A DNA stretch of 64,000 nucleotides from Planctomycetota bacterium (lineage in GTDB: Bacteria > Planctomycetota > Planctomycetia > Pirellulales > Thermoguttaceae), in assembly GCA_029550925.1 (NCBI GenBank), contig JAKPGL010000030.1, positions 27,399 through 91,398 of the forward strand, given 5' to 3'. The position numbers were made by a program, and so were the translations under genes. This document shows positions 1 to 64,000 of this stretch, piece by piece. How positions within the stretch are numbered: position 1 is the stretch's first letter; each line of letters opens with the position of its first letter. Under the pieces are notes generated by a model that saw only the letters and a list, made by a program, of their open reading frames with translations, had not been told where the DNA came from and searched no databases.

Positions 1-2283
1 CACGGTGGGGAACTTCTGGCCGAGGCTATCCGCCGGATGCGCACCGGCCAGGTCATTCGACAACCGGGCTTCGACGGCCAATACGGGGTGATTCGCCTTT
101 TTACCGACGAAGAACTCCGAAACCATCGAAGCGGCCATCGGCTATTGTCCGACGCTTCGCCTTTCCCCTGGCGGGAGAGGCCGGCTAGCCCGGAGGCTAG
201 CCGGGTGAGGGGGACAACGGCTAGCATGGAACTTTCGCCTTCCATTGCCCCCTCACCCCATTCCTTTCCTGGGGAGGGGAGAGGGGAGGCAGCCCCTTCA
301 CCCGGCCTGGCTAGCACCAGACCATCCTCTCCCGCAGAGGGGAGAAGGGACCGGACTGCTGCTTCCGCGGGAAAGACACCGGAAGGAACTCTCCGACCTA
401 CCCTCAGTGCCCCCACCTCTGCCAAACTGCTCTTTCCAGCAAGCGACCAGGGGTTGTTGGCCGGTTTGGATCCGCAGCAGCGGGCGGCGGTGGAGTGCGT
501 GGAAGGGCCGGTGTTGATCCTCGCCGGGCCCGGCACGGGAAAAACCCGCACGCTAACCCATCGAATCGCTTATCTGGTGGCTGAGCATGGCGTGCCGCCG
601 GAAACCTGTTTGGCCATCACTTTCAGCCGACGGGCCGCCGCCGAAATGCGAAACCGCCTGGAACATTTGGTTCCGACAGTAGCCGACCGGATCGTGGTGA
701 TGACGTTTCATGCGTTCGGCTGGCAATTGGTGCGGGAATACGGCCGACGGTTGTCGGCTTCTGAGGCGGAGGGGGCTTTTGCGGTCCGGATGGTGGAACG
801 GTTTGGCCCAAACTGGGACCGGCTATGCGTGGCTTCGGAGGCGCAGCGGCGGCAGCTTTTAGAGGGGCTACTGGACCTATCGGCGGCTCAGGCTGATCGT
901 ATATTGAAAAAAATCTCCCATGCCAGGCGTTCTCCCGATTCGCTTGCCGAAGACCCGAAATGGCAGGAGGCCCTTCGGGCGTATCAGGCGGAGATGGGCC
1001 GGCGGGGCTGGTTGGATTTCGATGATCTGGTGCTTGTGCCGCTAGAGATTTTACAGGCCGATCCGCCCTGGCAGGCTGAGCTCCAGAGGCGGTTTCGCTA
1101 TGTCTCGGTGGACGAGTTTCAGGATATCGATGCGGCCCAGTACGGGTTGCTTCGGGCTTTGACGCCGGCGGGGGGAAATCTCTGCGTGATCGGCGATCCG
1201 GATCAGGCGATTTACGGGTTTCGGGGGGCGGATGTGGGGTTTTTCGAGCGGTTTTTGGCGGATTATCCCACAGCCCAGCGCTTTGTGCTAACCCGAAATT
1301 ATCGTTCCAGCCGGGTCATCATCGAGGCGGCCGGGCAGATGATCGCCCCGGCCAGTTTAGTCCCGGATCGCCGCCTGGAAGCCCAGCCGGGCAGGATACC
1401 CCAGGTAGAAATTCACACCTGTCCGACCGAACGGGCCGAGGCGGAACTGGTGGTCCATCGGATCGAACAGCTTCTGGGCGGCCCGACGTTTTTCTCGCTG
1501 GATAGCCGACGTTCTGGGGGCCAACAAGAGGCCGGTCTGAGCTTTTCCGATATTGCCGTGCTGTATCGGACCGAGGGACAGGCCGATCCGCTGGCCGAAG
1601 CCCTCGGGCGTTCTGGAATGCCTTTCCAGGTCTGTAGCCACAGGCCGCTAACGGAACTTCCCGCTGTCCAAAGGCTACTCCAGGAACTTCTCCGCCAGGA
1701 GAATCCGGTAGAAAGCCTCCCGGAGCGTGTGCGGCAACTGTTGGAGAGTATTACTTCCGTCGATACCGAGAGTGGCGCAAGAGAAACCGAAAGAGCTGCG
1801 GCAGAACCAATCGGCCAAGAAATTTCGCCTGCTGTTCGGGACGTGCTTCTGCGATTGGCGGACAAGTGTAGCGACGATCTTGCTCAATTTTTGGCCGAGG
1901 CGGCCATGACCACCGAGGCCGACCTGTGGGACAGCCGGGCCGAGCGGATTTCGCTCCTTACGCTTCACGCGGCCAAGGGGTTGGAGTTTCCGGTGGTGTT
2001 TATTGTCGGGTGCGAGGATGGGGTGATTCCGCTGCGGTTTTCGGCGGCAGAAGACCCGGGGCGATTGGCGGAGGAACGTCGGCTACTATTTGTGGGGATG
2101 ACGCGGGCAAGGGAACATTTGATCCTCACCCATGCCCGACGCCGCCTTTGGCAAGGAAAAGTGCGTTCGATGGAACCCTCGCCGTTTTTGGCCGACGTGG
2201 AGCGGCAACTGCTGGCCTTCCTGGAACATCGGCCCTCTACCAAACGCCGTCCTAGTCCGCAGCAACCCCAATTGTTTGAATAA
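1..2283 (+). CDS. UvrD/Rep-type ATP-dependent DNA helicase, 5' truncated by the window edge (upstream part probably a PHP/EndoQ-like domain)
   Basis: Frame 1 is open from base 1 (HGGELLAEAIRRMRTGQV...). Walker A AGPGTGKTRT, VDEFQDID, GDPDQAIYGFRGAD, LTLHAAKGLEFPVVFIVGCEDG, VGMTRARE. Confidence 0.9.
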   Translation, partial: HGGELLAEAIRRMRTGQVIRQPGFDGQYGVIRLFTDEELRNHRSGHRLLSDASPFPWRERPASPEASRVRGTTASMELSPSIAPSPHSFPGEGRGEAAPSPGLASTRPSSPAEGRRDRTAASAGKTPEGTLRPTLSAPTSAKLLFPASDQGLLAGLDPQQRAAVECVEGPVLILAGPGTGKTRTLTHRIAYLVAEHGVPPETCLAITFSRRAAAEMRNRLEHLVPTVADRIVVMTFHAFGWQLVREYGRRLSASEAEGAFAVRMVERFGPNWDRLCVASEAQRRQLLEGLLDLSAAQADRILKKISHARRSPDSLAEDPKWQEALRAYQAEMGRRGWLDFDDLVLVPLEILQADPPWQAELQRRFRYVSVDEFQDIDAAQYGLLRALTPAGGNLCVIGDPDQAIYGFRGADVGFFERFLADYPTAQRFVLTRNYRSSRVIIEAAGQMIAPASLVPDRRLEAQPGRIPQVEIHTCPTERAEAELVVHRIEQLLGGPTFFSLDSRRSGGQQEAGLSFSDIAVLYRTEGQADPLAEALGRSGMPFQVCSHRPLTELPAVQRLLQELLRQENPVESLPERVRQLLESITSVDTESGARETERAAAEPIGQEISPAVRDVLLRLADKCSDDLAQFLAEAAMTTEADLWDSRAERISLLTLHAAKGLEFPVVFIVGCEDGVIPLRFSAAEDPGRLAEERRLLFVGMTRAREHLILTHARRRLWQGKVRSMEPSPFLADVERQLLAFLEHRPSTKRRPSPQQPQLFE
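157..350. repeat. Intergenic-type repeat module embedded in the helicase coding sequence
   Basis: ttcgcctttcccctggcgggagaggccggctagc...gctagccgggtgaggggg and ccatcctctcccgcagaggggaga closely resemble the core of the intergenic element at 24913-25127. Confidence 0.7.
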
Positions 2284-2285
2284 AA

Positions 2286-2400
2286 CTCATAGTTCAACCG
2301 AGTGAAGTAGATATTGATTTCTATCGGGAGTGGGTTTTCTATGGTCATCCCTGCGAAAGCCGCCGATCCATGGTTATGACTGTACCTTGGACTCTTCTTT
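2286..2400. repeat. Degenerate remnant of the GTAAC-ended inverted-repeat element
   Basis: catagttcaaccgagtgaagtag resembles the left terminal repeat. It is followed by ggtcatccctgcgaaagccgccgatccatgg, a decayed gtcattcccgcgaaagcgggaatcc module. Confidence 0.45.
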
Positions 2401-2519
2401 GAATCTCCTTCTGTGCGGGGAGAACAAAGAAGCGACTTTATGGCGGCCTGGATTTTCGCTTGGGCGGTAAGGACAACATCGCTCGTCTCTGGAGGCGGTT
2501 TTTTCCCAAGGCGGAAGGG

Positions 2520-4136
2520 TTACAAGGTTTTTCGTTTGGAAGCGGGTTCGGTGAAAGAGTCCCAACGGATTTGGCCGCCTAGCTTTTTCAGGGCATATCC
2601 TACTTCTCGGAGATAATCGCCATAGACCACCAGAGTATGAAAGCCTTCCATGCTGCGGGCAAGGCGCTGCCAATCGCCGTCGATTTGGATTTCCATCTGG
2701 GATCGGCAGGCCGGATAGGAGGGGCTGTCCACAATCCGGCCCCGAAAACCTTGCCATTGGGTGCAGGCAAGATTCGGGATGATTACGGTAACCACTTGGC
2801 CTTTTCGATAGAAAGTTTTACAGGCGGCGCCGTAGTCGGACTCATAGTGGGTCATGATGGCGGCTGGCTCGAAATCCCGGCCATTCATCCGTCGGGGCGC
2901 TTGGCAGTGGGCCACAAAGAACAGCCCATCATGAGGCACATGGCTATTGCAGACAAAGGCTGGGCGACTGGCGATCCAGCGCAGGAGCACCCCGGGCATG
3001 GTGTGCGAAAGATCCGTATGGCAGAAGGCCGTATAGCCTTCGTCGTTGGCTAGGCTCAGGAGCAAGCAAGGCGGAGTATCCAACATTGTAATTTGTTCAT
3101 GTCCCATGCATCGAGCGAATCCGAAATTGCTAGCCCCTGTTTCTTGCAGAAGCTGCCGGACCACATAGAGGGCCATGAGCGAGTTGAAAACAAATTTCCG
3201 TTCGGTTTGGAGTTGGACGTTGGGCATGTTCACCAGAGCGGCGGTCTGGGCCTCGATCTGTTTTTGGACCTTGGGGTCCCCACGAGCAGCCCCCAGCCGT
3301 TTAGCAAACTCCTCGTCGGGGACGTTCACAAACTCGTATCCCCAAACTTCCTTGGCCACGGTAGGCCCGTGTTTTTGGGCCAACGCACTGTAGGCGGCCA
3401 AGCCGCCAATGGCGAGCATCTTTGTACCACGGGCGTTTTTGAGTCCGTAGAAGGCCCGCAAACGCCATAGAAGTTCATCATAGCTATCCACCACCAGGTC
3501 GTCGAAGTCATAGTCGGACCGAACCCACGTGTCGCCGCTGCCCCGCAAGAACCGCCAATGGGCGATCTCAAAACCCAAGTAGAACGGCCCAGACCGATGC
3601 CGAACAAACATGACCATAGGGAGTTTCAATTGCCATTGCGTCACATAGCCTGCCGCATAAAGGAGGCACAAATCGGTATCCTCGATTTTGAGTTGTTCGA
3701 GTTTTGATTGGCTATCCAGCAGTTCGACCGGATGGAGCTGGATAGGAAATTCTGCTTTTTCTTGGAGTTGGGTTAGTTCTTTGCGGATGCGGGCGGCTTC
3801 TTCCTGGGCCGCCTCCAGGGTGTGGATCGCCCCATAGTTCCGCCAGGATTGCCGGTCAGTCCGGGTAGGAAGATCAAAGACCAGGATCGGCTTGATCCGC
3901 AGCGGAGCGCCCTGGGGAAATGGCCGATCCCCTGGAACCGGCTCTGCCTCTGCCGCCCAAAGGCTGAGCCCGCTCAGGCTCAGTCCGCTCATCCCGATCC
4001 CGGCGGCGCTCAGACCCTGCAAAAAATGCCGACGAGAGAGGTTCCTAGAAAATCGGAAATACCCACCCCCACAACAACGGATACATTTTTCCTGATGAAC
4101 AATGTGCATCTCATCCCGTTCGTTCGGTTGGTTCAT
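2520..4136 (-). CDS. Tat-exported protein, possibly L-fucose/L-arabinose isomerase-like fold; function unknown
   Basis: 538 aa; SRRHFLQGLSAAGIGMSGLSLSGL Tat-like signal. The C-terminal half (CLLLSLANDEGYTAFCHTDLSHTM..., GQVVTVIIPNLACTQWQGFRGRI) resembles sugar-isomerase families. Confidence 0.5.
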   Translation of the reverse strand: MNQPNERDEMHIVHQEKCIRCCGGGYFRFSRNLSRRHFLQGLSAAGIGMSGLSLSGLSLWAAEAEPVPGDRPFPQGAPLRIKPILVFDLPTRTDRQSWRNYGAIHTLEAAQEEAARIRKELTQLQEKAEFPIQLHPVELLDSQSKLEQLKIEDTDLCLLYAAGYVTQWQLKLPMVMFVRHRSGPFYLGFEIAHWRFLRGSGDTWVRSDYDFDDLVVDSYDELLWRLRAFYGLKNARGTKMLAIGGLAAYSALAQKHGPTVAKEVWGYEFVNVPDEEFAKRLGAARGDPKVQKQIEAQTAALVNMPNVQLQTERKFVFNSLMALYVVRQLLQETGASNFGFARCMGHEQITMLDTPPCLLLSLANDEGYTAFCHTDLSHTMPGVLLRWIASRPAFVCNSHVPHDGLFFVAHCQAPRRMNGRDFEPAAIMTHYESDYGAACKTFYRKGQVVTVIIPNLACTQWQGFRGRIVDSPSYPACRSQMEIQIDGDWQRLARSMEGFHTLVVYGDYLREVGYALKKLGGQIRWDSFTEPASKRKTL

Positions 4137-4338
4137 GGCGATTCCCTTTCATCGCAAAGGAAAAAGTAGTGCTTCATCTACTTGTTCTTTTGGAGTATCA
4201 CCCTTCTGGCCATTACCGGAAGAAGGCGAAAAAAGTGGCCAAAACGGAAGTCTTAGCAAGCTCCGCTCCGAAACAAACGGAACGTCCCAAATGGCTGAAG
4301 CACTCGCCCGAAGGGATTGATCGTTCGGAGAGATACTT

Positions 4339-5625
4339 TTACAGGGTTTCGGGGAGTTCGTAACCTTTTCGGCGCACACGGACCACCCAGCGGTTGGCCG
4401 CCTCGTCCCCCTCAAAGCGCTCTTTGACCGGGTCCCATCGCAACCGTCGGCCTTCATAGCGGGTGATGTTGGCCAAGTGGCAAACGCTGACCGAACGATG
4501 GCCGATTTCCACGTCAGCCACAGGCTTTTGCCGACTGCGGATGCAGTCGATCCAGTTCTGCATGTGCCAACGGGCTTGCCACAATGCGACCTGATCGCTC
4601 CATTTGCGTTCCTCGGCTTCGGCATCGACTTTTTTGAGCAGCTCCTGAGCAATGTCGAGCGGATTGGAGGTGAACTTATTGCGGTTGATTTCCAATTTGC
4701 CCTTTTCGCCCACAAAGACGGCCCCGCCCACAGGCCCTCGGTCCAGCACGAATCGCAAAGGCACGCCGTTGGCGTAGCGTATTTCCACCTGGCCGTTGTA
4801 TCCGGGCGTAAGCGGCTGCATCTCTACCGGTCCTGTGTGGTCGCAGCCTAAGGCCCACTGCACCTGATCTACGCCGTGGGCGCCCCAATTGGTCATTTCG
4901 CCGCCCATCATGTCGATCCATCCCCATTGCATCCAACGGGGATTGAACGGTCGCCAAGCGGCTTGATTGAGCCACTTGTCCCAATCCAACCCAGCAGGGA
5001 CCGGCTCTTCAGGAAACGGCTCTTTGGGCAAGGGGTTCGGCCCGGTGTAGTTGACGGCCCGGACTTCCAGGATTTTTCCCAGCCCGCCGTTGCGAATAAA
5101 CTCACAGGCGATCCGGTTCATCGCCATCGAACGTTGCTGGGTGCCCACCTGGAGAATCCGCCCGTATTTGCGGACCGCCTCGACTAGCGCCCGGCCTTCG
5201 TGGATGTATAAAGTCAGCGGCTTTTCCGCGTAGATGTCCTTGCCTGCCTGGCAAGCGTGGATACAAGGCAACACCCGTTGAAAATCCAGGGTAGCTACGA
5301 TCACCGCGTCCACGTCGCGGCGTTCCAACAGCCGACGATAGTCCTGATACACGGGCCAATCGCCGTTTTTCTTTTGTTTGAATGCGTCGGCCCGCGGCAG
5401 GTTGCAGTCGCACAGGGCGACAATTCGGCCATTCTCCGGAAGTTGCTCCAGGAGCAACGAGGCCCGATTGCCGACCCCGATGGCCCCCACGCCGATCCGC
5501 TCATTCGGTCCCGGTCGGCCCGGCGCACTCCAGGCCGACGAAGGAATCAACCAGGGAACCGCCAAACCACTCCCGACGCCCAACAGCAACCCGCGCCGAG
5601 ACATCCGACCCCTCTGGTAGGACAT
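4339..5625 (-). CDS. Gfo/Idh/MocA family oxidoreductase, Tat signal
   Basis: SRRGLLLGVGSGLAVPWL signal; GVGAIGVGNRA Rossmann motif; DIYAEKPLTLYIHEGRALVEAVRKYGRILQVGTQQRS. Confidence 0.9.
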   Translation of the reverse strand: MSYQRGRMSRRGLLLGVGSGLAVPWLIPSSAWSAPGRPGPNERIGVGAIGVGNRASLLLEQLPENGRIVALCDCNLPRADAFKQKKNGDWPVYQDYRRLLERRDVDAVIVATLDFQRVLPCIHACQAGKDIYAEKPLTLYIHEGRALVEAVRKYGRILQVGTQQRSMAMNRIACEFIRNGGLGKILEVRAVNYTGPNPLPKEPFPEEPVPAGLDWDKWLNQAAWRPFNPRWMQWGWIDMMGGEMTNWGAHGVDQVQWALGCDHTGPVEMQPLTPGYNGQVEIRYANGVPLRFVLDRGPVGGAVFVGEKGKLEINRNKFTSNPLDIAQELLKKVDAEAEERKWSDQVALWQARWHMQNWIDCIRSRQKPVADVEIGHRSVSVCHLANITRYEGRRLRWDPVKERFEGDEAANRWVVRVRRKGYELPETL

Positions 5626-5704
5626 GTTCCGATCTCTCCTAAAGCAAAAAGGTAACTTCTTGCCAAATAAAACCTCTACATAATTCCGATTTTTATTGAG
5701 CTTG

Positions 5705-5899
5705 GTAACAGTTCAGCCGAATGCAAAGGAGGCTTATTGTAAGGCGAAATTTGCCCGGTATTGTCACTGCCGCTCTAGCGGCAGTCCAGGGTCCTATGAG
5801 GCGGCTACTTTGTTATTCCTCCCAAGTAGTGGATGCAAGAAGCCTAGATTGGGCGCTTACGCGGGAATGATAAGGTACTGCATTCGCCTAAAATGTTAT
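5705..5899. mobile_element. MITE-like element, copy 1, with target duplication TGAGCTTG
   Basis: Left end GTAACAGTTCAGCCGAATGCA, right end TGCATTCGCCTAAAATGTTAT. Flanked by TGAGCTTG at 5697-5704 and 5900-5907. Confidence 0.85.
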
Positions 5900-6214
5900 T
5901 GAGCTTGGAATATGCAATTAAACCTGCCGCTGTTGGGAAAACCCTAAAAATAGACTATTTCCGAGGCCGGATGCTTTAGCTGTTCATTCAACCGCAATAA
6001 TCTCTTAGGCTTTGAGGGTAGGGGAACGGCGGCGCAAATCCGAAGAGAACCAGACACACATCGCTTTCTTAGTAGTATAATCACCCCTGGTGCTGTCCAA
6101 CATGTGGAAAAATGAGTTATCCCCAGTTTTGAGGTGGACGGGGAAAATTGGCAGTACCTTCCCAGTGGTTATTTTGGTATAAGGTTAAGAAGAAATAGCA
6201 AACAAGATTGTTTG

Positions 6215-6234
6215 TACCATTTCAGCCGAGTGAA
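6215..6234. repeat. Solo terminal repeat of the MITE-like family
   Basis: taccatttcagccgagtgaag matches the left terminal repeat; no partner end. Confidence 0.5.
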
Positions 6235-6332
6235 GTAACCCTGGTTTCTCCTCTCTCTCCTGAAATTGGTATCTACACATTTGGCCTGCGGTGGGAAGGC
6301 CGTCTGAACGTCGGCCAACAGGCTATTTTATT

Positions 6333-6521
6333 GTAACACTTCAGCCGAGGGAAGGACATCTATTGGGAAGAAGGTCCATACATTGTCATTCCCGCTCTAG
6401 CGGCAGTCCAGGGTCCTATGAGGCAGCTACTTTGGTATTTTTCCCGAGTAGATGCTGCAAGAAGCCTAGATTGGGCGCTTTGGCGGGAATGACAAAGTAC
6501 GGCATTCGGCTAAAATGTTAC
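6333..6521. mobile_element. MITE-like element, copy 2
   Basis: GTAACACTTCAGCCGAGGGAAG ... GGCATTCGGCTAAAATGTTAC. The core shares gcggcagtccagggtcctatgaggc and gcaagaagcctagattgggcgctt with copy 1. Confidence 0.8.
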
Positions 6522-6800
6522 CCCGGTTTGCACTCTCCTGAACCTCGCCCCCTCCACCGATTTGTGTAGATACCAATGCCCGCGGCGGGGAGAGGCGAAG
6601 GAGTTCCGCCGCCTTGGCGGTTTGTCCAGCTTCCTGCACGGTCCTCTGGGATGTGTCCAATGCCAGAGGAGAGGGGATTTTGGATTCTTGGTTGCACAGC
6701 AATGATAACCAGGGGGATACCCTTGGACAGGAATGAGAAGGGACTGGTTTGTTTTCCAGCGTCTAAAATGCTACAACACACCGATCGAAAGGATATTCCG

Positions 6801-7361
6801 ATGCGGATGGAAGTGGAGATGAAGTTTCCGGTGGAGGATATAACAGCGGTGGCGGCCCAATTATCGGCCTTGGGGGCGGAGGTTACGCCTGCCCAGGAAG
6901 AACGGGACCTTTATTACGCACATCCAGCCCGTAATTTCACCCAAACCGACGAGGCCCTTCGCATTCGTCAAAAGGCCGGTCGCTGTTTTCTTACCTACAA
7001 AGGCCCCAAAATCGACCCGACCACTAAAACCCGTCGGGAAATCGACCTGCCGCTGCCCGAAGGGCCGGACGCCTTCGCTGCCTGGGACGAACTGCTCCAG
7101 GCCCTGGGGTTTCGACCCGTAGCCGAGGTCCGCAAGCTGCGTCAAAAAGCCTTTCTGGTCTGGCAAGGATACCGGGTAGAGATTTCCCTGGACGAAGTGG
7201 CCGAATTGGGTTCGTTTGTCGAGTTGGAGCTGGTGAGCGATATGGCCGGTTTGGAGGCCGCCCGATCCGTCCTTACCGACTTGGCCGACCGGTTGGACCT
7301 CCGCCAATCCGAACGCCGCAGCTACCTGGAACTGCTCCTGGAAAAACGCGCCGCCCCATAG
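6801..7361 (+). CDS. cyaB: CYTH domain / class IV adenylate cyclase-like protein
   Basis: MRMEVEMKFPVEDITAVAAQL... EERDLYYAHPARNFTQTDEALRIRQKAG..LTYKGPKIDPTTKTRREID: ExExK-type N-terminus and CYTH pattern. Confidence 0.85.
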   Translation: MRMEVEMKFPVEDITAVAAQLSALGAEVTPAQEERDLYYAHPARNFTQTDEALRIRQKAGRCFLTYKGPKIDPTTKTRREIDLPLPEGPDAFAAWDELLQALGFRPVAEVRKLRQKAFLVWQGYRVEISLDEVAELGSFVELELVSDMAGLEAARSVLTDLADRLDLRQSERRSYLELLLEKRAAP

Positions 7362-7409
7362 CAGAACACCCGAAGGCGATATGTCCCTACATGACCGCAT
7401 CCGTTTTTC

Positions 7410-7605
7410 GTAACATTTTAGCCGAATGCAGTACTTTGGCACTGCCGCGCAATCGCCCAATCTAGGCTTCTTGCAGCCTATACTTGGTAGGAATAACAAT
7501 ATAGTCGCCTCATAGGATCCTGGATTGAGAGCTTTCGCGGGAATGACAATTCCGAGTAACTTCTGCCGTAAAATCAGCCCCCTCTGCATACGGCTAAAAT
7601 GTTAC
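7410..7605. mobile_element. MITE-like element, copy 3 (core inverted relative to copies 1 and 2)
   Basis: GTAACATTTTAGCCGAATGCA ... TGCATACGGCTAAAATGTTAC; core contains cgcccaatctaggcttcttgcagcc. Confidence 0.85.
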
Positions 7606-7640
7606 GATTTTTATTACTCGACTTGCGGCGCCGGTAGGCC

Positions 7641-7871
7641 ATGAGTGAAAAACTTCCTCGTATCGACTGTCTCCGCCAGGTATGCGTTTTATAAAAAGCC
7701 GGTTTTGAGCGAGTACGGCAAAAAGGCATCCCTCTCCATCTACGTAGGCCGATCGATGGGAAACGGCTCACCGTGGCTGTGTATCAGGGCAAAATAGTCC
7801 CTTGGGGGCCGTTATGGGCCATTTTATGTGATGCGGATATCGGTGTGGAGGAATTCCGGAAATTACTATAA
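7641..7871 (+). pseudogene. hicA: HicA-family (YcfA-like) mRNA-interferase toxin pseudogene
   Basis: Translation MSEKLPRIDCLRQVCVL*KAGFERVRQKGIPLHLRRPIDGKRLTVAVYQGKIVPWGPLWAILCDADIGVEEFRKLL*. HicA layout with one in-frame TAA at 7692-7694. Confidence 0.8.
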
Positions 7872-7992
7872 AAATATACATTGCGGTTCTCTTCAAACCA
7901 TCCGCCGTTTCAGCCTCTTTTCCAAATGGCCCGATATCTGGCCCTCCTACCAAAATCTTTTTATGATAATAGAAGAGAGTTTCGGAATGCAT

Positions 7993-8019
7993 CTTGGAAT
8001 TTCCCAAGGGTAGTTTTTT
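7993..8019 (+). terminator. Possible rho-independent terminator
   Basis: cttggaatttcccaag stem-loop followed by ggtagtttttt. Confidence 0.3.
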
Positions 8020-8037
8020 CTTAAGAGGACAATAGCG

Positions 8038-9471
8038 ATGAGCGAACGCATTTGCCGACGCAGGTTTATTCGCACTTCCACGATTGCCGTAGCCGGTGCG
8101 GCGGCGGGGTTACGGGCGTTTCCCGCTCCGGCCTTTTTGGCCGATCCGGCGCCCAATAGCAAACTTCGTACGGCCGTCATTGGCTGCGCCAATCAGGGTA
8201 TGGTCAGTGTGGCCGGCGCGGTCAGCGAGCAATTGGTCGCCCTGGTGGATGTGGATGACAATCATCTGGCCCAAACCATGAAGGCCATCCAGCAAAACTG
8301 GCCTGAGGCGAAAGTCTCCGCCGTCCGACAATTTGCCGACTATCGCAAGATGTTTGACCAGATGCATCGGGAGATTGATGTGGTGTTTGTGGCCGCGCCG
8401 GATCATCATCATGCGCCGGCGGCCATGCGGGCCATTCGACTGGGCAAACACGTCTATGTGGAAAAGCCGTTGGCCCATTCGATCGAGGAAGTGCGGCGTT
8501 TGATGGAGGCCGCCCGGCAAGCCAAGGTGGTTACCCAAATGGGCAATCAAGGCCATAGCGGCGAGGGGCTGCGTCGGCTTTGCGAATATCTTCAGGCCGG
8601 GGCGATTGGCAACGTCCTGGAGACCTACAGTTGGGCGCCTACTGGCCGGGGCGGTGTGGGCGGGCGCCCGCCCGCGAAACCGGTCCCTCCGGGACTGCAC
8701 TGGGACGAGTGGATCGGCCCGGCCCGATACCGCGATTACCACGACGAGCTCCACCCCCAGCAATGGCGATCCTGGTGGGAGTTTGGCGACGGGTCGGTGG
8801 GCGACTGGGGGTGCCATAACCTGGACGGCCCCTTTACGGCGTTGGAGCTTGGTGCGCCGGAAAGCGTCGAATGTCTGGAGCAGTTCGGCGGTTCCGAGGA
8901 GCGATTTCCTCTGCGGAACGTGATCCGTTGGAACTTTCCGGCTCGGGGCGACAAACCGGCGGTGAAGGTGTATTGGTACGACGGGTATTTTGGGACAACC
9001 GGCTCGACCGCCCACGAAGAAGACGTGGAAAAACAGAATCGGCCGCCTATTGTGCTAGAGCTAGAGAAAAAATACGGTCGGCAACTGAAAACCGGCGGCA
9101 TCATCTTCGTCGGCGAAAAGGGCATCTTGCACTGCGGCAACTATGTGGGCAGTCCCCGGCTTATCCCGGAAGAGGCCCACAAGGCGTTTCCGCCGCCGCC
9201 CAAAAAGCTCCCCCGGGTCAAATCCTCGGATCGGCCTGGGGTGGGAGTGCATGTGGCCGACTTCCTTCGGGCCTGCAAAGAGGGCTATCAGCCAAGTTCT
9301 CACTTCGACGTAGCCGGTCCTTTGACCGAAATGGTCCTTTTGGGTTGTTTGGCGATCAAAGCTGGTCCCGGTAAAAAAGTTGTCTGGGACGCTACAAAAA
9401 TGGAGTGTTCCAACCTGCCGGAGCTGAACGCCCTGGTGCGGCGGCAGTACCGTCCCGGCTGGGAACTATAA
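8038..9471 (+). CDS. Gfo/Idh/MocA family oxidoreductase, Tat signal
   Basis: CRRRFIRTSTIAVAGAAAGLRAF; RTAVIGCANQGM; KHVYVEKPLAHSIEEVRRLMEAARQAKVVTQMGNQGHSGEG. Confidence 0.9.
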   Translation: MSERICRRRFIRTSTIAVAGAAAGLRAFPAPAFLADPAPNSKLRTAVIGCANQGMVSVAGAVSEQLVALVDVDDNHLAQTMKAIQQNWPEAKVSAVRQFADYRKMFDQMHREIDVVFVAAPDHHHAPAAMRAIRLGKHVYVEKPLAHSIEEVRRLMEAARQAKVVTQMGNQGHSGEGLRRLCEYLQAGAIGNVLETYSWAPTGRGGVGGRPPAKPVPPGLHWDEWIGPARYRDYHDELHPQQWRSWWEFGDGSVGDWGCHNLDGPFTALELGAPESVECLEQFGGSEERFPLRNVIRWNFPARGDKPAVKVYWYDGYFGTTGSTAHEEDVEKQNRPPIVLELEKKYGRQLKTGGIIFVGEKGILHCGNYVGSPRLIPEEAHKAFPPPPKKLPRVKSSDRPGVGVHVADFLRACKEGYQPSSHFDVAGPLTEMVLLGCLAIKAGPGKKVVWDATKMECSNLPELNALVRRQYRPGWEL

Positions 9472-10866
9472 CCCTTGTTGGCGGTGCGGCGGCCAGGCCG
9501 CGTCGGCCAACCGGTCCGACGGGTTCGCCTCCAGCGGCTCATAATATGGAAACCGTTCGTCCCACCAGCAGTCCAACCGGCGCAATGCGCTCGGCAAATC
9601 ATAGACTTTCCAGATTTGCCTGGTTTGTCCTTCGGAAGGCTGATCGGACGTCGTGGACGCGGAACTGCTTCCTGGTGAAGACGCTTCTATTTGGGCGGCA
9701 GGCGTCGAGCTATCTGATTGGTGCTCCGCCGTCCGAACCACCGCCAACTGTTTGGCCGCCAGTTTCCCTAAGGCATCCTCAATCTCAAAATCCACATCGG
9801 GCAGTGAAAACTCCTGGGCCAGCCACTGCTCGATCCGGCGGTCCAATTCTTCGGCGGTGTAGTCGCGGTCCCGTTCCACATAAAGCAGATAATAGGCCAA
9901 GAGGGCCTCTTTAACCTCTTCGGCTTCGGACGTCTCGATCAGCCGGGCCAGGGCGCTTAGGTTATTGGCCAAGTTTTGATAATACAAGTTGTGCGTCAGA
10001 GTCTTCACATAGTGCTCTTTGCAGGAGAAAAACCCCCAGATGGCGCGGACCATTGCACTGAGGCAGCCAAAAACCACCGTGGCCACCACATAGGGCGAAA
10101 GCGTTACCGCCACCAGCAGTTTCCACAGCGGCGTAAATATCCCGCCCAAAGCGCCGGCGGCGATCATAGCCTGGTCCAGCGGTCGCATAAGGATTCGGAT
10201 ATTCGGCCAAGTCATCTTGAGATCGTCGATGACGATTTCCTTGAACAATTTCAGCAACACCCGATCGGCCTGTGTCGGATCGGTTTGCCGCACCAGCACC
10301 GCCACCCGAGCAAAAATCCACACCGGCGATCGTACGGGCCGCCAGAACGTCCGCCAGGAACACTCGGTCCGCATCTCTTGTCGGACCCCACGGTAATAGA
10401 CGTCAATCTCCTGGTACTGCCGGGGGTCGATTTTGACGGCCAAGCCCCATCGGCTTTTCGACTGCATACAGGCGGCCAATTGCTCCGGGGTGAGTTTCGT
10501 ATAGTTGCTTTTGGTCAGGAAAAACTCGACCCCCTCCCGAAGCCGATCAAAACGGGCGTCCCGATCCGCCTCGGTTTGCTCCTGGAAAGCCTCCATCCCC
10601 CGATCCGTCGGCGACGGCGGACGCAAAGGCAACGTATCCCGGTCCGGATTGAAAGGATCATAAAGGGCTTTCACGCGTTCGCCTTCGGAGAGGAATTCAA
10701 AATGGATGCGGGCCTGGAGCATCTCGGCCAAGGCGGCCAATTGCTCCCGCTCCTTGGCCGAGAGCCGATCGTCGGCCAACATCCGCTCCAAAAGCGTCGG
10801 CGCCTGCACCGGAATAAACCGTTCCCGCTCATTCAAAAACCCAAGCATCGGATGCTCCATTTCCAT
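9466..10866 (-). CDS. DUF3754-like membrane protein
   Basis: 466 aa; TM segment LLVAVTLSPYVVATVVFGCLSAMVRAIWGF followed by HNLYYQNLANNLSALARLIETSEAEEVKEALLAYYLLY, typical of DUF3754. Confidence 0.6.
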   Translation of the reverse strand: MEMEHPMLGFLNERERFIPVQAPTLLERMLADDRLSAKEREQLAALAEMLQARIHFEFLSEGERVKALYDPFNPDRDTLPLRPPSPTDRGMEAFQEQTEADRDARFDRLREGVEFFLTKSNYTKLTPEQLAACMQSKSRWGLAVKIDPRQYQEIDVYYRGVRQEMRTECSWRTFWRPVRSPVWIFARVAVLVRQTDPTQADRVLLKLFKEIVIDDLKMTWPNIRILMRPLDQAMIAAGALGGIFTPLWKLLVAVTLSPYVVATVVFGCLSAMVRAIWGFFSCKEHYVKTLTHNLYYQNLANNLSALARLIETSEAEEVKEALLAYYLLYVERDRDYTAEELDRRIEQWLAQEFSLPDVDFEIEDALGKLAAKQLAVVRTAEHQSDSSTPAAQIEASSPGSSSASTTSDQPSEGQTRQIWKVYDLPSALRRLDCWWDERFPYYEPLEANPSDRLADAAWPPHRQQGL

Positions 10867-10967
10867 CGTCCTCCAGAGAGGACTTTTCCTCTGGGAATCG
10901 GATCGGCTTTTTATGGCGGCAGCACAACGCCGTAGTGGGAGGACTTTTCGGCAAGGCCCCTTGACGA

Positions 10968-12443
10968 TTACACTTCATCCGGCACAACAAACGGAGGCCG
11001 ATATTGCCGGGTGAGCAAGGCGGCGGCTTCTGCCGGGCCGTCCACAAAAGTTTCCTTTTCCGAATTAAACCTCAACCAAGGACCTAATCGGAGCGGCCAA
11101 ATCTTCATTCCAACCTTCGCCTCGTTCGCCACATGGCTTTCCAGGTGTTTCCGGAGGCTTTCCCATCGGGCCAGCACATCCTCGGCATGAGGGAGTTTTT
11201 CCACCGCCTTTCGGATCTCTTCGTTGGAGGCCGGTTGGCCAAGCCGATAAGAAATCTTGCCCAAGTGCGTCAGCGACGTAGAAGTATGGCCCTCGATAAT
11301 CGGCGCACTCAGATCGGCCGGATTCCGACTGCGAACCGCCCGGAGGAAATTGGCGAAATGGTCTTCGCCTTTCCCCTGGAGTTTTTGGATCACTTTGCCA
11401 TTTTTGTCGAAGACCCCGGCGGAACCCCATGTAGCCGCTAAATACCCTTCGGTTCCCCGAATCAACACCACGGCGTCGAAGGGCGGCTCCTCGGTTTTGA
11501 GATTACGAATCTCCTGGAGCAAGGTGATTTCCCCAAAATCATGGACGACAAGTTCTGAGTTGGGCGTCTGACCGGCGTCCTGGAAGTGCCGGGCGCCAAT
11601 CGTCAACACCCCTTGGCCTAGACCTTGGAGTCCGGTAATTTTCCGGGCCAAATCCACGGCGTGGATGCCGTTGTTGCCCAGCTCGCCGTTGCCGTAGTCC
11701 CAGAACCAATGCCAATCGTAGTGGAAATTTTTGCGTCGTAGAGGGATTTGAACCGGGGCCGGGCCGCACCAAAGATCGTAGTTGACCGACTGCGGGATCG
11801 GATACTCGCCGGGCGGTCCGATGGGGCCTCGCGGCCGATACATGAAACTGACGATCCAGTCGATTTTGCCCAGTTTACCTTCTCGGATATACTGGGCGGC
11901 GGCTTGGGCCGAGCCGGCCGATCGGTGCTGGGTGCCGGCCTGGCAAATCCGGCGGTATTTTTCCATGGCTTGGACCATACGTCGGCCTTCCCGGATATTG
12001 TGGCTTACGGGTTTTTCGACATAAACATCTTTACCCTTTTGCATGGCCCAAATGGCCGCCAGGGCGTGCCAATGGTCCGGCGTGGCAATGGAAACCACGT
12101 CCACCCGGGGATCGTCAAACACCTGGCGCATGTCTTCGACCAGCTTGGGCCTGGGGGTGATTTTCTCAGCTAGCGCCGGGCCAACCGCCCGATCGCAATC
12201 GCATAGATACAGAATCTGGCAATCCTTCCGAGCGGCAAAGATTTGGGCGTGAGCAGCACCTCGGCCGCGAACGCCGATCACCGCCACACCGAGCCGTTCG
12301 TTCGGACTGGAACTGCCCTCTGCTTTTGCGGGGCTAGCCTGCCGGGCCTCCGCAGCCAATAAAGCCCGCTGATGGGCCTCCCAGCCGACCACCGTCGCAA
12401 TCATCGACCGTTCCAAAAATTCCCGCCGAGTGAGTGTAGTCAT
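10968..12443 (-). CDS. Gfo/Idh/MocA family oxidoreductase, Tat-like N-terminus
   Basis: LTRREFLERSMIATVVG; GVAVIGVRGRGAAHA; KDVYVEKPVSHNIREGRRMVQAMEKYRRICQAGTQHRS; RRKNFHYDWHWFWDYGNGELGNNGIH. Confidence 0.9.
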   Translation of the reverse strand: MTTLTRREFLERSMIATVVGWEAHQRALLAAEARQASPAKAEGSSSPNERLGVAVIGVRGRGAAHAQIFAARKDCQILYLCDCDRAVGPALAEKITPRPKLVEDMRQVFDDPRVDVVSIATPDHWHALAAIWAMQKGKDVYVEKPVSHNIREGRRMVQAMEKYRRICQAGTQHRSAGSAQAAAQYIREGKLGKIDWIVSFMYRPRGPIGPPGEYPIPQSVNYDLWCGPAPVQIPLRRKNFHYDWHWFWDYGNGELGNNGIHAVDLARKITGLQGLGQGVLTIGARHFQDAGQTPNSELVVHDFGEITLLQEIRNLKTEEPPFDAVVLIRGTEGYLAATWGSAGVFDKNGKVIQKLQGKGEDHFANFLRAVRSRNPADLSAPIIEGHTSTSLTHLGKISYRLGQPASNEEIRKAVEKLPHAEDVLARWESLRKHLESHVANEAKVGMKIWPLRLGPWLRFNSEKETFVDGPAEAAALLTRQYRPPFVVPDEV

Positions 12444-12693
12444 GAGTATTGTCCTCCCTAAAAAATAGAAATCCTGTCCAGCTTCTATGCTTTCTTTCTA
12501 CTGTGTTGGAATGTCGATAGCAACCTCGGCTAGGGCGGCTACATCTTTTTCGGGCAATACCAACAATTTATAGTTCCCCCCATGGTTTTCCACCGAGTGG
12601 TTGACACGCCATTCTGCTTCCTTCAAGATAATAGCGTCAGGCAGCGTCGAAAAGCAGGTGTCCCTCCACCCTCCACTTGAAAAGGAGAATGTT

Positions 12694-14103
12694 ATGAACA
12701 AAAAATCTCTAGCCCGAAGTCGATTGCTTGCTTCGAAAGCATCCCACCAGGATCGGCAAATCAGCGGGTTTTCCCGCCGGGGGTTTTTGAAAGGTGCTGG
12801 GCTATTGGGTGGGACGGCTTTGGTAACCGGCCTGGCCCGGCAGTGCCACGCTGCGGAGCGATCGACGATCAAGCTGGCCCTGATCGGCTGCGGCGGGCGG
12901 GGGACCGGCGCAGTGGCCGATGCGTTTGCGGCGGCGGCCGCGCTGGAACTTGGGCCAATCAAACTCTTTGCTATGGCCGACATCTTTGAACACAAAATCC
13001 AGACCAGCTATAAACATCTCAGCACCGGCTTTGCGGCCCAAGTGGATGTGCCGCCGGAACGGCAATTTCTGGGGTTCGATGCGTACCGGAAGGCGATGGA
13101 TTGCCTCCAGCCCGGCGACATTGTTATCTTGACCACTTCGTCGGTGTTCCGTCCGCTTCATTTTGAATATGCCGTCCAAAAGGGCCTCCACGTATTTATG
13201 GAGAAATCGTTTGCGGTCGATGCGCCGGGCACGCGCCGATTGCTCCGGGCAGCTGAGGAATCGGAAAAGAAGGGCCTGAAGGTAGGCTGTGGGTTTATGT
13301 GGCGCCATTCGGCGGCCCGGCAGGAAGTCGTAAAACGCATTTGGGATGGGGCCATTGGCGAAGTGCATACGCTGCGGATTTACCGAGTACACGGGCCGGT
13401 CCATTGTCCCAAACTGCCGCCGGGCGTCAATGAAATAATGTTCCAGCTCCAGCATCCGGTCTGTTTCAACTGGGTAACCGGCGGGTTTTTTATCGACTGG
13501 CATTGCCATAACGTGGATCAAGCCTGCTGGGTGAAACAGGATATGTGGCCGGTCTCGGCCCAGGCCATGGGAGGCCGATGCTATCCGGAAGCCGGCAACC
13601 TGTTTGATCACTATTGTGTGGAATACACCTTTGCCGACGGGGCGAAACTGTTCGCCTTCTCCCGGCACATGAACAATTGCTGGCAGACCTATGCGGACTA
13701 CGCCCACGGGAGCAAAGGGTCGGCGGTGATCATGGAGAGCCTGGCTGCCCCGAAACCCCGCATCTACAAAAGCCAACGCATGGTCCCCGAAGAGATCGTC
13801 TGGCAGTATAAAGAGCCGGACTGCAATCCCTACCATGAGGAATGGAAAGTGCTTCTGTCGGCCATTCGGCAGGACAAGCCCCACAACGAGGCCCGGCGGG
13901 CGGGGTTGGCCAACATGGCCACGCTTCTGGGCCGAATGGCCGCCCACACCGGCCAACTGGTTACCTGGGACGAGGCGATGAACTCGCAGTTTGAATTGGT
14001 ATCGAACATCGACCAGATGACGTTCGACACGCCGCCACCCATCAAAGCCGGGCCGGACGGAACCTACGAAGCCCCGCTGCCAGGTGTGTGGAAGGAAATT
14101 TAA
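12694..14103 (+). CDS. Gfo/Idh/MocA family oxidoreductase, Tat signal
   Basis: SRRGFLKGAGLLGGTALVTGLA; IKLALIGCGGRGTGAV; GLHVFMEKSFAVDAPGTRRLLRAAEES; AGGAG-like SD upstream (aaaggagaatgtt atg). Confidence 0.9.
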   Translation: MNKKSLARSRLLASKASHQDRQISGFSRRGFLKGAGLLGGTALVTGLARQCHAAERSTIKLALIGCGGRGTGAVADAFAAAAALELGPIKLFAMADIFEHKIQTSYKHLSTGFAAQVDVPPERQFLGFDAYRKAMDCLQPGDIVILTTSSVFRPLHFEYAVQKGLHVFMEKSFAVDAPGTRRLLRAAEESEKKGLKVGCGFMWRHSAARQEVVKRIWDGAIGEVHTLRIYRVHGPVHCPKLPPGVNEIMFQLQHPVCFNWVTGGFFIDWHCHNVDQACWVKQDMWPVSAQAMGGRCYPEAGNLFDHYCVEYTFADGAKLFAFSRHMNNCWQTYADYAHGSKGSAVIMESLAAPKPRIYKSQRMVPEEIVWQYKEPDCNPYHEEWKVLLSAIRQDKPHNEARRAGLANMATLLGRMAAHTGQLVTWDEAMNSQFELVSNIDQMTFDTPPPIKAGPDGTYEAPLPGVWKEI

Positions 14104-14117
14104 GGGACGCCTTGTCC

Positions 14118-14140
14118 CCGCCCCCCCTGCCGGGGGGCGG
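14118..14140 (+). terminator. Strong GC hairpin after the Gfo gene; possible terminator without a T tract
   Basis: ccgcccccc ctgcc ggggggcgg, 9-bp stem, 14 nt after the stop codon. Confidence 0.35.
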
Positions 14141-14323
14141 CTGGTCGTCCTAGAAAGCCGTGGAGAGACCAACGCGCGGTGGGGGAGATATTCTGTTGTA
14201 ACCCCTTTTGTTAGACTGGTTCCACTGTCCCGGTAGGACAACCATTTACCGTTTAACAGACGGGATTACATCCGAGGGGGGTCAATATCTCCTCAGGGGC
14301 ATTCTCCGGCATCTAGGAGATTC

Positions 14324-14475
14324 GTAACCCTTTAGCCGAATGCAGTCCTTGTCATTCTTTCGCAAGCAGAAATCCAGGTCTTTCAAGAGTTTTTGTTTTT
14401 CTGGATTCCCGCTTTTGCGGGAATGACAATGCTGGGTATAAAATAAGCCTCCTTTGCATTCGGCTAAAATGTTAC
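14324..14475. mobile_element. MITE-like element, copy 4, with perfect 8-bp target duplication GGAGATTC
   Basis: GTAACCCTTTAGCCGAATGCA ... TGCATTCGGCTAAAATGTTAC; GGAGATTC at 14316-14323 and 14476-14483. Confidence 0.9.
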
Positions 14476-14576
14476 GGAGATTCAACTTGACATATCCTAG
14501 GGCGGCAAGTAGGTTTATGGAGATAAAGGGAGATTTTTTTCGTTAGCTTTTGAGCATTGGCAAGGTATTTCTATCT

Positions 14577-16109
14577 ATGAACGGGATGAACTTCTTGAAA
14601 AGCAATCAGAGCAGGTGGGTGTTTGTCGCTTTATTGGTAGGAGGGGTTTGGTTGGGATGCTTCGCCGAGGGCGAATGTCCATCCGGTTGGGCGGCGGAAG
14701 CGAAGGCCCCGGCCTCAAAGGCGGCTCCGGAAGCCGATGTCCCGGATATGCCTGCCGAAGGAGAAAAACCGGCGGTAAAAGAATCCGATCCTTCCAAGCC
14801 GGAAGTCCCTGCTCCAAAATCGGCGAAACAGCCTACCGAAAAGGGGGCTGAGAAACCGTCGGCGCCCGTCTCGAAGGAGAAGGAGAAAGACCTGCCGGAA
14901 TCGAAGCCTGCGGAGAAGACGCCGGAGGCCCCGAAGCCGAAAGGCCCCTCTACAGAACTTGGCACGCCCCCTGGCAAGGAGAAAGCCCCGACGCCGGTCC
15001 TCGAATGGCCGGTCAATGAAGAGCAGCGCAAATATCGTTCGGAAGTGCCCAAGATGTTACGCGGTGGTACATTGAACGCCGAACAGGTCAAATTGCTCAC
15101 CGAGTATTACACCCAATATGGGCTGGCCCGGTGGACTGTGGAGGCCAATCGGGCGGATGTGCGAAAATTTCGAGAGGAATTGCTCCGGGAACTGCGAGAG
15201 GCGGAAAACCCCGCCCATGACCAGGCGTTGAAGATCGTGATGGACCTTTTGGTCAAAATGGCCGAAGGCAATCACGCCCCTGTCGCAAGGGTCAATGCGG
15301 TGTTGGCCCTGGGCGAATTGAATCGGGTGGAGCCGAAGCCCACAAAGCCTGCAGAACCATTGCCGGAGATGCAGCCGATTCTGTTACGTTTTTTGCAAAA
15401 TCCTGACACACCGGATGCGCTTCGGGTGGCTGCCTTGGTGGGGGTGCGCCGTCATGTGGAGTTGGGGGCGGTGGCCGAGCCTGTGAAACTTCAAACGGCG
15501 ACCCTCTTAGCCGGCATGGTCCAGCAACGGACGCCTTCCGGAAAATCGGCTGCCGCACACACTTGGCTTCGCGTGCAGGCGATGGAAGTGCTGGAACTCC
15601 TGAAAACTCCCGGCCCCAATGGCCAGGTTGCTCAGGTTTTAATCGAAGTGTTGGCCGATACCACCAATCCCTTAGGAGTTCGAGCGTCGGCGGCACGAGC
15701 ACTCGGAAACCTAGATTACAGTCAAGGCTTCCCCGGCGATCTGAGTAAGACGCTGCGCGAAATAGGACAAACAGCCCTGGACGCCTTGGATACGGAACTG
15801 GAGACATATAAAAAGGAGAAAAAGTTGGTTGCCCGTCGGCTCCAGACCCATTTAATCGGAGTATATAACGGATTGAGCGGGTTACAGAAGGTAGCCTCTT
15901 CATCGCCCGACGCCGCTGCCCTCCACCAGAAAATCCTCGACGCCGTGCGCGCTTGTCTGCTGCCGTTTGAGAACCCAAAACTCCGCGACACCGACGGCAA
16001 GCTCCTGGAAGCCGATGTGGTTCAAGAGTTAATGAAGCATAAAGGGACCCTTACCAGCGCTGTTTCTGCTCCCGTGGCCTCTCCGTCTCCCGCTCAAAAA
16101 ACAAAGTAA
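14577..16109 (+). CDS. Hypothetical exported protein with HEAT-like helical repeats and an Ala/Pro/Lys-rich N-terminal region
   Basis: Signal-like WVFVALLVGGVWLGCFA; low-complexity PAPKSAKQPTEKGAEKPSAP; repeats such as VNAVLALGELN, RVAALVGVRRHVELG, RASAARALGNLD. Confidence 0.6.
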   Translation: MNGMNFLKSNQSRWVFVALLVGGVWLGCFAEGECPSGWAAEAKAPASKAAPEADVPDMPAEGEKPAVKESDPSKPEVPAPKSAKQPTEKGAEKPSAPVSKEKEKDLPESKPAEKTPEAPKPKGPSTELGTPPGKEKAPTPVLEWPVNEEQRKYRSEVPKMLRGGTLNAEQVKLLTEYYTQYGLARWTVEANRADVRKFREELLRELREAENPAHDQALKIVMDLLVKMAEGNHAPVARVNAVLALGELNRVEPKPTKPAEPLPEMQPILLRFLQNPDTPDALRVAALVGVRRHVELGAVAEPVKLQTATLLAGMVQQRTPSGKSAAAHTWLRVQAMEVLELLKTPGPNGQVAQVLIEVLADTTNPLGVRASAARALGNLDYSQGFPGDLSKTLREIGQTALDALDTELETYKKEKKLVARRLQTHLIGVYNGLSGLQKVASSSPDAAALHQKILDAVRACLLPFENPKLRDTDGKLLEADVVQELMKHKGTLTSAVSAPVASPSPAQKTK

Positions 16110-16220
16110 CATTTTCGCCGAAGGACGCCGGCCTCTCATTCCTACGCACGTAGCAGGAATCCAGGTAACCATGAGGCCGCTACGGCTTCTCTTTTGCCGC
16201 TCCCAGGTTGCGATGACGGA
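16106..16220. repeat. Truncated MITE-like element; only the left terminus is recognisable
   Basis: GTAACATTTTCGCCGAAGG ... CATTCCTACGCACGTAGCAGGAATCCAGG ... no right terminus. Confidence 0.6.
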
Positions 16221-17484
16221 GTTTCCAAAGATTTTTCGTATCCGGCAGAGCTTTCCTGCTCCCCGGCTTGAGGATGTGGCCGGTGAGGTACATCGCCAAT
16301 TGAGTCGTCTGCCGCTCCATGAGCGCGTGCAGCCCGGCCAAACCGTGGCCATTACCGCCGGCAGCCGAGGTATTGCCAACTACCTGCAAATCCTTCAAGC
16401 GGTAGTGCAGCATTTCCACCAGCTCGGGGCGGCGCCATTTGTTACGCCCGCTATGGGCAGCCACGGCGGTGGCACTGCCGAAGGCCAGTTGGCCGTCTTG
16501 GCCTCTTATGGGATTACGCCGGAAACGGTCGGCTGTCCGATCCGCTCCAGTATGGAGACGGTCATCGTCTGCCAAACTCCGCTGGGGTTTCCTGTCTATT
16601 TTGATCGCCATGCCTTCCAGGCCGATCATGTCCTGGTGGTCAATCGCATTAAGCCGCATACCCGGTTTGTCGGCCCGATTGAGAGCGGTTTGATGAAGAT
16701 GTTGCTCATCGGTCTGGGCAAGGCCGAGGGCGCTAGAGTCTATCACGCCGCCATCGAGGATTATAGCTTTGCAGAAATTATTCAGGCGGTGGCCAACGAG
16801 GTGCTTCGTCGATGCCGGATACTGGGCGGCTTGGCCATCGTCGAAAACGCTTACGATCAAACGGCCCTGATCGAGGCGGTCCGGCCGGAGGAGTTTGCCG
16901 AGCGGGAACAACACTTGCTGGCTTTGGCCCGCCAGTGGATGGCCCGGTTGCCTTTTGAGGAAGTGGACCTGCTTTTGGTGGACGAAATCGGCAAAGAGAT
17001 CAGCGGAACCGGCATGGACACCAACGTCATAGGCCGAAAATTCGACGATCATAAAGCCGTCGAAGGCGAACGGCCGCGCGTGAAGCGGATCGCTGTGCGT
17101 CGGCTCAGCCGAGCCACCCATGGAAACGCCGTTGGACTGGGCATGGCGGAGTTCTGCCGATCGCACATTTTGGAAGAAATGGATGTAGCGGCTACCCGGC
17201 TGAACGCCCTGACGGCCAATCACATCACGGCTGCCATGCTCCCGCTGGACTATCCGACGGATGAGCAAATGCTTCGGGCGGCTCTGCAAACCATCGGCTT
17301 GCGCCCTCCTCAGGAGGCCCGACTCCTTTGGATCGAAAACACCTTACAACTGACCGAGGTGGAATGCGGGGCCGCCTACTGGACCGAAGCACAAAACCAC
17401 CCCCATCTCGAAATCCTCACTCCTCCACGCCCTCTACCCTGGGACGCTCAAGGCAACCTGCCCGATTTCCGTTGCCTGGCCTAA
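16213..17484 (+). CDS. LarA-like / DUF2088 lactate-racemase-domain protein
   Basis: MTEFPKIFRIRQSFPAPRLEDV; PGQTVAITAGSRGI; FVTPAMGSHGGGTAEGQLAVLASYGIT; DHVLVVNRIKPHTRFVGPIESGLMKMLLIGLGKAEGARVYH. Confidence 0.75.
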   Translation: MTEFPKIFRIRQSFPAPRLEDVAGEVHRQLSRLPLHERVQPGQTVAITAGSRGIANYLQILQAVVQHFHQLGAAPFVTPAMGSHGGGTAEGQLAVLASYGITPETVGCPIRSSMETVIVCQTPLGFPVYFDRHAFQADHVLVVNRIKPHTRFVGPIESGLMKMLLIGLGKAEGARVYHAAIEDYSFAEIIQAVANEVLRRCRILGGLAIVENAYDQTALIEAVRPEEFAEREQHLLALARQWMARLPFEEVDLLLVDEIGKEISGTGMDTNVIGRKFDDHKAVEGERPRVKRIAVRRLSRATHGNAVGLGMAEFCRSHILEEMDVAATRLNALTANHITAAMLPLDYPTDEQMLRAALQTIGLRPPQEARLLWIENTLQLTEVECGAAYWTEAQNHPHLEILTPPRPLPWDAQGNLPDFRCLA

Positions 17485-17519
17485 TGGAGATAACCCGACA
17501 ATTCTAAATGTTTTTAGAG

Positions 17520-17602
17520 GCTCTAACAAAACGAAGCCCCAAAAGATTCGACCTATTCTCCCCTCTGGAGGAAGTAAGTAGGAAAGGCCGTTTTGTTAGA
17601 GC
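17520..17602. repeat. 14-bp perfect inverted repeat in a convergent intergenic region
   Basis: GCTCTAACAAAACG (17520-17533) and CGTTTTGTTAGAGC (17589-17602). Confidence 0.75.
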
Positions 17603-17723
17603 TTCTTAACACCCCGCTCTATTCTGAATTCCCGCCCGCTCAGGCATGGATATGGCGTGGGGAGTAGGGGGTGGCTGGTAAGGAAAAATATGGCCCCTCC
17701 CGCAAAACCCAACGAACATAGGG

Positions 17724-20700
17724 TTAAGGCGGCGACGGTTGCGAGGGCGGAGCAGGCCGAGGGCCTTCCTCCAGCACAGCTTTGGCATGCCGGGCCAAAT
17801 GGCCGCGAAGGTCTCGAGTGTAACGTTCCAGGATGGCCCGACCTACGTCGCCGTAATCGCCGCATCGGTACAAGGCCCGCGCCAGATGCAGTTCCCGGAG
17901 CGAATCCCGCCGGGTTTGCACTGCATTGGTTCCGCCGGGGCTTTTCTGATCGAATCGGCGGGCGTCTTCGATCGTTTCGTGTACGTAGCCGGACATGTCC
18001 GGCTGGGTAAGCAGCCCGGCTAAGACCGGCGCAGCCCGACGATCGCCGATCAGTTCTAGCGCCAACGCCACGGCCCGATGGTGCGAAAAGGCCTCTTTAG
18101 CCGAGAGCATTTTGGCCTTTTCCAAAATGGCCGGGAGAGCACGCGGATCGCGCGTTCGGCCCAGGGCAATGATCAATTGATCCAGTGGACTTAGAGCCGA
18201 GCCGAACTGCCCCATGCCCCGGTAGTCCCAGCCTTGATCCCACTCGGTGTGTTTACGCACCTCGGTAATCAGGGTGTCTAGGCCGGTTGGGTCGCCCAGC
18301 ACAGCCAGGATGCGGGCGTAGATGAGTTTTTCCTCATGCTTTTGTGCCTCCTGGTACGCCTTTCGCAGCAGGGGCATGGCCTGCTGCGGATGGGCCAAGA
18401 GCACTGCCACGCCCCGGAAATTGTCTTTGACGGTTTCCACAGCCTGGGCGATCCGCTCCGGCGGCAGGGGGAAATTATCCTTTTCTTCCAGCACACTTTC
18501 AGGCAGATTGCCGATCTCGACCAGGTGCTTTTGCAAGGCGCGGATGTCGATTTGCCGAAGGGGCAGTCCCGCCTGGGCGGCCATGGCGGCCGCCCGCCCC
18601 GCCGCATAACCGCCGTTTTGGATGTCAGCCTGCATCCGGATAAGTGGCACAGCGTCCCGGTGCGCGCTCAGCCCTAGGCCAACCACCAAAATCCCCTCCC
18701 ATCCCTTGGGCAACATGCACCGATAGGGAATCCGAACCCGGAAGCCTTTGTGTTCTGGGTGCTCCAGTTCCAAAAAAGGATCGACCGTATATCCATGCGT
18801 ATCGAAATTGCTGTAGGCGATGCACACGGTATCCGGATAGGTGCGGTCGAGCATTTGATCGAGAATCGACATGACGAACTCGCCCCGGATGCGACGCCGT
18901 TCGCGGGTGTCGATCAGTTGGCCCTGGTCGAAGGCGTGAGCGTATTTGTCCTTGGCATAGACAAGCAAGTGCCAAATGTCCATCATGTCGGTCTCGTCGG
19001 TGATCGTAAAATCGGTGTTCGTATAGGAAGCGCCCAACCGGCGAGGCGGCAGGCCGGTACCCTGCATGGCCAGCTCCGAGCTGTCCGTATAGAGACACTC
19101 CGCGCCTGCTGCGGCCGCCACATCGCTATTGCCCGTAGCGTCGATAACCACCTTGGCCAAAAGCACCCCTCGGCCTTCTGGGGTGGCCACTATGGCGCCG
19201 CAAACGCGGTTGTCCTGCACGAAGGCGCCGCAACCGATCACGCCCATCCAGATATGCCCACCAGCCTTGAGCAGTTCGGTTCGCCACCACTCGGCTTTGC
19301 GTTCGGGTAGCCAGCGACCGCCCTGGGATTCCGTGGGGACCGTGGCGGTAAAACCGACGCGATTGCCCCAGTAGTAGCCGCTGATGTAACCGGCCGTTCC
19401 CACGCCGCCGAGCATGTGGAGCTGTTCACAAACCACCGTTTTTGCGCCGGCCCGTGCAGCGGCAATGGCGGCTGGCGCTCCGCCGGTGCCGCCGCCGATG
19501 ACGACCACATCATACCGGCCTAATACAGGCAAAAGCCGATCCGGCTGCGGCACGGTGTGAATCTGTTTGGGGTCGGCCAAAGCGGGGCGGAGTCCCCGAA
19601 GCTCTTCCCGCACATCGCCTGACGCCGCCGGTTTCCTATCCGACGAATCGTTGGCAAAGCGTCCTCCGCAGACTTGCACCTTTTCCGGGACAGGGGTTTT
19701 CAGAGCCTGTTTAGCCGCCGCTCGACCAATCTGTTCTCCCAACTCCATAAGCCGAACCGGCCGAAGTAATCGGGCTGCCTCTTCCCGACTCACCCCGGCA
19801 CAACCGCCCAGAATCCAAAGTTCAGCTTTTCCTTTGGGTCGGAAGGCGGCCAAGCCGTCCGAGCCTCCCCCGCCGGTTGAGCCGGACGCCGCGGCGGCCT
19901 CGCTTTCCACCGGATCGGGCGGCGTTTCAAAAAGCACGTCCGCGGTCAGTTGCTGATCGGGGTGATACGTCATCGTGCGGGCCTGCTGCTCGGCCTGCGC
20001 CCAGGAAGCGAAAGAGTCGTCCGGCATGGAGAGGCGAAGCGTGTATTCGATCATGGGCCAGCGACCGCCTGTCCCTTCCGCCGGATTGGGCAGCAGGTCC
20101 CAGACGCCTTCGCCAATGAGCCGATGCTCCATGTTTTCGCCTGCAACCGGCTGGCCGCCAATCACCACCCGGTGGAGGGTATGCAAACCGGCCGGGTAGG
20201 GGGCGAACTTGGCGCCTGCCAGTCGGGCGACCAGGGCGCGGGGCGTGGCGTCGATGACACTCCGGGCCACCACCGCCTGCCTGCCGGCCCGATTGGCCAT
20301 CACGATCCCGCTGACCCGCCCCTGGCCGTCCACCAAAACATCGGTAACGTAGCAACTATAGAGGAACGGTACTTTGGCGGACAAGAGGGCGTCATCCAGG
20401 GTTTTTTTCACATGCATCGGGCGGGCAATGCGACGCACCTTGGCCTGACCGGCCTTTTCCGGTTCCGGCGGGCCAAAGAGCTCCACCTCGCCCAGCAGGA
20501 TCCGCCCCGCATTTTCCTCTTTTTTCACCTCCAGACGCACATACCGGGCCTTTTGTCCAATCCGGCCGGTAAATGTCGAGGGCGCATCGGCCCCGTCGCC
20601 GGATAGCGGAGGCGGCTGGAGCACGCCGGCTTCGGTCCATGTCTGCCCGTCGTTGCTAATGGACAGGAGTATTTTGGCCACGGCGAAGTTTTGCTCCGGC

Positions 20701-21347
20701 TGGGACGAGCTTTTGCGCACATAGGCGATCACCCGGACCGAATCGACCTGCGTTGGTTTACCTAGGTCGGCAGTAATGGTTACATCGCCGTCGTATTGGA
20801 CGCTCTGTTTGACGGCGTTGCCCCACTGGCCGTCTGTTAGCAGACTGGGCGGCTTGGTGTCGGCGTGGAGCTTGGCAGAAGACCTATCCGTCGTGTATTG
20901 GAACCGGAGCCTGGGGCGGTCCACTTCTTCCGGGGCATGAGGGTCCTGTAAGAAGATGCGGCGCGCAAGCTCCGTACGGGGTTCTTCCCCTTCGTCCAGC
21001 CAAAGCCGCAACGTGGCGGTCATATCTTCGCCCAGGTACGGATGTGGAGCAGCCAGAAAGACTTTGGCGCCCTGCTGGGCTGCGGCGGTAGCAGCGGCGA
21101 CCGCCCCTGTGCTCCCGCCGACCACCACCACATCGACTTCGTAGGCAATAGGAATCTGCCGGGCCGACTCCCGAACCGCCGCCTGCTTGGCATCCGCCGG
21201 ATCAATCGCTGCCGGTTCGGCGGCGTATCCTGGAGCCGGGCCGACCGCCGCCCAACACGCCCATCCAAGGACTGCCAATCCTACGGCGAACCAAATTCCC
21301 CATACCAATCGGAACGCTCGGCGCATACGACAGGCCTCCTTTTGCAT
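17724..21347 (-). CDS. Large exported FAD-dependent oxidoreductase with two FAD-binding modules, a discoidin-like insert and HEAT-like C-terminus
   Basis: EVDVVVVGGSTGAVAAATAAAQQGAKV and RYDVVVIGGGTGGAPAAIAAARAGAKTVVCEQLHMLGGVGTAG; PSLLTDGQWGN...RYVRLEVKK insert. Confidence 0.8.
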   Translation of the reverse strand: MQKEACRMRRAFRLVWGIWFAVGLAVLGWACWAAVGPAPGYAAEPAAIDPADAKQAAVRESARQIPIAYEVDVVVVGGSTGAVAAATAAAQQGAKVFLAAPHPYLGEDMTATLRLWLDEGEEPRTELARRIFLQDPHAPEEVDRPRLRFQYTTDRSSAKLHADTKPPSLLTDGQWGNAVKQSVQYDGDVTITADLGKPTQVDSVRVIAYVRKSSSQPEQNFAVAKILLSISNDGQTWTEAGVLQPPPLSGDGADAPSTFTGRIGQKARYVRLEVKKEENAGRILLGEVELFGPPEPEKAGQAKVRRIARPMHVKKTLDDALLSAKVPFLYSCYVTDVLVDGQGRVSGIVMANRAGRQAVVARSVIDATPRALVARLAGAKFAPYPAGLHTLHRVVIGGQPVAGENMEHRLIGEGVWDLLPNPAEGTGGRWPMIEYTLRLSMPDDSFASWAQAEQQARTMTYHPDQQLTADVLFETPPDPVESEAAAASGSTGGGGSDGLAAFRPKGKAELWILGGCAGVSREEAARLLRPVRLMELGEQIGRAAAKQALKTPVPEKVQVCGGRFANDSSDRKPAASGDVREELRGLRPALADPKQIHTVPQPDRLLPVLGRYDVVVIGGGTGGAPAAIAAARAGAKTVVCEQLHMLGGVGTAGYISGYYWGNRVGFTATVPTESQGGRWLPERKAEWWRTELLKAGGHIWMGVIGCGAFVQDNRVCGAIVATPEGRGVLLAKVVIDATGNSDVAAAAGAECLYTDSSELAMQGTGLPPRRLGASYTNTDFTITDETDMMDIWHLLVYAKDKYAHAFDQGQLIDTRERRRIRGEFVMSILDQMLDRTYPDTVCIAYSNFDTHGYTVDPFLELEHPEHKGFRVRIPYRCMLPKGWEGILVVGLGLSAHRDAVPLIRMQADIQNGGYAAGRAAAMAAQAGLPLRQIDIRALQKHLVEIGNLPESVLEEKDNFPLPPERIAQAVETVKDNFRGVAVLLAHPQQAMPLLRKAYQEAQKHEEKLIYARILAVLGDPTGLDTLITEVRKHTEWDQGWDYRGMGQFGSALSPLDQLIIALGRTRDPRALPAILEKAKMLSAKEAFSHHRAVALALELIGDRRAAPVLAGLLTQPDMSGYVHETIEDARRFDQKSPGGTNAVQTRRDSLRELHLARALYRCGDYGDVGRAILERYTRDLRGHLARHAKAVLEEGPRPAPPSQPSPP

Positions 21348-21350
21348 TCT

Positions 21351-21520
21351 GTAAACATTTTAACCGAATGAAGTACCTTTTCTTGTCATTTCCGCGCAAT
21401 CGCCCCATCTAGGCTTCTTGCAGCCGCTGCTTGGGAGGAATAACAACGTAGCCTCCTCATAGGACCCTGCATTCCCGCTTGCGCGGCAGTGACAAAAAGG
21501 ATGCCCCTTAAAGGATTTTC
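21351..21520. repeat. Partial MITE-like element
   Basis: gtaaacattttaaccgaatgaag then the shared core gcgcaatcgccccatctaggcttcttgcagccgctgcttgggaggaataacaacgtagcctcctcataggaccctg; right terminus absent. Confidence 0.6.
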
Positions 21521-21540
21521 CTTCCTTTGCGGGAAGTGTC

Positions 21541-23010
21541 CTATTTTTGCAAAACCGGTTGTTTTGCCGATTTTTTCGTTTTTTCGGGTTTGGTTTCTTC
21601 AGGGGCCGCTTTGCCGGGCACAGCGCAGACCCAAACCTTTTCAATGGCCTCGGTAAGCGGTTTCGTGGATTGCACCTGGACAATGATGGTCATATGATCC
21701 GGGTCGGAGGCCAGTTCCATTTGTCCGCTATCCGCCGGGAGTTCTTTTCGGATGGGAGGCGGCGTAGGCTGTCCGCCCCGTTGAACGCCCGGCATGTGGA
21801 AGAAAATTTTCGCCTGGGGGTCTTTACGAACCGCTCCACATACATAGGTCATTCGGCGTTTCAGGGTGATCGGGGCGCTGGTGTAGGTCTTGCCCTGGTG
21901 AGTCCATCGGTCGGGTGTTTGGTTGCCCAAAAGACGCAATTGGCCGTCCGGATTATAGACCAGGTTGCCGGCCGGTTCGGCGCTTTGAAGTTGGATTTCT
22001 ACCTGAGCGGTTTTGCCCGGTTCGAGTTTCACCTTGGTCGTAGCAGGCTGGGCGCCGACCCGATAGACCACCACCGTATATTCCCCGGCCGGGAGATTGC
22101 GGAAGGAAAAGTTGCCCCGCCATTGATGTTGGTCGCTTTCCTTCGAGGATTCGACCAGGGTGGCGTAATCGGTTTCCGCCAGGACGACTTGGGCCTCTTG
22201 ATCTTCATTGGCGGGTAGAGTCGGGGCGGTAACAGCGCCTTTCAGGCCGGCGGCCTCAGCGGGCGCTTGCCACTCCAGGCCGAGTTTGAAGGCCGTATAG
22301 AGCATGTCGGCGGTTACGCGGGCGGCTTCCAGGGCAGACTCCAGGATGATCGGTTCCACCTTGGAGCGGTCCGGGTTGGGGGCGGAGACCAGCGGCAAAG
22401 CCCGTTCGGCCCGCTCGGCAGAAAAAACCACCAGGCCGTCGATACGACGTTTTAAACCCTGGCAGGCTTCATCATCGGTTTTGCCCAGAAGTTGCGGCCG
22501 GTAACCTTCGATCTTGATGGCTTTGGCGTTGACCCAGTTTTCCAGTTCGCCGTGGTGGGGGCAGTTGACCTTCGCATGAGGCGGGGCGCCGACATCCTCG
22601 ACAAAATGGATAATCGGGCCAAGCTGTCGGCAGGCGTTGGTGGGCGTTTCCGTGCGGAGGGCCTGCAGCGCCCGGCGGAAGTACGGCTCAAAGGCCAATT
22701 GAACCGTCGGCATGGTGTGGCCGATGTGATAGGGAACCTTTCGGATCAAAAGATAATCGTCGGCGTAAAACGGCCCCAAGTCTCGGCCTCGGTTGTCCGG
22801 CATCCAGCAGTATTGGGTAAGCTGCCGGATATTATGATCGCCCAGCACTTGTTTCCATTTCTCCATTTCGGGCAGTACATCCAAAGCGGCCTGCGTAATT
22901 TCCGGATGCGGCCCCCAGGCCACGGCGGGCGAAAGCCACATCATCCAGAAATTTCCGGCGGCCAACAGACTAACCAACCAAAAACATTTCTTCCCGAAAG
23001 ACTTCTGCAT
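21541..23010 (-). CDS. Zinc-dependent phospholipase C / P1-nuclease-like protein with a carboxypeptidase-regulatory-like domain
   Basis: Signal peptide; WGPHPEITQAAL, GPIIHFVEDVGAPPHAKVNCPHHGELENW metal-ligand pattern; RNLPAGEYTVVVYRVGAQPATTKVKLEPGKTAQVEIQL. Confidence 0.6.
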   Translation of the reverse strand: MQKSFGKKCFWLVSLLAAGNFWMMWLSPAVAWGPHPEITQAALDVLPEMEKWKQVLGDHNIRQLTQYCWMPDNRGRDLGPFYADDYLLIRKVPYHIGHTMPTVQLAFEPYFRRALQALRTETPTNACRQLGPIIHFVEDVGAPPHAKVNCPHHGELENWVNAKAIKIEGYRPQLLGKTDDEACQGLKRRIDGLVVFSAERAERALPLVSAPNPDRSKVEPIILESALEAARVTADMLYTAFKLGLEWQAPAEAAGLKGAVTAPTLPANEDQEAQVVLAETDYATLVESSKESDQHQWRGNFSFRNLPAGEYTVVVYRVGAQPATTKVKLEPGKTAQVEIQLQSAEPAGNLVYNPDGQLRLLGNQTPDRWTHQGKTYTSAPITLKRRMTYVCGAVRKDPQAKIFFHMPGVQRGGQPTPPPIRKELPADSGQMELASDPDHMTIIVQVQSTKPLTEAIEKVWVCAVPGKAAPEETKPEKTKKSAKQPVLQK

Positions 23011-23206
23011 GGGCGGGCTCCTTTGGAAAATGATGTTGCCGATGAATCAGCACATGTCCAGGAATGTGTCGTGTTTGGATCGACTTTTGCTCCAGGAAGG
23101 AAAAATCCAACAGCGGCCTCGGAACTCGGCGGGAAACATCCAAGGCCCATCTATGGCGGGAATATCCTTTTTATACCTAATTCTGCTTGTCAAGGCAAGC
23201 AAAAAG

Positions 23207-23524
23207 GTAACATTTTAGCCGAGCGAAGAACATTCGCCTCTCCCACGGCGAGCAGAAGGTGGGCATTCGCCTCTCCCTTGGTGGAAGTAGCTAGGATGAT
23301 GGGCCTCCTTTTGTCATCCCCGCGGAAGCGGGAATCCAGAAATCCGCTGCTGCCCTGGCTGTCGAGAGACCGGCTGAGCCGAAGGCGACGCCGGGTGAAG
23401 GAGAACAAATGGTCAGCACCAAGAAAGCTGGATTCCCGCTTGCGCGGGAATGACAATCAAGACCCTCTCTTCCTACTCAGTCCTGCTAAAAAGATGCAAG
23501 CCCCCTCATTCGGCCAGACTATGG
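23207..23524. mobile_element. MITE-like element with alternative core and degenerate right end
   Basis: GTAACATTTTAGCCGAGCGAAG at left; internal gtcatccccgcggaagcgggaatccag and ggattcccgcttgcgcgggaatgacaat; right end ctcattcggccag decayed. Confidence 0.6.
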
Positions 23525-23629
23525 CCTGGCCGTCCTCTCGACAGCCCAGGAAGAGGCGAAAGGACGCCTGCTCCGTGCGCTGGTGTTTTGAGGGGCGCCG
23601 TTTGGCGGCGGACTATCACTGGCTGCCAG

Positions 23630-24877
23630 TTACAGCACTTGCAAGACTTCGGCGCCTCGGCCTTGCTGGATCAGCGGCACATAGGTTTCCAGGAACTGGT
23701 TGGTGGCCGGGTCGGTTAGATCGACTCGGCTGCCGCGTTCGGCCGACAGGTAAGCCGCCATCGAGAGCCGGGTGATTTCCAGGCCGTATTCCCAGTCCAA
23801 TAGGGCGGATCGGCCCTGCTGGAAGGCGGCCAGGGCGTCCCGATGTTCATCGGTATATCCGTATAGATCTGCTTCGTTCGGTTGTACGCACAAAAGCCCT
23901 CGGCTTGCCTGCAATTTTTCCAGGGCTAGTTCCGTATCGGTGATGCTGGCGGCGGCCGCATCGCTAATAAACACCTCCAGCGGCGAACGGAGCGTATTCA
24001 TCTCGAAGGCATAGCCCGGCCCGATGCCGTCCAACGACAGACGCAGACCCTGTTTGTCGTACATCCAGGAGACGGTAAATTGCCCTTTGACCAGTTGGCC
24101 GGTCTCTGGGTTCTTGTAAGTAACCATGCCGGTGGCGAAATCTTCGGCCGGTGTTTTGCGGTAATCGACGCCGTGTCGGCGGAGGAGTTCTTCGCGCCAG
24201 CGCGGCTGGCCCCATTTCAAGAGGGCGGTTTCGGCCCAGACCGACTGCGGCTGCAAAAACCGAGGCGGCTTCCCCCAGGGGGTCAGAGCGTACCAACTGA
24301 CGGCCAAGCAGTGGCAGCCCATATCGCTCAAGACCCCGCCGCCCTGGCGGGTGGGGTCCCAGAACCAGGCCGAGTGCGGGCCGCCGTGCTCTTCGCCGGA
24401 ACGGGCCAGGGTGGGCGGCCCCATCGTTTCCATGACCGGTCGGAGCTGCGCCCGCTGGGCCTGCACCGGCTTCATGTGAATCTGGTTTTCAAAATACGCC
24501 TCCGGCACGCCCACCGAACGGATCAGTTCCACGACCCGTCGGCCTTCTTTCATGTTTCGGGCCAGCGGCTTTTCGCAAATGACGCCTTTTAACTGCGCCC
24601 CCGCTTTTACCGCATCGACGATCTCCTCCACATGTTGCACCCGGGCGTAATTGGGGGCGAAAATGGCAATGACATCCACCTGTTTGGCCATTTCGCGGAT
24701 GCTCGAGTAGGCCCTGGGTTCTCCAAGACCGTGCTCCCGGCAGTAGGCAATCAGACGATCCACCGGGTCCAGGGCGTAAAACCCGGCCACTTCCATCCCT
24801 CGGACTTCCTGCAGGGCCCGCAGATGAAACGCCGCCACAAATCCGCCGCCGATAAAACCGTACCGTAACGTTGTCAT
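23630..24877 (-). CDS. Gfo/Idh/MocA family oxidoreductase, no obvious signal peptide
   Basis: LRYGFIGGGFVAAFHLRALQEV; GVICEKPLARNMKEGRRVVELIRSVGVPEAYFENQIHMKPV. Confidence 0.9.
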   Translation of the reverse strand: MTTLRYGFIGGGFVAAFHLRALQEVRGMEVAGFYALDPVDRLIAYCREHGLGEPRAYSSIREMAKQVDVIAIFAPNYARVQHVEEIVDAVKAGAQLKGVICEKPLARNMKEGRRVVELIRSVGVPEAYFENQIHMKPVQAQRAQLRPVMETMGPPTLARSGEEHGGPHSAWFWDPTRQGGGVLSDMGCHCLAVSWYALTPWGKPPRFLQPQSVWAETALLKWGQPRWREELLRRHGVDYRKTPAEDFATGMVTYKNPETGQLVKGQFTVSWMYDKQGLRLSLDGIGPGYAFEMNTLRSPLEVFISDAAAASITDTELALEKLQASRGLLCVQPNEADLYGYTDEHRDALAAFQQGRSALLDWEYGLEITRLSMAAYLSAERGSRVDLTDPATNQFLETYVPLIQQGRGAEVLQVL

Positions 24878-24912
24878 GTCAACACTCCTTGATGAGAAGA
24901 ACTAGGAAGAAC

Positions 24913-25127
24913 GTAACATTTCAGCGGAATGGAAAAAATTCGCCTCTCCCCCCGTGGGAGAGGCCGGCCTGCGAAGCAGGCCGGGTGAGGGGAAACAAAT
25001 AGACAGCATAAAAAGCCTGGACTGCCGCTTGCGCAGCAGTGACAATAAAACCCCCCTCACCCTAGCCCTCTCCCGCCAGGGGAGAGGGGACAAACTTAGG
25101 TCCAACTGCATTCGGCTGAAATGTTAC
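24913..25127. mobile_element. MITE-like element carrying a GTGAGGGG/CCTCTCCC-type core
   Basis: GTAACATTTCAGCGGAATGGA ... TGCATTCGGCTGAAATGTTAC; core cctctccccccgtgggagaggccggcctgcgaagcaggccgggtgagggg ... cctctcccgccaggggagagggg. Confidence 0.85.
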
Positions 25128-25322
25128 CAAGGCTTTTTATAATACCTTGTCGGGAAGAATTGCGGTAGTACGGGGGATTGCCTACAATACACAGACCGGG
25201 AAGGGATTGTTTGGCAGTAGATGGTCGGCGCCGGAAGGCGGTGGCGGCGGCTGAGGGGCTGGTCTGTCCGCCTGCTGAAACCCGGCCAGAGGGCCTCCTG
25301 CCAGCCGAAGGAGAACGGGCCG

Positions 25323-25769
25323 ATGGTTCGGTGTTCGCTTTGCCGACGGCAGCTTACGGAGCGGGATCGGGTAGGGGGTCGATGTGCGGCTTGTGGGCAG
25401 GTGGTGCCGCCGTCGGTTCGGCTGGCGACGTCCGGAGGCGGATCAGGCGCCGGGGGCTGGTGGGGCCAGGGGCGATGGGCCGGTTGGGCGGCTGGGTTTG
25501 GCTTGCTGGTCCCAGTGGGGATGCTGGTCATGAATCGGGTTTTGGAGCGGCAGTGGATGGCCCAGCCTCTACAAGCCGAGCAAATGCACCCCTGGCTTGG
25601 GTTAGGACTGCTGGCGGTGCTGCTGGCCCTTTTGGCGACTGCCGGGGGACTGGCGGCTGCGTACCGGGACAAAGCATGGCGGATGGCCCTCTGCTGTGGA
25701 CTGGCTCTGGCAGCCAATGGACTGCTGCTGGCCGCCTGGGCCGCCGGGAAACTGTTTAAGCCTCCGTAA
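25323..25769 (+). CDS. Small membrane protein with N-terminal zinc-ribbon-like motif
   Basis: MVRCSLCRRQLTERDRVGGRCAACGQVV (two CxxC pairs) followed by three hydrophobic segments. Confidence 0.6.
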   Translation: MVRCSLCRRQLTERDRVGGRCAACGQVVPPSVRLATSGGGSGAGGWWGQGRWAGWAAGFGLLVPVGMLVMNRVLERQWMAQPLQAEQMHPWLGLGLLAVLLALLATAGGLAAAYRDKAWRMALCCGLALAANGLLLAAWAAGKLFKPP

Positions 25770-25916
25770 GTTCCTGGGGGGGCCTACCAGATGACGCCTA
25801 TTGCCCGAGTAAATGCAATTATCCCATCCTTTTCTTTTCCAGGCCCCTGAGGTATATTGAGAGGAAAAGCAGGGGGCCAATTCGCTCACCATGAGCTAAT
25901 AAGGAGAGACCGGCAA

Positions 25917-26939
25917 ATGTTTTTCCTGATCGGATCGCTCTTTTCTAGGACCGAACGTCGAGGGCAGAAACAGGGGGCTTCGCCAAGGAGTCGTTCCACC
26001 CTTTTGGGTAAACAAGCCAGAAATGCTGGGAAGGGGCCTCTCAGGCCCAGCGGTTTCACCTTAGTGGAGCTTTTGGTGGTCATTGCCATTATTGGCATCT
26101 TGATCGCCCTGCTATTGCCGGCGGTGCAGGCGGCTCGTGAGGCGGCCCGACGAAGCCAGTGTACCAACAATCTCAAGCAGATCGGCCTGGCCATTCACAA
26201 CTTCATGGACGAAAACAACCAGAATCTGCCGCAGGGGGTCCCGGACAATAATCGGTATGGGTTCTTTACGTTTATTCTCCCTTATATGGAACACCAGGCC
26301 GTGTATAATCGGATCAAACAGGACGTGCTTCCCTATAACAGTCCGGAGCTCTATACGCCGATTCCGGAATACATCTGCCCGAGTTATCGGGGGCCGTCGA
26401 TCATTCAAAATAGTCCGACGGCATACGAAAACGGGGCGCTCACCACCTATCAGGCCGTTGGCGGCAAGCTGCCTTTCACCGGCTGCGACAGTTCCACCAC
26501 CTCGGAAACCTGTGTGAAATCGACTGAGTATGGGGATATGCCGAAAAACGGGCCGTTCGGCTGGAAACTCAAACGCCGGATCGACGACGTGAAAGACGGT
26601 ACCTCAAATACGCTGTTTGTCGGCGAGTTTGTCCATGCGGACAAGACGGGGGTCTGTTCCGGATTTCCGGGCAATGTGCGGGCGTGGATCCGCTCAAACA
26701 ATGGGAATTATGGTTCCTACACCTTTAAGGTGGTGGTGTATGGAGTGAATGCTGCGGTGGAGCGGGTGGCCGACGGCATTCCCTATAACCACCTGCCCAT
26801 GGGCAGCCATCATCCGGGCGGGGCCAATTTCCTGGCCGGCGACGGCAGCGTCCATTTCGTTTCGGAAAATATCGCGTTGGATGTTTACAAAGCTTTGTCC
26901 ACTGTAGAGGGAGGGGAAAATGCTTCGATCTCTGATTAA
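25917..26939 (+). CDS. DUF1559 prepilin-type protein
   Basis: [52 protein letters not shown]-terminal [20 protein letters not shown]. Confidence 0.95.
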
Positions 26940-27378
26940 CACAGGAAGAGGTTGGATTGTTTTGGCAAGTTGGGCGAGTTTGGTTCTTTTGGTCGGTTGC
27001 GGGGGCAGTGATTTCCAACTGGCGCCTGCCAAAGGAAAAGTAACCTATAAAGGCAAGCCGCTGGAGTTCGGTACGGTCATTTTCATCCCGGAAAAAGGCC
27101 CGGCGGCTACAGGGCAGATTCAATCGGACGGCACATTCGTCCTGGAGACCGGTACGCAGAGCGGCGGCGTTCGAAAAGGCGCGGTGGTTGGAAAACACAA
27201 AGTGGAAATTCGCTGTATGGAGAATCAACGGCCTGGGTTCAAGCCGCCCGAAGGCCAGGAAATGCCCGCCGGCAAATCGCTCATCCCCACCAAATACAAT
27301 CAAGCCGACTCTAGTAAGCTCACCGCCGAAGTAACCGCCAAAGGGCCTAATGAGTTTACCTTCGATCTGCAAGACTAA
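26920..27378 (+). CDS. Small putative lipoprotein, planctomycete transthyretin/carboxypeptidase-regulatory-like
   Basis: [41 protein letters not shown]; lipobox LVGC; overlaps the DUF1559 stop by 20 nt. Confidence 0.75.
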
Positions 27379-27485
27379 TTTGCTGATAATTTGTATAGCA
27401 TTTGTCCGGGAGTATCTGGCGGCGGCTAAAAGGTGCTTTTTCTTCCCAATAGGCCGCGACTGTTCGCGCTGCGGAGACGGTCCGG

Positions 27486-28508
27486 TTACTCGTTTTTTTC
27501 CACAATCCAGATATTGCGGAATCGCACCGGGCAGCCGTGGTTCTGGAGAAACAGGGGGCCTTTTTCGGGGCCTTCGGGCAACGGGGCGGCCCGTGTGGCG
27601 GAGGGCAATTCCACGTTTTCGTGGATCAGCACGCCGTTATGTCGGACCGTCATCCGGGGCCGCTCGACTAATTTCCCATCATGCCATTTAGCCGCCCGAA
27701 ACTCGATGTCATAGGTCTGCCAACTCAACGGTGGGAAACACATATTCACTTTTGGCCGGGCCACCCCATAAATCCCGCCGCATTCGTTATCCAGGCCCTC
27801 TAGGCCGAAACTGTCGAGGATTTGCACTTCATAGCGGGCCTGGGCATAGACGCCGCTGTTGCCGCGGCCTTGGCCCCGGGCGTACGGCATGAAAGGAGTC
27901 CGAAACTCTACGTGGATGGTGCAACTGCCAAACTTCTGTTTGCTCGTGGCGCCTTCCATCAGAAGGCCGTCCGGGGTCATTCGACCGCCCTGGAAGTGGT
28001 CGGCGGTGGTCCCATCGAAAAGCACGACCGCTCCAGCCGGCGGCTTGGCGCCTAGGGTGGGACTGCGACGTTCGACCTTTTGCAGTTTGGCGATCTGCCG
28101 ACCATCCGCATCCAGCACCGTGATAACGCCGCCGCGGAGTTCGGCCTTTCGGCCCTCGGGCAAGGAGAAAACGATCCGATCTGTTTGACGCTGGCCGTCC
28201 GTTTGGACCTTCTCGCTGCCGTCCCAACCATCGCCCGGCAGGCCGCCGGGATAGCCAACGGCATGAAATTTGCCGTCTCCCAGGGCGATCACCTGAGCGC
28301 CATATTTCACAGGGCCGGAGTCGGTCTGCACCTGACCCACGTATTCCCCCTGGTCGGCAAAATCAGGACCTGCCTGAGCCGGGTCGGTAAATACCTTCGG
28401 CGAGGCAGGCTGCCCGGCCGAGAGGGGACGTACGCCCATCAGCCCAAGCCAACCGCTCGCTACCCCTACCGAAAACACCAGCACACTTGCCACAGCCGCT
28501 CGTCGCAT
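27486..28508 (-). CDS. DUF1080 / 3-keto-disaccharide hydrolase-like protein
   Basis: GAVVLFDGTTADHFQGGRMTPDGLLMEGATSKQKFGSCTIHVEFRTPF...GRGNSGVYAQARYEVQILDSFG. Confidence 0.85.
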   Translation of the reverse strand: MRRAAVASVLVFSVGVASGWLGLMGVRPLSAGQPASPKVFTDPAQAGPDFADQGEYVGQVQTDSGPVKYGAQVIALGDGKFHAVGYPGGLPGDGWDGSEKVQTDGQRQTDRIVFSLPEGRKAELRGGVITVLDADGRQIAKLQKVERRSPTLGAKPPAGAVVLFDGTTADHFQGGRMTPDGLLMEGATSKQKFGSCTIHVEFRTPFMPYARGQGRGNSGVYAQARYEVQILDSFGLEGLDNECGGIYGVARPKVNMCFPPLSWQTYDIEFRAAKWHDGKLVERPRMTVRHNGVLIHENVELPSATRAAPLPEGPEKGPLFLQNHGCPVRFRNIWIVEKNE

Positions 28509-28938
28509 CGTCTTGCCTCCTCGATAGGACAAAGATTCTGGAATGATCCTACCGGTTTTAACCGGAGCAGACCGGTAAGGACACTCCCTTCCAAGAAACG
28601 CCGCTTCGGGAACGGTGGTTCGGTGGGCGATCATCGGCCTACTCTCGGTGGGACCGCCAAGGGGCGTCTTCCCAGAAGCGGCAAACTGCTTTTATTGTGG
28701 TTTGTCGGCTGGAAGGATGCAAGACGCTGAGGGCCATCTTCAGCGTTTACAGAGGAAAAGGGTTTCGATACAATGGACCCTAGCGCACCATAAGGAACGG
28801 AAAAAAACCGAAATGGATCGCCGAGGAGAGGAGAAATCTCGACGATCTTTACGCCGGGATTTCGGGGCAGGGGGGAAGAGTGGAAGACAGCGGAATCTGT
28901 TTGACTTTGGGCGTCCGTAGAGGCAAAGGAGGATTGCC

Positions 28939-29685
28939 ATGGAATCTCTTGCGAGGATGATCGGTTGGTTGGCGATGGGGATATTTTTGGTAAGTGTAGG
29001 GTGCGGCCAGCAGGAAAAGCCGTCGGCAACAGGACCGGGGGGAAAGCCTGAGAGCGGCGCTCAGGTGGGCCAGCAGAGTCCTGCAACGCCCAGTGGGCCG
29101 GAGCAGCCGGGCGGTCCCTCCGAAACCGTCTTGCCGACCAAGCAGCCGTCCCCGCCGCCGCCGCCCACGATTCCCAAAGTGGCCATGGATCAAACCCGTC
29201 GGTCCACCTTCCGCGTCTGGGTTGGGGATCAACTGCCGGCCGGACAACTTTTGGACCTCCAAGGCCGACAAGTCGCCCTGGAAAGCCTGTGGGGAGAGAA
29301 ACTGACGATCGTGGTGTTCTGGAACTCCCAGAGCCTTTCGGGCCTTCAGCAGTTGCAAGATTTGGCCAAGGACTTGCTTCCCAAGTATCAGGAAAAAGGG
29401 GTTCGGGCCGTGGCCGTCCATGTAGGCGGCGAGGCTTCGGAGGTCCAGAAGGTGTTGCCGACGGCGGCCTCTGGCTTGCCGGTACTAGTGGACCCCAACA
29501 GCGCCTATTTTACTCGGATCGCTCAGCCGTCGGCCAAGGGGGAAGTTGAACTACTGCCCCGCACCTACGTGGTTGATGCTCAGGGCAAAGTCCTGTGGTT
29601 AGACATCGGTTATACAGAGTCCACCCTTCGGGGCGTCGAAATGAGCATCCGCGCGGTGCTGGGGCCGCTGGAAACTGGCAGATAG
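28939..29685 (+). CDS. Putative lipoprotein with TlpA/redoxin-like thioredoxin fold
   Basis: FLVSVGCGQQEKPS lipobox; LTIVVFWNSQSLSGLQQLQDLAKDLLPKYQEKGVRAVAVHVGG; LPRTYVVDAQGKVLWLDIGY. The active-site CxxC is absent (NSQS). Confidence 0.7.
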   Translation: MESLARMIGWLAMGIFLVSVGCGQQEKPSATGPGGKPESGAQVGQQSPATPSGPEQPGGPSETVLPTKQPSPPPPPTIPKVAMDQTRRSTFRVWVGDQLPAGQLLDLQGRQVALESLWGEKLTIVVFWNSQSLSGLQQLQDLAKDLLPKYQEKGVRAVAVHVGGEASEVQKVLPTAASGLPVLVDPNSAYFTRIAQPSAKGEVELLPRTYVVDAQGKVLWLDIGYTESTLRGVEMSIRAVLGPLETGR

Positions 29686-29756
29686 GGCCTCGACCTTGAG
29701 CGAGGTTATGCGTCTGCGGCCGATAAAAGGGGGGGATCGTAAGGGGAGAGGGAGCG

Positions 29757-30887
29757 ATGAAAGATTGGATTTCGGGCGCCATGTTTTTGGAAGACGAACA
29801 TAAAACTCCCGAAACGCCGTCTTTGGGCGTCAAAGGACGTGGTTTTACGTTAGTGGAACTTTTGGTGGTGATTACGATCATTGGGATTTTGATTGCACTA
29901 TTGTTGCCGGCGGTGCAGGCGGCGCGCGAGGCGGCGCGGCGAGCACAATGCATCAACAATCTCAAGCAGATCGCCCTGGCTTTGCACAATTACCATAGTA
30001 CCTATAAAATCTTCCCGCCCAGTTCGGTTTGGCGGCCCGGTACGGCCGACAACATCCAGCGCCTGAACAACCCCAATTTGAGCGAAAATTGGGTCATCCT
30101 GATATTGCCCTTCTTGGAACAACAGGCTCTGCGGGACGCCTTTGATTTGAGCCGATATATTACCGATCCGGTCAACGAGCGGCCTCGCGGCACCGCGCTT
30201 TCGGTGATGTTGTGTCCTTCCGACGCTTATAACCGGACGCCTTACAACGGAAGCCAATACAACCAGGGGGCCAATTGGGCGAGGGGCAACTATGCGGCCA
30301 ATGCGGCGTTGGGGAAGATGACCGTCAATGGACATACCGGCTACGGCGGTACGGAGAGTGCGGCCACGGACGCATCGTCCGGTTGGCGGCATCCGCTCAT
30401 TCGCGGCGTGATGGGGGCCAATACGTCGGTCTCGATCGACGAAATTCGGGATGGAACCAGTCAGACGATCCTGGTGGGCGAGATTCGGGCTGGCGTGGTA
30501 CCGATCGATCCCCGCGGCGTGTGGGCCATGAGCGGCGGATGTCCTAGCGCCCTCTGGTCGCATGGATATATCGGCGACGCCAACGGCCCGAACGCACCGT
30601 ATCTTAACGCCGACGACACGAACGGGTGCAGTGATACACGGTCGGCCGTCGGCGGCGCCGAACGCCTCGCACAAATGGGGATGCCTTGTGCGGAGGGCAG
30701 TCGGCCCAATTATCAACAGGCGGCCCGCAGTATGCATCCGGGCGGCATTCATGCGGCCATGGCCGACGGAAGCGTCCACTTCATCAGCGATTACGTCCAA
30801 ACCGGAACCTCTCAAACCAACCTGGGCGTGTGGGATCGGTTGAACCTGTCGGCCGACGGCCTGCCGATGTCCGCAGGTTCATATTGA
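29757..30887 (+). CDS. DUF1559 prepilin-type protein
   Basis: [71 protein letters not shown]. Confidence 0.95.
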   Translation: MKDWISGAMFLEDEHKTPETPSLGVKGRGFTLVELLVVITIIGILIALLLPAVQAAREAARRAQCINNLKQIALALHNYHSTYKIFPPSSVWRPGTADNIQRLNNPNLSENWVILILPFLEQQALRDAFDLSRYITDPVNERPRGTALSVMLCPSDAYNRTPYNGSQYNQGANWARGNYAANAALGKMTVNGHTGYGGTESAATDASSGWRHPLIRGVMGANTSVSIDEIRDGTSQTILVGEIRAGVVPIDPRGVWAMSGGCPSALWSHGYIGDANGPNAPYLNADDTNGCSDTRSAVGGAERLAQMGMPCAEGSRPNYQQAARSMHPGGIHAAMADGSVHFISDYVQTGTSQTNLGVWDRLNLSADGLPMSAGSY

Positions 30888-31015
30888 GACGCCGAGCTTT
30901 CCCACAAAACGGAACTCGAAGACGCCATAGACGGCGCCCCCGGCGGCAAGGTATGATAAGAGGAAACTTCGTTGTCTTCTGAATCCGTGAAGGGTTTTTC
31001 TCACGAGTGATTTTT

Positions 31016-31795
31016 ATGCGTCCTTGGAAACTTGCTGAAACCAACTACGGTACGGTCAAACATCTTCATTACGAAACGGCGGTGATCCCTTTCGGGGCCA
31101 CTGAACCCCATAACCTTCATCTGCCTTACGGCATCGACACCCTGGAAGGGGAAACCGTGGGGGAGAAAATCTGCGAGGCGGCTTGGAATCGCGGGGCCAA
31201 AGTCGTGCTGCTGCCCACGCTCCCCTATGGAACCCAAACCAACCATATGCGGTTCCCTTTGGCCATGAACCTGAACCCCTCCACCTTGGCCTTGATCATC
31301 AAAGACCTGGTGGAATCGTTGGAAGCGACGGGGATTTTGAAAATCGTGATCTTAAACAGCCACGGCGGCAACGATTTCAAGTGGGTGCTGCGGGAACTCT
31401 ATGGCAAGACGAAGGCGCATCTGTTTTTGTGCAATTGGTACGCCATTTTTCGGGATGTATATCATGAGATTTTCCAGGAAGTGGACGACCACGCCGGCGA
31501 AATGGAAACGTCGTTTGCCTTAGCATATTTTCCGGAATTGGTTGGACGGAATCCGGACGGCTCCTTGGCGGCGGACCCGACGCCGCCGGCCAAGACCCGA
31601 TTCGAAGCGATTAACCGCGGCTGGATATCGATTACTCGGCCCTGGCACCTGCTGACGAAAAACGCCGGGGTGGGCAATCCTTTGGCCGCCGCCCCAGAAA
31701 AGGCGCACCGGATGATGGATGTGGTGGTGGAGCGGTTGGCGCAATTTTTGGTGGAGCTTTCCGCCGCCCCGTTGGACGAACGATTTCCCTACTAA
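31016..31795 (+). CDS. Creatininase family protein
   Basis: VIPFGATEPHNLHLPYGIDTLEGETVGEKICEAA; LNSHGGNDFKWVLREL; HAGEMETSFALAYFPELV. Confidence 0.85.
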   Translation: MRPWKLAETNYGTVKHLHYETAVIPFGATEPHNLHLPYGIDTLEGETVGEKICEAAWNRGAKVVLLPTLPYGTQTNHMRFPLAMNLNPSTLALIIKDLVESLEATGILKIVILNSHGGNDFKWVLRELYGKTKAHLFLCNWYAIFRDVYHEIFQEVDDHAGEMETSFALAYFPELVGRNPDGSLAADPTPPAKTRFEAINRGWISITRPWHLLTKNAGVGNPLAAAPEKAHRMMDVVVERLAQFLVELSAAPLDERFPY

Positions 31796-31960
31796 AACCG
31801 TTTTCTTATCCGTTGGGAAGGCGGTTGCCTTGGGACGCGAACAGGAGGGAAGGGGGATTTCGGTTTTTCGCCTTTTGCCGCTTCCGTTTTTGGGGGAGGA
31901 GAATGTACAATAGAAGGAAATAGAGAGGGTATGTTTCGCCTTGGGTTTAGGTGAGGAGAA

Positions 31961-32395
31961 ATGGCGAAATCCAATCAAGAGTCAGCCAAAAAGCGATCCA
32001 GTCGAACTTCCGTCGCCCTTCAACGGGCGGTCCGAGCGGCCCAGGCGGCCGAAGAAACCCGCGGTCGGGACGTCCTTGTCCTCGATATGCGTAAACTGAC
32101 GACTCTGTTTGACTATTTTATATTGGCCACCGGAACAAGCCGACGCCAACTCCACGCTATGAGCGAACAGATCGACCAGGTCCTACAGACCGAAATGGGC
32201 GACCGTCGGATCGGACTGGAAGGCTACGAAGAAAGCCGATGGATCGTCATGGACTACGGGGATGTCGTGGTGCATCTGTTTGACGAGGAAACCCGATCCT
32301 ATTATGCTCTGGAAGAATTGTGGACCCAGGCCAAGCGCGTTCCTTGGCAACGGGTCCTTGCCCGCCTCGGATCGGCCGAAAAAGCGGCGCAATGA
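31961..32395 (+). CDS. rsfS: Ribosomal silencing factor RsfS
   Basis: LVLDMRKLTTLFDYFILATGTSRRQLHAMSEQI...GLEGYEESRWIVMDYGDVVVHLFDEETRSYYALEELW. Confidence 0.95.
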   Translation: MAKSNQESAKKRSSRTSVALQRAVRAAQAAEETRGRDVLVLDMRKLTTLFDYFILATGTSRRQLHAMSEQIDQVLQTEMGDRRIGLEGYEESRWIVMDYGDVVVHLFDEETRSYYALEELWTQAKRVPWQRVLARLGSAEKAAQ

Positions 32396-32519
32396 TCCCC
32401 TCTGGTTTGTACTGAGTGCCGTTCAGGAGTCTTTCGGCGGTCAGAAGGAATCGATCGGCTTGAGGGAGGTCCGGGGTCTTTAGCGGCGGTTTTTATATAT
32501 ATAGTTATATTGTGATTTT

Positions 32520-34520
32520 ATGTCCATCCTTACAGAATTGAAACGTCGGTTTGAGGACGCGTTGCGGTCCTGGGCGGCAGAGGCTAGGGACCTGTTGGAA
32601 ATGATCCGGCCGAGTCAGGAGGAGCGGTTCGGCGATTATCAGGCGAATCTGGCGATGCCCTTGGGCAAACGCCTTGGCCGACCGCCCCGGGAAATCGCCG
32701 CCGAACTGGCGGCTCGGTTGGATGTGTCCGACATGGCCGAACCGCCGGAAATCGCCGGGCCGGGGTTTATCAACTTTCGGCTGCGAACCGACTGGCTGGC
32801 CGAACAATTGACCCGCGCAGCGGCCGATCCCCGACTCGGGGTCCCCTTGGTCAGCTCGCCGCGGACCTATGTGATCGACTATTCCGCTCCGAATGTGGCC
32901 AAACCCATGCACGTGGGCCATATCCGCTCCACCGTCATCGGCGACGCCTTATGCCGAATGCTTCGGTTCATGGGCTGCCGCGTCATCAGCGACAACCACA
33001 TCGGCGACTGGGGCGTCCAGTTTGGCATGATTCTGTACGGATACAAGCATTTTCTCGATCCGGAGGCGTACCGTCGGCAACCGGTGCAGGAGTTGGCTCG
33101 TCTGTATCGACTGGTTCGCCTGCTGATGGACTATCAGGAGGCCAAGGCGAAATTGGCCGAGGGCCGACTCCAGGCTCGCATTGCCGAACTTCAGTCGCAC
33201 TTTCCCCAACCCCTCTCGGCAGGTTCCGGCCAGTCGAACCCGGCCCAATCTTCCAAAACTTCCCTATCTGGCAAAGAGGCGCCCGTAGCCCGGGCGATGA
33301 AAAAAGAACTTGCCGAGTTAATCGAAGAACAAGCGGAGCTGGAGAAAAAGACGGCTCAGGTCGAGCAATCGGCGGAGTTGGCCCGTCTGGCCGCCGAACA
33401 TCCGAACTTGGAAAGCCGCGTGCTTGCCGAGACGGCCAAACTGCACGCAGGCGACCCGGAAAACCGCCGACTCTGGCAAGAGTTTTTGCCCCATTGCCTG
33501 GCGGAGTTGGACCGGATTTACCAGCGTCTGGGCGTCCAGTTCGACTGGACCTTGGGCGAAAGTTTCTATCACGACCGGTTGGCCGGCTTGGTGGAGGAGC
33601 TTTTGGCCCGGGGATTGGCCCGAATCAGCGACGGCGCCGTCTGCATCTTCTTGGACGGTTTCGATACTCCGATGATCATCCGTAAACAAGACGGCGCGTT
33701 CCTTTACGCCACTACGGACTTGGCCACCTTGCAATATCGGATGGAAACCTGGCGTCCGGACGCCATCCTGTATGTGGTCGATCATCGGCAGAGTCTGCAT
33801 TTTCAGCAACTGTTTGCTGTGGCTCGGCTGCTCGGTTACCGCGATGTGGAGCTTCAGCATATCAGCTTCGGCACGGTTTTGGGCGAAGACGGCCGACCGT
33901 TCAAAACGCGAGAAGGCGACCTGGTGGGCTTGGAAAGTCTGCTGGACGAGGCCGTGACGCGGGCCTTGAAAATCGTTTCCGAAAACGACGACGCCAAGCC
34001 AGACGGACCGGAACTTTCTTCTGAGCAACGGGCCGAGATCGCCGAACGAGTCGGCATTGGCGCGGTCAAGTACGCCGATCTGTCCCAAAACCGAACAAGC
34101 GATTATGTGTTTAGCTATCCGAAAATGCTGGCGCTGAGCGGCAATACGTCCGCCTACATGCAATACGCCTACGCCCGAGTGCGAAGCATCTTCCGCAAAG
34201 GCGGCGTCGAGCCGGAATCGCTGCGGAATTCCGGCGCCCCCATTCTGCTGACCACGCCGCCGGAACGCGACTTGGGACTGGCCCTGTTGCGGTTTGGTGA
34301 AACCTTGGAACTGGCCCTGCAAGATTATCGGCCGAATCTGCTGACGGCGTATCTCTATGACTTGGCCAACCGTTATTCCGCCTTCTTTGAACAGTGTCCT
34401 GTGCTCAAGGCCCAACCGGATTCCCTACGCACAAGCCGACTCCTCCTGTGCGATCTCACGGCGCGGACCATCCAAAAAGGCCTGGAGCTTTTGGGCATCG
34501 AGGTCGTCGAGCGGATGTAG
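32520..34520 (+). CDS. argS: Arginyl-tRNA synthetase
   Basis: VIDYSAPNVAKPMHVGHIRSTVIGDALCRMLRFMGCRVISDNHIGDWGVQFGMI; TSDYVFSYPKMLALSGNTSAYMQYAYARVRSI. Confidence 0.97.
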   Translation: MSILTELKRRFEDALRSWAAEARDLLEMIRPSQEERFGDYQANLAMPLGKRLGRPPREIAAELAARLDVSDMAEPPEIAGPGFINFRLRTDWLAEQLTRAAADPRLGVPLVSSPRTYVIDYSAPNVAKPMHVGHIRSTVIGDALCRMLRFMGCRVISDNHIGDWGVQFGMILYGYKHFLDPEAYRRQPVQELARLYRLVRLLMDYQEAKAKLAEGRLQARIAELQSHFPQPLSAGSGQSNPAQSSKTSLSGKEAPVARAMKKELAELIEEQAELEKKTAQVEQSAELARLAAEHPNLESRVLAETAKLHAGDPENRRLWQEFLPHCLAELDRIYQRLGVQFDWTLGESFYHDRLAGLVEELLARGLARISDGAVCIFLDGFDTPMIIRKQDGAFLYATTDLATLQYRMETWRPDAILYVVDHRQSLHFQQLFAVARLLGYRDVELQHISFGTVLGEDGRPFKTREGDLVGLESLLDEAVTRALKIVSENDDAKPDGPELSSEQRAEIAERVGIGAVKYADLSQNRTSDYVFSYPKMLALSGNTSAYMQYAYARVRSIFRKGGVEPESLRNSGAPILLTTPPERDLGLALLRFGETLELALQDYRPNLLTAYLYDLANRYSAFFEQCPVLKAQPDSLRTSRLLLCDLTARTIQKGLELLGIEVVERM

Positions 34521-34594
34521 CGGTGCGTTGTTGAGGTTTCTCTTTGGGCGTCAGAAACAGCCGCCTCCTTGGGGTGGCAAATGCGGCGCAGAGT

Positions 34595-35827
34595 TTATTT
34601 CTTTTTTCCCAGCAATTTTTCTTCGGCGGCGATGGCTTGAAGGATCAAGGTGCGGCTTTTGGAGTTGCGGGCCGCCTCTTTGGCTAATGTAAGGGCTGCC
34701 TGGGCGTCGGCTTGACGGCGGCTCCGGACCGCCTCATCGGCCAGGTTCAGGCTCAAAAGGACCACATCCCGATAGTGGAGCGGAGAGCGGGCGCCCTCGG
34801 CGGCCTTTTTAAGCATTTGGAGTTTCATTTGGATGAGGTCCACGTTGTACAGTTCGGCCATTTGTTCGATGGCCGAGGCCGCTGTCCGCACGTCGCTGGC
34901 CGAGGCCGCCAAATCTCCAGCCTCCCGGAGCATGACAAATCGCTTGAGCGAATCGGAGTTCTTTTGTACATCTGACAGAAGTTTACGTGCCAGTTCCTCT
35001 TTGGCCGACGGGGTCACGGCCCTGGCAAAAGATCGAGCATATTCCTCTTTCAGCTCTTTTTCCGCCTGTTGGAGCTGATCTTCTTTCGGCAGAGGGGGTT
35101 TTTTGGCCGCCGCCTCCGCCGCATCCAGCTCCGCCAACAGCGGACCGATGTCCAATCCCGCCCGCATCGCCTCCTCCCAAAGTTTACGGGCTTGGGCTGG
35201 GTCGCCCTTCTCGTCCACCGCCAAAAACGCCCCTATCGCTACTTTGGAAACGTTGTCTTTAGCGAGGGATCGCTTGGCCAAGGCCAAGACAATTTCACTA
35301 GGCATCGTCTCCCACCGGTAAAGCCGATTCACTCCTTCCACCCGAAGCGTCAGCCCCGCCGCCAACGGTTCCACCACGGCCGCCTTGACCTTTTTCATCC
35401 GGCCCAGTTCCACCTCAATCTCTTGGCCGGCTTCGAGCTTCTGGGCGCCTTTGATCGTTAGTTGCCAAAATTGCCGGAGATAATCCAGCAACGTCTCTAG
35501 CCGATCCACCTCTTGCTTTTCTTCTTCGCTGCGGGCGTTTTCCCGGGCCAATCGCAGGGCCTGAGAGGCTTGGTCCAACTGCCGTTTGGACATGCACCTG
35601 CGGGCGTCGGTTACCGCCGTTCGATATGCGGCGGCCCGCCGACTTTCCTCCGCCCACAGGGTGGAACGCCCCCCCACCCAAACCACCCCCACTTTTTCTA
35701 ATTCTAAAATCCCCTCACCTAGGGCGACGGCAAAAAAAATCCACCCGGCCAAAACATATCGCCCCCCAGCGATCTTCCCGGCGGCGCCGATTCTCGCCCC
35801 CTTTTGGTCCCAACCCAAGCTCTTCAT
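34595..35827 (-). CDS. Hypothetical exported protein, helical
   Basis: MKSLGWDQKGARIGAAGKIAGGRYVLAGWIFFAVALGEG N-terminus; Ala/Glu/Lys-rich helical body; no family recognised. Confidence 0.55.
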   Translation of the reverse strand: MKSLGWDQKGARIGAAGKIAGGRYVLAGWIFFAVALGEGILELEKVGVVWVGGRSTLWAEESRRAAAYRTAVTDARRCMSKRQLDQASQALRLARENARSEEEKQEVDRLETLLDYLRQFWQLTIKGAQKLEAGQEIEVELGRMKKVKAAVVEPLAAGLTLRVEGVNRLYRWETMPSEIVLALAKRSLAKDNVSKVAIGAFLAVDEKGDPAQARKLWEEAMRAGLDIGPLLAELDAAEAAAKKPPLPKEDQLQQAEKELKEEYARSFARAVTPSAKEELARKLLSDVQKNSDSLKRFVMLREAGDLAASASDVRTAASAIEQMAELYNVDLIQMKLQMLKKAAEGARSPLHYRDVVLLSLNLADEAVRSRRQADAQAALTLAKEAARNSKSRTLILQAIAAEEKLLGKKK

Positions 35828-35981
35828 CCGGCCCCTCCTTATGGAAATGAGGTTTCTAGGGCAACCAAAATGCATGCCCTTTGGGGACTCCCCCATCTCT
35901 CCTCTCGGATTTTCTCGATGATTGCCGGGGCAATCTTCCCTACCCTAGCCCCCCAAGGATTTCCATAGGCGAAGAGGCCCT

Positions 35982-36425
35982 TCATGTGGCGGCCAGTTGA
36001 ATCCGTGCGCCCTCCAACCGATGCGCCAACAGCTTAGCTACCTGCGTCATCAGCCGATACCCAAGAATCGGGTTCTCTTCGCAAAGTTGTCGAAGTTTTT
36101 CCGCTTGAATGGCGATCAAATGGGTGTCCTTGGTGGTGGTTCCGTAAGCCGTGGTTCGATATGGCTCCACCAAGGCCGACCAAACCAGCAAGTCCCCATC
36201 GACCAACGTGTCCACGGTGCGCATCTCGCCGCTGCCAAGAAGGTATTGAATGTTCACCTCACCTTGGACAATCACATAAAGATAGTTTGCCGGCATCCCT
36301 TCGTCAAAAAGGCGAGTGCCCGCCGGCGCCGTCCGCTCCTCCGCAATCATCGCAATCTGCTTGAGCAACGCCTCATTCAGCCCCGCAAAACTCTGAAACC
36401 GACGCAATAATTCCGGCGACACCAT
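35982..36425 (-). CDS. Cyclic-nucleotide-binding-domain protein without HTH
   Basis: LLRRFQSFAGLNEALLKQIAMIAEERTAPAGTRLFDEGMPANYLYVIVQGEVNI...DGDLLVWSALVEPYRTTAYG: CNBD beta-roll. A longer start is possible at 36485. Confidence 0.8.
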   Translation of the reverse strand: MVSPELLRRFQSFAGLNEALLKQIAMIAEERTAPAGTRLFDEGMPANYLYVIVQGEVNIQYLLGSGEMRTVDTLVDGDLLVWSALVEPYRTTAYGTTTKDTHLIAIQAEKLRQLCEENPILGYRLMTQVAKLLAHRLEGARIQLAAT

Positions 36426-36755
36426 CGCAGACCTCCTTCCATTAAGAAACTTCCAATACCTTCTATGCTCTCTTCTCCTGAGCAAAAATGACCCTATTAG
36501 CGATCCAAAATCGCCTGCCCACGGAGAACATCCTCGCTTTGACTATATCATATCCTGCCCCGCCGCTCAAGCAAACCACCACCAAGAAATCATCCCAGAG
36601 GGCAAAGCCTCGGACGTTAGTCCAAAGGTACGCTGGCGGGAGGCGGCGTCGAAGCTACGCCCGTAAGAGTGCGGCCTTATAATCCGCAATCGGCAATATA
36701 CGATCCGCGATAAACAATAAACCATCCGCCGTCCGCAATCAGGCGACCGAATTGC

Positions 36756-38222
36756 TTATCCCACGTTCCGGCGGAAGCTCCGCAGCACGGCGCCGTCCGG
36801 GCCGCGCAGGTTCACTTCCAGCGGCATCTGCCCTGGCAAACTGTGCGTCGCACAACCAAAGCACGGGTCATACGCTCGGAAGGCCATCTCTACCCGGTTC
36901 AACAGGCCTTCGCGCACCTGGCCGCCGCGGATCAGGTCCTGCGCCGCCCGGCGTACCGAAAGCATGATCGGCGCGTAATTGTTCGTTGTACCGACGACGA
37001 GATTCACACGGGTCAAGATTCCCCGTTCGTCGGTCCAGTAGTGGTGGGTCAGTGTGCCGCGAGGCGCCTCCACCGAGCCCACGCCTTCCGTGGGCGTCTG
37101 GGTCGGCAGCACGCGGAAATCCCGGCTTGTGATTTCCGGATCCGTAGCCAATTCGACCCATCGCTCCGTCGCATACAATAGTTCCACCAACCGTGCCCAG
37201 TGGGTGGCCAACGTGTGATGCACCGGTTTGCCGCCCAGGGCGTCGTACATCTTCTCGTATTCCTTCTGCGCTAGCGGCGTGGCCATCCCGTCCGCCGCAT
37301 TCAGACGCGATAGCGGCGTGGCCTTATAGATGCCCGATTCCGGCCCATCCACCCAGCCTTTCCAGCCCACCTTCTTCAGATACGGAATCTTCAGGTACGT
37401 CCACGGTTCGACCCGCTCGGCCACATACTGCTGGTAGTCCCGCGGATGGTACTTGGCGTGTTCTCGACCGTCCGGGCCAACCACCCGGATCATCCCGTCG
37501 TAAAAGTTCACCCGGTTCTGGGCATCGACGGTGCCCATGTTGTAGGTGCGATGCGTGTAGGTGTCGCTTTTAATAAGTTTTACATAATCGCTGTTTTTGA
37601 GCACCACGTCTTCAAACAGTTTCAGCGAGAACTGGGCGAACTCAATGGCCTCTCGGCCACGGGCCTCGATCTCCCGACGCTCCTCCTCGGTAATGCCGTG
37701 CGATACGCCGCCCGGCAGGCCCCAGTTCGGATGCACTCGCCGACCGCCAATCAAGCGGATCAGTTCATGGCCATCCCGTCGCATTTTGAGCACCCGGCCG
37801 GCAATATCCATGCCCACCTTTTTGACCACGCCCAGGATGTTCCGCTCCGCAGGCGGGGCGTCCGGCCCCAGGACAAAATCCGGCCCCCCCAGGGCGTAAA
37901 AATGCGTCGTGTGGTCGGTAGCAAAGAAGATGCTATAGAATAGCTCTCGCAGCTTCTTGGCCGCCGGCGGCGGATCCACATGAAACAGGGCATCCAACGC
38001 CTTCGTCGAGGCCATGTGGTGGGCCTCCGGGCACACGCCGCAGATGCGGTTCGTTAGGTTCGGCATGTCTTCAGCAGGCCGACCCACGCAAAACCGCTCA
38101 AATCCCCGCAATTCCGGGATCACCACATAGGCGCTGGCCACGTTGCCCTGGTCGTCTAAGAAAATGTCGATCTTGCCGTGGCCCTCAAGGCGAGTAATCG
38201 GATCGATCGCTATCCGCTTCAT
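36756..38222 (-). CDS. mvhA: [NiFe] hydrogenase large subunit, group 3c-like (MvhA)
   Basis: N-terminal Ni-ligand motif RICGVCPEAHH and C-terminal DPCFGCATH with a short extension to be cleaved. Confidence 0.9.
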   Translation of the reverse strand: MKRIAIDPITRLEGHGKIDIFLDDQGNVASAYVVIPELRGFERFCVGRPAEDMPNLTNRICGVCPEAHHMASTKALDALFHVDPPPAAKKLRELFYSIFFATDHTTHFYALGGPDFVLGPDAPPAERNILGVVKKVGMDIAGRVLKMRRDGHELIRLIGGRRVHPNWGLPGGVSHGITEEERREIEARGREAIEFAQFSLKLFEDVVLKNSDYVKLIKSDTYTHRTYNMGTVDAQNRVNFYDGMIRVVGPDGREHAKYHPRDYQQYVAERVEPWTYLKIPYLKKVGWKGWVDGPESGIYKATPLSRLNAADGMATPLAQKEYEKMYDALGGKPVHHTLATHWARLVELLYATERWVELATDPEITSRDFRVLPTQTPTEGVGSVEAPRGTLTHHYWTDERGILTRVNLVVGTTNNYAPIMLSVRRAAQDLIRGGQVREGLLNRVEMAFRAYDPCFGCATHSLPGQMPLEVNLRGPDGAVLRSFRRNVG

Positions 38223-38276
38223 GGCTTACTTGCTCCTAGACACCTTTGTGTCCTTCATGGTCTTTGGGTAAAATTC

Positions 38277-39377
38277 TTATCTCCTCGCGGCCGAAGCCTT
38301 CTCAACGGCGGGCGAACCGGTCGGTTGGTTGGCGCCGTTGCCCCCGTTGCCGCCAGGGCCGACTTCTTTCTTGCGAAGCCGACTCCGCCGCAACAGACTG
38401 GCCGCCAAACTAAATCGATAAAACACGCCCACCGGGTCCGGAATGCCTTCGGTCAATATCCGCTCGATCTCCTCCGGCGTATTGGCGTCCAGAACCGATG
38501 AGAGCGCCGTCATCATCCGTGCCCCAAAGTCCGGCACATCCACGTTCGGTCCATGACAACCGATGCAGGGCGAATTGACCCTTGGACAAAGCGCCCCGCA
38601 GCCGGCCCGGGTGGCAATCCCACAGCAGACCAGCCCCTGCTCCAATAGACACGTCTCCTCGTCCGGCACCGTCTGCCAGGTCCGCTTGAACTGCTGAATC
38701 TTCTTTTCGGAACGTTTCCGGGGGCATTCGTCGCAGACGGTCGTCGTGGGGCCAAGCACCGTCCCACGCGGCGGCAGCTTGCCCGAAACGATCGCTTCGA
38801 TTGCCTTCCAAATGTTCTCCGCCTCCGGCGGGCAGCCGGGCAGGTAATAATCCACCGGCACGGTCTGGTCCAGCGTGCGCAGCGTGTCGTAAAAATACGG
38901 AAGCAGGATTTCGCCTTCGGGCGTGTGCGTCTGCACCTGCGGACGCAGCTCTTGCGGATTTTCCGTGGATTGGCCGTTGCCATAGACCGCCTGGAAAATC
39001 TCTTCCCGGCTGGACAAGTTGGCCAACCCCGGAATGCAGCCCTCATGGGCGCAAGAGCCGAACGCCACCAGGACCTTCGACTTGCGCCGCAAAAGCTGGG
39101 CCATGTATTCCTGCTCGCTGGTGCGGATGCCGCCGTTAAACAGACATACATCAATCCCGCCGTCGGGCATCCGCTCGATGTCCCGTACTTTGCCGTCCAT
39201 CACGCAGGGCCAAAAGACAATATCGAATGCGGCGGCTACGTCGAGGATTTTTTCGTTGATGGCCAGCACCGCAATTTCGCACCCGCCGCACGAAGCCGCC
39301 CAATACAGGGCCAACTTCGGCTTGCCCGACGCGGACGAAGCGGTGGAGGGAGTGGGAGTCGAAGGGGTTGGGTTCAT
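38277..39377 (-). CDS. mvhG: [NiFe] hydrogenase small subunit (MvhG-like)
   Basis: LALYWAASCGGCEIAVLAINEKILDVAAAFDIVFWPCVMDGK; AFGSCAHEGCIPGLANL; CCGIATRAGCGALCPRVNSPCIGCHGP. Confidence 0.88.
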   Translation of the reverse strand: MNPTPSTPTPSTASSASGKPKLALYWAASCGGCEIAVLAINEKILDVAAAFDIVFWPCVMDGKVRDIERMPDGGIDVCLFNGGIRTSEQEYMAQLLRRKSKVLVAFGSCAHEGCIPGLANLSSREEIFQAVYGNGQSTENPQELRPQVQTHTPEGEILLPYFYDTLRTLDQTVPVDYYLPGCPPEAENIWKAIEAIVSGKLPPRGTVLGPTTTVCDECPRKRSEKKIQQFKRTWQTVPDEETCLLEQGLVCCGIATRAGCGALCPRVNSPCIGCHGPNVDVPDFGARMMTALSSVLDANTPEEIERILTEGIPDPVGVFYRFSLAASLLRRSRLRKKEVGPGGNGGNGANQPTGSPAVEKASAARR

Positions 39378-39925
39378 CGGGAGACCTCCATTGCCTGTTG
39401 GTGTTCTTGGACGATTGCTTGGAGAGCGTGGAGTCGTTGGCCGTTCTCTTGCCAATTGGCGGGCCACTGTAGGGGGCCGAGCCGACGGACTTCTTCGACC
39501 ATTTTCGAGACGGCGTCGGCCAGTTGTTGGCCTTCGGCGGCAGAAGCCCAAACCAGTTGGAACCGTTCCGGCTCCAGCCCCATTTGGAGAAGCATCTGCC
39601 GAAGCATGTAGAAGCGGCGCATCGTTTTATAGTTTTGTTCGATGTAGTGGCATTCGCCAGGATGGCAACCGGCAACCATGACGCCGTCGGCGCCCTGGGC
39701 GAGCGCTTCCAGGACGAAGGTGGGATCGACCCGGCCGCTACACATCACCCGGATGATCCGCATATTGGGCGGATATTTGATTCGGGAGATGCCGGCCAAG
39801 TCGGCCGCTCGATAGGAACACCAATTGCAAAGAAACCCGATCAACTTGGGTTCAAATTCGGGATTCGGAGAATCGCCGTTCGGGTGAGTCATCGGAACGT
39901 AATCCTTTAAGCAAGTGGTATCCAA
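39374..39925 (-). CDS. mvhD: Hydrogenase iron-sulfur subunit (MvhD-like)
   Basis: KLIGFLCNWCSYRAADLAGISRIKYPPNMRIIRVMCSGRVDPTFVLEALAQGADGVMVAGCHPGECHYIEQN. The start may be 39892. Confidence 0.92.
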   Translation of the reverse strand: MDTTCLKDYVPMTHPNGDSPNPEFEPKLIGFLCNWCSYRAADLAGISRIKYPPNMRIIRVMCSGRVDPTFVLEALAQGADGVMVAGCHPGECHYIEQNYKTMRRFYMLRQMLLQMGLEPERFQLVWASAAEGQQLADAVSKMVEEVRRLGPLQWPANWQENGQRLHALQAIVQEHQQAMEVSR

Positions 39926-39961
39926 TAGGAGATCAATCCCACGGATTAAGGGAACTAATGT

Positions 39962-42001
39962 TTAGGAACCGGAAGCTGTTTGAGCGGCGGCGGGCGCTTG
40001 GGCCTGGGCCGGCGCAGCGGCCGAGGCGTGGGCGTCCCACAGGGCGCCGCGAATTTCCGAAAGGATCTGGTCGTTGGTAAAGTGGGCGCCGGTAATCGCA
40101 CCGGCGGGGCAGGCGGCCACACAAGTGCCGCATCCCTTGCACATGGAAGTAATGACCCGACTGACCCCTTTCTCTTCGTCGTATTCGATGGCGTTGTAGG
40201 GGCAGAGATTGTTGCAAATACGGCAGCCGGAGCAGAGTTCTTCGGTGATCGAGGCCACGACCGGTTCGATCATCACAGCGCCTTTGGTGATCATGCCCAT
40301 CACGCGGGCGGCAGCGGCGGCCCCCTGGGCTACCGAAGCGGGGATGTCTTTCGGCCCTTGGCACGTCCCGGCTACGAACACGCCGTCGGTCATGGTGGCC
40401 ACGGGGTCGAGCTTCGGATGCCGTTCGGTGTACCAACCGGCCATGCTGCATGAGATGCCGCACTTGATGCCGAGTTCTTTGGCGTCCCGCTGGGGTTCCA
40501 GGGCGGCCATGAGAACGACCATATCGACGGGGATGCGCCGCTGTTTGCCCACCAGGGTGTCTTCTACCTGGACGATGAGTTTGCCTTCTTCTTCGGGCTT
40601 TCGGGCGGCGTCGGTTACTTCGGCCACCCGGCCTCGGACGAAATGCATTCCTTCTTCGAGCAGGCGTTGATAGAACTCTTCGTAACTCTTTTGATTGGTC
40701 CGCATGTCGATATAGAAGGAATAGACCTCGGCGCTGGTCTTTTCCATCACCAGATGTCCGAACTTCAGAGCAGCCATGCAACAGACGGCCGAGCAATGTT
40801 CATTCGTATTTACGTCTCGGCTGCCAACGCAGTGGATGATGGCCACCGATTTGGGTTCGGTTTTGCCGTCGCGCAGGACGATCTTGCCGCCGGTCGGTCC
40901 GGCTGCATTGCACATCCGCTCGAATTCCATGTTGGTAAAGACGTTGGCCAGCCGACCGTAGCCGTACTGCGGCAGCCGTCGGCAATCAAACAGTTCCCAA
41001 CCGGTAGCGATGATGATATTGCCCACATCCAGCTCGATGTGTTCATCTTTTTGGTCGAAGGCGACGGCGCCGGTGGGACAGAGCTTTTCACAGGCCCGGC
41101 ACTTGCCCCGCTCAAACCAGATGCAGGACGTGGTGTCGATGACTGGGATTCTGGGCACCGCTTGAGGGAAGGGCGTATAGATGGCTTTTCGATAGCCCAG
41201 GCCGGACTCGAAATCGTCGTCGATAACTTTGCGGGGGCATTTTTCTACGCAGATGCCGCAACCGGTGCATTTGGCTTCGTCAACATAACGGGCCTTTTTG
41301 TGGATTTTCACCTTGAAGTGGCCGACCGACCCGCTCACTTCTTCCAATTCGGAATACGTAAACATAGTTACATTCGGATGCTGGCCTACTTCCGACATCT
41401 TCGGCGTCAGAATGCAAGCCGAGCAGTCGAGCGTGGGGAATGTTTTGTCGAACTGGGCCATGTGGCCGCCGATCGAAGGACGACGCTCGACCAGATAGAC
41501 CGGATAGCCGGCGTCGGCCAGTTCCAGAGTTGCTTGCAGGCCGGCAATACCGCCGCCGACGACCAACGTGGCCGGGTTCACCTGGACCGACATGGGTTCG
41601 AGCGGCTGCTGCTTTTTGACTCGCTCGACGGCGGCGGCCACCATCGCTTTGGCCTTGACGGTGGCCTTGGCCCGATCGACGCTCACCCAGGAACAATGCT
41701 CCCGGATGTTGGTCATTTGGCAGAGATAAGGGTTGAGGTTGGCGTTTTCACAGACGCGGCGGAAGGTCTTTTCATGCAGATGCGGCGAACAGGCCGCCAC
41801 GACCACGCGGGTCAGACCGTGCTTTTTGATGTCCTCCTCGATCATGGCCTGGCCGAGGGAGGAACACATGAATTTATAATCCCGGGCCACCGCCACATCG
41901 GGGAGATTTTCGCCCGCCCAACGGGCCACATCTTCTACATCCACCATGCCTGCGATATTACTGCCGCAATGACATACATAGACGCCGACTTTTTCGGCCA
42001 T
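39962..42001 (-). CDS. hdrA: Heterodisulfide reductase subunit A-like flavoprotein
   Basis: VGVYVCHCGSNIAGMVDVEDV; VVAACSPHLHEKTFRR; TLVVGGGIAGLQATLELADAGYPVYLVERRPSIGGHMAQFDKTFPTLDCSACILTPKM; CTGCGICVEKCP, CSGCRICNNLCP, CKGCGTCVAACP. Confidence 0.97.
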   Translation of the reverse strand: MAEKVGVYVCHCGSNIAGMVDVEDVARWAGENLPDVAVARDYKFMCSSLGQAMIEEDIKKHGLTRVVVAACSPHLHEKTFRRVCENANLNPYLCQMTNIREHCSWVSVDRAKATVKAKAMVAAAVERVKKQQPLEPMSVQVNPATLVVGGGIAGLQATLELADAGYPVYLVERRPSIGGHMAQFDKTFPTLDCSACILTPKMSEVGQHPNVTMFTYSELEEVSGSVGHFKVKIHKKARYVDEAKCTGCGICVEKCPRKVIDDDFESGLGYRKAIYTPFPQAVPRIPVIDTTSCIWFERGKCRACEKLCPTGAVAFDQKDEHIELDVGNIIIATGWELFDCRRLPQYGYGRLANVFTNMEFERMCNAAGPTGGKIVLRDGKTEPKSVAIIHCVGSRDVNTNEHCSAVCCMAALKFGHLVMEKTSAEVYSFYIDMRTNQKSYEEFYQRLLEEGMHFVRGRVAEVTDAARKPEEEGKLIVQVEDTLVGKQRRIPVDMVVLMAALEPQRDAKELGIKCGISCSMAGWYTERHPKLDPVATMTDGVFVAGTCQGPKDIPASVAQGAAAAARVMGMITKGAVMIEPVVASITEELCSGCRICNNLCPYNAIEYDEEKGVSRVITSMCKGCGTCVAACPAGAITGAHFTNDQILSEIRGALWDAHASAAAPAQAQAPAAAQTASGS

Positions 42002-42379
42002 GTCAGTCCTCCGTTTTGGTGAACGAAGCCCCTGCCACAGGGGCAGGAGCGAGCGGGTTTGTAAAATGGTAGGCGAAAGGAATCACTCTATTTTCTTCCC
42101 TCTCCACCGGGGAGACTAGGAGTCAGGACGAACTTGGAACAGACGGGATGTCTGCCTTTCCAAGTCGCCGCTACCCTAACAGTCGCGGCTCGGTCACCTT
42201 CCTCCCCCGGCCTCTGCCGCAGCAGGGAAAGGCATTTTTCTGGATTCCCGCCTACGCGGCAGTGACACGTAACGGCGTCCCTTTGCCCTAGCGGGCGAGG
42301 CTCTCAAGCCCAGAAACGGGCGAACCTCTCGGCCGTCTTCTCCCACGCGGGGAAAGGGAATTGCTCTCCAAGGGGTTGG

Positions 42380-43276
42380 TTAGCTCTGGGGGGCGGCTGC
42401 TTGGGCCTGGAGTTTGGCTTCCAAGACCGGTCGGGCCGCCACAATCTCCTTGCCAAACCCCAATCGGTGCATATCCAATCCCAGGGCCAGTCCTACCACC
42501 TGGGTAAAATACACAATCGGAATCTTAAAGTTGGTATTAAAGTAACCGTTCACTCGGCTTTGATAGGCGTCCAGGTTCAATTGGCACATGGGGCACATGC
42601 AGGCGATCAGGTCGGCCTTGTATTCTTCGGCGCTATAGAGGAGCCTGCGGATCAGTTCAAACGCCTGCGGTTCGCTGATCTGGGTCATGTGGCCGCCGCA
42701 ACAATGGGCCTTGACCGGATAGTCGATCACTTCCGCCCCGACCCAACTCAGCAGTTCGTCCAATTTCATAGGATATTCGGGGTTATCGATCTCTTTAAAC
42801 GGCCGGACCCATTGGCAGCCGTAGTATGGGGCCACCCGCAGACCAGTCAGCGGACGGACCACCTTCTGGCGGATTCGCTCTTCTCCTACGTCGCTGTGGA
42901 GCAGTTCCAGGAAATGACGCACTCGGACCCGGCCCGGCGTGTAGTGCAAGCCGCCGGCGCTAAGGGCCTCGTTGATCTTCTGACCCATCTTGGGGTCCTC
43001 GGCCATCAGCCGATCCACCTTCGCCAGATTCAGATAACAGGCCGCACACGGGGCCACCACCTGATCCAACTGGGGATCGACCAGGGCCAGGTTTCGGGCG
43101 ATCACCGCACAGGCTGTCAGTTCGTCTTGGGAAAAATACTCTGTGGCGCCGCAGCAGTTCCAGTCGTCGATTTCGGGCAGTTCCAGACCGAAGACCTCGG
43201 CCACGGCCCGAACGGACCAATCATAGGCGGCGGCGTTACATTCCAAAGAACAACCGGGGTAATAAGCGTATTTCAC
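42380..43276 (-). CDS. hdrB: Heterodisulfide reductase subunit B-like protein
   Basis: Two CCG cysteine modules: YPGCSLECN..WNCCG..APCAACYLN and PYYGCQW..AHCCGGHM..CMCPMCQLN. Confidence 0.95.
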   Translation of the reverse strand: MKYAYYPGCSLECNAAAYDWSVRAVAEVFGLELPEIDDWNCCGATEYFSQDELTACAVIARNLALVDPQLDQVVAPCAACYLNLAKVDRLMAEDPKMGQKINEALSAGGLHYTPGRVRVRHFLELLHSDVGEERIRQKVVRPLTGLRVAPYYGCQWVRPFKEIDNPEYPMKLDELLSWVGAEVIDYPVKAHCCGGHMTQISEPQAFELIRRLLYSAEEYKADLIACMCPMCQLNLDAYQSRVNGYFNTNFKIPIVYFTQVVGLALGLDMHRLGFGKEIVAARPVLEAKLQAQAAAPQS

Positions 43277-43875
43277 TTGGCGCCTCCCAGTTCGCGGGCT
43301 TTTTGGATGATGGCTTGGAGTTGATCGATACGTTTGATTTTGGTAGGGGTCAATGCCATTCGGCCCCGGGTAAACATCGAAAGCCCCAAAGGCCCCATTT
43401 TCAGCATGGCCCAGGGTTTATTGAAGAGATAGAATCGGCTGGCCAGACCCAGCTCGAAACTTCGGCCGTAACGATCCAACAGATCGGTAAACGTTTTGGC
43501 CAGGGCAGGGGCGTCGGTATGCCGGGCCAGGCCGTCGCGGATGGCCAGCCGCTTGAGCGTGTACATGATCTCGGTAATCGGCACCTTCTGCGGACAGCGC
43601 GTCGTGCAAAAATAGCACGACACACAGACCCACATCGTATTAGAACTAAGGACCGCTTCGCGTTGATCGGCCTGAATCATGGCGAAGATGGTCCGCGGCG
43701 TGTATTGCATGTCGGCGCCGTTCGGACAGGAGCCGCCGCAACTGCCGCACTGTAAACAGTGCAAAAGCCGCTCCCCGCCCGGCGTCTGCGAAATCACTTC
43801 ATGCAAAAAAGCCGCTCCTCGCTGCGTATGACCTGGAGCAATCATAGGACACCTCGTGCAAGGTCTCGATATCAA
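43273..43875 (-). CDS. hdrC: Heterodisulfide reductase subunit C-like ferredoxin
   Basis: CLQCGSCGGSCPNGADMQYTPR and CVSCYFCTTRCPQKVPITE; 4-nt overlap with hdrB. Confidence 0.93.
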   Translation of the reverse strand: MISRPCTRCPMIAPGHTQRGAAFLHEVISQTPGGERLLHCLQCGSCGGSCPNGADMQYTPRTIFAMIQADQREAVLSSNTMWVCVSCYFCTTRCPQKVPITEIMYTLKRLAIRDGLARHTDAPALAKTFTDLLDRYGRSFELGLASRFYLFNKPWAMLKMGPLGLSMFTRGRMALTPTKIKRIDQLQAIIQKARELGGAK

Positions 43876-44639
43876 ACACCAATGAGGTTGCTAGGCGACC
43901 TAACCCAACCTCTCGCCAAGAGCGGACAACCACCCGCCCTTGATGTCCCACTCGGTAAGTGGGGCAGATGGATGGGGGATTCCCCTTTTCTACTCCCCTG
44001 AGGAATCTTCGCTATGAATTATTCAGAGACTCCGACCAAAAGAAAAGGGGAGGATGGTTTTTGTCAATTTTAGCTTATAAAAATAAGGCCGGATTCCCTG
44101 ACCTTTGCCTCTTGGAAGAAAAATGAAAAAGACATTCTACTAAGTTCCGGGAGGTTTTCCAAGAGTTGGGAAACTCAAAATTTTTAGAAAACGCAATCTC
44201 CTTCCTTTAAAGTTAGAGACATTACGGAAAACCAACAGGCGGCGAGTGTTTTGCTGGAAATCTTCCGGTGTGGATTCCTCCCCAGAGGAACATACCTTTC
44301 CGAATCGGTATGAGAAGACTTTTTGTTGAGTGGGCAGAAGGAAAACCTTCTTTTGCGGATAGTTCCTTCTAAGAACACCAACGAAAGGCTTGAAGAGGTT
44401 TTTGATACAACTATCGATTTTACAAAAACTTACGACTATCCCTTGCCTAAGATACATACTCAAAACTTGGAGAATATGCTTAGAAGATTTCCTCTAAAGG
44501 ATTTCATTCTGCCCCCTAAAAGGATAGTTGGGATATCCCCCTTCCAGATGGAGCACCAGGCGCAGGATATGGAAAAATTAGGAAAACTTCTACGTCATCC
44601 TACTCCATCCCAGCACTCTCAATCTTCCCGCTTCAAAAT

Positions 44640-46061
44640 TCAGGGACGATTTGTCGCGCTCGGGCAGAATCCACGCCCGGTAAAAGACCATGAAAAGGAG
44701 GGAATCGCCTCCCAGAAAGAGATCGCATTGGACATTGGCAATCTCTTTCTGCTCCAAGCCAGAGCGGAACCCCCTCCAATAGCAGCCCCCAAAGGCCCAC
44801 CATGGCCGGGAGATGGAACACCAAGGGTAATACATCGTAATCCGCCGCCTGCCCCGATCAACTCGCTTGCGTCAATCCCGATCACTTTGCGCCCCGGCGT
44901 CGCATGACGAAACGTCTCCAACGCCTTCTCACTCCCCGCTGGATCGACCGTCGGATACACAGGCACAAGCAAAACCCGATTGGCGAAAACCACATTGCTG
45001 TAGGTCCGCCACACGCCGTCTCGATGCGTCGGCATGGGAAGACGAATCACCCGCAGCGGACCGGCCGAAGTCCGGCAACCCGCCAGCGCTGCAGCATTCC
45101 GATCCAAAATGGCCGCATTTTCCGGGTCTTCTTTCGGATCGTATTGGCCCACCAGCACGGTATCCGGCGCGGTAAAACAGGCAAACATATCCACATGGCC
45201 GGTCGGTTCCCCGGCCAAAGGCTCCAGGATCACCAAGGAGTCGATCCCCAAGTACTGGTAGAGGAACTGCCGGAAGGAGGCTTCCGAAGCCGACGGCCCG
45301 CCGTGTCGAAGCACCGCCTGGGTGGTGGTGAGTCCGATACCCCGTCCGTTGGTTAGAAAATTGCCCCCCTCCAGAACCATCGGCAAAGGAAACCCCGAGG
45401 CCCCGAATAAAGCAGCCAACCGAGCCGGTACCGCATCGTCCAACCGACGCCGCGGGTCCGGATATTCCGCGTCATAGGCTCCTGGATGGGCGTCTGGAAA
45501 TCGGAAAAAGATCGGGCCGTAATCTCGAATCCAAAGCGTGTTGTGGGGTATTTCCACCAGTCGGAGTCCCCGGCGGAGAGTTTTTCGGTCGGCTAGGAGT
45601 TTTTCCACCTTATCCCGTTGCCGGGCGTCGCTCACCAACCCCACCACAGCGGTGTGTTCCTCGATGGCTTCCAACATCGCCGCCAAAAGCTGCGGATACC
45701 GTTGGGCCAACAAACCCGCGGGTAGAACGATGGCCTCCTGCGGCTCAAACTCACCGGGCAGATACACCATTCCCTTTGGCGTGGAGTCTTGCGGCTCAGA
45801 GGGATATACCGACAGGGCCGGAGGCCCACCAGAGGGGGCAGACTCCCCCTGTTCTGCCCAGAGCATCATTTCTGATGGGTGGCCTGTTCCCGACCCTACC
45901 GCCCAACCAATCCACAACAGCCCACCAGCAAAGAATCCTAAGAACCCGGCAGGCCAAACCCCCCACTTAGAGCTGATATGGTCGTTTCCAAAAGTGTTGA
46001 ATCGCACTGGGATTGGTCCTCCTTTGCTTCTTTCCTGAGGACATAGCAGAGGAGACGACAA
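44640..46061 (-). CDS. Agmatine deiminase / peptidylarginine-deiminase-family protein with N-terminal membrane segment
   Basis: EIPHNTLWIRDYGPIFFRF; LEGGNFLTNGRGIGLTT; GHVDMFACF; GAGGGLRCITLG catalytic Cys region. Confidence 0.85.
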   Translation of the reverse strand: MSSPLLCPQERSKGGPIPVRFNTFGNDHISSKWGVWPAGFLGFFAGGLLWIGWAVGSGTGHPSEMMLWAEQGESAPSGGPPALSVYPSEPQDSTPKGMVYLPGEFEPQEAIVLPAGLLAQRYPQLLAAMLEAIEEHTAVVGLVSDARQRDKVEKLLADRKTLRRGLRLVEIPHNTLWIRDYGPIFFRFPDAHPGAYDAEYPDPRRRLDDAVPARLAALFGASGFPLPMVLEGGNFLTNGRGIGLTTTQAVLRHGGPSASEASFRQFLYQYLGIDSLVILEPLAGEPTGHVDMFACFTAPDTVLVGQYDPKEDPENAAILDRNAAALAGCRTSAGPLRVIRLPMPTHRDGVWRTYSNVVFANRVLLVPVYPTVDPAGSEKALETFRHATPGRKVIGIDASELIGAGGGLRCITLGVPSPGHGGPLGAAIGGGSALAWSRKRLPMSNAISFWEAIPSFSWSFTGRGFCPSATNRP

Positions 46062-46109
46062 TTCGGCCTGCTCATGGGGAGAAATCTTCAGCTTGCCATT
46101 CGGCTACGA

Positions 46110-47036
46110 TTATACTCTCCCCGAGACACTTCTCAAAGAACCCAAAGCAAGATTTTCCGACCGCCAGGCCACCAGGATTAGGTCTTTGCTGGTTTGGGAC
46201 TGATAGGGCTGGTCGGGATAGCCGCCGTACAGGAGCATTTTCTCTGCTCCGGCCTGGTGGGCCATCTGCTGAAGCTGTTCCACTGAAAAACCGAGCAACA
46301 CCTCGCTCTGGGCTTGCCAGGGGAGGGAAACAGGGCTGGCTGGATTGGACCGAGCGGTCTCCGTCCCCGGCGCCCGATCCTCCTGACCGGGCGGAGCGGA
46401 TCGACCGGATTCGTACTGGCCAGGCGATGGGCCTGCCCGCTGAACAGCTTGTTCGGCGTCGGCCAAATCCACCAGCAGCAGATCGACAAAGACCTGTTGG
46501 CCCGCCCGATGAACGGCTTTCAAGATAAGTTTCGGTTTTCCGCCGATTTGGGCGGCAAGGCATTTTTGCCAGCAGAGTTTGCCTTCCGGCAATGCCCAAA
46601 GATTCAGCACCTGGATGACGACCAGGCCGCCGGGCCGAACCGCCCGGAACATCTGCCGGACCGCCTCAGCCGCTGTCTGGTGGTCCCCGGCCAAAGCCAG
46701 CGAATTGCCGATGCAAACGGTAGCGTCGAAATAGCCCGGTTCTGGCGTCGGGTCTTGAAAGGGCCGGACCGTCCAGCGGAGCCCCGGCGGTTGGCCGTGG
46801 AGGGCAATGGCCCGCTGGATCATTGCCTGGCTCAGGTCGGCCCCTTCCACCTCCAGGCCCCACTGGTGAAACATGGCTGCATGATGCCCAGGCCCACAGG
46901 CCGTATCCAACACCCGCCGAACGCCGGTCTGCTCAAACAGACGCCGAAACATCGGCCCCTCCCGTTCCAACCGGCGCGGCCAATCCACCATCAACTCATA
47001 GACATCGACCCAGTGCTCAAATACTTCGCGAGCCAT
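46110..47036 (-). CDS. Class I SAM-dependent methyltransferase
   Basis: VLDTACGPGHHAAMFHQWGLEVEGADLSQAMIQRAI...FDATVCIGNSLALA...RPGGLVVIQVLN. Confidence 0.8.
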   Translation of the reverse strand: MAREVFEHWVDVYELMVDWPRRLEREGPMFRRLFEQTGVRRVLDTACGPGHHAAMFHQWGLEVEGADLSQAMIQRAIALHGQPPGLRWTVRPFQDPTPEPGYFDATVCIGNSLALAGDHQTAAEAVRQMFRAVRPGGLVVIQVLNLWALPEGKLCWQKCLAAQIGGKPKLILKAVHRAGQQVFVDLLLVDLADAEQAVQRAGPSPGQYESGRSAPPGQEDRAPGTETARSNPASPVSLPWQAQSEVLLGFSVEQLQQMAHQAGAEKMLLYGGYPDQPYQSQTSKDLILVAWRSENLALGSLRSVSGRV

Positions 47037-47299
47037 TGCTCAGGCGGCTTCATTTTCACGGATTTATCTTGTGGGAAGTCTATTCTTGTTGGCAAAGCGG
47101 CGTCGCACGCCCCTCGGCCCTTTGTCGCCTCAGTCCAAAGAGGACCTCCCTCTCAGTAGCGCCGACGTGTGTAGATATCAATGGCATTCTAGGAGATGCA
47201 AGTTTTTCCAACAACAGTGTTACCGCACAGGGTTCCTCTCCCGCAGACGTCCGGATACAAAACAGGGCGGAGGGATTGGGTTCGAGTTGCATGGGGAGG

Positions 47300-48820
47300 T
47301 TATGGCGAGGGTTCGGCTGTTGGATGGCGGCGGTTGAACAGTTCCGGGTCGAAGGGATCGGCCGGTTGGAACTGACCAGCCCTGGGGTCGCCTCGTTTGG
47401 GTTCCGAACGATAGGGAGGCGAAAAACGAGGCCGGACCGGAGAAGGGAAGGAAGGCGGAGTGGCCTCAGAACCATCGGGAACAACAGGCTGGCCGAGGGG
47501 GGGATTCATGGAGTCGGCAGGGCCGCCGTTGGACGAATCGACTGGTGGTGCGGCGGCGTTTGGTGTAGCAGCCCACGGCAAAAACGCCGGTGGCACCGAA
47601 TCGCCTTGAGGAGACCTGTTCGGCGGCATAGCCAAGGCTTCCAGAAGAGGTCCCTTAGAGGGCGTGGCACCGGGCACGGGCTGCCAAACCCCGGCCTGCT
47701 GAACCACCTGCGGCCTCTGCTCGATCGCCACCGCGGGGACAACAGCGTCTGGGGATGGTTGTTCATTCGGGTTTGGTGGGCTAAGCGGATTTCGGGGGCT
47801 GATCGGGGCCGAAGACGCCGTCGGCCTCATTCCTGGCGAGGGAGGGCCGGCGTGGCGTCTGCCGGTCCCCCCAATGACGCCTCCTTGGACCAATGCTTCA
47901 GGAGCGGTTCCGGCGCCGGAGGCCAGCAGGACCCAGCGGACCAGCCGTTGATAGGATTCCGTCTGTGGATTGCCGAAAATGGGCGTCTTGGCCGACCCGT
48001 GGGGGCCAAGCGGTGCGGTCAACAGCGGACTTCGCAGCGGGTCTTTCGGGGTGATCCATTGGAAGGTATTGGCCAGGTTGCGTTGGGTGAGCCGACGCGT
48101 CGCCGACTGCCCGCTGGGAGGTTTTAATAAGGAAAACCGATTTTTCTCCGACGGGCCGTGGCAACCGGCGGCAGTGCAGTTATTCAAAAGGATCGGCTGG
48201 ACCGACTGGGTGAACTGCTCGACCACCACAGGCGGCAGAGTGCGAACCCAACTTTCCAGTTCGGACGAGTCGCCCTTCAAGGGAGATTCGAGGTTCGACG
48301 CAGTGGGCAGCAGGGCCGGTTGGCGGGCGATCTCGATCCGCCGTTGCAACAGGGGTACAAGCGGGTGGTCCGGCTGGAGCCGAACGGCCTCGGCCAATTC
48401 CCGCTGGGCCTCTTCGACCAGCCCGTGCCGGACGCACCATTGGCCTAGGTTCAGATGTTCCTGCGCCGACGGCAGACGGATGTTTTGCCGTTTGAATAGG
48501 TAGCCCTCTTGAAGCGTTCGGCAGGCGGTTTCCACATCGGCTGAGCGGATACGCACCTGTCCGTTCGCCACGGCGACATAGTAAAAATCGCCCACCCGGA
48601 CGATTTTCCCCTGAAGCACTTCGCCGTTACGCAGCAGAAGCACTCCGTCTTGAGGCGACGGATCGATCGCCGACGCAGACGGCGGGGTTGTCGCTGGTTG
48701 TTGGATGCCGAACGCCGGGCCGGGAATGTCCACCGCTTGGCCCAGGAGGGGAGCATCCCCTGCCGCCAGCCATCCCATCAACCCAACCCATACCACGCGG
48801 AGAGACCAGGAGTTTTTCAT
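47300..48820 (-). CDS. Planctomycete-type exported protein with a single cytochrome-like CX4CH motif and Pro/Ser-rich C-terminus
   Basis: Signal-like N-terminus; VLLLRNGEVLQGKIVRVGDFYYV; SVQPILLNNCTAAGCHGPSEKNRFSLLKPP. Confidence 0.6.
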   Translation of the reverse strand: MKNSWSLRVVWVGLMGWLAAGDAPLLGQAVDIPGPAFGIQQPATTPPSASAIDPSPQDGVLLLRNGEVLQGKIVRVGDFYYVAVANGQVRIRSADVETACRTLQEGYLFKRQNIRLPSAQEHLNLGQWCVRHGLVEEAQRELAEAVRLQPDHPLVPLLQRRIEIARQPALLPTASNLESPLKGDSSELESWVRTLPPVVVEQFTQSVQPILLNNCTAAGCHGPSEKNRFSLLKPPSGQSATRRLTQRNLANTFQWITPKDPLRSPLLTAPLGPHGSAKTPIFGNPQTESYQRLVRWVLLASGAGTAPEALVQGGVIGGTGRRHAGPPSPGMRPTASSAPISPRNPLSPPNPNEQPSPDAVVPAVAIEQRPQVVQQAGVWQPVPGATPSKGPLLEALAMPPNRSPQGDSVPPAFLPWAATPNAAAPPVDSSNGGPADSMNPPLGQPVVPDGSEATPPSFPSPVRPRFSPPYRSEPKRGDPRAGQFQPADPFDPELFNRRHPTAEPSP

Positions 48821-48886
48821 AGTGCTTTCTGCAAGCTCCTTTGTTCCCCCGGCAGAGGCCGCCATAGAACAATCGGGAAGTGCTTT

Positions 48887-49567
48887 TCAGCGGATTTGCT
48901 GAATGGACCGGATGAGGACGGGCTGGACGGGTTTGAGCGGGAAATCAGGCAGGTCCTCTACTGGCGACATGCTGATTTTGTCCAGCACATCCATCCCCTC
49001 GATCACCTGTCCGAAGGCGCAAAAGCCGTACTTTTCCGGCGTCTGGTCCTGGAAATCGAGCCGGGGGTTGTCGGCCAGATTGAAGAAGAATTGGCAGGTG
49101 GCGCTATCGGTGGCGTCGGGCCGACGGACCATGGCGATCGTGCCGCGGGTGTTTTTCATCGCTCGATGGGCTTCGTTGCGGACCGGCGGGCGGGTGGTGG
49201 GCTTTTCCTTCAAGTCCGGGGTGTAGCCGCCGCCGACCACTACATCGCCCTTAGCCACCAGGTGGAAGATCGTCCCGTTGTAAAACCCCTCCTTGGCATA
49301 TTGGAGGAAATTGGCCACGGTCAGAGGGGCCTTTTCGGCGTCGAGTTGGACGGTAATTTTGCCCAGCGTGGTATCGATTTGGACCACGGGATGGAAGGGG
49401 TCCGAACCCGAGGAATCCGAACCGGCTTGGTTGGAAGCGGCGCCGCCCCCCATGGCAGCCGGTGGGGGACTATTTTGCCCGGAACTGTCCGAATTGCCGC
49501 TCTTGCCGCAGCCGCTAACCACCAAAATCGCTATCGCTCCCAGTACCCACAAGGCCCGATTGCCCAT
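48887..49567 (-). CDS. Cyclophilin-type peptidyl-prolyl cis-trans isomerase, putative lipoprotein
   Basis: ILVVSGCGKS lipobox; VQIDTTLGKITVQLDAEKAPLTVANFLQYAKEGFYNGTIFHLV; KNTRGTIAMVRRPDATDSATCQFFFNLADNPRLDF. Confidence 0.92.
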   Translation of the reverse strand: MGNRALWVLGAIAILVVSGCGKSGNSDSSGQNSPPPAAMGGGAASNQAGSDSSGSDPFHPVVQIDTTLGKITVQLDAEKAPLTVANFLQYAKEGFYNGTIFHLVAKGDVVVGGGYTPDLKEKPTTRPPVRNEAHRAMKNTRGTIAMVRRPDATDSATCQFFFNLADNPRLDFQDQTPEKYGFCAFGQVIEGMDVLDKISMSPVEDLPDFPLKPVQPVLIRSIQQIR

Positions 49568-50043
49568 CGTTCGCACCGTTGCCACGGTTTTGTCTCCTGA
49601 ATAGATGAAGAGATTTAGGTAGGTGTCTTATTCCCAAGAAGTTGTTCTCTTGTCCCCAAGAAGGACGTGTGAAATACTCTTCCAGTTGACTTCCTTTGGT
49701 TCAGGGGACCAGCGGGAACCCGGCCCAGACTTTCCCCAAAAACCTTTCAAGAAGACGGCAGGAAAAGCGTTTATATCATCCGGGCAATGGCATTTTGTTG
49801 CAACCCCGATTTTTAGCGTTTCGGCTGGGTGTTGGTTAGAGGGTCGGGGGCGATGCCTGTGGAGGCAGTAAAATAGAACGTCTAAGCAAAATAGAAAGGT
49901 TGAGTAGTGTAGGAAATCCTGTTCCCTAGATGGTTCTTTTTCCCCGTTTGGGTAAAATCAAAGAAAGATTGGCGTCTAGCAGGCCGGGGCCGAGGGGCAG
50001 TCTGGGTTGGTAAATCTTCCCCTAAAAGTCGGGAAATTTCGTG

Positions 50044-51045
50044 ATGGGTGGACGGTGGTTGAATATCTCGGTGGTGGGGTTATGGCTGGCCTCGATGAGT
50101 TGGCTGGTGGTGGAGAAGATTTTGCCGCCGTTGCGGATTGGCGAGCCGCCCAGTTATCGAACCATTTCCGAAGCGCGGCGGAGCGAAGGGCCTGTGGGTT
50201 GGCGGCTGGAGTGGAACGAGGAGGCGATCGGCTGGGCGCTTAGCGAGGCCCGTCCCCAGGCCCACCAATCGACTGAAATCCGAAGTCGGGTCCACCTGAA
50301 CTACGTGCCTTTGGCCGACCTGGTGCCGGAATGGTTGGCCCGATTATTTCGCGCCCCGGAGTTCAAGAATCTGCGACTCTCGATGGACGCCAGCAGCGTG
50401 CTGATGATCGATCCGTTGGGCCGACTGGTGCGATTTCATAGTTCCTTACAGGTCGGATCGTTTCCCGAAGTGGTGCATATGGAAGGCCTTGTGGAGGGAA
50501 ATGATCTTTTATTTACAATTCGGTGCGGCGAATTCACCTACGAAACCAGAGTCCCGATGCCTTCCGACGCCCTGATGAGCGACGCCCTTTCGCCTCAGAC
50601 TCGGTTGCCCGGGTTGCGGGTGGGGCAGAAGTGGACTGTACCCACTGTGAGGCCCCTTGGCCGATGGAACCACGCCCTGGAAATCCTCCAGGCCAAGGTG
50701 GAAGGTCGGGAGCCGATCCTCTGGGACGGCAAAACGCAAGAGGCCCTGGTCGTGGTCTTTTGGCCGGATGTGGGCGCCGGTTCGGCCGAGCGGTCCCCCC
50801 GCGGCAAACTCTGGGTGTTGCCCGATCCGGACGCCCGGGTGGTCCAGCAAGAGGCGGCTTTTTTCCAGTCCCAGATGCGTTTTGTGCGAATGACGGAAAC
50901 GGAGTCCGTCCAATTGGCCTCCAAAGTCAAACTCGATGCGCCGTTGGGCGAACCCGGATCCGATCCTTCTTCCAAGAGGCGTTCTGAGGAACTTTTGGAT
51001 ATGCCTGATCGCCGCAACGTTCATGAGCCGATTTCTTCCCCTTAA
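50044..51045 (+). CDS. Hypothetical membrane-anchored protein preceding the ABC transporter
   Basis: 334 aa; N-terminal hydrophobic segment; no family recognised; its 3' end lies 40 nt before the ABC ATPase start. Confidence 0.6.
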   Translation: MGGRWLNISVVGLWLASMSWLVVEKILPPLRIGEPPSYRTISEARRSEGPVGWRLEWNEEAIGWALSEARPQAHQSTEIRSRVHLNYVPLADLVPEWLARLFRAPEFKNLRLSMDASSVLMIDPLGRLVRFHSSLQVGSFPEVVHMEGLVEGNDLLFTIRCGEFTYETRVPMPSDALMSDALSPQTRLPGLRVGQKWTVPTVRPLGRWNHALEILQAKVEGREPILWDGKTQEALVVVFWPDVGAGSAERSPRGKLWVLPDPDARVVQQEAAFFQSQMRFVRMTETESVQLASKVKLDAPLGEPGSDPSSKRRSEELLDMPDRRNVHEPISSP

Positions 51046-51085
51046 TTCATTTATTTGTTCCCCTCTGTCCCATGGATCAAAATCG

Positions 51086-51946
51086 ATGAAACGATCCACT
51101 CCGACGCCGATGGTTGAATTTTCTCATGTTCGTCGCTGTTTCGGGCAGACCACGGCCGTCGATGACCTTTCGCTCGCCATCCAACGGGGCGAGGTATTCG
51201 CCTTTCTGGGCCCCAATGGCGCCGGGAAAACCACCACGATCAAAATGATGGTGGGTCTTTTGCACCCCAGCCAAGGCGCTATCCAAGTAGGCGGCTGGGA
51301 CGTGGTCCGCCATCCCCGCCAGGCCGCCCAACAGATCGGCTATGTGCCCGACGAACCGTTTCTTTACGACAAACTCACCGGCCGGGAGTTCCTGGAGTTT
51401 GTGGCCCGAATTCGCGGCATGAGTGCCGAGGAAACCCAACAGCGAATCGCCCGCCAGGCCGAAGTCTTTGAACTGACCGACTTCCTCGACCGACTTACCG
51501 AAACCTATTCCCATGGGATGAAACAGCGGGTCGTGTTCGCTTCGGTCCTGTTGCACGATCCGCCGCTTTTGGTGGCCGATGAGCCGATGGTCGGCCTGGA
51601 CCCGAAAAGCGTCCGATTGGTCAAAGACCTGATGCGGGCGCACGCCGCCCAAGGCAAAACCGTCTTCATCTCCACCCATACGCTGGCCTTAGCCGAGGAA
51701 ATCGCCGACCGGATCGGCATCATCCACCGAGGCCGATTGATTTTCGTCGGCAGCCTGGCCCAAATGCACCAGGAAGGCCTCATGCAAGATAAAAATCTGG
51801 AGGAGTTCTTCCTACAACTAACCGACGGCCAGGGCCGGACGCCGAAGTTGGACGCCTCGGAGACTTTTTCGGCGGCCGGCGAGGAAGCAGCGGCCTCTTC
51901 TGTTGTCCCGCCGTCGGCAGATTTGCCGACTTCCAAGGAGGGATAA
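51086..51946 (+). CDS. ABC transporter ATP-binding protein
   Basis: FLGPNGAGKTTTIKMMVGLLHPSQG; YSHGMKQRVVFASVLLHDPPLLVADEPMVGLDP. Confidence 0.97.
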   Translation: MKRSTPTPMVEFSHVRRCFGQTTAVDDLSLAIQRGEVFAFLGPNGAGKTTTIKMMVGLLHPSQGAIQVGGWDVVRHPRQAAQQIGYVPDEPFLYDKLTGREFLEFVARIRGMSAEETQQRIARQAEVFELTDFLDRLTETYSHGMKQRVVFASVLLHDPPLLVADEPMVGLDPKSVRLVKDLMRAHAAQGKTVFISTHTLALAEEIADRIGIIHRGRLIFVGSLAQMHQEGLMQDKNLEEFFLQLTDGQGRTPKLDASETFSAAGEEAAASSVVPPSADLPTSKEG

Positions 51947-51947
51947 T

Positions 51948-53825
51948 ATGGCGACCTCTTGGGCGATCCGAAAACAGGCCGAACCATCGGCAGACGCCCT
52001 AAGCCTAGCCAGTCTCTCCGCAGAAGCCCGTGCCTTATGGCGACTCCGATACCAGCGGTTTCGTTGGGCGCTGCGGATCGTGCTGGCCGAGAGTCGGCTT
52101 CGGCTGGCGCTGATTGCAGTATTGAGTCTGGTTCTCTGGGGAGTGATCTTTTGGCTATGTTTGGATGGTTTCCACTTTTTGCGGGCCGCCGTCGCCCATA
52201 CGCCCACCCATGACCAGATCGTCCATCACGTGTTCGGCATGTATCTGCTGGCCCTGATGCTGATGTTGACGATCTCCTCCGGCATTCTGCTGTATGGGAT
52301 GTTGTTTCGGGGGCCGGACATCGCTTTCTTACTAACCCTGCCGGTCAGCACGGAACGGGTCTTTTTGCACAAATTTCAAGAGGCGGTCTGGCTGAGTAGT
52401 TGGGCGTTTGTGTTGTTGAGCAGTCCAATGTTTGTGGCCTACGGCCTGGCGGCCCAGTCGCCTTGGTATTACTACGCAGTGCTTGTCCCGTTTTTGGCGG
52501 CCTTCAGCTACATCCCGGCGGCCGTTGGGGCCATGGCCTGTTTAGTGGTCGTCCGGTGGTTTCCGGGCGCTCGGATGCTCTTTTTGGCCGGGGTGATCGT
52601 GGTCCTGTTGGCTGGCGGCGCTTGGGTCGTCCGAGGACTAAGCAGCACATCGCCGGGCGATCTCCTGACGCCCAATTGGTTCCAAAGCATCCTGCACCGA
52701 TTGCGGTTTTCGCAGCATCGGATGTTGCCCAGTTGGTGGGTCAGCATGGGCATTTTGGAAGCCTCTCAACCGAAACAACCTGCCCCCTGGACCACCCGGC
52801 CCCCGTGGGCCGAAAGCCTCCTGTTTCTGGGCCTGACGATCTCCAACGCCCTGTTTTTCCGCCAAGTGGCCGGCGCGGCCGGAGGGCGCTGGTACCGCAG
52901 CGCCTATAGCCGACTCCATACCCAACAGCACGTTTCCCGTCCGGGTTTTTTGCCCCGCCTGGGATGGGTGGCGCCGATCCGCCTGCTCCGACAACTGCCG
53001 CCGCAGCTTGCCGCCGCCGCGGACCGTTTTCTATTGCGGTTGCCGATCGGTTCTTCGGCCACTCGCCTTCTGGTGGTGAAAGATTTTCGTCTGTTTCGCC
53101 GCGATCCCGTGCAATGGTCCCAGTTTTTGGTATTTTTCGGGCTGGTGCTCTTCTACTTCTTGCACATGCGTCCGTTCTCCTACGACATCCACCACGCCAC
53201 GTGGGTCAATATGGTCAGTTTCCTGAACCTGTCGGTGGTGGGGCTCCTGCTCTCGACGTTTACCACCCGATTTGTCTTTCCGACGATCAGCCTGGAGGGG
53301 CGGCGATTCTGGCTCCTGGGCCTTTTGCCCCTGCGAAGGGAACAAATTCTATGGAGTAAATTTATTTATGCATTTGGCGGCTCTATCTTGCCCTGTTCGC
53401 TCCTGGTGCTGCTGAGCGATTGGAAACTGGGCATTTCCCCTCTGATCATGGGCATTCACCAGTTGACGGCGGTCCTGCTGGCGCTGGGGCTTTCGGGCAT
53501 TTCGGTCGGTCTGGGCGCTAAAATGCCTAATTTCCGGGAAACCTCGCCTGCGCGGATTGCCGCCGGGTTTGGCGGCACGCTCTGCTTGGTCCTTAGCGCC
53601 TTGTACATTGTGTTGGTGGTGGCGTTAACGGCCCTGCCGAGCCACTTTTGGCTGGCCTTCCAGACCGGCCAGGCCGCTTGGTCCCCCGGTCCGTTCGGCC
53701 TATGGGAACAAAGCATCCGTTTCTGGATGTTGCTGGGCATCGGCTGTAGCGTGCTGCTGGGACTGGCCGCCGCCGTCATCCCCATGCGCATGGGGTTCCG
53801 CGCCTTCCACCAGATGGAGTTCTGA
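51948..53825 (+). CDS. ABC-2-like multi-TM permease
   Basis: Many hydrophobic segments; starts 2 nt after the ATPase stop; ggagggataat atg SD. Confidence 0.8.
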   Translation: MATSWAIRKQAEPSADALSLASLSAEARALWRLRYQRFRWALRIVLAESRLRLALIAVLSLVLWGVIFWLCLDGFHFLRAAVAHTPTHDQIVHHVFGMYLLALMLMLTISSGILLYGMLFRGPDIAFLLTLPVSTERVFLHKFQEAVWLSSWAFVLLSSPMFVAYGLAAQSPWYYYAVLVPFLAAFSYIPAAVGAMACLVVVRWFPGARMLFLAGVIVVLLAGGAWVVRGLSSTSPGDLLTPNWFQSILHRLRFSQHRMLPSWWVSMGILEASQPKQPAPWTTRPPWAESLLFLGLTISNALFFRQVAGAAGGRWYRSAYSRLHTQQHVSRPGFLPRLGWVAPIRLLRQLPPQLAAAADRFLLRLPIGSSATRLLVVKDFRLFRRDPVQWSQFLVFFGLVLFYFLHMRPFSYDIHHATWVNMVSFLNLSVVGLLLSTFTTRFVFPTISLEGRRFWLLGLLPLRREQILWSKFIYAFGGSILPCSLLVLLSDWKLGISPLIMGIHQLTAVLLALGLSGISVGLGAKMPNFRETSPARIAAGFGGTLCLVLSALYIVLVVALTALPSHFWLAFQTGQAAWSPGPFGLWEQSIRFWMLLGIGCSVLLGLAAAVIPMRMGFRAFHQMEF

Positions 53826-53876
53826 TCACTTTCTGGATTAGTGGCTTTCTTGATTAGTGGAAAGAGCCTTTACTGG

Positions 53877-56800
53877 TTATGGATTTTTCCCTTCCTTGCC
53901 AGGAGGTTCTGGCCGCAGGAGGACCTCCAGGACGGTGCGGGTGGCGGAGTCGTCGGCTTTGCCCCAGAGGAGCCACAGGCGCTGGCCGTCGCTTACTAGC
54001 GGCCCGACCAATGGTTTGGGTTCGGCGGGCGTTTGGACAAGATATTCCCCCAAGGGCAAACCCCGGTCCGAATCGACCCAAACTAGTAGGATTTTCGGTT
54101 GTTCTCGGTTCGGGTCAGCCGGTGGTTTTACCTTCGCATAAAGCAGGCCGCCGGGCGGGCCGCACAGAACGGCCTCCTGCCGACCGGGCGTGTCGTGCCG
54201 CCAAAGCACCCGGCCTGTTTCCGCATCCAAAGCCGCCAGCCCTTCGATCGTTAGCACGATCAGTTTCCCCCGCTGCAAGCCGACCAGGCCGACCAGTTCG
54301 CTCAAACTGGTCCTCCACCGGCGACGACCGGTCCCCAGATCGATGCATTCGACGCTCCATACGCCCGGCTGGGTCGCATAGACCCATCGGTTCTGGATGA
54401 TCGGCGGCGATGGTTTTTGCACTAGCCAAAGCCGGGCCTCGTACATCCCTCGACCGGGCGGCGGGACCCAGGTTTGCCGACGCGCCCACGCCAGCCGACC
54501 GGCCAAATCGCAACAAAAAACCACCCCCGCCGCCGTGGCTACGATTCGGTCGTCCTGCACGGCTGCCTGGCACCAAACGGTCGGCTCGGAATAGCTGCGG
54601 AACTCAAGCAAGGGGAAACGTCGTTGGATGCGTCCGGCGGCGGGATCGAGACGCAGCAGGCTCAGGATGTTTTTCTGTCCTTCGATGGCCCGGACGGTAA
54701 AGACCCAGACGGCCTGGTCGGCCCAGAGGGCGTCGCTGGCGATGTAGTCGTCGCCGCTGGTGCTCCAGAGGAGCCGACCGCTTGACCGTTCCAGGGCCGC
54801 CAGTTCATGCACACCGTCGATGGCCCGGCGCAGGAGCACCATATCTTTTGCCAGCACTGGGGGGACGGCCAGCAGGGGCCAAGGTCGAGCCGCCGACGGC
54901 AGATGCCGCCAATGCCGCCACACCAACCGACCGCCGGCAAGGTCGAAGGCCAGATGTTCGCATCGGCTGGTGATGATGAGGAACGGATCGGCCAAGAGGG
55001 CCGAGGTTTCCCGACCTGCCCAATCCAGTTCGCCGGCGGAGACGAAATCTGGTTTTTTGCTGCCGCCTTCGGCGACCAGCACTTGGCGAACGGCCAAAGG
55101 CTCGTTTTGCGAGGGCGGCGGCGGGGGGCATTGGGGGTGGTCGGCTGGGCTGACCAAAGGGTGCAGGGCGGACCGAACCCGGACCAAATCTTCCACCAGT
55201 TGCGAGAAGTTTTCGACCGGTTTGGGAGGGGCGTTCGGCTGGCCTGGTTGGCCGACGTCAAGGACCAATGGCTGGACGGGGCTGTCCGGCAGGGTCTTGC
55301 CTTCCAGGGCCAGAGACAGTTCCAGTCGGGCCTGTAACTGGCCCTTTTCTTGCGGATCGGCCTGCTGGAGGGCATGGCGGTAATGTCCGGCGGCTTCGGC
55401 GAATCGGCCGGCGGCCAGGGCACGGTCGCCCAACCACCGGCGGGCCTGGAGGGCAGCCTTGGTACCGGCAAACTGGATCGTGATCATTTCTACCGCATCC
55501 CCGTCGCCTGCTTGGACGGCCTGCTGGAACCGGAGCATCCCCCGCGGGCCAAACTCTTCCTCCATCTGACGGCGCAACAGCGGCATTTGGTCCATCGCCT
55601 GGGCCGCCGCCGCCCCGAGAGACAACAAAAGCTGCGGGTCTTCGCTGTCGGGCAATAGGCCTTCCAAAGCGGCCCGGCTCACCCCCTGGAGCACCAGACA
55701 GGCTTCCCGCAGTTGCTCGTTGGCCAGGGCGGCTTCCCATTCGGTTTTCACGTTGTAGGCTTCCCGGCCCCATTGTTCCAAAAGAGCGGGGCGGTAGTCG
55801 ATCTGCTGGACAGGCGGCCGATCCGGCGCTACGGGCAACCGACGCCGGGCGGCCATCTCCTCCGCCATACGGATCAGATGTTCCGTTTGCCGATTCCAGG
55901 GCGGTTCCCGACGGAAAAGCGACTCCGGCCTGGCCCGAAACCGCATCTGCTGGCACAAACCGGCCGCATCCGTCAGGCGATCCTCGCTCAAGGCCCGTAC
56001 CAGTTCATACCAAACAAGCCGTTCCAGCACCGGCGGCCAATCCCGCTGGGGCCAAAACGACGTAAGAATAACCCTGCGACGCAAAAGAGGATAGATAGAG
56101 GCGATTTGCAGGTCTTCGGCCCGCCGGGCTAGCCGGTCGTAGCAGGCGGCCAACTGCTCCGCAGCAGCCCAATCGCTGGCGGCTGGGAAAAAGACAGCCA
56201 ACTGCTCCAAAAACCGAAGCCCCTCTTCCACCTGGCCGACTTGGTCCACCACTTCGCGGGCCAGTTGGTAGAGCATTTGCGGCCCCCAGCCGGGAATGGG
56301 GCCTACCGTTAATGTATATACCGTCCATGCCCGCCGCCACTGCTCCAGGGGGACATCCGGCGGTCGGCAGGCTGACAGACGCTTTTCCCACTCCTCAGGG
56401 TTGGACGCCTTAAACACATGGTCCGGCGAGTTTGGGTCTATGTTCTGCGCTACTTCAGCCGTCTTTTGCCGAAGCTCCGCCGGCACAAGCGATTCCAAAA
56501 GGTCCAACCGCTGGACGCTCAGGTTCCGGAGCCGAACGCTCCGCTCCTGCTGGCCGTCCCAGCAAAAAAGACCAATCTGGGTGATCGGCTGGCCGATGCG
56601 GACCTCTTCCGGCTCGGTTTGGCTCCAGAGTCGGCCATCCGGACTGGTGAATAATTTCACCACACCGGCGCCATGCACCAGGCGAAACCACCGGGCACCC
56701 TCGATCCACGGCGTAGGCCGACGCGGCTCATACTGCCGGTCGATCTCCCGATGCCAACCGGGAACCAAGGCGAAGGTGGTTCGGCCCGTGGCGCGGTCTC

Positions 56801-57899
56801 GGAAAAAGCTCAATCGGGCCAGGACTTCGCCGTTAGCGCCTGCCCAGAGGATGCCTGTGCCAGGCTGGGGGGCGTCTATCTGAAACGTCCATTGGTACAT
56901 GCCGGCCGGCGTGATCGGGGCCATCGTCTGCACATCGCCGCTGCGGGCCTGGGCCGACCACTGCACCCCGCCGTCTTCCATCGCCCCGAAGCGGGCCTTC
57001 TCTTGCGGGCCGGTTTGCCAGGCCAATCGGGGTAGGTCGATCGGGATGCTTAGAGAGGAAAGCGGGGACCGATCGAGCGGCCAATGGTCTTGCGGCGGCC
57101 CATCAGCCACCCGAAACAGGGCAATCCCTCGCACCAAGGCCCGACCGTCCAGATACACTTCCTGCGGCGGGTCGGTAAATGGCAGGCTCACCAACGCCGC
57201 GTCGCCCCGGGCCAGGGTCAATCGGCCTTCATGCCAGTAGAGGGCGATGGTCCCCACACCGGTTCGGCGGTATCGGCCTTGATCGGTCGCCCACAGTTCG
57301 AGCGATTCGGGCCGGGGTTGATTCCCAGTTCGCCGGCTCGTAAAGGCCGCCCAAGTCTGATGAAAATCTGGATAATATCGAAAACTGACGCCATCCCGAC
57401 CAGCCCACACATGGATCTGAATTGAAACGTTCTCTCTTTCCACCAAGCCCAGCCGAAGAGCTGTGCCCGGCTGCCAGGTAGGCTGCAACCGCCACAGGCC
57501 CACCAGTCGGCAGGAGCGTTCTTCCTGCCAACGGGCCTGTTCGATGCGGGCCTCCTGACCGGTTACAGGGGCAAGGAGGGCCAGCAGGTCTTTTTCCTCG
57601 GGCCACGGCTGGTGGAGATAAAAATCGTCGAAGCAAACTTGGGCAAACGAAGGCGGCGGAGCTTCACCATCCGTTTTCAGAGGGCCGGAGCCTGATGGAT
57701 CGAACTTCTCGGCCGTCGTCGGGACGTTCTTCGAGGCGTTGGCCGGGTCGGCTGCTGTCGGCGCTGCTGGGCTTGCCGACCATACCAGTCCCCCGATCAT
57801 CGCCCAGAATCCCCAACGCCCCAACCAACCCCGGCGCCTTTTGGCCGGGCTTTCCGTTTCGGCGACATAAGGGGACTGCATATTCAGAAGGAAACTCAT
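53877..57899 (-). CDS. Very large exported protein with C-terminal PQQ-like beta-propeller
   Basis: 1340 aa; FDLAGGRLVWRHWRH, LAALERSSGRLLWSTSGDDYIA, ALDAETGRVLWRHDTPG propeller blades. Confidence 0.75.
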   Translation of the reverse strand: MSFLLNMQSPYVAETESPAKRRRGWLGRWGFWAMIGGLVWSASPAAPTAADPANASKNVPTTAEKFDPSGSGPLKTDGEAPPPSFAQVCFDDFYLHQPWPEEKDLLALLAPVTGQEARIEQARWQEERSCRLVGLWRLQPTWQPGTALRLGLVERENVSIQIHVWAGRDGVSFRYYPDFHQTWAAFTSRRTGNQPRPESLELWATDQGRYRRTGVGTIALYWHEGRLTLARGDAALVSLPFTDPPQEVYLDGRALVRGIALFRVADGPPQDHWPLDRSPLSSLSIPIDLPRLAWQTGPQEKARFGAMEDGGVQWSAQARSGDVQTMAPITPAGMYQWTFQIDAPQPGTGILWAGANGEVLARLSFFRDRATGRTTFALVPGWHREIDRQYEPRRPTPWIEGARWFRLVHGAGVVKLFTSPDGRLWSQTEPEEVRIGQPITQIGLFCWDGQQERSVRLRNLSVQRLDLLESLVPAELRQKTAEVAQNIDPNSPDHVFKASNPEEWEKRLSACRPPDVPLEQWRRAWTVYTLTVGPIPGWGPQMLYQLAREVVDQVGQVEEGLRFLEQLAVFFPAASDWAAAEQLAACYDRLARRAEDLQIASIYPLLRRRVILTSFWPQRDWPPVLERLVWYELVRALSEDRLTDAAGLCQQMRFRARPESLFRREPPWNRQTEHLIRMAEEMAARRRLPVAPDRPPVQQIDYRPALLEQWGREAYNVKTEWEAALANEQLREACLVLQGVSRAALEGLLPDSEDPQLLLSLGAAAAQAMDQMPLLRRQMEEEFGPRGMLRFQQAVQAGDGDAVEMITIQFAGTKAALQARRWLGDRALAAGRFAEAAGHYRHALQQADPQEKGQLQARLELSLALEGKTLPDSPVQPLVLDVGQPGQPNAPPKPVENFSQLVEDLVRVRSALHPLVSPADHPQCPPPPPSQNEPLAVRQVLVAEGGSKKPDFVSAGELDWAGRETSALLADPFLIITSRCEHLAFDLAGGRLVWRHWRHLPSAARPWPLLAVPPVLAKDMVLLRRAIDGVHELAALERSSGRLLWSTSGDDYIASDALWADQAVWVFTVRAIEGQKNILSLLRLDPAAGRIQRRFPLLEFRSYSEPTVWCQAAVQDDRIVATAAGVVFCCDLAGRLAWARRQTWVPPPGRGMYEARLWLVQKPSPPIIQNRWVYATQPGVWSVECIDLGTGRRRWRTSLSELVGLVGLQRGKLIVLTIEGLAALDAETGRVLWRHDTPGRQEAVLCGPPGGLLYAKVKPPADPNREQPKILLVWVDSDRGLPLGEYLVQTPAEPKPLVGPLVSDGQRLWLLWGKADDSATRTVLEVLLRPEPPGKEGKNP

Positions 57900-57934
57900 C
57901 GGTCGAACAGCTCTAGCAAGTCTCGGGCAGCGGA

Positions 57935-58882
57935 TCAGGAGGCCTTTTCCGGGACGGCCTTGGCATAGACCGCCTTGAGGTAATCACGGGCTTTGGCCAG
58001 GGCTTGGCTCATCGAGTCGGGTTCCGGCTCTCCGTGCATGAACGGATTCACATACCACGGATAGCCTATCTTCGCCAAGGCGGCCATCCAGGGAGTAAAA
58101 TCGGTGGGGCCAATGCCGGGCAATTGTTGCACTCCTGAGGCGTGTTGCCAGGCGTAGAAAAACAGCAGTTGCTTTCCGGCGGCCAGAATCGCCTCTTCGA
58201 CCTTTTCGCCCCGAGCCTGCACATGGTAGGGCGCCAGGGCAATGCCGATCCGCCCGTGCCGATTCAATTCCACAAACGCCTTGATCGAGTCGATCGAGTC
58301 CAACAGGGCATGGCCGTGGTTTTCGATGGCGATGTAGGAGTTATATTTTTCGGCCAAGTCGGCTTCTGGCTGGAGGGATTCTAGGAAGGCTTTCATGCGG
58401 CTGGTAAGTTCCTGGGGCTGACAGGGGGCGGTGCTACCGCGCACGGCCACGCCGCCGCCCGCTTTGCCTAACAGCTCGGCGTATGTTCGGTATCCGCCCG
58501 CATAGACCGAGAAACTATAGAGTTTCAGCCGATGTTTGGCCAGTAGTTCTTGCAAGCCGCCCGGCCCGAGCCGTTTTTGTACGTCGTCCAGATGGGGACA
58601 GCCGGCATGTGCGGACCAAATGTCAATCGCTTCAAATCCCAACCCAGCAATCCGCTCGCAGGCCTTTTCAATCGGCAGGCTCATAAAGTGGATCGACGAA
58701 GTGGACAGCTTCATGGGCCAGCGGCCAGCAGATTCCTGGGCGGCTGTAACCCTCTGGGCGGCGGCCTGAGAAACGCCGAAGACCGTTTTTGTCCCGGCCA
58801 GGACAGTTAGTCCGGCCGAGGCGGCCCCGGCCAAAAACCGCCGCCGAGTTACTGGGGACCCCAAAGGCTTTCGAAGATTCAT
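57935..58882 (-). CDS. Sugar phosphate isomerase/epimerase (AP-endonuclease 2-like TIM barrel), Tat signal
   Basis: TRRRFLAGAASAGLTVLAG; GFEAIDIWSAHAGCPHLDDV; YIAIENHGHALLDSIDSIKAFVEL. Confidence 0.8.
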   Translation of the reverse strand: MNLRKPLGSPVTRRRFLAGAASAGLTVLAGTKTVFGVSQAAAQRVTAAQESAGRWPMKLSTSSIHFMSLPIEKACERIAGLGFEAIDIWSAHAGCPHLDDVQKRLGPGGLQELLAKHRLKLYSFSVYAGGYRTYAELLGKAGGGVAVRGSTAPCQPQELTSRMKAFLESLQPEADLAEKYNSYIAIENHGHALLDSIDSIKAFVELNRHGRIGIALAPYHVQARGEKVEEAILAAGKQLLFFYAWQHASGVQQLPGIGPTDFTPWMAALAKIGYPWYVNPFMHGEPEPDSMSQALAKARDYLKAVYAKAVPEKAS

Positions 58883-58992
58883 CCGACAAAACTCCTGGCA
58901 AAAAGGTTTTTCCGAGGAGATAGCCGTTTCGCTTCAGTTTGGACTACTCGGCAGGCCAAGTCAAGGTATAACATTTGATTAAACGATACGGA

Positions 58993-59303
58993 TGGCGTAA
59001 CGCCGTCTGTTAGCCGACAATGTAACGCCGACTGTCAAGTCGGCAATTACTCAGCCTGGACAGGCTAAGTTACGTAACGCCGGCTGTTTAGCCGGCGCGT
59101 TACTCAGGCTGGACAGCCTAAGTTACGTAATGTCGGCTGTTAGCCGACAATGTAACGCCGACTGTCAAGTCGGCAATTACTCAGCCTAGACAGGCTAAGT
59201 TACGTAACGCCGACTGTTTAGCCGGCGCGTTACTCAGGCTGGACAGCCTAAGCTACGTAATGTCGGCTGTTAGCCGGCGATAAACCAGCCGGGACAGACT
59301 GGG
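58993..59303. repeat. Hairpin-rich repeat array, cluster 1
   Basis: Two consecutive 130-bp higher-order units (59021-59150, 59151-59280) made of gccgact-gtca-agtcggc, agcctggacaggct, gccggct-gttt-agccggc and gtcggct-gtt-agccgac hairpins. Confidence 0.9.
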
Positions 59304-60482
59304 TTAGAGGCGCGTGGGTTGTTGTTGCGTCAGGCAGTGGAGGGTACCCAGTCCAAGGACAAGATCCACAGCGTGAATGCCGACGACGGGCCGATCCGGG
59401 AACAGCTCGGCCAGGATGCCCAGGGCGAGCCGATCGGCCGGGTCGTTGAAGGTGGGGACCAGCACGGCGGCATTGGCGATGTAGAAGTTGGCGTAGCTGG
59501 CCGGCAGGCGTTCGTTGCGGAAATAGAGCGGCTGGGGCATGGGCAGACGCACCACGTCGAGTTTGGCGCCGTCGGCAAGTCGGGCGTCTTGAAGCCGCTC
59601 GGCGTTCTCGGCCAAAGGACGATAGTTTTCATCGGCCGGATCGTCGCATTGGACTAGGACGACCGTCGTAGGATTGACAAATCGGCACAGGTCATCGACA
59701 TGGCCATGGGTATCGTCGCCGGCAATGCCTCGGCCAAGCCAGATGACATGCTCTGCGCCGAGCCAATCTCGCACGGCCTGCTCAACGCCTTGCCGATCCA
59801 GGCCGGGATTTCGGACCTGCACTTTTTGATCCAGGTAGCACTCTTCGGTGGTAATGAGGGTGCCTTGGCCGTTGGCGTCGATACCGCCGCCTTCCAGGAC
59901 AAAGGGGCGATCGCCGACCCTGGCCTCAAAAAGGGGCAGACCCAGAGTTTTAGCGGCCCAGACCGGCACCTGCCGATCCAGCCGCCAATTCGGATACTTT
60001 GCCCAGCCGTTGAAATGAAACTGCACGATGGCCAAATCGGCCTGGATTGTTCCCCGCTCCTCCGACGAAGGTGTTCCCAAGCGGCTTTTGTCAGCAGGGG
60101 CATGGCGGGCACGCTGCGGGGCGACCGGGCGGGCTGGACCAACGGGTTGGCCGGGCAGACGGCGAACGAAGATCGGCCCCGCATCCCGTAGCCAAGACCT
60201 GTTGGTCTTTTTGCGGAAGAATTCCACCTGGTCGAGATCAGCACGGGCGGCTGAAAGTATCCGCCGGGCACGCATTTCGACCTCCGCAGAGCCGACCAAA
60301 ATCCGCACCTTTTCGCCCGGCGCGATTTTTCGCACAATCTCGCCGTAAACCCATTCGACCACACGGAGTTTTCCGGGCCAGTCGGTCGGTTCCTGCGGCC
60401 AGGCGATCCAGGTGGCCTCGTGCGGCTGCCATTCGGCGGGCATGGTAAAGCCCAGGTGGGCGGGGGGCACAGTCGGTTTCAT
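59304..60482 (-). CDS. aguA: Agmatine deiminase
   Basis: MPAEWQPHEATWIAWPQEPTDWPGKL; NRSWLRDAGPIFVRR; FVLEGGGIDANGQGTLITTEECYL; GHVDDLCRFV; LGTLHCLTQQQP. Confidence 0.95.
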   Translation of the reverse strand: MKPTVPPAHLGFTMPAEWQPHEATWIAWPQEPTDWPGKLRVVEWVYGEIVRKIAPGEKVRILVGSAEVEMRARRILSAARADLDQVEFFRKKTNRSWLRDAGPIFVRRLPGQPVGPARPVAPQRARHAPADKSRLGTPSSEERGTIQADLAIVQFHFNGWAKYPNWRLDRQVPVWAAKTLGLPLFEARVGDRPFVLEGGGIDANGQGTLITTEECYLDQKVQVRNPGLDRQGVEQAVRDWLGAEHVIWLGRGIAGDDTHGHVDDLCRFVNPTTVVLVQCDDPADENYRPLAENAERLQDARLADGAKLDVVRLPMPQPLYFRNERLPASYANFYIANAAVLVPTFNDPADRLALGILAELFPDRPVVGIHAVDLVLGLGTLHCLTQQQPTRL

Positions 60483-60750
60483 GGCGTCTTTTTTTCTCAA
60501 CCCAGACGGAAAATCTTATCAGCCCTTGATTGAATCAAAAGCACCGGGGTTCGGGAAGGAGGAGCGGAACGCTGCCAGGGCCAAATTGCCCCCTGGTCTC
60601 TTGGCCAAAACCCCCTTGTCTTAGGGAGATTTTTTCTTTACGATTCTTTCATCGAGCGGGGCTAGGGACTACGCTAGTGAGGACGTGGTTGCCGCGGGCA
60701 TGTGCGGTGAATCGAACGTTAGGGGCTTGCCCAGGCTGGCGTGTTTTACC

Positions 60751-60860
60751 GTATGGACAGCCGGCGTTACGTAGCTTAGGCTGTCCAGCCTGAGCAATCG
60801 CCCTCTAACAGAGGACGTTACATCGCCGACTTGACAGTCGGCGTTACGAAAGGCGGCGTT
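60751..60860. repeat. Hairpin-rich repeat array, cluster 2
   Basis: gttacgtagcttaggctgtccagcctgagcaatcgccctctaacagaggacgttacatcgccgacttgacagtcggcgttac, closely matching part of cluster 3. Confidence 0.85.
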
Positions 60861-60886
60861 ATCGGTGGTACAGGAGCCGAGGATTT

Positions 60887-62314
60887 ATGGAGTTTTTTGG
60901 GCAGGAAGATACCGGCGGGAGAGCTCGTCGGGAGAAATTTTGGGCGGCGGTCAGTTCTCTGGTCGCCGCAGTTTTTTTGACTGCCGTCAAGTTGGGGGTC
61001 GGCCTGTGGACCAATAGTTTGGGGATATTATCCGAGGCGGCCCATTCGGCGTTGGACCTGATGGCGGCGGCGATGACGGTTTGGGCGGTACAGATTGCCG
61101 GCCAACCCGCCGACAGTCGGCACACCTACGGCCACCAGAAGGTAGAAAACCTTTCGGCGCTATTCCAGACGGTTTTGCTTTTGGCCACATGCGGGTGGAT
61201 TGTCTATGAAGCGGTTCATCGGCTTGCGGCGGCGGAATCGCCGGAGGTGAAGGCCAACGTGTGGGCGTTTGGGGTGGTGCTCATGTCGATCGGGGTGGAT
61301 TGGTCTCGAAGTCGGGTTTTAGCGCGGACGGCTCGGAAACATCACAGTCAGGCCTTGGAGGCCGACGCTTTGCATTTTACCACCGACATTTTTTCTTCGT
61401 TGGTGGTGCTCTTGGGGCTGGTGGGGGTGGTTGTAGCAGACCGGGGCGGGCCGGCTTGGTTAGTCAAGGCGGACGCCACGGCTGCTTTGGCGGTGGCGGT
61501 GTTGGTGATAGGGTTGAGCATGCATCTGGCCAAAAAGGCCATTGATGAACTTTTAGACGCCATTCCTGTCGGGTTACAGGCCCAGGTACGAGAAGCCCTC
61601 CTGCAATCGCCCGGCGTGGTGGAAGTGGATCAGGTCCGATTGCGACGGAGCGGGGCGAAAATCTTTGCCGATCTGACGATCCGGATTCAGCACACCGCCA
61701 CCTTAGAACAAGCGCACCATCTGGCCCATCAGGCCGAGGAGGCTGTCCGAAGTCTGTTGCCGGGCGCCGATGTCGTCGTCCATGTGGAACCGATTCCAGG
61801 CAGTGCGGGCGACCTGGTGGGGACCGTTCGTGCGGCGGCCGACCGACATGGCTTGGCCGCCCATGCCATTCGGCTAGTAGAACAACAGGGTCAGCAGACG
61901 TTGGAACTCCATCTGGAAGTGCCGCCGGAACTGAGTCTGGAACAAGCCCATGAGCAAGCTACCGCCTGCGAAAATGAGCTCCATCAGACCCTGCCCGCAG
62001 TAGCAAGGATTGTTTCGCATCTGGAGCCTTCCAGCGGCGGCCATCCGACCCAAGCCCTGCCTCCACAGGCCGAAGAGACCGAACTGCTCCGAATGGTCCA
62101 CCAAGTTGTGGAAACGTACGCCCCCCAGGCCCATGGACACGATCTGCAAGTGCTCCGCTCGGCGGAGGGAATTTCCGTTTCGTTTCATTGCACGTTGCCC
62201 GGTCAGACCGGCATCCGGGAGGCCCACGATCTGGCCGAGATGTTGGAAAAACATCTCCGAAGCCTCCTGCCCGGCTTAGGGCGGGTGGTGATTCATGTGG
62301 AGCCGGAAACCTGA
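60887..62314 (+). CDS. Cation diffusion facilitator (CDF) transporter with three C-terminal dimerization-like domains
   Basis: AHSALDLMAAAMT and HFTTDIFSSLVVLLG (HxxxD in TM2 and TM5); HTYGHQKVENLSAL; three ...VHVEP/SHLEP/IHVEP cytosolic repeats. Confidence 0.93.
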   Translation: MEFFGQEDTGGRARREKFWAAVSSLVAAVFLTAVKLGVGLWTNSLGILSEAAHSALDLMAAAMTVWAVQIAGQPADSRHTYGHQKVENLSALFQTVLLLATCGWIVYEAVHRLAAAESPEVKANVWAFGVVLMSIGVDWSRSRVLARTARKHHSQALEADALHFTTDIFSSLVVLLGLVGVVVADRGGPAWLVKADATAALAVAVLVIGLSMHLAKKAIDELLDAIPVGLQAQVREALLQSPGVVEVDQVRLRRSGAKIFADLTIRIQHTATLEQAHHLAHQAEEAVRSLLPGADVVVHVEPIPGSAGDLVGTVRAAADRHGLAAHAIRLVEQQGQQTLELHLEVPPELSLEQAHEQATACENELHQTLPAVARIVSHLEPSSGGHPTQALPPQAEETELLRMVHQVVETYAPQAHGHDLQVLRSAEGISVSFHCTLPGQTGIREAHDLAEMLEKHLRSLLPGLGRVVIHVEPET

Positions 62315-62449
62315 GGGGAGACCAGTCCGCAGGTTGTTCCGGGCCACAGGGCCGCCTCTCCCCGGGTTGTTTGCCCGATGATACCCGCCCCCTAACGAGG
62401 GCGGTTTCTCAAAACCGTACCAAAAAGAACTACCCCAGGAGAAATCCCT

Positions 62450-62785
62450 ATGGAACACGTGATTCTTGGGTTTTCCGATTGCAATCGGCGCAGCCCCTTT
62501 CCGGGGGTTACCATGCATACGTTTGAGGGGCAACACATGACCCTTTCGGTCGTAGATATGCAGCCGGGGGCGGTCATCCCCCAGCATCAGCATCCGCACG
62601 AACAGATCGGCTATATGGTCCAAGGCGGCGGGGTGTTTCGCATTGGTGCGGAGACCTACCAGGTCCAGGCAGGCCAAATGTGGCGGATCCCTGGCAATAT
62701 GCCGCACGAGGTAACTGCCGGCCCAGAAGGCCTGCGGGCCATCGACGTCTTCTACCCGGTCCGGGAAGACATGCGCCCAGCGTAA
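62450..62785 (+). CDS. Cupin domain protein
   Basis: MTLSVVDMQPGAVIPQHQHPHEQIGYMVQGGGVFRIGAETYQVQAGQMWRIPGNMPHEV. Confidence 0.92.
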   Translation: MEHVILGFSDCNRRSPFPGVTMHTFEGQHMTLSVVDMQPGAVIPQHQHPHEQIGYMVQGGGVFRIGAETYQVQAGQMWRIPGNMPHEVTAGPEGLRAIDVFYPVREDMRPA

Positions 62786-63120
62786 CTTAGCCTGTCCAGG
62801 CTGAGTAACTTAGCCTGTCCAGGCTGAGTAGCTTGGCCTGTCTAGGCTGAGTAACTTAGCCTGTCTAGGCTGAGTAGCTTGGCCTGTCTAGGCTGAGTAA
62901 CTTAGCCTGTCTAGGCTGAGTAACTTAGCCTGTCCAGGCTGAGCAACGCGCCGGCTAACAGCCGGCGGTACGAGCTGTCCAGGCTGAGCAATCGCCCTCT
63001 AACAGAGGGCGCTACATCGCCGACTTGACAGTCGGCGTTACGTAGCTTGGCCTGTCTAGGCTGAGTAGCTTAGCCTGTCTAGGCTGAGCAACGCGCCGGC
63101 TAACAGCCGGCGGTACGTAG
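62782..63120. repeat. Hairpin-rich repeat array, cluster 3, including seven tandem 23-bp units
   Basis: GTAACTTAGCCTGTCCAGGCTGA and close variants x7 at 62782-62942, then gccggctaacagccggc, cgccctctaacagagggcg and gccgacttgacagtcggc hairpins. Confidence 0.95.
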
Positions 63121-63231
63121 CCTCTGCAAGACTGCTTTATCTGCCCTGTCCGAGGGTTCACACCCCCACTAAAGTATTTGCCCATGCCCTCCCCAAGGCC
63201 ATCTCCGTCTTTGTTTTTTTCTGCCAATTCT

Positions 63232-63260
63232 TTGACATTTTTCTTTGTCCTGATTACCAT
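63232..63260 (+). promoter_or_regulatory. Candidate sigma70-type promoter upstream of the LamG gene
   Basis: TTGACA, 17-nt spacer, TACCAT. Confidence 0.3.
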
Positions 63261-63493
63261 AAAAGCTGTTGACCAAGGGGGTTGGTATGGTCGGGGGCCC
63301 GCCTAGGATACAAAACCTGCCTTTCCCCCCCACATGCCAAACTCTGCGGGGAATCCTTTTGGCAAAGATAGCTTTCGGTTTATGGTCTCTATGGTTATCT
63401 CTTTTCGGGAAAGGGATTACCATGTTTCGGACCTTTATGCGACCAATCCGTTCTGGGGAATCTGTGGGGAACTGTTTCGGGAAAGGGTTTGCC

Positions 63494-64000
63494 ATGAGAA
63501 ACTATGTTCACGCTATGGTTGGGGTGGTCATGACGGCTGCGGTGCTACTGCTTGGGCCGGTAGCCCAGGCCGCTATGGTGGCCTACTGGAAATTCGACGG
63601 CGACTATCTGGATTCCAGCGGCAATGGCTATGATGGAACGCCGTACAATGGGCCCGGTTTTGCGACCGGGGTATCCGGCCAGGCCCTGCAACTTTCTTCC
63701 GGTTCCAGCCAGTATGTCTCCACGGGAACGGCCCTACAATTGGGCCTAACGGGCAACACGTTTACCGCGGTTGCCTGGGTCCGGCCCAACACCACTAGCG
63801 GCGACCGAACCATTTTCGGAACCGATACTACCGGCAATAACCAAGGCTTGCATCTAATCATTCGGAACGACCGGGCGCATTTCGGCTTCTATGGCAACGA
63901 CACTGGCGGGAATCGGACGATTCCAACCAACCAATGGACCCACCTAGTCTGGCAGTTTGACAATGGCCAGCAGCGGATCATTGTGGACGGCCGGCTGGAC
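63494..64000 (+). CDS. LamG/concanavalin-like domain exported protein, truncated by the window edge
   Basis: MRNYVHAMVGVVMTAAVLLLGPVAQAAMVAYWKFDGDYLDSSGNGYDGTPYNGP...FTAVAWVRPNTTSGDRTIFG...WTHLVWQFDNGQQRIIVDGRLD. In-frame upstream ATG at 63422. Confidence 0.85.
   Translation, partial: MRNYVHAMVGVVMTAAVLLLGPVAQAAMVAYWKFDGDYLDSSGNGYDGTPYNGPGFATGVSGQALQLSSGSSQYVSTGTALQLGLTGNTFTAVAWVRPNTTSGDRTIFGTDTTGNNQGLHLIIRNDRAHFGFYGNDTGGNRTIPTNQWTHLVWQFDNGQQRIIVDGRLD

Follow-up and report, generated by a model that had tools for sequence, protein, structure and literature searches.

The window (the whole 64-kb stretch of DNA that was analysed) carries 27 short hairpin units in three clusters of 11, 3 and 13, and an explicit pattern scan found none elsewhere in it. 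The initial annotation had described three hairpin clusters and quoted five stems, all of which are present where it placed them. A gene for a xylose-isomerase-like TIM barrel protein (57935..58882, minus strand; PF01261) lies upstream of array 1, a gene of the agmatine/peptidyl-arginine deiminase family (59304..60500, minus strand; PF04371) separates arrays 1 and 2, a cation diffusion facilitator gene (60887..62314, plus strand; PF01545 and PF16916) stands between arrays 2 and 3, and a cupin gene (62450..62785, plus strand; PF07883) adjoins array 3. The units are of two types, A and B. Array 1 (58997..59279) has B units on the plus strand, starting at 58997, 59022, 59074, 59127, 59152, 59204 and 59257, and A units on the minus strand, starting at 59050, 59103, 59180 and 59233; it contains two 130-bp tandem copies that are 95% identical. 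Array 2 (60771..60847) has one A unit on the plus strand (60771-60794) and B units on the minus strand (60799-60821 and 60824-60847), with a degenerate partial unit just upstream at about 60750-60770. Its span 60771..60821 exemplifies an HH dimer, with a GTAGC-hairpin A, a short spacer and a reversed hairpin B (GTTAC), the tags lying outside, as in a BIME/REPIN-like tile. Array 3 (62782..63116) has nine A units on the plus strand, seven of them in a 23-nt head-to-tail run at 62782-62943 and the remainder at 63042-63088, together with four B units on the minus strand (62949, 62993, 63018 and 63094). The first unit of this array provides, within its GTAA tag, the TAA stop codon of the cupin gene (62783-62785).

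Each unit is 23-24 nt long. On its tag-bearing strand GTAR is followed by an 8-bp stem whose first arm closes with CT, then by a GTY or GTYN loop, and AG with the second arm completes the unit. The tag, the loop and the closing CT/AG positions are nearly invariant and the remaining stem pairs vary; type A has the form CTTAGNCT-loop-AGN'CTGAG, and type B has a G+C-rich stem. The host genome (G000) is a 4.90-Mb draft of 233 contigs, 97.5% complete, and gene content such as DUF1559 proteins (call it a marker of the group) suggests that it is probably that of a planctomycete. The unit, grammar and dimer statistics given for it come from stretches totalling 1.85 Mb. There, 401 of 432 units carry a GTAR tag (GTAA in 291, GTAG in 110) and the other 31 carry GTAC. 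The GTAG superfamily is marked by an unpaired tag, GTAG or similar to GTGG, at one stem end; the tag of these units has a fixed position and a GTA core and is mostly GTAA. The hairpins are asymmetric, only one strand bearing the tag, and DNA folding gives the more stable fold for that strand because of a conserved T.G wobble at stem position 4, as read on the tagged strand. A general strand asymmetry of G.T over A.C pairs (130 versus 18 initially) was considered and dismissed, as the excess comes from stem position 4 alone, with 56 versus 60 elsewhere. A 52-nt A-B tile from the host genome folds into two hairpins at -16 kcal/mol as DNA (z -5.4). Most likely the units function as hairpins of the tagged strand, which would be recognised as single-stranded DNA.

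Copies of the unit occur genome-wide. A pattern for type A, allowing up to three mismatches, matched 234 times in the host genome, and a strict GTAAC pattern covering both types matched 275 times in its 4.9 Mb, the reversed controls giving 0 in both cases. There are 478 hairpins that have CT/AG as closing pairs and GTY(N) or its complement as the loop, as compared to 117-238 for other mixed closing pairs, and no other loop set stands out. It had also been claimed that the two sides of a stem change together. This was examined in units picked by tag and loop only, which avoids the circularity of aligning hairpins chosen beforehand, and the claim is upheld: all six inner stem pairs are formed in 143 of 178 such stem-blind units, against a mean of 34 and a maximum of 50 when the 3' arms are shuffled. 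In the hairpin-selected set, two-sided pair changes are seen at four stem positions.

The initial annotation placed the hairpins only between genes, and with genes called by a simple codon model (78% coding density) none of 178 units, and later one of 316, overlaps a predicted gene. The units thus have the properties by which REPs are recognised (a palindrome of 20-40 bp, in many copies and extragenic), being 23-24 nt long, with at least 275 strict copies and 315 of 316 units extragenic. The 53 arrays whose gene contexts were recorded lie between genes of the same direction in 30 cases, divergent genes in 16 and convergent genes in 7, roughly as intergenic gaps do generally; their median distance to a gene 3' end is 40 nt, shorter than the 162 nt to a 5' end. 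Relative to flanking same-direction genes the strand of the arrays is slightly biased, about 15 arrays to 7 when counted by hand, which is not significant. Contig ends of the host genome are about tenfold richer in REPs, with 40 units in 32 kb of ends versus 41 in 317 kb of interior, in a sample partly chosen for having matches, and REP arrays probably fragment this assembly. Arrays gathered at contig ends can be seen, for instance, in L133, L134, L140, L146 and L147.

The two types follow a strict grammar within the arrays. Oppositely oriented neighbours are A-B in 211 of 214 cases (121 HH A-B, 90 TT A-B and 3 HH B-B) and tandem neighbours are of the same type in 103 of 107, so that the A units lie on one strand of an array and the B units on the other; the same rule was already evident in the first 456 kb. 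The spacers of HH dimers (tags outside) vary between 4 and 6 nt, and at tag-to-tag joints the spacer is 0 in 36 of 42 cases, giving a GTTACGTAAC joint. The GTAAC/GTTAC joints to which attention had been drawn do recur, but what they represent is pairs of 5' tags, where adjacent units face one another. The arrays have tandem periods of 23, 52 and 130 nt, which shows that they grow by local duplication. With inverted REP dimers as the building block and a mosaic of types, the grammar of the arrays is that of BIMEs/REPINs, that is, of GTAG-tagged REP dimers. The dimers of the host genome are diverse, 107 of 110 being distinct and only 2 being identical in two stretches, and they give no sign of recent copying or bursts there. 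In CRISPR arrays the direct repeats are identical and the spacers are unique and all of one size; the earlier statement that the clusters are unlike CRISPR holds, as their repeats are variable, occur in both orientations and have spacers of 0 or 4-6 nt. Integron attC-like sites, which the recurring GTTA/TAAC cores bring to mind, were also rejected, there being no cassettes and the tiles measuring 52 nt. A scan for tRNAs gave no matches.

The repeats are restricted to one genus. Strict matches number 275, 30 and 3 in its three genomes (G000, G001 and G002, respectively); in the rest of the family, the same pattern has 0 matches in 116 of 117 genomes and a single match in the remaining one, and in an order sample of 148 genomes two of the 145 non-genus genomes have a single match each. 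A plasmid collection searched with array 1 gave no match. The copies found in G001 and G002 are degenerate. Among 21 distinct G001 units, 19 units, of both types, have T-A at stem position 1, as do 3 of 3 G002 units seen; in G000 this position is mostly G-C or C-G. The comparison of G000 with G001 or G002 at three orthologous intergenic sites (L062/L027, L113/L035 and L089/L193) revealed arrays of the same A/B polarity in which the stems have changed yet are still paired. Arrays of G001 are missing from orthologous G000 sites (L101/L230, L103/L184, L091/L036 and L152/L029), several G000 arrays are missing or unrecognisable at the relatives' sites, and a remnant of the window's array 3 can be recognised in G002. 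Further candidates for orthologous G001-G000 sites, proposed on the basis of protein matches (L056, L101/L025, L103/L039 and L059/L041), turned out to be paralogues. The first 155 nt of a DUF1559 (PF07596) gene in G000 (L042:16643-17554) match dozens of G001 and G002 loci; this is a large gene family whose members share a conserved start. G001 also has an A-B REPIN of 70-75 nt, comprising an A hairpin, a conserved 27-nt spacer (TTTnCTGCCAGTTGAnCGAAA..ACCTA) and a B hairpin, which is found at 14 places (L239, L241, L243, L245, L247 and L249-L257) and is absent from G000. A dimer with a conserved spacer at 14 places is the mark of copying as a unit, the manner in which BIMEs and REPINs disperse.

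In other bacteria such repeats are copied by RAYT/TnpA-REP enzymes, and the initial annotation suggested a RAYT or IS200/IS605-like gene as the partner. A search with PF01797 at E<=10 found no RAYT/Y1 transposase in the three draft genomes of the genus, and NF047646 at E<=10 had no matches in the drafts of G001 and G002. The one candidate that NF047646 gave in G000 (C170, E 0.7) is spurious, lying antisense to ribosomal-protein genes, which were recognised by eye from the translated sequences. PF01797 was matched in 29 of the 40 genomes searched, and most relatives do have such a gene; the model misses some RAYTs, finding none in G009, where NF047646 gives clear matches (C6:489-851, E 1.6e-21; L258). 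A REPtron, in which a RAYT/Y1 gene is flanked by REPs, was likewise not found in the drafts of G000, G001 and G002. The idea of a transposase recurrently adjoining the arrays was discarded, as clustering of array-neighbour proteins gave only groups of two or three and no recurrent family. The smallest contigs seen measure about 1.8 kb. A serious caveat is that an enzyme gene of <1 kb, if REP arrays lie on both sides of it, could drop out of every draft assembly; since REP arrays probably break up the assembly, the drafts may simply lack a RAYT gene that the genomes have.

GTAG-tagged REPs have a 5' tetranucleotide tag, a 6-13 bp stem and a short loop, are extragenic, form HH/TT heterodimers, and display alternative complementary stem residues, G.T pairs and tags that supply stop codons; they have been reported in planctomycetes too, in R. 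baltica, and the tags of the catalogued REP families differ mainly at positions 2 and 3 (PMC3733652). The units of the genus share the anatomy of this superfamily, including the use of the tag as a stop codon (the cupin TAA), but differ in a tag that is mostly GTAA, its fourth base being mostly A, in a GTY(N) loop closed by an invariant CT/AG, in a near-absolute A/B strand polarity, and in that no transposase was found in three draft genomes. With the BIMEs of E. coli (y with z1 or z2) the arrays have in common an inverted mosaic in which two REP types differ in their stems, and an irregularity in the stem and a strand-specific tag are likewise present, whereas the hairpin is shorter, a wobble replaces the AA-GC bulge, the spacer is 4-6 nt and no TnpA-REP gene was seen. 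The group 3 REPtron of S. maltophilia has an 8-bp palindrome and a 3-nt loop of which the first G is required (PMC8266576). The genus units resemble it in their 8-bp stem and short loop starting with G; the REPtron has GTAG and a RAYT, as compared to mainly GTAA in the units. In Pseudomonas fluorescens the inverted REP doublet (REPIN) is the mobile unit (PMC3116915), to which the G001 dimer with its conserved 27-nt spacer corresponds, whereas the genus has heterodimers of two stem types, varying spacers of 4-6 nt in G000 and no RAYT found. Class 3 TnpA-Y1 associated repeats, also in planctomycetes, are high-copy hairpins with a 5' foot (PMC6006769); that foot is CnGA, as against GTAR in the genus units, and no Y1 gene was found in the genus genomes.

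We consider it likely that the arrays are REPs of the GTAG kind in BIME/REPIN-like mosaics, and that their tiles were copied by a RAYT-type HUH enzyme. The REP-like reading had been proposed in the initial annotation, and the tag, the short stem-loop, the inverted dimers, the extragenic clusters, the hundreds of copies and the covariation across species all speak for it. The basic tile would be an inverted A-B heterodimer with its tags outside, and tandem duplication and recombination of tiles would enlarge the arrays while keeping A and B on opposite strands. A TnpA-REP/RAYT-type HUH enzyme would have copied the dimers between intergenic sites, by analogy with what is known from E. coli and Pseudomonas. 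This putative enzyme might read the tag, the loop and the shape of the hairpin and not the sequence of the stem, and the stems would hence be free to drift by paired changes. It may have been lost in the genus, may be missing from the draft assemblies, or may come from another family. This kind of REP is already known; the differences here are that two thirds of the units carry a GTAA tag, that the A/B polarity is near-absolute and that no RAYT is visible in the genus as sampled.

Alternatively, a non-RAYT enzyme, such as another HUH nuclease, or host recombination or gene conversion acting on the hairpins might copy and homogenise the repeats. We regard this as unlikely: no RAYT was found in three genomes, yet from one species to another the two types changed their stems together and the arrays are lineage-specific, but the loss of a RAYT after the spread, or of a REP-flanked gene from the drafts, also explains these facts. 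REPs are strongly enriched at the contig ends examined, the smallest contigs seen are about 1.8 kb, and among E. coli strains both the loss of RAYT (PMC3733652) and REP populations without one (PMC3733652; PMC8049555) are known. It seems doubtful that a REP/REPIN population of several hundred units multiplied, and changed the stems of its two types in step, with no RAYT in the genus and by means of an unrecognised hairpin-processing enzyme or host gene conversion.

A family of structured RNAs (3' UTR stabilisers, terminators or processed small RNAs), the other possibility raised in the initial annotation, appears quite improbable to us. The position of A and B on opposite strands makes part of each array antisense, the strand bias is slight and not significant, 16 of the 53 arrays lie between divergent genes, and a scan of the window for Rfam families gave 0 matches above the gathering score; on the other side stand the covariation, the proximity of the arrays to gene 3' ends and a G.T wobble that is conserved in one strand only. 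Ordinary tandem repeats or neutral relics, in which the hairpin itself is not selected, would fit the local duplications with periods of 130 bp, 52 bp and 23 nt and the degenerate copies of G001 and G002. Pairing far above that of arm shuffles, and paired stem changes at orthologous loci of different species, make such an origin extremely improbable.

The spread of REPs and the reasons for which cells retain them are long-standing questions, and nearly all of the data come from RAYT-bearing proteobacteria. A genus with many REPs, a strict two-type grammar, paired stem shifts between species that are common to both types, and no detectable RAYT represents a natural test of RAYT-free persistence or spread; if the RAYT was merely lost in assembly, this would be an ordinary case. 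The usual pairing of enzyme and repeat exists in the clade, since in another member of the family (G008) a Y1 transposase gene (L051:119-716) is flanked by inverted GTAG-CCGTGGGT-TTTA-ACCCACGG hairpins, and this locus is a REPtron in the same family as the repeat-bearing genus.
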